From an uncultured Porphyromonadaceae bacterium (GTDB taxonomy: Bacteria; Bacteroidota; Bacteroidia; Bacteroidales; Muribaculaceae), in the NCBI GenBank assembly GCA_947175665.1, contig CAMWNR010000013.1, forward strand, positions 1 to 32,702: a stretch of 32,702 nt of DNA. Reading direction: 5' to 3'. This document shows positions 1 through 32,702 of this stretch, one piece after another (within the stretch, counting starts at the first letter, position 1; each line of letters starts with the position of its first letter). A program made the position numbers and the translations under genes. The notes under the pieces were generated by a model that was not told where the DNA came from, did not search any database, and saw nothing but the letters and a program-made list of their open reading frames with translations.

Positions 1-41
1 ATAAAATTTCATAATATCGTTTAATTTTCATTACTTACTTA
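1..41. repeat. Right end of a foldback (MITE-like) element, cut by the window edge
   Basis: The last 31 bases match the right ends of the two complete 194-bp elements at 9842-10035 and 30395-30588, including the terminal inverted repeat that closes with CATTACTTACTTA. The left part lies outside the window. A contig that begins inside a multi-copy repeat is what a short-read assembly would produce. Confidence 0.8.
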
Positions 42-115
42 GTCTGATTAATCGGGATGTATCTTGATTTAACCTGATTTTTCATGTTTTATCTTGAATT
101 ATCCGGATTGGAGGA
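42..115. repeat. Degenerate short direct repeats
   Basis: Imperfect units of about 10-12 bases recur (CTGATTAAT, CTTGATTTAA, CTGATTTTT, CTTGAATTAT, CCGGATTGG). No gene is visible here. The units could be decayed intergenic repeats or protein-binding sites; nothing shows which. Confidence 0.35.
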
Positions 116-158
116 GATAAGTTGGTTTAAAATTATTTTTATTTTTCTGGCGGTATGC

Positions 159-178
159 GGGAAGTATAGAGACTTCCC
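159..178 (+). terminator. Small hairpin, possible weak terminator
   Basis: GGGAAGT pairs with ACTTCCC over a 6-nt loop and is followed by CCTTTTCC. The stem is perfect, but the T run is short and interrupted, so it may be only a weak terminator of whatever lies upstream of the window. Confidence 0.3.
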
Positions 179-276
179 CTTTTCCAGACTTCAAATTTAA
201 CTATTTTAATCCGATTTTCAGCACCTTTCGTTATCTTTTTTGTAATATTTATTACACTACATTCATTTTTTTATAT

Positions 277-284
277 TAATTTTG
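277..284 (+). promoter_or_regulatory. Probable metK promoter, -7 box
   Basis: TAATTTTG fits the Bacteroidetes -7 consensus TAnnTTTG and ends 14 bases before the riboswitch aptamer, so transcription would start just ahead of it. No good TTTG -33 box is seen at the usual spacing. Confidence 0.5.
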
Positions 285-297
285 TGTCATATTATGC

Positions 298-350
298 TCG
301 GTGGAGAAATTTGGCTGCTTGCGACCACCAAAAAAAATGCTAAAACTGCT
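298..350 (+). promoter_or_regulatory. SAM-II-type riboswitch aptamer upstream of metK
   Basis: P1 is GGTGG (301-305 region) pairing with CCACC (325-329 region). Between the strands lie an A/T-rich segment and GCTTGC, and after P1 come an A run and the conserved 3' strand ATGCTAAAA. This order and these conserved pieces match the SAM-II (metA-type) aptamer, an H-type pseudoknot that binds S-adenosylmethionine. The next gene encodes the enzyme that makes SAM, which fits feedback control. The identification is from motif recall and was not tested with a covariance model. Confidence 0.78.
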
Positions 351-413
351 GTCAGACATCGATATTTATGTCTTTTGACACACCTTTTCGCTTTGAAGAG
401 ATATTGAGTTTTA

Positions 414-446
414 GCATTTCCGGATCTTTCCGCAAATGCTTTTTTT
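414..446 (+). terminator. Riboswitch-controlled intrinsic terminator with competing antiterminator
   Basis: GCATTT (414-419) and CGGA (421-424) pair with TCCG (429-432) and AAATGC (434-439) across one C/C mismatch, followed by seven T. Bases 407-418 (AGTTTTAGCATT) are the exact complement of 336-347 (AATGCTAAAACT), the 3' strand of the aptamer. If SAM locks that strand in the pseudoknot, the terminator can form; without SAM the strand can pair with 407-418 and take away the terminator's 5' side. A hairpin at about 353-386 (GTCAGACAT with ATGTC and TGAC) would bring the two halves together. Confidence 0.8.
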
Positions 447-596
447 ATCTTCCGACTTAATAATTGGGAAAAGTGCCCGCGTTGCGAGCAATGCCTGCAT
501 TGTCATAAGTGTGACTATGGCCGGTAATTTTACCGTAACCGTATCTCTTCATGGCAATTTATTTCTGAAGAAAAAAATAAAAAATACTTATTTGAT

Positions 597-1931
597 ATGA
601 ATTATTTATTTACATCCGAATCTGTATCGGAGGGACACCCCGATAAAGTTGCCGATCAGATTTCCGACTCATTGCTCGACGAGTTTTTGGCTCGCGACCC
701 CGAAAGCCATGTCGCTATTGAGACTCTCTGCACTACCGGTCAGGTGGTGGTAGCCGGTGAGGTAACTTCTGAGGCATACGTAGATGTACCCTCTACAATT
801 CGCGAAGTTATCAATGAAATCGGATACAATCGCGGTGCTTATCGCTTTGACGGTGACTCGCTCGGTATCCTCTCTGCCATTCATGAGCAGAGCGCTGATA
901 TTAACCGTGGTGTCAATCGTAACGAAGAGGCTGATGATGCCACCGACCTGCAGGGTGCCGGCGACCAGGGTATGATGTTTGGTTATGCAGTGGCTGATTC
1001 GGCCGATTATATGCCTTTGACCCTCGACCTCTCTCATCGAATACTTCTCGAACTCGCTGACATACGTCGCGAAAGTGAAAAAATGACTTATTATCGCAAG
1101 GGTAAATTATCAACTTATCTTCGTCCGGATGCAAAAAGCCAGGTTACTGTAGAGTATGACGAGAATAACCGCCCGGTCCGCATCCACACTATAGTGGTAT
1201 CTACTCAGCATGATGATTTCATTCTCCCTCTTGAAGATACTCCCGCTGCTCAGAAACGCGCTGACGAGGAGATGCTTGAAGTTATCCGCAAGGATGTGGC
1301 CGAGGTGTTGCTCCCGCGTGTTATTGCTAAATTACCTAAGGAGATTCAGGACCTTTTTGATGATAAGTTGATCCTGCATGTCAATCCCACCGGCAAGTTC
1401 GTTATCGGTGGTCCGCACGGTGATACAGGTCTTACCGGACGTAAGATAATTGTTGACACTTACGGCGGCCGCGGCGCACATGGCGGCGGTGCCTTTTCAG
1501 GAAAAGATCCCTCCAAGGTAGACCGTTCTGCAGCATACGCCTGTCGTCATATCGCTAAGAATCTTGTGGCAGCCGGTGTGGCCCGTGAGGTTATGGTACA
1601 GGTTGCATACGCTATCGGTGTGGCTCGCCCCGTATCGCTCTATATCAATACTTTTGGAACTGCCAACGTACCCCTATCGGATGCAGAAATCGCTGCTAAG
1701 GTGGAAGAGATATTCGATATGCGACCCAAAGCCATCGAAGAGCGTCTTAAACTTCGCAACCCGATCTATAAAGAGACCGCTTCTTACGGTCACTTCGGTC
1801 GTCAACCCCGCATCGTAACCAAGAGTTTCCACTCCCGTTACGAAAAAGAACCCATCACCCGCGAAGTCGAATTATTCACCTGGGAGAAACTCGACCGGGT
1901 AGACCAAATCAAGGAAGCCTTCGGTCTCTGA
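597..1931 (+). CDS. metK: S-adenosylmethionine synthetase
   Basis: A cytosolic enzyme that makes S-adenosylmethionine from ATP and methionine, releasing phosphate and diphosphate; it normally works as a homotetramer. The 444-aa protein is full length for the Bacteroidetes form, slightly longer than the roughly 380-400 aa of proteobacterial enzymes. Visible motifs are SEGHPDK (11-17, with the catalytic His14 and metal-binding Asp16), [11 protein letters not shown] (120-130), [13 protein letters not shown] (271-283) and [15 protein letters not shown] (296-310, the phosphate loop). The ATG begins the family's usual N terminus and has no Shine-Dalgarno site. The gene stands alone behind a SAM-II-type riboswitch and terminator, so its product should repress its own transcription. 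A structured repeat and a tRNA on the opposite strand follow. Confidence 0.97.
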
Positions 1932-1992
1932 TCCCCCGATTTCCGCTTTGCGTATTGATAACGTGATCTCGCAACATCACAGGCAAGAAATT

Positions 1993-2066
1993 CCCCGGAT
2001 CCCGCGTAGCGGGATTTCAGCATAGGCCCGTATCAAAATGAGCATCCCTCATTTTGGTGCGGGTAT
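1993..2066 (+). repeat. Two-hairpin structured repeat, copy A
   Basis: Hairpin 1 pairs 1999-2005 (ATCCCGC) with 2009-2015. Hairpin 2 is a continuous 16-bp stem, 2027-2042 with 2048-2063, with a 5-nt loop and two G-T wobbles. The same layout occurs at 24682-24755 behind crcB. Conserved pieces are CCCCG, CCGC/GCGG, TTCA, GCCCGTATCA and TGGTGCGGGTAT, while inner stem bases differ between copies but keep pairing. No T run follows, so it is not a standard terminator. Confidence 0.7.
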
Positions 2067-2095
2067 TATTTATAAAATTCATTTTCTTCTCCCGA

Positions 2096-2138
2096 CAATA
2101 AAAAGCAGCGGCCGATTTCGTATGAAATCGGCCGCTGC
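2096..2138 (-). terminator. Terminator of tRNA-Pro
   Basis: A perfect 15-bp stem (2105-2119 with 2124-2138) with a 4-nt loop is followed on the minus strand by TTTTTATT. It begins 10 bases past the tRNA 3' end, as expected for the tRNA transcript. Confidence 0.85.
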
Positions 2139-2147
2139 CTTTGGTTG

Positions 2148-2220
2148 TCGGGGTGAGGCGACTCGAACGCCCGACCTCTACGTCCCGAACGTAGCACGCT
2201 ACCAACTGCGCTACACCCCG
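2148..2220 (-). tRNA. tRNA-Pro (anticodon CGG)
   Basis: Read on the minus strand, the acceptor CGGGGTG pairs with CACCCCG; the D arm is GCGC/GCGT, the anticodon arm is CTACG, loop TTCGGGA, CGTAG, and the T arm is GGGCG, loop TTCGAGT, CGCCT. Loop positions 34-36 are CGG, which reads CCG proline codons. The discriminator base is A, and the following CAA shows that CCA is not encoded. A promoter and a terminator flank it, so it is a single-gene transcript. Confidence 0.95.
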
Positions 2221-2237
2221 AGTGCTTATTGCGACTG

Positions 2238-2269
2238 CAAATTTAATCCATTTTTTTTAATCCTCCAAA
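2238..2269 (-). promoter_or_regulatory. Promoter of tRNA-Pro
   Basis: On the minus strand TTTG (2266-2269), 20 bases, then TAAATTTG (2238-2245). Both boxes and the spacing fit the Bacteroidetes consensus, and the -7 box ends 17 bases before the tRNA. Confidence 0.8.
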
Positions 2270-2278
2270 TTTTTCCAT

Positions 2279-2311
2279 AAAAAAAGGAGGCCTCCCGGCG
2301 GAGACCTCCTT
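2279..2311 (-). terminator. Terminator of the secreted-protein gene ending at 2342
   Basis: AAGGAGG (2284-2290) pairs with CCTCCTT (2305-2311), with an inner CTC/GAG, and is followed on the minus strand by seven T. It starts about 30 bases after the stop codon. The + side also carries a short T run, so it may work both ways. Confidence 0.85.
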
Positions 2312-2341
2312 ATTTTTGAAATATATTCTTAAGTAAGAATC

Positions 2342-5300
2342 TTATTTAACTACTTTTACTTTCTTACCGTTGATGATGTACAGACCACTTGAGAGATCTA
2401 CGAGTTTCTCTGCAGGTGCGTTGAGCAGTACTACCTTACCGTCAAGAGTATATACGGTATATGAGTCTGCACCTTCGAGACCTACGATCGCTACTGAACT
2501 GGGATCATCTACAATGTAAGTTACTACGATGTCCTTTGAGGGGAATGTAGGATCTACCTCGTCTGCCCACGCATCGATAGCGATAGTATTAGCAGAGATT
2601 ACCACGCTGTAAGTACCCTTAGTCCACTCAATAGCGCTTGAGGGAGTCCATGTAAGAGTGGCTGTGCCATTCTTAGTCTGCTGAGGCTGTTTTACTGTCG
2701 GGTAGTTAGATGCCCATTTGAGCAGTTCGCCATCAGGACCGTAAAGTTTGGCAGGATTCTTCTCATAGTCTACGAGCATGCTTACATCCTCTATAGTGAG
2801 AGTAATTGCAGGGAGACCTTCCAGACCAAACAGACTGCCCTCTTCGGGGGATACTGAGTATCCATCTTCTTTTACCGCATCAGCAAGGAGAACATAATTG
2901 ATCTGACCTGCCATTACAGGGAGAGTCTCTGTTACAAATACACCCTGCGGGATAACGAGTGAGTATTCACCGGGCTGTTTGAACTTATCAGATGCCTGAG
3001 AGTCAAACATGATGAGATATCTCTTGGATTCATTCCAGTCGATTACGCCATCACCATCAGCAAAGATATTCGGAGTTGTATCGTGGATACCTGTACCATC
3101 TTCAGCGGGTGCACCGGTACCTACCTCAGCAATTACAGCACCGTTATAAAGGAGTTGTACCTTGGCTGAAGATTTAGTATCTACTGATACGTTCTTGCCA
3201 ACCGAGAGTTCGATTGCAGCCATACCGAAAGGCATACCATACATACCGCCGTAAGTCTGCTTGAGTTCTACCTCATTAGTAGCGGGGAGGAAGAGTTGTA
3301 CTGCTTCTTCAAATGCTACGGCAGGTACGACTGTATATTCGAGATCAAGTGTGGGAGATTTGCATACAGTCTCAAGGCTGATAAGACCCGCAGGGATATG
3401 TACGTAATATGTACGTTCCTCTGTCAGAGCGGGAGTAATGGTGATCTCTGCCTGAATGTTAGACTGACCATAACCGGGATCCACGTCATCACTCATAGTG
3501 CGCAATGAGTAATCCTCAAAGTCGAAATCTTCGGGTACTACCATACCGTTTACCTTAAAGTCTACCTGGTAACCGAGAGTAGTAACATCTACATCCTGAT
3601 AGTCACCGGCATAGATACCTTCTTCGATTTTCTCTTTGACATAAACGAGAGGTTTGAGGCTTGAATTTACCTTTGCAACCATTACGTCGTTGTAGTCTAC
3701 GTAGATCTTAGAGAGTTCGCCTACTACCTCACCCTGAGCGGGAGACTCGGTAATCTTGAGATTGAGAACATTGAGTTCGTATTCAAAGTCTACGAGGTTG
3801 GTAACCGCGGCAGCGTTTGTAATAAGTTCGTTGCCTGCTACAAGAGTCTCCTTGTCGATGATAAACTTGTAGATACCGCGATCGAGATTTGAAAGATCTG
3901 TATCTGTAGTGAAGATAACGTTTGAAGTATTAAGGCCTGCAACCTCATCGGGTGAAGCACCTGTATACTCTGCGATTACTGTACCACCTTCTGAAGTCAG
4001 AACTGCAGTAGGTTTAGTCTTGGTAGTATAGATGGGTTCGTAAGCCGAGTAGATGATGGTCTGCAACTGAGTGCTGAGCAAGAATGCAGCATCACTGGGG
4101 AGGGGTTGGATATCAGCGCTTCCGTTGGTATTCAGTTCGTAAGCCGAGAGAGTACCTTTGTTCATCGGGAAGGGCTGGTAATATGTGCAGAATGCTGCGT
4201 TAGGATAGAGGTCATAACCACCGTCACCGTTAGGAATCTTGGCGATAAATACGCCTGCGGGTACCTTGAAGCCGGGGGCATAATTCTTTCTGGTTGCTAC
4301 TCTATAGGGTTTAGCCAGAGTGAGAGTTACCTTGTTGCCGTCTACAGTCGCAGTCTTTATGGTATAACCTGAAGCCACTGTAGTGTAAGATTCCTGAGTA
4401 TTGTTGAGAGCACCTGAGGCTGCAGAGAGAATAGCACCACCGTTTGAGAGTTTATTTTCATAACCCTCGGTGAGAGTAATAACAGTACCTTCAGGATAAG
4501 TTACGGTAAGAGATTCGAGTTCAGTCATATCCTCGGTACCGGGAGCGGGAGTAGCCACAAGTGCGGTAGAAGTACCTGAGAATGTCGCGGGAGCGGGAGT
4601 ATATTCTACACCTGCATAGTTACGGGCGATATAAACGGTGATTTCTGTCTCTTTGTTGAGGTAATTGCCGCGACCTACCTGCTGGAAGGCACCTGCGGGA
4701 ATATGATAGACATATTCACCTGCCTGATTAAAGGCTACACCGTTGTTCTTAAAGAGATTTGCGAATGCGATGCTCTTGCTACCGGCTGCTTTAGCGGCTG
4801 CAGTAGTGGTATCACCTGCTTTACAACTTGCCACTACCTTACCATCGAGCGAAAGTGTAATCTCTGCATTTTCATCTACTACCTTAGTGATCACGGGGAA
4901 TGAGAGAGTAAGACCTGTGATGCTGGTAACAACACCGTTAAACTGAGGAGTTGAACTGTAGATAGGAGCATACTCGATACCTTCAAGATCGTAACCCTTC
5001 ATATTGATGAGGGAGTTCTTCTTACCGTCTGCGGTCTGAAGCACATTAGCCTTGATCTGCACTGTTGTCGGGCCGGCCTGGCAGAGATCCCAGTTGTTGG
5101 CGGTAGCAGTGGTGGATGTACCCTTCTTAAGATATAGTTTTGCAGTACGCTTATCAGCATCGATGCTTGTATAGCCAAACTGGAAATACCACGCAGTGTT
5201 AGTGATATCGGGATAGATAGTGAATGCTACGTCATTAGCAGTGATAGCGCTGCCTGCCTTTACAAACTCTACACCCTCTGCAAGCACCATAGTTACCTCT

Positions 5301-6253
5301 TCGAGATCGGTGATCTTAAGTCCGGGAGTGTCAAGCGCGGGGATGAATGTGATATCACCGGCAGAGATTGCAATAGGATGATAAGGACCTACTACTGTTT
5401 CAGCGTTCTGATAATTGAGATCTCCGTTAGAGATTGTCAGAAGTCCTGCCGGTATCACGAGGTTTGAATACTCAAGATTGATAGCCTTGGTAGCCACAGT
5501 GATGGCTGCAGGATCATTGGCTGTAAAGGTAACTACATTACCCTCAATGCTTACTGAATAAGTAGTCTCCTTTTTATTTACACCATTTAGGAAGTGTGTA
5601 AGATAGGGTGCCTTGGAGTCAAGAGTGCTCGCGGTGATAGTAGTACCCTCGGGGTAAGTGAAGGTAAAGTGAGCCATCTGACTCAATGATGCATCTCCTC
5701 CGGCCGCGGGAGAAGTTACATAGTCAAGGGCGGGGAGAATGGTAAATGACCATTGGAGGGCGTTGTTGATATTTTTTGACGCACCTCCCTCACCAAATGC
5801 TGTATTGCCTACTAATCCCTCGGGAATCTCTACAGTGTATACACCGGGTTCCTTAAGGGGAGTGGTAGGCTTGATGTAAAGACGTCCGTTAAATCCTGTA
5901 GTGGGGACATACACATTCTTGCTTCCCAACTCAAAAGGATATGAGTCTACTGTCTCGCCATCTCTTTTAATTGTAACCACGGCTGCCGGGTCAGCATAGA
6001 AGCAATCCAAGCCTGAATCACCAACCGAGAATTCCGCATAGATTTCTGACACACCTACGTTTGATCCGATTTCAGTGCCTGCTGCCGGACTGTAGGCCTT
6101 GGGATTAACGTATGAGACGGGAGTTTCGTCTTCATCTTCCTCTGCCTGCACGCTGACTGCAGGTGATGAAAGAGAAACTGCAAAGGCTGTAGTGATACAT
6201 GCCACTGCACCCAGACTCATAAGTCCTGAGAAAAGTAATGATTTCTTCTTCAT
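2342..6253 (-). CDS. Large secreted repeat protein with T9SS-like C-terminal tail
   Basis: A 1303-aa exported protein of unknown function. Residues 1-37 form a signal peptide (KKK, a hydrophobic stretch, and a probable cut after VQA before an acidic EEDEDE). The rest is a string of beta-rich modules of roughly 120-200 residues, several ending in a G-x-Y-x-x-x-IP-x-G motif: near 141 (IPEGLVG), 266 (IPAGLLT), 517 (IPAGAFQ), 662 (VPAGVFI), 951 (IPAGLIS) and 1098 (IPQGVFV). The last 45 residues (SYTVYTLDGKVVLL…GLYIINGKKVKVVK) resemble type A sorting tails of the type IX secretion system. Both downstream-related genes (6288-7451 and 7770-9710) share this tail and the module motif. No catalytic motif was recognised, so an adhesin or surface-layer role is only a guess. 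It lies 34 nt behind the 6288-7451 gene and is probably cotranscribed with it. Confidence 0.85.
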   Translation of the reverse strand: MKKKSLLFSGLMSLGAVACITTAFAVSLSSPAVSVQAEEDEDETPVSYVNPKAYSPAAGTEIGSNVGVSEIYAEFSVGDSGLDCFYADPAAVVTIKRDGETVDSYPFELGSKNVYVPTTGFNGRLYIKPTTPLKEPGVYTVEIPEGLVGNTAFGEGGASKNINNALQWSFTILPALDYVTSPAAGGDASLSQMAHFTFTYPEGTTITASTLDSKAPYLTHFLNGVNKKETTYSVSIEGNVVTFTANDPAAITVATKAINLEYSNLVIPAGLLTISNGDLNYQNAETVVGPYHPIAISAGDITFIPALDTPGLKITDLEEVTMVLAEGVEFVKAGSAITANDVAFTIYPDITNTAWYFQFGYTSIDADKRTAKLYLKKGTSTTATANNWDLCQAGPTTVQIKANVLQTADGKKNSLINMKGYDLEGIEYAPIYSSTPQFNGVVTSITGLTLSFPVITKVVDENAEITLSLDGKVVASCKAGDTTTAAAKAAGSKSIAFANLFKNNGVAFNQAGEYVYHIPAGAFQQVGRGNYLNKETEITVYIARNYAGVEYTPAPATFSGTSTALVATPAPGTEDMTELESLTVTYPEGTVITLTEGYENKLSNGGAILSAASGALNNTQESYTTVASGYTIKTATVDGNKVTLTLAKPYRVATRKNYAPGFKVPAGVFIAKIPNGDGGYDLYPNAAFCTYYQPFPMNKGTLSAYELNTNGSADIQPLPSDAAFLLSTQLQTIIYSAYEPIYTTKTKPTAVLTSEGGTVIAEYTGASPDEVAGLNTSNVIFTTDTDLSNLDRGIYKFIIDKETLVAGNELITNAAAVTNLVDFEYELNVLNLKITESPAQGEVVGELSKIYVDYNDVMVAKVNSSLKPLVYVKEKIEEGIYAGDYQDVDVTTLGYQVDFKVNGMVVPEDFDFEDYSLRTMSDDVDPGYGQSNIQAEITITPALTEERTYYVHIPAGLISLETVCKSPTLDLEYTVVPAVAFEEAVQLFLPATNEVELKQTYGGMYGMPFGMAAIELSVGKNVSVDTKSSAKVQLLYNGAVIAEVGTGAPAEDGTGIHDTTPNIFADGDGVIDWNESKRYLIMFDSQASDKFKQPGEYSLVIPQGVFVTETLPVMAGQINYVLLADAVKEDGYSVSPEEGSLFGLEGLPAITLTIEDVSMLVDYEKNPAKLYGPDGELLKWASNYPTVKQPQQTKNGTATLTWTPSSAIEWTKGTYSVVISANTIAIDAWADEVDPTFPSKDIVVTYIVDDPSSVAIVGLEGADSYTVYTLDGKVVLLNAPAEKLVDLSSGLYIINGKKVKVVK

Positions 6254-6287
6254 ACAGTTTTAATTAGAAGTTATTATTGTTGTTTAT

Positions 6288-7451
6288 TTATTTCTTTATC
6301 GCTGTCACTGTGCCGTTTATGATGTATACACCGGGGGTAAGTTGTGCCACCTGTCCGGGGGTCGCCGCAGTGTAGAGCACTTGCCCGCCGAGAGTATAGA
6401 CAGTGTAGGTTTCACTTTTTTTCACGCCCGGCAACATTACTCCTACAGTATCTTCTACTATATAGGTTGCGGTCAACCCGGGGAAGTTAGGAACTGTGCC
6501 ATCGTTGAGCCATTCGTCATATTCACCCTGGTCGATACCAATCGTCTCGGGGAGAATCTTAAACTCATACTGACCTTGCTGAGTCCAGTCTGTGCGTCGT
6601 GTGCCGAATGTAAAACTGAGATATCGTCTGCTCCCGCCTCCGGTCGGAGCATTTGATTTCAACACTTCCCCGTCAGGGAAGGTAAGTGTGGCTACCGCAC
6701 CGCTACGTACATAGTCTATACTTCGTGCTCCTGTAAAATCTACGCGGATTCCGGCCTTATTATAGCCAAATAATTCTTCGGCGCTCTCGGAGGTTGACCC
6801 GGGCGCAGGTGTAACCTTATAACTGAGGTCGCGCGGGGCTTCGGTAGCATCGTAATGATAGGTGAATGCGACTCCTTTGAGCAGTGTGCCGTCTGTTAAG
6901 CCGAATGCTCCGTCAGGAATCGAAACGGTATAATAACCGCTCTTTTTATATTTTGCGAGTTCTTCGGTGCTTAGCGCCAGTCCGGCATCTGAATCCTCTT
7001 TGCTGGCAAAGAACATAAATAATGTGAATACCGGAGGATTATTTGAAAATTCGTAGTCGTCATACATTACGACACCTTGTATCATCAGGCCTCCGGTAGA
7101 GGTACCGGGGGTGAGACTCCGCAACAGGGTCTGCTCACCATCTTTCTCTTCAGAGTAGGATATGGTAACCTTTTGGTCACATTTATTTATCTGAAGATTC
7201 TTATCTGTAACACCAAATATCAGCACTCCCATTCCGGTCTGCCCGAAGGGTGTACGTGTTGATAACGGTGTAGCCTCTAAAGATGATGGCGTGTATAGGG
7301 TAAGGTACTCTATAACACTATGTTGCTCTCCGACCTCTTGAGATACGGGCTCGGCATGAAACTGAGCGGAATAGTCAGAAGCATATCCGTAGTGTGCTGT
7401 ACTGAGTGACAGCATCGTAATCCCGAGTATTGAGGTAGATTTTATTCTCAT
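6288..7451 (-). CDS. Secreted protein with T9SS-like tail, short paralogue
   Basis: A 387-aa protein whose sequence aligns over most of its length with the C-terminal 340 or so residues of the 646-aa neighbour at 7770-9710: FGQTGMGVL, SGYYTVSIPDGAFGLTDGT, FPDGEV, SFTFGTRRTDW, VPNFPGL and the final YTVYTLGG…GVYIINGT segment all have counterparts there. The N terminus (MRIKSTSILGITMLSLSTAHYG, first 25 residues) is a signal peptide. It therefore looks like a paralogue lacking the N-terminal modules, produced by partial duplication or loss. Function is unknown. It sits 34 nt ahead of the 1303-aa gene. A -7-like box at 7619 would give a leader of about 160 nt. Confidence 0.85.
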   Translation of the reverse strand: MRIKSTSILGITMLSLSTAHYGYASDYSAQFHAEPVSQEVGEQHSVIEYLTLYTPSSLEATPLSTRTPFGQTGMGVLIFGVTDKNLQINKCDQKVTISYSEEKDGEQTLLRSLTPGTSTGGLMIQGVVMYDDYEFSNNPPVFTLFMFFASKEDSDAGLALSTEELAKYKKSGYYTVSIPDGAFGLTDGTLLKGVAFTYHYDATEAPRDLSYKVTPAPGSTSESAEELFGYNKAGIRVDFTGARSIDYVRSGAVATLTFPDGEVLKSNAPTGGGSRRYLSFTFGTRRTDWTQQGQYEFKILPETIGIDQGEYDEWLNDGTVPNFPGLTATYIVEDTVGVMLPGVKKSETYTVYTLGGQVLYTAATPGQVAQLTPGVYIINGTVTAIKK

Positions 7452-7618
7452 GATCGGTTATGATATTATATAGTTAGATATCTTTTATTATAATCTTATC
7501 AATGTGATTTATGAATAGAGTCTTAAATAGAGCAATGCTATGATTGATTTATGCTTTCAAATTATGTCGTTTAACATATTGAAGTCGCAAAAAACTTCTC
7601 CACAATTAGACTCGCCTA

Positions 7619-7626
7619 CAAATTTA
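7619..7626 (-). promoter_or_regulatory. Possible promoter of the 7451-2342 pair, -7 box
   Basis: TAAATTTG on the minus strand, with no matching TTTG at the expected distance. The surrounding gap 7452-7711 is very AT-rich and I see no gene, tRNA or clear repeat in it. Confidence 0.35.
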
Positions 7627-7711
7627 AGCATTTTTATTATAAAAACTAATTATTTTGAAAAATAATTTTAAAAAATTAAATATTTTTTCTATTTCCAATT
7701 TATCAAATAGT

Positions 7712-7744
7712 AAAAAAAGAGACGCACCTGAGTGCATCTCTTTT
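7712..7744 (-). terminator. Terminator of the 646-aa secreted-protein gene
   Basis: AAAAGAGA (7715-7722) and GCA (7724-7726) pair with TGC (7733-7735) and TCTCTTTT (7737-7744) across one mismatch. On the minus strand a run of T follows. It lies about 26 bases after the stop codon and separates this gene from the 7451-2342 pair. Confidence 0.85.
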
Positions 7745-7769
7745 GTATACTGTTATCTTTTTGCTCCAA

Positions 7770-9710
7770 TTACTTGGCAATACGTACTGTACGGCCGTTA
7801 ATTACATATATACCTGCATTGAGCGTGGTAAGTGATTCTGCAGGCGCGTTGAGCAGAAGCGCTTTGCCATCGAGTGTAAATACTGTGTAGTTTTCACTCT
7901 TTTCAAGATCTATCGCCCATACTGCAGATGTATCGGAGATGATATAGATAGCCTTAAGTCCGGGGAAGTTCGGTACGAGACCTGCATCGCTCCAATCTTC
8001 AGAGAATCCCTGATCGAGACCTACAGCCTCAGCGAGTACTTCAAATACATATTCTCCTTTAGCGCTCCAGTCTACATTGCGCAATCCGAATGTAAATGTA
8101 AGCCAGGTTTTGTTGTAACCACCTTTGGGAGTATTGTTTGAAAGCACCTGACCGTCAGGCAATGTAAGTGTTGCACAACGACCATTGTAATCTACAAACT
8201 TCGCATCGGAGAATGTAACCTTGATACCTTCGGAGTCTACATCAAACAGTTCGGCAGCCGACTGATATGTGCCGGGCTCGGGTGAGAGAGTATAACCGGT
8301 GCCGTATACATCTTCTGAGTCATCGTATGCGTATGTGAGGGTCAGACCTTTAAGTACTGTACCGTCTTCAAGGGCAAAGATACCATCGGGAATTTCGAGT
8401 GTGTAGTAGCCGTTGCGACGATAAGTGGGGAATTGAGAGGGATCTACAACTACGCCATTGTTGTCGTATGTTTTCGCCATCAGCATGTACATCATACCCA
8501 TTCCGGAGAAGTCACCTTCGTCACCATAATCTATCGAGGGCGCAGCGCTGATAAAGAGAAGGCCGCTCTCGCTGTCAAGGGGGTTGATAACATTAAGTAC
8601 CTCTACTTCGCCATCTTCGGTAGGTTTGTATGAATACAATATCATATCATTACCACCGACGGTCTTGATAGGCTGATTGAGATAGAATGCCAAAACACCC
8701 ATACCGCTCTGGCCAAATTGAGTTACGGTATTCTTGCGATTTGCTTCGATATCATCAGGTGTGTTTAATATCAATACGTCTGCGAGTTCGCCATATTTTA
8801 CCTGCGATGCTACTGTATACTGTGCAGTGATAGTGCCTACATTGCCGGTACCGGGTTCATCTTCAAATGTAATACCGGGATTCACACATACTTGCTTGTC
8901 ATATACGGTAAGTGTATACTCACCTGCCGGCCAACCACCGTCGGGCTCCGCGAAATTAAATACCAGCGATTTGCTATCGATAGTAGGATATTTTACGGTG
9001 ATATCAACACTACCGTCGGCACTTTTCAGGTTGGCTACATCAGCATCGCAATATGTTACGCTTGATGCTGTGGGAAATTCCAACTCTATGGTAGAGAGCG
9101 ATTCTACTGTAGAACCTGCTTCTGGGTAGAGTACATATTCATAGTTTTCTTCCTGCGATGAACCGCCCTCTACAGTGATTGCTATGGAGAATGCTGCTAC
9201 ATCTTCCTCTTCTACCTGAAAATAGCCGGCCGGGAAACTTAACACATATTCACCTGCTTTGTCGAATTTGGATTTCTGCTCTTCGGTGAGATAGATACCA
9301 AATACACCATCCATACCAAATGCAGGAAAGGCGGGTTCTATGTCAAACACAGGGCTGTTTGCCTCAATAGTAAATAATGTAGTAGGTGCTGACAACGCAT
9401 TTTCAGCATATACGACAGTCACGGGATCAGATGTTGCGTTCATCTCCATTTCAGACTTAAGATTCCATGCAAATTCATTTACTACTGATGCTACGTTTGA
9501 AAGAGTAGTATAGAAATGATCATCGGTAGAACCTTCTGTCAGGTATACAGAGGCCGGAGCCTCACGGGTTCCCAACTGTGCGAAGAAGTCGACATCACCG
9601 GCCTGTACTGCCGGAGCCTCAGCATTACCGGCGATAGAAAAAGTAGCGCCGGCAGCACCTGCTGTCAACAAAAGAGCCAATAAAGACTTTGATAGTAAAG
9701 ATTTTTTCAT
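7770..9710 (-). CDS. Secreted repeat protein with T9SS-like C-terminal tail
   Basis: A 646-aa exported protein. Residues 1-28 are a signal peptide (MKKSLLSKSLLALLLTAGAA then ATFSIAG). The N-terminal part has modules with GEYVLSFPAGYF (near 160) and GEYTLTVYDKQV (near 265); the C-terminal half repeats the architecture of the 387-aa paralogue, with GYYTLEIPDGIFALEDGT and FPDGQV-like segments. The final 45 residues (NYTVFTLDGKALLLNAPAESL…GIYVINGRTVRIAK) are a T9SS-type-A-like sorting tail that shares the stretch LLNAPAE with the 1303-aa protein. No enzyme motif was seen. It has its own terminator and probably its own promoter near 10102, which would give a leader of nearly 390 nt carrying the foldback element. 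Confidence 0.85.
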   Translation of the reverse strand: MKKSLLSKSLLALLLTAGAAGATFSIAGNAEAPAVQAGDVDFFAQLGTREAPASVYLTEGSTDDHFYTTLSNVASVVNEFAWNLKSEMEMNATSDPVTVVYAENALSAPTTLFTIEANSPVFDIEPAFPAFGMDGVFGIYLTEEQKSKFDKAGEYVLSFPAGYFQVEEEDVAAFSIAITVEGGSSQEENYEYVLYPEAGSTVESLSTIELEFPTASSVTYCDADVANLKSADGSVDITVKYPTIDSKSLVFNFAEPDGGWPAGEYTLTVYDKQVCVNPGITFEDEPGTGNVGTITAQYTVASQVKYGELADVLILNTPDDIEANRKNTVTQFGQSGMGVLAFYLNQPIKTVGGNDMILYSYKPTEDGEVEVLNVINPLDSESGLLFISAAPSIDYGDEGDFSGMGMMYMLMAKTYDNNGVVVDPSQFPTYRRNGYYTLEIPDGIFALEDGTVLKGLTLTYAYDDSEDVYGTGYTLSPEPGTYQSAAELFDVDSEGIKVTFSDAKFVDYNGRCATLTLPDGQVLSNNTPKGGYNKTWLTFTFGLRNVDWSAKGEYVFEVLAEAVGLDQGFSEDWSDAGLVPNFPGLKAIYIISDTSAVWAIDLEKSENYTVFTLDGKALLLNAPAESLTTLNAGIYVINGRTVRIAK

Positions 9711-9841
9711 GCGCTATAAAATTTAGTTATTATTGTATTATAGTAATCATTGCTTTATAGAGATAACTCCGTATATAGTACTGATCCTTACCAGCACATA
9801 AGGCATCTATGGATTTGTTGTTGTTATCGTTTAATAGTTGT

Positions 9842-10035
9842 TAAGTAAGTAATTAAAATTAATGTATATATAAAACTTCAATATTTTTGAGATAATTTCC
9901 ATGCGGAGGGAAGGAAGATACTTTGTATCTGATTGACCGACAATTGGAAATTAGCCAAAAAGATTAAGTTTTATTACACAAGATATTCATTTCCACTAAC
10001 TTCCATAATATCGTTTAATTTTCATTACTTACTTA
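9842..10035. repeat. Foldback (MITE-like) element, complete copy 1
   Basis: A 194-bp element with 21-bp terminal inverted repeats that differ at one position (TAAGTAAGTAAT/G then AAAATTAA). Inside, 9871-9901 (TAAAACTT to TTTCCA) and 9945-9973 are inverted copies with few mismatches, and a small hairpin, AGATA (9916) with TATCT (9926), sits near the centre. The whole unit is thus a near palindrome. It encodes no protein. A second copy of the same length is at 30395-30588 and a partial one at 1-41. In the rest of the gap 9711-10313 I see only AT-rich DNA and a possible promoter. Confidence 0.85.
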
Positions 10036-10101
10036 TGGCAAGGCGTAAAATTTATAATAATTATCACACCTTATTAACACAAAAAGCGATTATACACATT
10101 G

Positions 10102-10131
10102 CAAAGTTAACAAATATAATTAATTCCCAAA
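10102..10131 (-). promoter_or_regulatory. Possible promoter for the 646-aa secreted-protein gene
   Basis: Minus strand TTTG (10128-10131), 18 bases, TAACTTTG (10102-10109). Transcription would run leftwards through the foldback element to the gene that starts at 9710. The spacing is one or two bases shorter than usual. Confidence 0.45.
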
Positions 10132-10313
10132 ATTTTTATCAAAAAAACTTCACAATCAATACATCTCCCTCCTCCAACCCCTTCTCTCCTTTATTCCTCA
10201 GCCCATAATTTTCACCAAAACTTCTGCATATTTTAGCATAAATAAGAGCGTTTTGACCTGCTTAGCCGGATTACGGTATATACCTCATTTGATACCAAAC
10301 TTCGGCCTCTAAT

Positions 10314-11384
10314 CTATTGAGGATAAGATATGATTAGAACTTCTTTTGATTTTTTATCACTCAACACATATTTTATATCTTGAGAGAAGCGCAACTCATT
10401 GTATCTTCCTTTGCTTTCCAACAGATGAGTCAAAGATTCAATTGAAGGTATGCCATTTGAACGATATGAAAATACCATGATACTATTTTGAAACTTTTCA
10501 ATTAATTGGTTGAATCCTGCCATAATATTATCCTTATCAGTCCAAATGCTATATTCTCGTTTAAGCCTATGATGCTTACTGTTATAATCAATCAGATTTG
10601 ACCAATTGTCGTAGTTTACCAAACCATTTAGAAAATGGTAAAAATCAGCATAATCAACACCTACGCCTTTTTCATTAATATAGGGAGTGTCTATGTATAC
10701 TAAATCATAGTCGCTATCTATGGTCAAGGCATCTTTTCTTAATACACGACATTTTTTCCCATTATCAAAAACCGCTCGATTTGCCTCTTCAACAAAGGAT
10801 CTGAAATGAGTTTCAAATGGAGTATCCCAGGTCTTTTTATTCCCAAAAGATCGTTTTACGTCAATAAGACGGACATACAAATTTTTCCTATGAAATAAAT
10901 TATAAGGCCTCTTTATTATACAAGATTGAAATAATGCAAACCAAGCAATAGCACGCTTATATTCATTTTCTATCTTTGAAATATTATACCTCACTCTATC
11001 CAGCCAATGGTTTTCTTCATCTGTATAATATATATCCTTAAAATTATCTGCTATAAATGTAGGATAGTCAATATTAGGATGGTTGGCTAATATAAAATCC
11101 ACCTCCGAATGATTTAATAAGGTGGAGTTGTTCTCAATTAAGGCTTTTCCTATAATAGAATTAAAAGGTAATATATCATTGTATGTTACCGACTTGCCTT
11201 GATCTTTTAACTTATAGGCCACACACCCGGTACCACCGAAGGCATCTAAGGCTGTATTAAACGGAATGTCTGAAATTTCATTCCAAATCCAATCTACAAA
11301 TTTTGCCTTACTACCTTGATATCTTGTAGAGGGAAATTTGTTACTTATGGGAATTTCAATTTCCGAAAACAATGAGGGTTGCAT
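10314..11384 (-). CDS. Type II DNA adenine-N6 methyltransferase (partner of EcoRV-like nuclease)
   Basis: A 356-aa D12-class (alpha-order) DNA adenine methyltransferase. RYQGSKAKF (21-29) opens the SAM-binding region, DAFGGTG (47-53) is motif I, and VYIDTPY (229-235) is motif IV, here DTPY instead of the common DPPY. Its start overlaps the nuclease stop by one base (TAATG), so translation is probably coupled. Within the pair its role is to protect host sites from the nuclease; from the partner the site would be GATATC, methylated at adenine. It is not close in sequence to what I recall of M.EcoRV. The gene is clearly AT-richer than its neighbours, suggesting transfer. I see no strong terminator behind it. 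Confidence 0.9.
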   Translation of the reverse strand: MQPSLFSEIEIPISNKFPSTRYQGSKAKFVDWIWNEISDIPFNTALDAFGGTGCVAYKLKDQGKSVTYNDILPFNSIIGKALIENNSTLLNHSEVDFILANHPNIDYPTFIADNFKDIYYTDEENHWLDRVRYNISKIENEYKRAIAWFALFQSCIIKRPYNLFHRKNLYVRLIDVKRSFGNKKTWDTPFETHFRSFVEEANRAVFDNGKKCRVLRKDALTIDSDYDLVYIDTPYINEKGVGVDYADFYHFLNGLVNYDNWSNLIDYNSKHHRLKREYSIWTDKDNIMAGFNQLIEKFQNSIMVFSYRSNGIPSIESLTHLLESKGRYNELRFSQDIKYVLSDKKSKEVLIISYPQ

Positions 11385-12163
11385 TAGTTTAAATTCCTGA
11401 ATTTCTTATAAGATTCCAAATCGTTATAATATGGTTTAGCAAGTTCTGCTTTCTTAGCCATATCCGGTGTCAGATAATTTATCCAATAATCATCAAAAAT
11501 TTCTTCACCTAATTCAGAGAAAACACCGTTGCCTGCAATTAAGTCATCTATCAAAGATATTGATCCTATATTCTTGGTATTACCACTTCCAGGTTTATCT
11601 GTTGCTATTTTCCATTTTTCTTGAACAAAGAATATTATATCTTTAACGACAGATATAATTTCATCAAGATTATCAAGGGTATATAACTTGAATTCATCGG
11701 AAATCTTATCGTTTTCCGTATAAATAAACCCTAATACAATATGTGCTTTATATGAGGAATAGGGATATGTTACATTTTTTAGACTTTGGCGATTGCGGAA
11801 ATATCCTGTATATGCACCGAGTGTCATTCCATTAATTCGCTTCGCTGTTTTGCGATAACTACTTTTAATATCTACAGCAAATAGATTCCCCTCCTTGTCG
11901 ATAAAGGTAATATCGGGATAGTAGTTTTGCTCTTTGGTGAGTTCTAACTGAAGTTCATTGTCCTTGGCAAATATATATAAAAGAGGGAAAATATATAGTT
12001 CAATAATTTTTGAGATAACCTTTGTATCAGTTGATATAGTGTAAATGTGCTTATATATATCTATAAAACCTTTAACCACCCATTGACCGTCTTGGGTTGA
12101 GACAAATGGTGTGAATTCCTTTACAGCATTACTTAATTTTGAGATAAACTCTTCTTTTGTCAT
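11384..12163 (-). CDS. EcoRV-like type II restriction endonuclease
   Basis: A 259-aa PD-(D/E)xK nuclease. The start MTKEEF at 12163 was chosen over an upstream in-frame ATG at 12196 because a consensus promoter lies between them and EcoRV begins near this point. Conserved with EcoRV in order: TDTKVISKIIEL (45-56, Glu55 matching Glu45), EQNYYPD (78-84, Asp84 matching Asp74), VDIK (97-100, matching Asp90 and Lys92), GAYTGYFRN (116-124, R-strand region) and GSGNTKNIGS (192-201), the loop that reads the outer bases in EcoRV. Since the active site and the recognition loop are both kept, GATATC with blunt cleavage is the likely specificity. The nuclease gene precedes the methylase gene, with no controller gene seen. 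Confidence 0.92.
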   Translation of the reverse strand: MTKEEFISKLSNAVKEFTPFVSTQDGQWVVKGFIDIYKHIYTISTDTKVISKIIELYIFPLLYIFAKDNELQLELTKEQNYYPDITFIDKEGNLFAVDIKSSYRKTAKRINGMTLGAYTGYFRNRQSLKNVTYPYSSYKAHIVLGFIYTENDKISDEFKLYTLDNLDEIISVVKDIIFFVQEKWKIATDKPGSGNTKNIGSISLIDDLIAGNGVFSELGEEIFDDYWINYLTPDMAKKAELAKPYYNDLESYKKFRNLN

Positions 12164-12167
12164 AAAG

Positions 12168-12199
12168 CAAAGATACAAATTATAATTGAAATGCACAAA
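12168..12199 (-). promoter_or_regulatory. Promoter of the restriction-modification pair
   Basis: Minus strand TTTG (12196-12199), exactly 20 bases, TATCTTTG (12168-12175), a full match to the Bacteroidetes consensus. Only four bases separate the -7 box from the ATG at 12163, so the mRNA would be leaderless or nearly so. Confidence 0.7.
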
Positions 12200-12274
12200 T
12201 ATATAACGAACTCTTACAATAAGATAATCAAAGTTATCTATAATAAAGCCAATGTGTTATCCGGAAATAAACAG

Positions 12275-12308
12275 AAAAAGAGGAGTCTCGCGATGAGATT
12301 CCTCTTTT
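12275..12308 (-). terminator. Terminator of tRNA-Leu
   Basis: AAAAGAGGAGTCTC (12276-12289) pairs with GAGATTCCTCTTTT (12295-12308) with one wobble. T runs flank both sides on the respective strands. It starts four bases beyond the tRNA 3' end and insulates the restriction-modification genes. Confidence 0.85.
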
Positions 12309-12311
12309 CAG

Positions 12312-12393
12312 TACCCTGAGCCGGGATCGAACCGGCACGGATTGCTCCACTGGTGTTTGAGACCAGCGCGTCTACCTATTCCGCCATCAGGGC
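12312..12393 (-). tRNA. tRNA-Leu (anticodon CAA)
   Basis: Minus strand: acceptor GCCCTGA with TCAGGGT, anticodon arm CTGGT, loop CTCAAAC, ACCAG giving CAA, a long class II variable arm, and T arm GCCGG, loop TTCGATC, CCGGC. CCA is not encoded. The AT-rich restriction-modification patch begins just beyond its 3' side, a usual place for acquired DNA, but I found no repeated tRNA fragment marking an attachment site. Confidence 0.95.
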
Positions 12394-12408
12394 TTCCTTA
12401 ATTGATTG

Positions 12409-12440
12409 CAAATTTAATATCTTTTTTTCATTCTACCAAA
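12409..12440 (-). promoter_or_regulatory. Promoter of tRNA-Leu
   Basis: Minus strand TTTG (12437-12440), 20 bases, TAAATTTG (12409-12416). The -7 box, TAAATTTGCA, is the same as the one ahead of tRNA-Pro. Confidence 0.8.
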
Positions 12441-12489
12441 TTTTCTGTCAATTCCGGATATTTTCTTTTCTTAGCGGTGATTTCCGCTA

Positions 12490-13968
12490 TCAGTCTTCGT
12501 ATTCTATCTTGGCTTTTCTGAGCACTCTCCAGCAACCGTCTTCAAATATTGCGGTGCCTGCCGATAGCGTGCGTATCGACGTTGCATCTTCCGTATCTTC
12601 TATATCAGCCGCTACGCAACCTCCGGCCAGATAGTGCTGGGGATTTTCCAATCCCATCTCTATCGCAGATGTGCGTTGCAGTACCCTATATGTGCCGGTA
12701 TAGCCGTCCTGGGTCATAAGCACGTACATCGATTTTCCATCTACCGGTTGTCGATCGGCTCGCACGAAGAGACCTTTGTTGTTTACTCTTCCTAAATAGA
12801 TTTCATTCGGTTCTGCTGTCTTACGCTGTACCTGTCGATTATCTGCTTCTGACACCTCTCGCTCGATACGTTCGGAGGCTGTCTGAGCGGTACGCCCTGA
12901 GGCCACCGATGCAGAAGTTACGGCCGATGCGGCTTTTAATCGCCCTCTAAGTGCCTCTACCTCACGACGCGCTGAGGTAAGATCACTGTTAAGTCGACCA
13001 TTCTCTTCTCCTAAACGAAGACACTCTTCACGCAGTCCGTGTATCTCGCGATGCAGTCCGGCTATCTCTTCCTCTTTATTTGCGAGCGAGCGGGCATACT
13101 TTTCGCGAAGATCTGATTCCGATTTTATACGTGGAGCGACAACCACTGTTTCCTCCTCTTCTATCACCGGCATTACCGCTGCCTCCTTCTTACGATTTAA
13201 GCCTCTCTTCGCACCCGTGACGTCATTCTCAGCAGCCTCATCTTCATCTTCTTTAGGACGTTGCTGCATAGTCTTGGAGGCAAAGATCACAAGCCATATC
13301 ACCACGCCGACGAGCAGAATCAATACTATTACATAGATCCACGTAGAGTTGCTTTCTTTCTTCTCTTCGCTCTTGGATTTAGGTGCGGCATCAGATGTTG
13401 CGGCCAGAGAGTCTTCGAGTTGCACGGCATCTTCCATCACCTGCTCTCCTGAAGGCAACACAGGGTTCTGATTTGCCACGTCATCACCTTCGGGGGTAGA
13501 TGAAGGGAGTTCGGGGGCAGGCATCTCAGCGGTCGCAGTGGGTGCCGCTGCTTCGGGGGCAGGGGCACTCACTTTCATCTCAGAGAGTTTCTTTTTCACC
13601 CTACTGCGGGCGATTACGCCATTCTCATCCAGACCCGGAGATTTAAAGAATGTCACTGACCAATATTCCACCAGTTTATCCTTATCCCATGCGGAATAAT
13701 CCGACGGGGTCTTAACTGCCTTGAAGGCTTTGAGATTCTCCTTCTCTTTAGCCTTTAGGGATTTTTCAAGTTGGTCGAGGGTTGCAGGTTTGATTTCTTC
13801 GAGATATCCGGAGCCGTTGTTGGCGTAACGCAGATACCACAGGGCGGTTGTAGCCTTGGCCTGCTCCATCTCCTGAGTGGTCACACCATACATAGGGAGA
13901 CTGACGGCAACGATTATCATTGCCGTCAGCATACCTGCAAGTCGACTTATGCGTCGGTTTATTTTCAT
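12490..13968 (-). CDS. Membrane protein with periplasmic and coiled-coil parts, unknown function
   Basis: A 492-aa protein I do not recognise. An N-terminal signal sequence (about 1-28, MLTAMIIVAVSLPMYG) is followed by a charged domain, an Ala/Pro/Glu-rich linker (about 135-200), a single membrane segment near 211-231 (TWIYVIVLILLVGVVIWLV) and a cytosolic acidic/lysine stretch. A coiled coil of about 280-345 follows (LREKYARSLANKEEEIAGL and so on). The C-terminal 100 residues look like a compact domain (EIYLGRVNNKGLF, YVLMTQDGYTGTYRVL). The topology suggests a transmembrane link between the periplasm and a cytosolic domain. It follows the YebC-family gene by one base and is probably in one transcript with it and pheT. 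Confidence 0.8.
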   Translation of the reverse strand: MKINRRISRLAGMLTAMIIVAVSLPMYGVTTQEMEQAKATTALWYLRYANNGSGYLEEIKPATLDQLEKSLKAKEKENLKAFKAVKTPSDYSAWDKDKLVEYWSVTFFKSPGLDENGVIARSRVKKKLSEMKVSAPAPEAAAPTATAEMPAPELPSSTPEGDDVANQNPVLPSGEQVMEDAVQLEDSLAATSDAAPKSKSEEKKESNSTWIYVIVLILLVGVVIWLVIFASKTMQQRPKEDEDEAAENDVTGAKRGLNRKKEAAVMPVIEEEETVVVAPRIKSESDLREKYARSLANKEEEIAGLHREIHGLREECLRLGEENGRLNSDLTSARREVEALRGRLKAASAVTSASVASGRTAQTASERIEREVSEADNRQVQRKTAEPNEIYLGRVNNKGLFVRADRQPVDGKSMYVLMTQDGYTGTYRVLQRTSAIEMGLENPQHYLAGGCVAADIEDTEDATSIRTLSAGTAIFEDGCWRVLRKAKIEYED

Positions 13969-13969
13969 T

Positions 13970-14689
13970 TTATTCCTCTTCTTCCTTCATATTGTGGAAT
14001 ACATTCTGCACATCCTCGTCGTCTTCAAATTTTTCGAGGAGTTTTTCGAGCGCCTCACGCTGTTCGGGGGTTACCTCTTTATAATCGGTAGGTATGCGCT
14101 CAAACTCGGCAGATACTATCTCGGCACCGCTCTCTTCGAGAAATTTCTGGAGATTTGCAAACTGGTCAAATGCACCATAGATGAGCCATTCTTCTTCGTC
14201 GGCTTCGAGTTCGGCCTCAAAGTCCATCAGGGCGAGTTCAAATTCGTCATGGTCGGTACCCTCGGCGGGTTTGATGTGAAATACACTCTTGTGGTCGAAG
14301 AGGAATGAGAGCGAACCCTGTGTGCCGAGGCTGCCTCCGTGTTTGTTGAAGTATGAGCGCACATTTGCCACTGTACGCTGATTATTGTCGGTAGCGGTTT
14401 CTACTACAATAGCGATACCGAAGGGTCCGTATCCTTCATATACAATCTCCTTGTAGTCTGACGCATCTTTATCGGTAGCCTTCTTGATAGCGCGTTCTAC
14501 GGTATCTTTGGGCATATTGGCAGCCTTGGCGTTCTGCATGAGTACGCGCAGACGGGGGTTCATCTGCGGATCTGCACCACCGGCTTTTACCGCCATTGTT
14601 ATTTCTTTACCGATACGCGTAAATGTACGCGACATATTGCCCCAACGTTTCAGTTTGCGGGCTTTGCGATATTCAAATGCTCTTCCCAT
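13970..14689 (-). CDS. YebC/TACO1-family regulatory protein
   Basis: A 239-aa cytosolic protein of the YebC/PmpR family, known as transcription regulators and, in some members, as factors that help ribosomes through difficult stretches such as polyproline. Family hallmarks are MGRAFEYRKARK at the N terminus (usually MAGHSKWxNIKHRK), GGADPxxNPRLR, NMPKDTVERAIKKA, YEGYGPFGIAIVVE and TDNNQRTVANVR. It lies 42 nt behind pheT and one base ahead of the 492-aa membrane protein on the same strand. Length is normal for the family and nothing is truncated. Confidence 0.93.
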   Translation of the reverse strand: MGRAFEYRKARKLKRWGNMSRTFTRIGKEITMAVKAGGADPQMNPRLRVLMQNAKAANMPKDTVERAIKKATDKDASDYKEIVYEGYGPFGIAIVVETATDNNQRTVANVRSYFNKHGGSLGTQGSLSFLFDHKSVFHIKPAEGTDHDEFELALMDFEAELEADEEEWLIYGAFDQFANLQKFLEESGAEIVSAEFERIPTDYKEVTPEQREALEKLLEKFEDDEDVQNVFHNMKEEEE

Positions 14690-14731
14690 TTTTATTTTTT
14701 GGTATGTTTTTTAGTTTCTTTAATTTTCTGA

Positions 14732-17224
14732 TTAACGGAGTTCTGCACCGAGATTACGCTGCAGTTGCTCTATGATCTTCTTCATCACAGCGTCTATCTG
14801 CTTATCTTGCAGTGTTTTCTCATCGTCTTGAAGTGTTATAGCCACCGCATACGATTTCTTCCCGGCGGGGAGATTTTTACCCTCGTATACATCAAACAGG
14901 CGCACATCGCGCATCATCTTTCCGCCGGCCTTGCGTATTACCTCTTCTACACGCGCAAATGATGTATCCACATCGAGCAAGAGGGCTAAGTCGCGGCGTA
15001 CCGGCTGTGTCCTGGGCAGCGGTGCATAGAGTACCGTGGTCTTTGATGCGAGACGATAGAGTTCGTTCCAGTTGAGTTCGCAGTATGCTACATCCCCTTC
15101 GAGATCGAAGCGCTTCAGTTCGTTGCGGCTTATAAGGCCGAGCGCGCCCAATTCTTTACCTGCCTTGGTCTCGATGAGGAGTCTGGCTGAGAATATGGCA
15201 TCAGAGTCTTGAGTCATGCGTAGTGATGACAGGCTTATGCCGAGTCTGCGCAACAGATTTTCTACTACCCCTTTAAGGTCGTAGACTGTGGCCGCGGATT
15301 CTTTCTGATTCCATCCGCCGGTGCTATAGTTGCCGGTGAGCCAGAGTGCGAGGTGCATCTCTTCTGAATATCCGGCAAGTGCCTGCTCGGGTTTGGCTTC
15401 GGCTTTGGCGGCATTGTATTCGTAGACGTTACCGAATTCGTACATACGCAGGTCGGTTGCCTTACGGTTTACGTTGTGCGCTATCGATTCGAGACCTCCA
15501 TATAGGAGAGTACGGCGCATCAGCGAGAGGTCACTGCTGAGAGGATTGATAATCTTTACTGCTGTCTCTGCAGGATATACCTCGTTGTTTTCGTAATATG
15601 AGGCTGCTGTCAAGGAGTTATTAAGGATCTCTACAAATCCCTCGGCAGTAAGCATTTCCGATACTGTCTGAGTGAGTTTGTAACTAAAATCGGTATCACC
15701 GCGACGAGAGAGGTTGGCATGCATTTCCGTACCGAACTCTACGTTGTTGTAACCATATACACGCAGTATCTCTTCGACCACATCGCAGGGGCGGGTCACA
15801 TCTACGCGATATGTAGGCACATGCAGTTTGAGAATATCCGGATTCTCGGTCGGCATTACTCCGAATTCCAATGCTTTCAGTATGCAGAGTATGAGCGGTT
15901 CGGGGATATCTTTACCGATAAGTTTACGGCAATAATCAAGTGAAAATTCTACCTCAGAGGGTTCTACGGGGTGCGGATATATATCTACCACGGGACCGCA
16001 TACCTCACCACCGGCAAGTTCCTGAACCATAATGGCAGCCAGGCGCGCTGCAAACAGGGTGATGTTGGGGTCAGTACCTCGCTCGTATCGGAATGAGGCA
16101 TCGGTATTTAACCCATGTCGGCGTGCAGTGCGACGCACGCGTGTAGGATTAAACCATGCACTCTCTATAAATATATCGGTCGCCGTCTCGGTAACACCGG
16201 ATTCCAGACCACCGAATACTCCGGCCATTGCTACCGGGCGCTCGGCATCACAGATCATCATATCTGCGGCCGAGAGGGTACGCTCCACACCATCGAGTGT
16301 AGTAAATTTGGTTCCCTCTTCGCATGTGCGCACTACGATCTTACCCCCTTTGAGAGTATTGAGATCAAAGCAGTGCAGGGGCTGACCGAGTCCGAGCAGG
16401 ATAAAGTTGGTAATATCCACTATATTATTGATCGGGCGCTGCCCTACGGAAATCAGCAGATTGCGTAACCATTCGGGACTCTCCGCAACCTTGACACCGC
16501 GGATGGTAATACCTGAGTAGCGGCCACAACCTTCGGTATCCTTTATCTCAACTTCTATGCCACCATCGGGGCGATCTACACAGAATGCGTTCTCGTCGGG
16601 CAGATGCACCTCCGGGAGTACTGTATTAGGATCTTTTTCAAATAGTTCACGCCATATATGAGCCTTCAAGTCGCGTGCGCAACCGTAATGAGAGGCGGCA
16701 TCCACACGGTTAGGAGTAAGTTCTACCTCCAGACAGTAATCACTTTCGACCTTGAAATATTCTGCAGCGGGAGTGCCGGGAGTCACCTCTTCGGCAAGCA
16801 CCATGATACCGTCATGACTCTCTCCGAGTCCTATTTCATCTTCGGCACAAATCATACCGAATGACTCCACACCTCTGATTTTCGATTTACGTATCTGAAA
16901 CTCTTTGTCACCATCATAAAGAGTTGTACCTACTGTAGCGACAACCACAGTCTGGCCGGCAGCGACATTAGGCGCACCGCATACTATCTGCACCGGCTCT
17001 CCCCCGCCTAAATCTACTGTTGTAATATGCAGATGGTCTGAATCGGGATGATCGATACAGGTAAGAACTTTGCCGATAACGATTCCTCGCAGGCCACCAC
17101 GTATACTCTCTACCTCTTCTACATTGTCGCATTCAAGACCTAAAGAAGTAAACACTGCTGCCAATTCTTTTGGCGAATAATTGAAATCTATGTAGCGTTT
17201 AAGCCACTTATAAGATATATTCAT
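14732..17224 (-). CDS. pheT: Phenylalanyl-tRNA synthetase beta subunit
   Basis: The beta chain of the alpha2-beta2 enzyme that charges tRNA-Phe, 830 aa from the ATG at 17224 (MNISYKWLKRY). The reading frame stays open for 31 more codons upstream, but that stretch lacks family similarity. Domains: EMAP/OB-type tRNA-binding region (about 40-155, with the PDSDHLHI motif), B3/B4 editing domain (about 210-385), B5 domain, the catalytic-like core, and the C-terminal FDX-ACB anticodon-binding domain (about 735-830, with PLPRTQPVRRDLALL). The alpha subunit gene is not beside it, as in many Bacteroidetes. It probably heads a transcript with the YebC-family gene and the 492-aa membrane protein. Confidence 0.96.
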   Translation of the reverse strand: MNISYKWLKRYIDFNYSPKELAAVFTSLGLECDNVEEVESIRGGLRGIVIGKVLTCIDHPDSDHLHITTVDLGGGEPVQIVCGAPNVAAGQTVVVATVGTTLYDGDKEFQIRKSKIRGVESFGMICAEDEIGLGESHDGIMVLAEEVTPGTPAAEYFKVESDYCLEVELTPNRVDAASHYGCARDLKAHIWRELFEKDPNTVLPEVHLPDENAFCVDRPDGGIEVEIKDTEGCGRYSGITIRGVKVAESPEWLRNLLISVGQRPINNIVDITNFILLGLGQPLHCFDLNTLKGGKIVVRTCEEGTKFTTLDGVERTLSAADMMICDAERPVAMAGVFGGLESGVTETATDIFIESAWFNPTRVRRTARRHGLNTDASFRYERGTDPNITLFAARLAAIMVQELAGGEVCGPVVDIYPHPVEPSEVEFSLDYCRKLIGKDIPEPLILCILKALEFGVMPTENPDILKLHVPTYRVDVTRPCDVVEEILRVYGYNNVEFGTEMHANLSRRGDTDFSYKLTQTVSEMLTAEGFVEILNNSLTAASYYENNEVYPAETAVKIINPLSSDLSLMRRTLLYGGLESIAHNVNRKATDLRMYEFGNVYEYNAAKAEAKPEQALAGYSEEMHLALWLTGNYSTGGWNQKESAATVYDLKGVVENLLRRLGISLSSLRMTQDSDAIFSARLLIETKAGKELGALGLISRNELKRFDLEGDVAYCELNWNELYRLASKTTVLYAPLPRTQPVRRDLALLLDVDTSFARVEEVIRKAGGKMMRDVRLFDVYEGKNLPAGKKSYAVAITLQDDEKTLQDKQIDAVMKKIIEQLQRNLGAELR

Positions 17225-17304
17225 AAGTCTGATTTGTATCGTCCCCGCATATTTACACCGGGGATATCGGGTCTGTATTGGCGGTACATTTTTCCGCTGA
17301 ATTG

Positions 17305-17312
17305 CAAAATTA
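17305..17312 (-). promoter_or_regulatory. Possible pheT promoter, -7 box
   Basis: TAATTTTG on the minus strand about 80 bases before the pheT ATG; no TTTG at the ideal distance upstream. Confidence 0.4.
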
Positions 17313-17384
17313 ATCATTTTTCAATTCATTTTCAGCACCGCGAGCCGCTTTTTTATAATATTTTTTTTGTAATTTAAAATTTTA

Positions 17385-17417
17385 TTGATGGAAACACGAT
17401 ATTTTTTGTTAAATTTG
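17385..17417 (+). promoter_or_regulatory. psd promoter
   Basis: TTG (17385-17387), 22 bases, TAAATTTG (17410-17417). Transcription would begin near 17424 and give a leader of about 70 nt. Confidence 0.55.
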
Positions 17418-17436
17418 TGGTGTAGTTAACCCATTT

Positions 17437-17484
17437 ATACTTATGATGGGGTATATTATAAGTATGTTTAGATAATTATATCTA
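17437..17484 (+). promoter_or_regulatory. Two hairpins in the psd leader
   Basis: ATACTTAT (17437-17444) pairs with ATAAGTAT (17458-17465); TAGATA (17469-17474) pairs with TATCTA (17479-17484) over loop ATTA. The second ends eight bases before the psd ATG, so it could affect ribosome access. No ligand-binding class was recognised. Confidence 0.4.
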
Positions 17485-17492
17485 AGTAAGTA

Positions 17493-18158
17493 ATGAAAAT
17501 ACACCACGAAGGCACCAATATACTAATCTTGCTTTTTATCGTACTGGCCGTATTGCAAGTACCGGTATGGCTTTTTTTGCCACCCTGGATTTTGCCGACT
17601 ATCTGCTCGGCTATCTCTCTGCTGGTATATTCGTTTGTTTTCAATTTCTTCAGATGTCCCAAAAGGGTCTTTCACGGTGATGCCACTGACCTTATTGTGA
17701 GTTCGGTCGATGGTAAAATCGTGGCTTTGGAGAAGGTTTTTGAACCTGAGTTTTTAAAATCCGAGGCTATTTTACTCTCGGTATTCATGTCCCCTCTTAA
17801 CGTACATGCAAACTGGTATCCCACTTCGGGTGTTGTAGAATATGTAAAGCATCATAAGGGGAGGTTTCTATCGGCTTATCTACCTAAGAGCAGTACCGAA
17901 AATGAGCGCTCTACCATAGGTATGATGTGTGATAACGGTCAGCGTATTACTATCCGCCAGATTGCCGGAGCAATGGCGCGCAGAATTGTTACTTATGCCG
18001 AAACGGGAGAGAAAGCGACCATCGATGAGCATCTCGGCTTCATTAAGTTCGGCTCCCGCGTAGACCTTTATCTCCCTCTTGATTGCGAAATCCTCGTGAG
18101 TATGGGTCAGACCACTTCGGGAGGTCTTACTCCTGTGGCCCGACTGAAAAGAGGATAA
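17493..18158 (+). CDS. psd: Phosphatidylserine decarboxylase proenzyme
   Basis: A 221-aa inner-membrane protein that converts phosphatidylserine to phosphatidylethanolamine. It has two hydrophobic segments (about 9-28 and 32-52), the conserved VSSVDGKI (69-76) and SPLNVHANWYP (100-110) blocks, and the self-cleavage site FGSRVDL, where cutting between Gly187 and Ser188 would create the pyruvoyl group. The short length and FGSR site fit the archaeal-type/short PSD group rather than the roughly 300-aa E. coli type with LGST. It is followed after 60 nt by pssA, which makes its substrate. The start sits in TAAGTAAGTAATGAAAAT, the same context as dus and the foldback element ends. Confidence 0.94.
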   Translation: MKIHHEGTNILILLFIVLAVLQVPVWLFLPPWILPTICSAISLLVYSFVFNFFRCPKRVFHGDATDLIVSSVDGKIVALEKVFEPEFLKSEAILLSVFMSPLNVHANWYPTSGVVEYVKHHKGRFLSAYLPKSSTENERSTIGMMCDNGQRITIRQIAGAMARRIVTYAETGEKATIDEHLGFIKFGSRVDLYLPLDCEILVSMGQTTSGGLTPVARLKRG

Positions 18159-18218
18159 TCTTCCCCGGAGTTTGCAAGAATATTGCAGACTACCTGTATT
18201 CATCTGACACTTAAAGAA

Positions 18219-18971
18219 ATGAACTGTATTACGAAAAACATACCCAATAGCGTCACATGCCTTAACCTGCTATGCGGCATCACGGCTATTATTTTCGCTT
18301 CCACTCCTTTTGATTATACCGACGCATTACCTCACTGGCAATGGAGCATGATATTTATCGCTTTGGCAAGTGTGGCTGATTTTGCAGATGGCTTTCTCGC
18401 CCGCTTGCTCGGTGCCTATTCTGACCTTGGCAAGCAGTTGGATTCTCTATCAGACAATGTGAGTTTCGGTGTGGCTCCCTCTCTGCTGCTGTTTTTTATA
18501 CTCAAGGCTTATCCGGGCTATCCGGATTGGGCACCGTGGGTGGCACTGACTATCCCGGTGTGCGGTGTCTTGAGATTGGCTAAGTTTAATATCGACTCGC
18601 GCCAGAGTGTAGATTTCATAGGTATGCCGATACCGGCCAATGCTATCTTCTGGATCGGATATTGCGCGATGATTGCCCCCTCTATCGAAATAATGGCTAC
18701 CGGCACCCCGGGGGTAACACTCTCCCCTTGGAGTGACGCTTTGTCAAACCCGTTTATTATAGTTCCGGTGATAGTTGTCGAGGCTTTGATGATGATAAGC
18801 CCCCTGAGAATGTTTTCGCTTAAATTCAAATCTTACGGATTAAAAGAGAACGCTCTTAGATATATTTTATTAGTAAGCACTCTGGCGCTTCTTATCATCT
18901 TTGGTCTGCCGGGTCTGACAGTAACGATAATACTTTACGTGCTTTTATCGTTATGTTATCGTAAGGCTTGA
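18219..18971 (+). CDS. pssA: CDP-diacylglycerol-serine O-phosphatidyltransferase
   Basis: A 250-aa integral membrane enzyme that joins serine to CDP-diacylglycerol to make phosphatidylserine. The CDP-alcohol phosphatidyltransferase signature spans 54-79: DFADGFLAR then G…D with Asp54, Asp57, Asp75 and Asp79 in the metal- and substrate-binding places. Several further hydrophobic segments follow to the C terminus. The ATG at 18219 gives the usual N terminus (NIPNSVTCLNLLCG); a TTG at 18183 in frame is less likely. With psd just upstream it completes the two-step route to phosphatidylethanolamine. Confidence 0.95.
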   Translation: MNCITKNIPNSVTCLNLLCGITAIIFASTPFDYTDALPHWQWSMIFIALASVADFADGFLARLLGAYSDLGKQLDSLSDNVSFGVAPSLLLFFILKAYPGYPDWAPWVALTIPVCGVLRLAKFNIDSRQSVDFIGMPIPANAIFWIGYCAMIAPSIEIMATGTPGVTLSPWSDALSNPFIIVPVIVVEALMMISPLRMFSLKFKSYGLKENALRYILLVSTLALLIIFGLPGLTVTIILYVLLSLCYRKA

Positions 18972-19120
18972 CTTTCGCACCCTCTTTGAGGATGCAAACA
19001 CTCACTGCCCGTGCGATATTTCATCGTCCTGAAATATTTATAGCAGCGAGCATTTATATCGGTGATAACAAAGTTGGTCTTTTAACTGCAGGTTTAATAT
19101 CATATTTTTAGCATTTTCTT

Positions 19121-19561
19121 ATGACTTTTGTCGTAATATTACTTATACTTGTACTGATATGGATGATATTCGGAGACCGGATATCTGCATGGTTCAGACG
19201 CCGCATGATGGAGTCGGTCGAGGATCGTATACGCCAATCTATGGGTATGCCCTCGCGTAAGGAGGAGCGTCGTCGGGAACAGGAAGCCGCCAAACGTCAG
19301 CGACGTAACGATGGCAAATTTCATCGCCCCGATAGTAATAATACTTCTTATGGTCGAAGCAACTCTAATCCTTATCAGGAAGCACCTCACTCTATTTTAC
19401 CCAAGGAGTATGCTGAAGATGTAGAGTATACGGAATATAAGGAGTTTTCTTCGACTACCACTGTAACTTCTGAGACTAAGAGTGATGGCTCTTCGACTAC
19501 ACGTGTAGTTATCGAGGAGCAGGTAACCGATGTGGAATTTGTTGAAATCAAGGAGAGTTAG
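19121..19561 (+). CDS. DUF4834-like small membrane protein
   Basis: A 146-aa protein with an N-terminal membrane helix (2-17, TFVVILLILVLIWMIF), then a basic, Arg/Glu-rich stretch (about 24-65) and an acidic, Ser/Thr-rich tail. It resembles the DUF4834 family of Bacteroidetes, often found near phospholipid genes. No biochemical role is known to me. The preceding 149-nt gap holds two small hairpins (18978-18999 region, and ATATTTCA with TGAAATAT near 19017-19038). Confidence 0.7.
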   Translation: MTFVVILLILVLIWMIFGDRISAWFRRRMMESVEDRIRQSMGMPSRKEERRREQEAAKRQRRNDGKFHRPDSNNTSYGRSNSNPYQEAPHSILPKEYAEDVEYTEYKEFSSTTTVTSETKSDGSSTTRVVIEEQVTDVEFVEIKES

Positions 19562-19652
19562 CGTTATCTCCCGTATCTTTACTCCTGACCTTTTCTGCTT
19601 ATCGGTTTGCAATCGGCGACAATTGTCAGGATACACCCTCAACTTAATTATT

Positions 19653-20588
19653 ATGAAAACTCTTTATGTAAGTGATATGGATGGTACGCTGCTTAACAGC
19701 AATACCGAATTGTCTGCTGCTTCTATTGAGGCTCTCAACCGCGCCATAGCCTCAGGAGCCCTGTTTACTGTGGCTACCGCACGCACTCCGGCTACTCTTT
19801 CGGGTCTCTTACGTAAGGTCGATATGCGCCTGCCGGCAATCGTAATGACGGGTGCTACAACATGGAATCCTGCCGATAATAGTTACAGTAATACTCACCA
19901 TTTCGCGCCTGAGACAGCACGCGAGGTTCTGCAACTTTATCGTTCTCACCGCCTACCTACTTTTGTCTACACCCTCCGGGATAAGATGATCAATATTTAT
20001 CATCTCGGCCCTCTGGCGCTTCAGGAAAAGGATTTTATAGTCAACCGTCTGCATTCTCCTTATAAGAAGTTTCATCTCACACCTCTGCAACAACGCCAGT
20101 TAGAGTGCTGGCAAGATGAGAATCTGCCTCAGAATATCGACAAAATCTGGGAGGAAAGTTTTCTGAATATTCCGCCCCGCCTATCTGATGCGGTATTATT
20201 CTTTGCCATGCAACCGGAATCAATAGGTATTGAAGTAGCACAAAAGTTGCATAATATCCCTCATATTAATCCGGTATATTATTATGATACCATATATCCG
20301 GGCAATGTTATGATCGAAGCCTTTCCCGAAGCCGCTACAAAGGCTAAGGCTTTACGCTCCCTTGCCGATACTCTGGGAGTAGATAGGATAGTGGCTTTTG
20401 GCGATAATATCAATGATATACCTATGCTTAAGATGGCTGATGTGGCAGTGGCGGTAGATAATGCCATACCGGAGGTCAAGGAGATTGCTGATGTTGTAAT
20501 CGGGAGCAATAACGATAATGCCGTGGCTGAGTATATTTTACAGGATCATCTGGCATCGGCCGGCTCTCAACAAATATTGGAATTCTGA
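19653..20588 (+). CDS. Cof-type HAD-IIB sugar/nucleotide phosphatase
   Basis: A 311-aa cytosolic phosphatase of the HAD superfamily, subfamily IIB (Cof type). Motif I is SDMDGT (7-12) with nucleophile Asp8 and acid/base Asp10; motif II is TARTP; motif IV is FGDNINDIPML near the C terminus, with a lysine-bearing EAFPEAATKAKAL before it. The large central cap fits IIB enzymes, which act on sugar phosphates, PLP or similar small substrates; the exact substrate cannot be read. The frame is open further upstream, but the ATG at 19653 gives the true family N terminus. Its TGA overlaps the kinase ATG (TGATG). Confidence 0.9.
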   Translation: MKTLYVSDMDGTLLNSNTELSAASIEALNRAIASGALFTVATARTPATLSGLLRKVDMRLPAIVMTGATTWNPADNSYSNTHHFAPETAREVLQLYRSHRLPTFVYTLRDKMINIYHLGPLALQEKDFIVNRLHSPYKKFHLTPLQQRQLECWQDENLPQNIDKIWEESFLNIPPRLSDAVLFFAMQPESIGIEVAQKLHNIPHINPVYYYDTIYPGNVMIEAFPEAATKAKALRSLADTLGVDRIVAFGDNINDIPMLKMADVAVAVDNAIPEVKEIADVVIGSNNDNAVAEYILQDHLASAGSQQILEF

Positions 20589-21814
20589 TGCGCAAAATCA
20601 CCCTATATGATAATCAGCGGTCGGGCAAAGTGATATTTCTTATTATCGCTCTGTTAGCAGTTATCGCTGTGATGCTTATCAGCAATAATCTGGTAAAATC
20701 GCTTGCTCAGCAGGAGAAGGAGCGCATGAATGTCTGGGCTAAGGCTACAGAGCGGCTCGCTCAGTCTCAAGGTGATGCGGATTTTGAGTTTTTGCTCACC
20801 ATTATCGAGCAAAACAATTCCATTCCGGTCTTGGTGTCTGATGAGAATTTTAATATTATCGAGTATCGTAATTTCAATCTGCCTGATAAGAGCGATGAGG
20901 CTTCTCCGGGTTTTGAGGAGTTGTCTGAGCGCAATCGGACATACCTGATCAAGCGACTCAAATCGCAGGGTGGCGATACTCCTCTGCATGAGATGGCGCG
21001 CAATAATCCGCATTTTATAGAGGTTGTGCTGGCAGAGAATACCTCGCAGTACATATATTATGAGGATTCTATATTGCTTAAACGCCTGAGTTGGTATCCG
21101 TATGTGCAATTGGCCGTGATGCTGACGCTTATCATAATTATTTATTTTGCAGTTATTTACACTAAGCGCGCGGAGCAAAATCGTGTCTGGGTCGGTCTAT
21201 CTAAGGAAACTGCCCACCAACTCGGGACACCCATATCCTCGCTTATGGCCTGGACTCAATATCTTGAGGCTACCGGAGCCGATGCGGAAGTGACCCGTGA
21301 GATTGATAAGGATGTACGGAGATTATCGGTGATTGCCGAACGATTTTCCAAGATCGGCTCTATTCCCGAATTAAATCTGGAGTATATCAATGATGTAGTG
21401 GGGTCTTCGCTCGATTATATGAAAAACCGTATCTCGGGCAAAGTCTCTATCAATATGCACCTTGATGCGGATGATCATGGCGTGAAACTTTCCAGACCAC
21501 TGTTTGAGTGGGTCATGGAGAACCTGACAAAAAATGCCGTAGACGCCATGGATGGTGAGGGTAAAATAGATATTACTACCGGCACCGATAAGTCGGGAGT
21601 CTTTATTGAGGTTAAGGATACCGGTAAGGGGATACCGCGTAAGAATTTCAAAACGGTGTTTAATCCCGGTTTTACTACTAAAAAACGCGGCTGGGGACTC
21701 GGTCTGACCCTCGTTAAACGTATCATTGAGGAGTATCACGGCGGTAGAATTTATGTAAAATCTTCCGAACCGGGACAGGGTACGACTTTCCGCATAGAAT
21801 TCCCCTCTTTTTAA
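20588..21814 (+). CDS. Membrane sensor histidine kinase
   Basis: A 408-aa sensor kinase. Membrane segments at 15-33 and 171-190 bound a periplasmic sensor domain of about 135 residues. The H box is KETAHQLGTPISSL with His210; the N box is ENLTKNAVDAM (Asn316); the G1 box is VKDTGKGI (Asp344); the F/G2 region is FNPGFTTKKRGWGLGL. No HAMP domain is evident between the second helix and the H box. No response regulator gene lies next to it. It is coupled to the HAD gene by a one-base overlap, and its stop codon is directly followed by the rpoN ATG, so the kinase and sigma-54 are probably made together. Confidence 0.93.
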   Translation: MRKITLYDNQRSGKVIFLIIALLAVIAVMLISNNLVKSLAQQEKERMNVWAKATERLAQSQGDADFEFLLTIIEQNNSIPVLVSDENFNIIEYRNFNLPDKSDEASPGFEELSERNRTYLIKRLKSQGGDTPLHEMARNNPHFIEVVLAENTSQYIYYEDSILLKRLSWYPYVQLAVMLTLIIIIYFAVIYTKRAEQNRVWVGLSKETAHQLGTPISSLMAWTQYLEATGADAEVTREIDKDVRRLSVIAERFSKIGSIPELNLEYINDVVGSSLDYMKNRISGKVSINMHLDADDHGVKLSRPLFEWVMENLTKNAVDAMDGEGKIDITTGTDKSGVFIEVKDTGKGIPRKNFKTVFNPGFTTKKRGWGLGLTLVKRIIEEYHGGRIYVKSSEPGQGTTFRIEFPSF

Positions 21815-23260
21815 ATGGCACAGGAACTGCAACAAAATCAAAAATTAGGTCAGCATCTGACTCTTAAGCAAATACGATTCGTACGTTTGCTTGAACTCAA
21901 TGCGCCCGAACTTGACGAAGCGGTAGAAAAAGAACTGGAGGATAATCCTGCACTTGAACCGCTCGACTCTGCAGTCAACCAAGATAAGGACTATAAGGAT
22001 AATACCCCGTTCTACCTGCGCAGAGCATCCAACTCCTCTCCGGATACTCCTCAATATGATTTCACACCGGCTGATACCTCGGAATCTCTTTACGATTATC
22101 TTGAGCGGCAGATCGATGAAAAGACCCTCCCTCCCACCATCGCAGCCACGGCCAAATACATAGTCGGCAACCTCGATTCCAACGGATATCTGCAGCGTCC
22201 GTTAGCGGGCATTATTGATGATCTCGCTTTTAATCACGACATTATCATTGATGATAAAACCGCTGATGCTGCATTGAGCGCTGTCCAATCTCTCGACCCT
22301 CCCGGTGTGGGTGCCCGCAATCTGCAGCAGACACTTCTGCTGCAGTTATACCGCATGCCGCAGTCTGTGACCCGCAATGACGCTATCGAAATACTGAATG
22401 ATTATTTTGAACCTTTCTCCATGCGGCATTCCCATAAGATTTTGTCGGGAATGAAAATCACACGCCGGCGCCTTGATGAGGCAAATCAACTTATCCTGAC
22501 ATTAAACCCGAAGCCGGGGGCTTCTTTTGGAGGTCATGCCGAGACTTCGGCCGGTGTTATCATTCCGGACTTTATCATCTCGAGAGATGATAATGACTTC
22601 TCTATCACCCTCAATAACCGTATCCCGGAACTGACCATTCAGGAGAGTTTCTCAGAGGCTATGAGAGGTGTGGAGCGTAGAAGAGGGAGACCAAAAAAGG
22701 GTACGGAATTCATATCGTCAAGATATAACGATGCTCGCGATTTCATACAGATACTCCGACAGCGACAGCAAACTATGCTGAGCGTTATGACGGCTATTTT
22801 ACACTGGCAGAAGCAGTATTTTGAATCGGGCGACATATACACTCTGCGCCCCATGATGATACGGGATCTCAGCAACGTCACCGGTCTGGATCCCTCAGTC
22901 ATATCACGAGCCACTACCAACAAGTATGTCGACACCCCCTGGGGTGCGATAATACCCCTGCGCTCCCTTTTTAGCGATACGGTAAATCAAACTGATGATG
23001 AACCCTCAGAAACCAAACAACCCGATGAGAATCAGGAAGATAATACCGCACCGCCCAATACCGTTGATGCGCTAACAAATCGTCAGATAGAAGGATTGAT
23101 CAGTACTATTGTAGATGAGGAAGACAAGCGACATCCACTGAGTGATGAAAAAATACGCCGCCTATTGGCCGATAAAGGCTACGATATTTCCCGACGCACA
23201 ATTGCAAAATATCGCGACCGCCAAGGGATACTTGTGGCACGCCTGCGAAAATCCCTCTGA
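21815..23260 (+). CDS. rpoN: RNA polymerase sigma-54 factor
   Basis: A 481-aa sigma-54 factor, which directs polymerase to -24/-12 promoters and needs an ATP-driven activator. Region I is at the N terminus (QNQKLGQHLTLKQIRFVRLLEL, first 30 residues), the core-binding and helix-turn-helix parts follow, and the RpoN box RRTIAKYRD lies at 460-468. Between the LRSLFSD segment and TNRQIEGLI, at about 388-420, there is an acidic low-complexity stretch (DDEPSETKQPDENQEDNT), which I think is longer than usual in this family. It starts on the base after the kinase stop codon. Confidence 0.96.
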   Translation: MAQELQQNQKLGQHLTLKQIRFVRLLELNAPELDEAVEKELEDNPALEPLDSAVNQDKDYKDNTPFYLRRASNSSPDTPQYDFTPADTSESLYDYLERQIDEKTLPPTIAATAKYIVGNLDSNGYLQRPLAGIIDDLAFNHDIIIDDKTADAALSAVQSLDPPGVGARNLQQTLLLQLYRMPQSVTRNDAIEILNDYFEPFSMRHSHKILSGMKITRRRLDEANQLILTLNPKPGASFGGHAETSAGVIIPDFIISRDDNDFSITLNNRIPELTIQESFSEAMRGVERRRGRPKKGTEFISSRYNDARDFIQILRQRQQTMLSVMTAILHWQKQYFESGDIYTLRPMMIRDLSNVTGLDPSVISRATTNKYVDTPWGAIIPLRSLFSDTVNQTDDEPSETKQPDENQEDNTAPPNTVDALTNRQIEGLISTIVDEEDKRHPLSDEKIRRLLADKGYDISRRTIAKYRDRQGILVARLRKSL

Positions 23261-23284
23261 TTTTGCATTTTTTTCAAAAAATAA

Positions 23285-23315
23285 TTGGCTATAATGCAAT
23301 TATTTCCTAACTTTG
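23285..23315 (+). promoter_or_regulatory. Promoter of the TPR-protein gene
   Basis: TTG (23285-23287), 20 bases, TAACTTTG (23308-23315). It lies between rpoN and the next gene and would give a leader of about 95 nt. Confidence 0.7.
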
Positions 23316-23415
23316 CAATTCAGAGCGCAGAAGTGCCGCGGTTATTCGTAAACCTCCATTTCAGGCGACTCTTCAAAATTTGTTTCACCAACGATTATTT
23401 CCAATAACGTCAAAA

Positions 23416-24096
23416 ATGGCAAATAACGATCAAAATCAAGAGTTGAACGCTATCGACAATCTCAACTCTACTCTCACCTCTGCCGGCGAGACTGTAGCAA
23501 ACAATAAGAAAATCCTATACTGGGCTTTAGGCATCATCGTAGCAATCGCAGCGTGCGGTGCAGCATATATGTGGCTCTATCAAATCCCTACTACCAAGAA
23601 TTCACAGGCTGCCTATGATCAGGTTATGGTTAAAGCAGCGGGCAACGATTCTATCGCTACCGCTGAGTATGCCAAAGTCGCTGATAAATATTCACGTACC
23701 GATGCCGGTCATCTTGCAGCACTTCAGGCTGCTGTAGGTTATTACGATCTCGGCAAATATAAAGAGTCTATCAAATACATTGATAAGTTCTCAAGCGATG
23801 ACGATGTTATGAATGCGCAATCAAAAGTGCTTCTGGGTGATGCAAACGTAAACTTAAAGCAATACGACGCTGCTCTTACTGCTTATAACGCTGCCCTCCG
23901 CATCGCTTCAGGCAATGACCAGATTGCTCCCGTAGTACTCTGGAAAGAAGCAAATGTATATGATGCGCAGAAGAATTATGCAAAGGCTCTTGAGTGTTAC
24001 GAGCAGATTAAGAATTCTTATCCCTCTTTCAATCTCGGCAATGGCATGAGCATTGATGCTTACATCGCTCGTGAGCAGGCACGTCTGGGTAAATAA
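23416..24096 (+). CDS. Membrane-anchored tetratricopeptide repeat protein
   Basis: A 226-aa protein with a short cytosolic N terminus, one membrane helix (33-54, ILYWALGIIVAIAACGAAYMW) and a periplasmic part made of TPR-like helical hairpins (for example AALQAAVGYYDLGKYKESIKY, VLLGDANVNLKQYDAALTAY, WKEANVYDAQKNYAKALECY, shown here only by their order). This layout is like YfgM/tetratricopeptide anchor proteins that help periplasmic folding, but the role is not certain. The ATG at 23416 was chosen because the in-frame extension to 23380 lacks similarity and lies within the leader. It has its own promoter and terminator. Confidence 0.88.
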   Translation: MANNDQNQELNAIDNLNSTLTSAGETVANNKKILYWALGIIVAIAACGAAYMWLYQIPTTKNSQAAYDQVMVKAAGNDSIATAEYAKVADKYSRTDAGHLAALQAAVGYYDLGKYKESIKYIDKFSSDDDVMNAQSKVLLGDANVNLKQYDAALTAYNAALRIASGNDQIAPVVLWKEANVYDAQKNYAKALECYEQIKNSYPSFNLGNGMSIDAYIAREQARLGK

Positions 24097-24152
24097 ATCA
24101 TCTCAAGCAAAAACATCCATAAAATAATAAAACACATTTTGCTTATTTTATG

Positions 24153-24185
24153 AAAGGACCAAGGCTCGCGCGCCGCGGTCCTTTT
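24153..24185 (+). terminator. Terminator of the TPR-protein gene
   Basis: AAAGGACC (24153-24160) pairs with GGTCCTTT (24177-24184), with a GC-rich inner part and TTTTC after it. It would also limit read-through into crcB. Confidence 0.85.
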
Positions 24186-24200
24186 CTTATTACCCACTCC

Positions 24201-24278
24201 AACTACCTAATACTTAATCACTAAAACCTAATCACTAACACCTAATCACTAATCCTTAACACCTAATCCCTAACACCT
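24201..24278 (+). repeat. Telomere-like degenerate tandem repeats in the crcB leader
   Basis: About five imperfect units based on CCTAATCACTAACA run up to two bases before the crcB start. The whole stretch 24181-24278 contains no G on the + strand. No promoter consensus fits here, since TAnnTTTG needs a G. Confidence 0.75.
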
Positions 24279-24280
24279 GT

Positions 24281-24670
24281 ATGAATATTTGGCTTAAAAT
24301 CGTTATGGTAGCCCTTTCCGGCGGTGCCGGGGCAGTACTGCGGTACTTTATCGAGTTATGGCTCAAAAACTCTCCCCTCGGATTTGCGACGTGGGTCATA
24401 AACTCTATAGGTTGTTTTCTGATAGGCATTTTCGCCGGGTGGCTGATAAATAGTGAATGCGGATGGAGCGATGAGGTTAAAACCTCATTCTCACTTATCA
24501 CCATGACCGGTTTCTGCGGTGGTTTTTCCACCTTCTCCAGTTTTACTCTCGACAGCGTAAAGTATTATGAGCAAGGGCATTTCCTGATGTGGCTCATATT
24601 TGCCACGATGACCCTATTCGTAGGCCTCTTCGGCTGCGCAATAGGCTACTACTTAGGCAAACACCTATAA
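24281..24670 (+). CDS. crcB: Fluoride ion channel
   Basis: A 129-aa four-helix membrane protein of the CrcB/Fluc family, a dual-topology dimer that lets fluoride leave the cell. Family marks are GGAGAVLRY (14-22), FATWVINSIGCFLIG (35-49, with Asn41) and GFCGGFSTFSSF (77-88), which includes the phenylalanines of the fluoride path. Length is normal. I see no fluoride riboswitch ahead of it; the leader is a G-free repeat, and a terminator separates it from the upstream gene, so its promoter is unclear. Confidence 0.95.
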   Translation: MNIWLKIVMVALSGGAGAVLRYFIELWLKNSPLGFATWVINSIGCFLIGIFAGWLINSECGWSDEVKTSFSLITMTGFCGGFSTFSSFTLDSVKYYEQGHFLMWLIFATMTLFVGLFGCAIGYYLGKHL

Positions 24671-24681
24671 TCACCAGCCAA

Positions 24682-24755
24682 CCCCGTGCCGCATTAGCGG
24701 CACTTCATGTATGCCCGTATCACTCAAGGCTTGTCGCCTTGACTGGTGCGGGTAT
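24682..24755 (+). repeat. Two-hairpin structured repeat, copy B
   Basis: Hairpin 1 pairs 24686-24692 (GTGCCGC) with 24697-24703. Hairpin 2 pairs 24714-24722 with 24744-24752 and 24724-24730 with 24736-24742, with one C/C mismatch and a 5-nt loop. It matches copy A (1993-2066) in layout and conserved blocks but has different inner stems. It lies 12 nt behind crcB, in the same orientation to the upstream gene as copy A has to metK. Confidence 0.7.
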
Positions 24756-24774
24756 AAACATTCACAACACACCA

Positions 24775-24816
24775 ATACGGAGAGGAGCGCCGCGACAGCG
24801 GTGCTCCTCTCCGTAT
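24775..24816. other. Long GA-rich hairpin
   Basis: ATACGGAGAGGAGC (24775-24788) pairs perfectly with 24803-24816, and CCGC pairs with GCGG inside. No T run follows on either strand. It could stop or protect the 3' end of the crcB transcript, or belong to the two-hairpin repeat beside it. Confidence 0.6.
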
Positions 24817-24828
24817 CCTATAATATAT

Positions 24829-24861
24829 AAAAAAAGCAGACTACTTTCACAAGTTGTCTGC
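24829..24861 (-). terminator. Terminator of a minus-strand RNA
   Basis: GCAGAC/ACTT (24836-24846) pairs with AAGT/GTCTGC (24851-24861) around one T/T mismatch, followed on the minus strand by seven T. It is 450 bases past the nearest minus-strand gene end, and a promoter lies in between. Confidence 0.75.
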
Positions 24862-25068
24862 CGCAGTGCGAATCAAATTTATTTCTACAAACCTAACATA
24901 AACGATTTATCGTCAATACTGTTTTTTTACACCTTTACTAACCTTATAATCTTTTTTGCCTTTATTAGAATTTACTTAATTAAGATAAGAGTATATCTGA
25001 AATCAATCTCGTGTCAGTTCCTTTTCTGACCAGCAATTCTAAGCCGGAATCGCTGTGTTTGATTTCCA
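24836..25068 (-). ncRNA. Candidate noncoding RNA with a three-way junction
   Basis: Bounded by a consensus promoter and an intrinsic terminator, about 230 nt, with no open frame of useful length. Near its 5' end P1 (25059-25066 with 24999-25006, GAAATCAA/TTGATTTC), P2 (25047-25055 with 25031-25039, nine pairs with one wobble) and P3 (25026-25030 with 25013-25017) form a compact three-way junction, with P2 and P3 directly adjacent. The 5' strand of P1 can instead pair with 24871-24877 near the 3' end. I do not recognise the family; a 6S-like RNA is one option, but the long closing stem is weak. Confidence 0.5.
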
Positions 25069-25073
25069 CATTG

Positions 25074-25104
25074 CAAATTTACAACACAAATATACTTTTT
25101 GCAA
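25074..25104 (-). promoter_or_regulatory. Promoter of the candidate noncoding RNA
   Basis: Minus strand TTG (25102-25104), 20 bases, TAAATTTG (25074-25081); the -7 box and its context TAAATTTGCAA are the same as at both tRNA promoters. The rest of the gap to 25308 is AT-rich, and I see no gene in it. Confidence 0.6.
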
Positions 25105-25308
25105 GCATTATAAGGTATGTATAAGGTATAATATAAATTATTTAGATAGTAATATATTTATATTCAATTATTTAAAAAATATAAATATAAACCCTAATAT
25201 AAGTTAAATATAATAATATATAAGTCCATCCACCCGAAAAATCGTACAATTTTTTATCCATTTCTCCGAATAATCTTGATTTTAAGGGAAGATGATTAAA
25301 TCATTTTC

Positions 25309-26922
25309 CTATTCCGATTCCTTACCTATACTTTGCACCTGAAAATCAAAATGCTCTCGATCAATAGCGCGGTGACGCATACGATTGCGATACGCATAGA
25401 CTGTACTTACACTATAATTTAGTATCTGGGCTATGCGTGTAGACTCTTCCACACCTAATCTTACGAATGCATAAATACGCAATTCCGGGGTAAGTTCTTT
25501 GGTATTCTTGATCACAATCTGCTCATCGGGACGCAATAATCTGTTTATGCGGTCAATGAAATCGGGATATATCTCCAGAAACGCATTGTCAAAGATCTTG
25601 TAAAATTCATCATCATCCTGCTGGGCAAATTTACCGGATTTAATGAGTTGCTGCAATTCTTCTACCTGCCCTGACGCAAGTTTGCGGGTCACAAGTTTAT
25701 TAAGCGAGTCCAGACGGTTGGCATATATCGAACTTAGCCCGATAAAGTGGCCTATATACGTTTCCTGAAGTTCTGCCGTACGCGCCAATTTCTTACTATA
25801 TTCTCTACCTCTGCGCACCACCCTCATTAATACTACCACCAGACCTATGGTTATCAGAAGCAGAAAGGTCACTAACAGGAAGTATATCATCAATTCATCG
25901 CGCGAGGCGTTGATTTTCTCTCTGTATGCCTCATCAATAAACGGTAATAATGCGGCTATCGATACAGTACGCATTCTCACATTACCGCTCATGGCATCCT
26001 CGAGCGCAAAATTGATATAATTGAATGCAAGATTCAACTCCCCCTCATGATATAACCATTCTGCCAATGTCGGTAATGCCAGACCATCTTTTACACAACC
26101 TTTGATATCTGAAATTGCCGCTCTGGCCATATATGAGGCGTATTCCGTAGGCTTCCCTTCATTCTTATACACCACTCCAAGTTGGAATGCCGCCATAGCA
26201 TATAGATTACTCTCTTCGGGCAGATTGTCACAGAGACGTTCGAGTATTTTTTTTGCTTCTGCATATCGGCTGTTACCTACAAGTTTTTCCGCCTGATAAA
26301 ATTCGCGATAATGATCTGTAGCGGGTAGATATTTGAATAATGAGTCGTCATATTGATAGTATTTGGCCGAATATTCCGAGAAGAATTGCACATCTCCTTC
26401 TACATACGCCCGCATATACCCGTAGAGTTTTCTTCCGGCCGACCAATATGCCAATTTCAGCGATGGTGATAGTTGAGCGCTGCGTATCGAGTCAAACTCA
26501 TTGACCGCACGGGCAAAGATACCGGCTGTACTGAGTGCATTGACGCGGGCAATGCTGCTCTTTATCATCTCTTCGGGCATTTGATTTCGCTTGCTTATAT
26601 CGTATGCAATCTCGGCATAGTGCAACGAAGAGTCTGCTCTGACCGGTAAATACGCAGATGCTATCTCCGATGCTTTTTCCCAACGACTCATACAGTCTTG
26701 ACGAGGGATCGAATCATACTGCTTTTTCATCCTCTCTATAGATTCGTCTTTCTCCCTCATATATAGATCTGAGGCCTTGATGGCTTTGTTGAGTTGAGTG
26801 AGTTCACGCCCGGGCAGATGCGCCTTGCCACTATTATGACCACAACTGCTGATTACAACGGCTACACAGACCGAAATCAAACTTAATGTGTATAGCGACT
26901 TAATACTGTATGAATTTTTCAT
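25309..26922 (-). CDS. DUF6377-type membrane sensor/regulator with TPR-like domain
   Basis: A 537-aa protein. The N terminus has a signal sequence ending in VVISSC, a plausible lipobox. Residues of about 35-335 are helical and TPR-like (EMIKSSIARVNALSTAG, LPEESNLYAMAAFQLGVVY). One membrane segment spans about 344-364, and a cytosolic C-terminal part follows with DUF6377 features and a helix-turn-helix-like stretch near 485-520 (ESTRIAQILNYSVSTVYAYRNR). That layout suggests a one-component regulator that senses outside the membrane and acts on DNA inside. A lipid anchor and an internal transmembrane helix together would be unusual, so the lipobox may not be used. It is divergent from the lipid kinase gene across a palindromic promoter region. 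Confidence 0.8.
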   Translation of the reverse strand: MKNSYSIKSLYTLSLISVCVAVVISSCGHNSGKAHLPGRELTQLNKAIKASDLYMREKDESIERMKKQYDSIPRQDCMSRWEKASEIASAYLPVRADSSLHYAEIAYDISKRNQMPEEMIKSSIARVNALSTAGIFARAVNEFDSIRSAQLSPSLKLAYWSAGRKLYGYMRAYVEGDVQFFSEYSAKYYQYDDSLFKYLPATDHYREFYQAEKLVGNSRYAEAKKILERLCDNLPEESNLYAMAAFQLGVVYKNEGKPTEYASYMARAAISDIKGCVKDGLALPTLAEWLYHEGELNLAFNYINFALEDAMSGNVRMRTVSIAALLPFIDEAYREKINASRDELMIYFLLVTFLLLITIGLVVVLMRVVRRGREYSKKLARTAELQETYIGHFIGLSSIYANRLDSLNKLVTRKLASGQVEELQQLIKSGKFAQQDDDEFYKIFDNAFLEIYPDFIDRINRLLRPDEQIVIKNTKELTPELRIYAFVRLGVEESTRIAQILNYSVSTVYAYRNRMRHRAIDREHFDFQVQSIGKESE

Positions 26923-26982
26923 GCGAGTTACATGGATTTGCGTAGAAGGTTATTGATACTTTTATCGCGCGAGGAGCATATT

Positions 26983-27023
26983 TATCTACAAATTTACGGT
27001 TTTTTTTCGTAATTTTGTAGATA
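26983..27023. promoter_or_regulatory. Palindromic divergent promoter region
   Basis: A 16-bp inverted repeat with one mismatch (26983-26998 and 27008-27023) around a GTTTTTTTT spacer. The minus half holds TAAATTTG (26989-26996) and the plus half holds TAATTTTG (27010-27017), so each arm carries a -7 box pointing outwards, one for the DUF6377 gene and one for the lipid kinase gene. Good TTTG boxes are not seen. Confidence 0.5.
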
Positions 27024-27057
27024 ATTTTTATTATTTAGACCATATCCCCTCTGATAA

Positions 27058-28089
27058 ATGGATAAAGACTCACATAATTTACTTCTGATTGTGAATCCGA
27101 AAGCGGGTACCGTAAACCGTCATCTCGCCCCGGAGAACTTGCTTGCCGAGGCAGGCAATCTCTCCCATTTATCGGAATCCGGTGTGCGGAATCCTTTTCG
27201 CGTGGAGTTGGCCGTGACCGAATATGCCGGACATGCCACCAAACTGGCTGCCGAGGCTGCGGCCGAGGGATATTATGGGGTTGTGGCCTGCGGAGGCGAC
27301 GGTACTGTCAACGAGACCGCCCGTGGTGTAATCAACACTTCTACTGCTATGGGCATCATCCCGCTCGGCTCAGGCAATGGTCTTGCACGACATCTCGGCA
27401 TACCTATGACGCTTAACGGAGCCTTTGACACTATCAAGGAGAACCATATAATCTGCGCGGATTATGCTTCGGCCGGCGACAGACCTTTCTTCTGCACCTT
27501 TGGAGTAGGATTTGATGCCGAAGTAACCGATAAATTCAATGCTCGTCCGGGTCGCGGACTTAAAAATTATCTGCGTACCGTTTTAGAGGAGTACTTTAGT
27601 TATAAAACCGATACTTATACTATTATCGCCAATGGCAAACGCATTACCGAGCAGGCTCTCATTGTAGCCGTATGCAATGCCTCGCAGTATGGCAATAATG
27701 CTTATATCGCTCCGCATGCTTCTATCAAGGATGGACTGCTGGATATTACGGTGGTGCATAATGGTTCGCTAATCGAAAATGCCATTTCGGCCGTAGATTT
27801 ATTATCCGGCATGATAGGCAAATCGGCTTTTTCTACAACTTTTAGAGCCTCCGACATCCGCATTATCCGCAATCATGCCGGACCTGCGCATTTTGACGGC
27901 GAACCGGCTAAACTTGACAAGATAATCGACGTACATTGTCATCCCGGTGCCTTAAGGCTATTTGCCACAAGCCGCAAAAACCGCCTGCGACCTATCATGT
28001 CGCCAGAGATACCTTTCCTATCCCCTCTGGCGCTGACTATCCGTGACCTCAGACATAAATTGTATAATAAAGTGTTGGGTTCCCGTTAA
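27058..28089 (+). CDS. Diacylglycerol kinase-family lipid kinase
   Basis: A 343-aa cytosolic or membrane-associated kinase of the YegS/BmrU/DgkB group, which phosphorylate diacylglycerol or similar lipids with ATP. The N-terminal IVNPKAGT (11-18) and CGGDGTVNE (78-86) are the nucleotide-binding signature; IIPLGSGNGLARHLGI follows, and the C-terminal beta-sandwich domain has the usual HFDGEP motif. It would recycle diacylglycerol to phosphatidic acid, fitting with psd/pssA elsewhere in the window, although the substrate is not proven. The M16 peptidase gene follows after 30 nt. Confidence 0.92.
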   Translation: MDKDSHNLLLIVNPKAGTVNRHLAPENLLAEAGNLSHLSESGVRNPFRVELAVTEYAGHATKLAAEAAAEGYYGVVACGGDGTVNETARGVINTSTAMGIIPLGSGNGLARHLGIPMTLNGAFDTIKENHIICADYASAGDRPFFCTFGVGFDAEVTDKFNARPGRGLKNYLRTVLEEYFSYKTDTYTIIANGKRITEQALIVAVCNASQYGNNAYIAPHASIKDGLLDITVVHNGSLIENAISAVDLLSGMIGKSAFSTTFRASDIRIIRNHAGPAHFDGEPAKLDKIIDVHCHPGALRLFATSRKNRLRPIMSPEIPFLSPLALTIRDLRHKLYNKVLGSR

Positions 28090-28119
28090 TATTTATAAAC
28101 CCTGATATATTTATAAGTA

Positions 28120-29331
28120 ATGATATACTCTCTCAGCAATGGCCTGCGGGTGGCGATTGAGTCCACACCCGGTAGCAAGGTTTCTTATATCGGTGTGGCT
28201 GTCAATGCCGGTTCGCGAGATGAACCTGACCACTCTCAGGGTCTTGCCCATTTTGTAGAACATACTATTTTTAAAGGCACCTCTTCCAGAAAATCCTGGC
28301 ATATTTCCAACCGTATGGAGAGCATCGGCGGCGAACTGAATGCCTATACATCTAAAGAGGAGACTCTGATTTATACCAATGCACCGGCGGGACAACCTCA
28401 ACGCGCCATCGAACTGTTGGGCGACATAATCGCAAATTCCCGCTTCCCGGAGCGTGAACTGGAAAAGGAGAGAGAGGTTGTAATCGATGAGATAAATTCT
28501 TATCTTGACTCACCGGCCGATTCTATATTCGATGAGTTTGAGGAGTTGGCTTATGCCGGCTCTGACTTAGCCCATAATATTCTCGGTTCTCCTGACAGCG
28601 TCCGGTCGCTTACCTCGGCAGATTGCCGCGCTTTTCTCGACCATAAGTATACCCCTCATAATATGGCTATCTATGTGGCCGACCCGTGGGATCCTGATAA
28701 AATAATCAGATTATTAGAGAAATATTTCGGTTGTCTGCACTTCCCCACCTCCGCCTCAGCGCGCATCGCTCCTCCACCTTCTCCGGGATTTGATAAAATT
28801 ATCGATCGTAAAGGGCATCAGGCTCACACCATCGTAGGCCGACGCATTTTCGGTCGTAATGACCCTCGCAGATTCCCCCTGTTCCTACTCAATAACTATC
28901 TGGGAGGTCCGTGCATGAATTCCAGACTCAATCAGGAATTGCGCGAGAAGAGAGGGCTGGTATATACTGTAGACTCTAATGTGGCTTTACTGTCTGACGC
29001 GGGCCTAATGCAGATATATTTCGGATGCGATATTGATGATGTCGCCAAATGCCTTAAAGTTGTAGACCGCGAATTGACCGCGCTGGCCGAGTCTACTCTA
29101 TCACAGCGCTCTTTTGACGCTATTGTCTCACAATATTGCGGCCAACTCCTGGTCAGCAGCGATAATAGGGAAAATATGGCTATGGCTATGGCTAAAAGCA
29201 TTATCTACTATGATGAGATAAGGGGCATCGAACAGACCACCGAAAGATTACGGTCTGTAACTCGTGAGGATTTAAGAAACGTAGCCGAATTTATCGTCTC
29301 ATCACCACGATGCAGACTCACCATACATTAA
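28120..29331 (+). CDS. M16-family zinc metallopeptidase
   Basis: A 403-aa peptidase of the pitrilysin/processing-peptidase family. The inverted zinc motif HFVEH is at 44-48 (His44, Glu47 as base, His48), followed by FKGTSSR and a downstream EREVVIDEINSYLDSP block with the third zinc ligand Glu. The second, inactive-type domain includes LREKRGLVYTVDS, the R/Y substrate-binding motif. No signal peptide is seen, so it probably acts in the cytosol. Length is normal for the one-piece bacterial form. The dus gene follows after 17 nt. Confidence 0.94.
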   Translation: MIYSLSNGLRVAIESTPGSKVSYIGVAVNAGSRDEPDHSQGLAHFVEHTIFKGTSSRKSWHISNRMESIGGELNAYTSKEETLIYTNAPAGQPQRAIELLGDIIANSRFPERELEKEREVVIDEINSYLDSPADSIFDEFEELAYAGSDLAHNILGSPDSVRSLTSADCRAFLDHKYTPHNMAIYVADPWDPDKIIRLLEKYFGCLHFPTSASARIAPPPSPGFDKIIDRKGHQAHTIVGRRIFGRNDPRRFPLFLLNNYLGGPCMNSRLNQELREKRGLVYTVDSNVALLSDAGLMQIYFGCDIDDVAKCLKVVDRELTALAESTLSQRSFDAIVSQYCGQLLVSSDNRENMAMAMAKSIIYYDEIRGIEQTTERLRSVTREDLRNVAEFIVSSPRCRLTIH

Positions 29332-29348
29332 TAAATCAGAAGTAAGTA

Positions 29349-30401
29349 ATGAAAATTGCAAATATAGATTTAGGATCAAAGCCGGTTATGCTCGCTCCGA
29401 TGGAAGATGTGACAGATGAGTCATTTCGCCTTATATGCCGCGAGCAGGGCGCTTCACTGGTGTATACTGAGTTTGTATCGGCAGAAGCCTTGATACGAGA
29501 CATCAGATCTACTACCCGCAAACTGAATGTATTGCCGGCCGAACGCCCCGTAGCCATTCAGATATATGGCCGTAATGCAGAGGCTATGGTAGAGGCCGCC
29601 AAAATTGTGGAGCAGGCTCAACCTGATATTCTCGATATAAATTTCGGTTGTCCTGTAAAGAAAGTTGCACACAAAGGTGCCGGAGCAGGTATGCTGCGCG
29701 ATATACCCAAACTCCTCGACATCACCTCGCGTGTGGTGAAGGCTGTTAACATACCCGTGACTGTAAAAACCAGACTCGGCTGGGATCACGAAAATAAAAT
29801 TATCACCGATCTTGGCCCTGCCCTGCAGGATTGCGGCATAAAGGCTCTTACCGTACACGGACGTACAAGATCACAAATGTATACCGGAGAGGCTGATTGG
29901 ACTCTGATAGGTGAATTGAAAAATGATCCGCGTATGGAAATACCGGTTATCGGCAACGGTGATATCACCACCCCTCAAGGCGCTGCAGAGGCCTTCGAAA
30001 AATATGGGGTAGACGGCATTATGGTAGGAAGAGCATCCTTCGGTCAGCCCTGGTTATTCCGCGAGATACGCCAATATCTCGACACCGGCAAAATCACACC
30101 TACCCCGCTTGAAGAAAAATTTAATCTCCTCATACGCCAGATCACCGAGAGTATTGACCGCATTGATGAATACCGGGGTATTCTTCATATACGTCGCCAT
30201 CTCGCCGCATCTCCCCTCTTCAAGGGTATACCGGACTTCCGTCAGACAAGAATCAAGATGCTGAGAGTAACCAAATTTGCCGAACTGCTCGACATTCTAA
30301 AGCAGACCCGCGATTTATTGCAACTTTCAGCAACCCAATCCGAAAACACTTACGGCTCCGATGATGTTAAATATATGGATAGTAACCTCGAGGCTAAGTA
30401 A
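29349..30401 (+). CDS. dusB: tRNA-dihydrouridine synthase (DusB-like)
   Basis: A 350-aa FMN enzyme that reduces uridine to dihydrouridine in tRNA D loops. It has a TIM-barrel N-terminal part with LAPMEDVTDESFR (15-27), the catalytic cysteine in INFGCPVKKV (Cys101), TVKTRLGWD, VHGRTR and GNGDI/VGRASFGQPW for flavin and phosphate binding, and a helical C-terminal domain. The last codons (GCT AAG TAA) run into the foldback element that starts at 30395: its end supplies the T of Ala, the Lys codon and the stop. The final 20 residues are not conserved, so function is probably unharmed. Confidence 0.92.
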   Translation: MKIANIDLGSKPVMLAPMEDVTDESFRLICREQGASLVYTEFVSAEALIRDIRSTTRKLNVLPAERPVAIQIYGRNAEAMVEAAKIVEQAQPDILDINFGCPVKKVAHKGAGAGMLRDIPKLLDITSRVVKAVNIPVTVKTRLGWDHENKIITDLGPALQDCGIKALTVHGRTRSQMYTGEADWTLIGELKNDPRMEIPVIGNGDITTPQGAAEAFEKYGVDGIMVGRASFGQPWLFREIRQYLDTGKITPTPLEEKFNLLIRQITESIDRIDEYRGILHIRRHLAASPLFKGIPDFRQTRIKMLRVTKFAELLDILKQTRDLLQLSATQSENTYGSDDVKYMDSNLEAK

Positions 30402-30588
30402 GTAATTAAAATTAATGTGCATAGAAAACTTCAATATTTTTGAGATAATTTCCATGCAGAGCGAAGGAAGATACTTTGTATCTGACTGAGTAATAATTGG
30501 AAATTAGCCAAAAAGATTAAGTTTTATTGCACAAGATATTCTATTACTACTTACTTTTTAATATCGTTTAATTTTCATTACTTACTTA
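30395..30588. repeat. Foldback (MITE-like) element, complete copy 2
   Basis: 194 bp, the same length and orientation as copy 1, with the same 21-bp terminal inverted repeats, inner palindromic arms and central AGATA/TATCT hairpin. Differences from copy 1 cluster in the loop side and the outer right arm. At one position in the outer arm, C on the left with its partner G in this copy is T with A in copy 1, so pairing is kept. It overlaps the last seven bases of dusB. The remaining 96 bases before the next gene hold nothing I recognise. Confidence 0.85.
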
Positions 30589-30684
30589 TGTAATAAATTT
30601 TGATCATTAACATCAGATGATTAATTTTATACCTGCAAACCTTACTATCCGAAAAAACTCATCTCCACTTTTAGCCCATCTACT

Positions 30685-31380
30685 ATGCACAGATTATTAT
30701 TTTTGATTGCATCTTTTCTGGTGATACTCACTTCGGCCTCAGCGGCACCCAAAGAGAAACACTTCGCATTCTCCACACCTCAGTTTAAGGAACTGAGGGT
30801 GCAGGATAATGTAAATGTAATCTACAAGGTCTCTACCGACTCCATAGCACGTGTATCATATACCGCACCCGAAGATTTCGCAGACTCCTTTATTTTCACC
30901 AATTCCGGTGGCACCCTCAAAATACAGGTCACTACCGAAGATGTAGGCAAAACCGATCTGCCGACTCTTTATATCACATCTAACCATCTGGAAAGGGTGC
31001 ACAACTATTCGGATTTTAATATAACGATTGAAAATACCGGCACCGTTCCGGCATTCGAAGCCACCCTGATTGGCAACGGCATGATCAACGTAAATCTCGT
31101 AAAAGCAGATAAAATTGATGCCCGGACTACTGCCGGGCGCGGACAGATAATACTCCAGGGCGAATGCCGTAAAGCCAACTTCCGTATCACCGGCTCGGGA
31201 ACTATTAACGCAGCCGGTCTGGCTATCGATAATCTCGATTGTAAAATACTCGGAGCAGGCTCCATATACTGCCCCACACTTAAAACTCTCACTGTAAAAG
31301 GTCTCGGATCAACTAAGATATACTACCCCGGCAACCCGAAAATCAAGCACTCCGGCGGTGGAAAACTGATACATCAATGA
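30685..31380 (+). CDS. GIN-domain (DUF2807) exported protein
   Basis: A 231-aa protein with a signal peptide (1-20, LLFLIASFLVILTSASA). The mature part is a repetitive beta-helix-like GIN/DUF2807 domain, a common Bacteroidetes family sometimes annotated as a putative autotransporter adhesin: FKELRVQDNVNVIY, then short alternating strands such as FEATLIGNGMINVNL, FRITGSGTINAAGL and CKILGAGSIYC. No catalytic residues. Its function is unknown in the family. The stop codon overlaps the flippase start (ATGA), so the two are translationally linked. Confidence 0.85.
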   Translation: MHRLLFLIASFLVILTSASAAPKEKHFAFSTPQFKELRVQDNVNVIYKVSTDSIARVSYTAPEDFADSFIFTNSGGTLKIQVTTEDVGKTDLPTLYITSNHLERVHNYSDFNITIENTGTVPAFEATLIGNGMINVNLVKADKIDARTTAGRGQIILQGECRKANFRITGSGTINAAGLAIDNLDCKILGAGSIYCPTLKTLTVKGLGSTKIYYPGNPKIKHSGGGKLIHQ

Positions 31381-32640
31381 ATCTAAAACTCCAGACAGCA
31401 CGCACACTGAAATGGAACACTATAGATCGCCTGCTCACTCAGGTTATCTATGCCATTGTAGGTGTAGTGCTGGCTAACATCCTCTCCAAAGAAGAATTCG
31501 GACTCGTAGGGGTTCTCCTTATCTTTCAGGCCTTTGCCACCATTCTGGTCGACTCAGGCTTCGGAGCCGCATTGCTACGCGAAAAAAATCCGACACAGAC
31601 CGATTACTCCACAGTATTCTGGTTCAATACCATCGTAAGCATCGCCCTATACCTGATCCTTTATCTCTGCGCCCCTTTAATAGCAAAACTCTTTCAAGAC
31701 GAGACCAGGCTCATACCACTATCAAAGGTAATGTTTCTCGTATTTGTAATCAACGGCCTGGCAATAGTGCAGATAAACAGGCTCATGAAAGAGATGAACG
31801 TAAAAATGATAGCCATAAGCAACACCATATCACTGATAGCCGGTGGTATCGCAGGTATATGGTCAGCATTAGCAGGCTTCGGAGCATGGGCGCTCGTATG
31901 GCAATCCCTGGTAATGGCAATCATAAAGACAGGTATACTGTGGTGTACCGGCAAATGGCGACCCACCTTAGTATTCAGCACCGCCACAATACGCAAAATA
32001 CGCGCAGTAGGAATGAGCGTATTCTCCTCCTCACTCCTTAACACAATTTCACTCAATATATACAACTTCGTAATCGGTATATACTACTCGGCTGCATCAC
32101 TCGGAGTATACACGCAAGCCGACAAATGGTCAAAGATGGGATCGGCATCAATCACCCAGATACTCACATCCAGTTTCGTGCCACTCCTGTCAAAAGTGCA
32201 AGACTCAAAACCCGACTTCGACAGATATATACAAAAAACACTGCGCTTCACAACATTCATCCTCCTCCCCGCAATGGCAGGCTGCGCCGTCATAGCCGCA
32301 CCCCTCTTTCACCTCATGTTTGCCCACAAATGGGACAGCGCCATACCGCTCTTTCAAATACTATCCATTCGCGGTATATTTATCGTATACATCTCACTCT
32401 TCTCCAACTACCTGCTCGCATTAGGCAAAGCACGAACCATATTCCGCTCAGAATTCATAAAAGACACCATGATATTTCTGGCCATAGCCGCCACAATCTT
32501 CACACGCAACCTGACCATCCTGATAATCGGTCAGGCGACCGCCACCCTCCTCACCTACATCATACTCCTCCCCATCACCCGCAAATCACTGAACATCCCA
32601 TTCGGCTCCCTAATCCGCCCCACCCTCCCCGACCTGCTAA
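31377..32640 (+). CDS. Polysaccharide/O-antigen flippase (Wzx-like), 3' end missing
   Basis: A multi-helix inner-membrane protein of the MATE/MVF-type polysaccharide transporter family (lipopolysaccharide biosynthesis flippase), which moves lipid-linked sugars to the periplasmic face. The reading frame opens at an ATG that overlaps the previous stop and stays open to the end of the window. Typical segments are LANILSKEEFGLVGVLLIFQ, AALLREKNPTQTDYSTVFWFN and SIYNFVIGIYYSAASLGVY-like blocks. About 421 codons are genomic; the remaining frame to 32702 is adapter sequence, so the true C terminus is unknown. It may open a cell-surface polysaccharide cluster. Confidence 0.88.
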
Positions 32641-32702
32641 CGGTCGAGTTTACACAACTCCGAGCCCACGAGACCGCGGAACAGAGCGGATGCCGTCGTG
32701 GG
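32641..32702 (+). other. Sequencing adapter contamination (Nextera i7 read-through)
   Basis: Bases 32641-32674 align to the Nextera transposase/i7 adapter with 28 of 34 matches, including an unbroken CTCCGAGCCCACGAGAC. An 8-nt gap (32675-32682) fits an index, and 32683-32702 then match the start of the P7 arm, with ATGCCGTC intact. Most mismatches are T to G, as in two-colour sequencing. These bases are not part of the organism. Confidence 0.93.

Follow-up and report, generated by a model that had tools for sequence, protein, structure and literature searches.

A 194-bp foldback mobile element is present in two complete copies and one truncated copy in the window, the 32,702-nucleotide stretch of DNA analysed here, which is the complete contig C13 of G000, a genome of 2.33 Mb in 166 contigs (99.2% complete). 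Selection acts on one strand of this element in its folded, single-stranded form, be it RNA or single-stranded DNA (ssDNA), and with a probability of roughly 0.8 the element is a MITE of the IS630/Tc1-mariner type that is moved in trans and has a selected three-way fold. As a mobile element it is of a familiar kind, an IS630-type MITE resembling RUP, the repeat unit of pneumococcus, and is new as a family within the searches described below; the surprising part is the conserved, strand-specific interior.

Copies, ends and insertion sites

The foldback family proposed in an earlier note on this DNA is real, and in the window it comprises two copies of equal length and a partial end. Copy 1 extends over positions 9842..10035 of the + strand, with a TA at each end that is counted as the target duplication on the strength of empty sites found for two further copies, and scores 167.8 bits with a covariance model in whose construction it was included. 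Its terminal inverted repeats, TAAGTAAGTAATTAAAATTAA (9842..9862, +) and TAAGTAAGTAATGAAAATTAA (10015..10035, -), correspond to the 5' and 3' arms of stem P1 and are identical at 20 of 21 positions, as the note had stated. Copy 2, also complete, lies at 30395..30588 (+). The third copy is represented by its last 41 bases at 1..41 (+, model positions 154-194), truncated by the contig edge, and since the window is the whole contig, the assembly begins within a copy; bases 4-41 show 95% identity to the final 38 bases of copy 1, and the fragment scores just 21.9 bits (E 0.056) with the covariance model. No ORF of 80 aa or more lies inside the element, and a 91-aa ORF starting with TTG overlaps its right half.

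The left end of copy 2 (30395-30401) supplies the stop codon, at 30399-30401, of the Dus gene located at 29349-30401, and several further copies reach 3-11 nt into the end of the frame upstream of them. An 18-nt match to the element end, without the TA, occurs at the Dus start codon (29340..29357, +); it received no covariance-model call and may be a relic or a chance resemblance. Elsewhere in the window, an EcoRV-like restriction endonuclease (PF09233, E 1.6e-108) and a D12-class adenine methyltransferase adjoin copy 1 (10314-12196), and a SAM-II riboswitch (295-353) is found upstream of the S-adenosylmethionine synthetase gene (597-1931).

Across G000, BLAST gave at least 57 rows, at least 30 of them covering 190 or more of the 194 positions (40 of 145 candidates scored), and the element ends were matched 160 times at up to two mismatches, against 0 for the reversed pattern used as control. 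As several contigs begin or finish inside a copy, the copy number in this genome is a lower bound. Both ends were read in 28 copies from G000, nearly all of which start with TAAGTA and end with TACTTA between unrelated flanks; in a few, an end base is mutated or missing. Beyond the TA, duplication was no greater than in shuffles (131 flank pairs).

Duplication of the TA was seen at two empty sites. For the first, the copy L166 (CAMWRH010000023) was compared with the genome G496 (DKWX), which has a single TA at the junction; the alignment, TCAA[TA..TA]TCAACC against TCAA-TA-TCGACC, has 84% identity over 313 nt. For the second, the copy L004 of G000 was compared with L227 (JAAVDV010000001), which again has one TA, in a less clean alignment; three more candidate pairs examined beside it were not decisive. 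The joined-flank test gave a junction-spanning match in another genome for one of eight, and L248 has an element-free counterpart in G497 at a junction too diverged to read.

Recent activity was detected in the related genome G540, where, among 14 copies picked for equal or near-equal scores, seven are identical over 196 bp at seven different sites and five further copies are identical to one another; six copies picked in the same way from G504 all differ. The genome-wide copies, the exact ends and the burst in G540 exclude that only the window copies exist or that all derive from segmental duplication without boundaries of their own. In addition, G000 contains 18 shorter forms of 42-125 bp that keep both ends, some of them base-changed (23 pairs inspected), and several are without the P2 hairpin described below; these would be remnants left by decay of the full-length unit.

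Of the options left by the earlier note, a MITE, an invertible segment or a structured RNA, the first is borne out by the element's own boundaries, the TA duplication at two empty sites, the recent burst in a relative and the matching ends of IS630 elements of the genus detailed below. An invertible segment or recombinase site can practically be dismissed. Inverted repeats are indeed present at both ends and one copy from G000 (L028, 1501-1690) carries its centre in the opposite orientation to that of the other copies, but the element exists as dozens of dispersed copies at unrelated sites, in both orientations and with empty sites, and L028 was, by reading, the only centre-inverted one of 30 aligned copies from this genome (two of them partial), L030 having an altered centre. 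The note's interpretation thus stands as regards the MITE and the structural selection described next, and finds no support as regards the invertible segment.

Selection on the folded form of one strand

Copy 1 has a folding energy of -48.7 kcal/mol, whereas shuffled sequences gave -26.2 kcal/mol (sd 3.5), none of the 200 folding as well (z -6.5), and copy 2 gave z -6.6, in agreement with the foldback interior reported previously. The predicted fold is a conserved three-way one, in which the ends form P1, P2 is a long stem capped by a hairpin with tandem GA mismatches, and a side hairpin whose loop is free makes up P3. The conserved core hairpin is located at 9903..9943 (+) and contains three tandem GA/GA mismatch sets spaced by 2-bp pairs, while P3 (GATATT/AATATC) is located at 9982..10012 (+) with a variable 19-nt loop (9988-10006). 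This loop is the variable part of the element, with a minority frequency of 0.170 compared with 0.025 elsewhere (26 copies from G000).

Paired changes between the window copies, one of which had led the note to suspect selection on structure, are real: they are found at element positions 26/135 (T-A in copy 1, C-G in copy 2) and 68/96 (G-C in copy 1, C-G in copy 2). Positions 25/136 are a counter-example, being G-C in copy 2 but A.C in copy 1.

For an alignment of many copies, 137 distinct elements were extracted; no ends could be extracted for 55 core hits, and identical or N-containing copies were skipped uncounted. Six of the 137 elements, longer than 204 nt and by reading carrying nested inserts, were omitted, and the remaining 131 were reduced to 49 at <90% identity, of which 46 entered the alignment A2, made with MAFFT; the structure was derived from it with RNAalifold. 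Over the 60 consensus pairs, 94.6% of the cells are paired, compared with 76.6% in shuffles and 35.9-45.9% in slid controls. Two-sided changes occur in 39 of the 60 pairs (29.3 in shuffles), and covariation is 0.463 compared with 0.153. None of 500 shuffles reached the paired-cell, two-sided or covariation value, a result to be read with the caveat that kinship among sequences can push values above such shuffles without structure and that the structure came from the same alignment. Within G000 alone, two-sided changes are found in 6 of 68 pairs.

On the + strand, the 46 copies contain 147 G.U against 35 A.C combinations. With RNA parameters this strand folds better in 46 of the 49 elements and worse in three, and with DNA parameters it folds better in 47 and worse in none. 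The core follows the pattern GA-NN-GA-AG-GA-stem-GA-CT-GA-NN-GA, whose GA/GA sets are retained in 43, 43 and 40 of the 46 copies, with 0 complementary alternatives. Of the 46 copies, 42 pair at the AG/CT step and 37 at the NN/NN step, where many combinations occur; among 26 copies from G000 the NN/NN step is GC/GT in 22, GG/CC in two, AG/CT in one and GG/CT in one. Taken together, the covariation, the G.U bias, the strand preference and the kept GA/GA sets show that selection acts on one strand in its single-stranded fold, and the two-sided changes, G.U excess and kept GA/GA sets support selection on structure far more strongly than the one paired change had implied.

The arms of a palindrome can be homogenised, and the fold might accordingly be a by-product, the arms correcting each other through template switching at the hairpin and structure being under no selection. 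The inverted centre of L028 and the altered centre of L030 would fit such a process, as would several P2 deletions, which point to activity of the hairpin during replication. Arm correction would, however, turn the GA/GA sets complementary, which was seen in 0 of 46 copies at any of the three, and it would yield neither the 147 to 35 ratio of G.U to A.C nor a fold kept with other end sequences, as found beyond the genus. This explanation is therefore unlikely, and selection on the folded strand is preferred.

The orientation of the flanking genes bears on whom the fold serves. For the 112 scored copies, the flanks are same/same in 36, opposite/opposite in 36, divergent in 20, convergent in nine and one-sided in 11; this even overall orientation indicates no fixed relation to transcription. 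A cis-acting RNA useful to the host, such as a terminator, an mRNA stability element or a riboregulator, which was disseminated by transposition and retained because of its influence on nearby genes, would be consistent with the absence of any of the 112 copies from ORFs of 90 aa or more (simple ORF caller), with the many copies placed a few bases away from start or stop codons, and with the flanks of the copies in G000, co-directional in 14 and opposite in three. Effects on neighbouring mRNAs are reported for ERIC and Correia RNAs in the available text of two papers (PMC2229807, PMC10969869). The 36 same/same and 36 opposite/opposite flanks over all 112 copies stand against this explanation, which appears improbable. 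Given the even orientation and the amplification of full-length copies in G540, we think instead that the fold most likely acts for the element and not for the host, as RNA or as ssDNA extruded in replication or transposition. Structured RNA, the remaining option of the earlier note, is possible, as is structured ssDNA, the data fitting both.

Some repeat copies carry, nested within them at several different positions and in both orientations, a second palindromic sequence of about 46 bp, TTGAAAATCGACGAGTTTCC...GACGAGTCAA. Its carriers are L116, L117, L120, L122-L124 and L126-L128 (G012, G030), and also L173, L186, L240 and L251.

IS630 elements with matching ends

DDE_3 transposases were found in 13 of 61 genomes searched, and a narrower IS630 query gave matches, several of them fragmentary or distant, in 25 of 111 genomes of the genus. 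No DDE_3/IS630 transposase was detected in G000 by either search, and no IS630 in G540, the genome with the burst. Presence of the element is not associated with IS630: it occurs in 18 of the 25 genomes with a match to the IS630 query and in 68 of the 86 without, five rows of this comparison being inferred from tallies. The absence from G000 and G540 and the lack of association count against the IS630 reading.

In a first scan of 15 DDE_3 loci, ends of the type seen in the repeat were recognised in L092 alone, and an ORF-centred rescan of 30 loci disclosed them for L316-L320, L338, L340 and the deleted copy L322; none were resolved for L314 and the rest, and L093 and L320 are the same place. 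The DDE_3 frames measure 345 aa (L314) and 363 aa (L316). Five proteins were checked for DDE_3, of which the entries for L318 and L338 were wrong-strand ORFs and gave no match; L318, from Muribaculaceae bacterium Isolate-036 (G499, RIAY01), has a 357-aa open frame.

Eight IS630 copies of the genus (L316-L320, L338, L340 and L092) have TAAGTA or TAAGTG at both termini, TA flanks being a requirement of the end search. Compared with the ends found in 20 repeats, each agrees at best in 22-25 of 27 bases, whereas 2000 shuffled ends reached 19 at most; a register 4 nt further out was taken for its TAAGTA start in five of the eight (L317-L320, L340), so that this part of the match is selected and not blind. 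The same subterminal sequence is also present in the IS630 copies and the repeats, and two IS end types, ATTAATGTACAT and TTAATTTATAC, parallel two repeat end types, ATTAATGAACA and TTAATTTATAC. A transposase with matching ends, as sought by the earlier note, is thus available in the genus and was not found in the window's genome. The IS630 elements differ from the repeat in being 1.1 kb long and transposase-encoding, and the folded core has no counterpart in those searched (the four loci L092, L314, L316 and L318), where the best match inside the IS copies is 9.4 bits; a 61-bit core match in L092 sits outside the IS.

An autonomous copy was also sought through end pairs in 20 stretches from G012 and G014. 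Facing ends around a long ORF were encountered in L281 only, and this candidate was rejected, the ORF being a MatE flanked on each side by a separate partial end. None of the six proteins searched, which came from five of these stretches, is a transposase.

Since the IS630 ends match those of the repeat, the latter is best read as an IS630-type MITE moved in trans. A DDE transposase of an IS630-family element, present now or formerly in the lineage, would recognise the TAAGTA... ends, move the unit, presumably in trans, and insert it at a TA, which would be duplicated. The parts of this scheme that were observed are the ends, the TA duplication at two sites, the match to IS630 ends of the genus and the recent burst. 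Movement as ssDNA by an HUH or other structure-specific enzyme, with IS630-like ends that are coincidental or secondary, would accord with the selection of one folded strand, with the preference of DNA parameters for the same strand and with the Saprospiraceae units described below, which have the same fold and different ends. Both the TA duplication at the two empty sites and the end identity of 22-25 of 27 fit a DDE enzyme of the IS630 type instead, which leaves ssDNA movement improbable.

Of known repeats likened by description, RUP is an IS630-Spn1-linked MITE of 107 bp with about 100 intergenic copies, and resembles the IS630-type MITE reported here in its small size, intergenic location, TA target and IS630-like ends (PMC2229807, PMC3049150); it belongs to another host, and a strand-specific core is not among the features described in the available text of these papers. 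Its fold was predicted from 30 copies in one genome (PMC3049150), and the words covariation and compensatory are absent from the main text of that paper. ERIC/IRU and Correia/NEMIS, likened in the same way, are small, with inverted repeats, a terminal TA and transcripts that fold (PMC2229807), but their hosts are enterobacteria and Neisseria, and a tandem-GA core is not described in the available text.

Distribution and the fold beyond the genus

The search of related genomes suggested by the earlier note found the family widely in the genus. BLAST detected it in 14 of 101 genomes and the covariance model R1, at E <=1e-4, in 86 of 111 genomes of the genus, own genome included in both counts. 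Applied to 247 genomes drawn from the order, R1 gave five: G000, two genomes of other genera in its family, and two more that each come from a different further family. In nine elements from the four non-genus genomes the same strand gives the better fold, by 13-30 kcal/mol; both elements of G587 have different end sequences (AAGGT...).

A scan of named genomes with the exact core pattern returned at least 109 stretches, and nearly all of the matches listed are MAG records, with titles such as Bacteroidales, Bacteroides, Porphyromonadaceae, Muribaculaceae, Prevotella or Barnesiella. The same pattern gave 0 matches in 395 genomes of the phylum; it was judged too strict because it also misses G000, and the covariance model was used instead. 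Plasmids and phages gave no match by blastn with a window copy, nor did viral contigs with the exact core pattern, one that the window copies themselves fail. No match over the element was obtained in Rfam 15 at the gathering threshold, and at E <=5 ten loci gave one weak match, touching only the last three bases of a copy. A literature search found no paper on this repeat.

A Saprospiraceae contig (L179), which was among the stretches from the scan of named genomes, contains a 182-bp unit with ends GGGCACTTCTAAATACTCC, which R1, built without such a sequence, matches over the full model with 42 bits (E 1.5e-5, 63 kb searched). A second unit of the same genome has the ends and the core in common with the first, and scores just 18 bits with R1 (E 0.26). 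The Saprospiraceae units have the same core, other ends and no TA duplication, which weighs against the IS630 reading. The second unit (L266 1302-1515, G495) has an extra hairpin in the 5' side of its core that resembles the nested inserts of Muribaculaceae.

The usual view of MITEs is that they are left over from deletions and that their interiors can drift freely. In the present element, selection on one folded strand preserves the interior, in the genus and beyond it, with ends that differ. Tentatively, and with rather more doubt than conviction, the three-way fold with its tandem-GA hairpin may be an ancient mobile-element module of Bacteroidota, an RNA or ssDNA signal that the element needs and that is carried between different terminal repeats; the ends would then be those of IS630 in Muribaculaceae and unrelated ones in Saprospiraceae and family f135. 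If so, the MITEs in question would be vehicles of a conserved structured cargo and not mere IS deletion remnants. The question raised is why an element without a transposase requires a fold. It is open to testing in Isolate-036 (RIAY01, a record not titled MAG), since an IS630 copy and the repeat, with 21 matches, are present there together.

Some contigs that bear the repeat (L154, L155, L164, L178, L211 and L253) are MAG contigs titled Paenibacillus sp. NALB_7961_12, a title that probably reflects a mislabelled bin.
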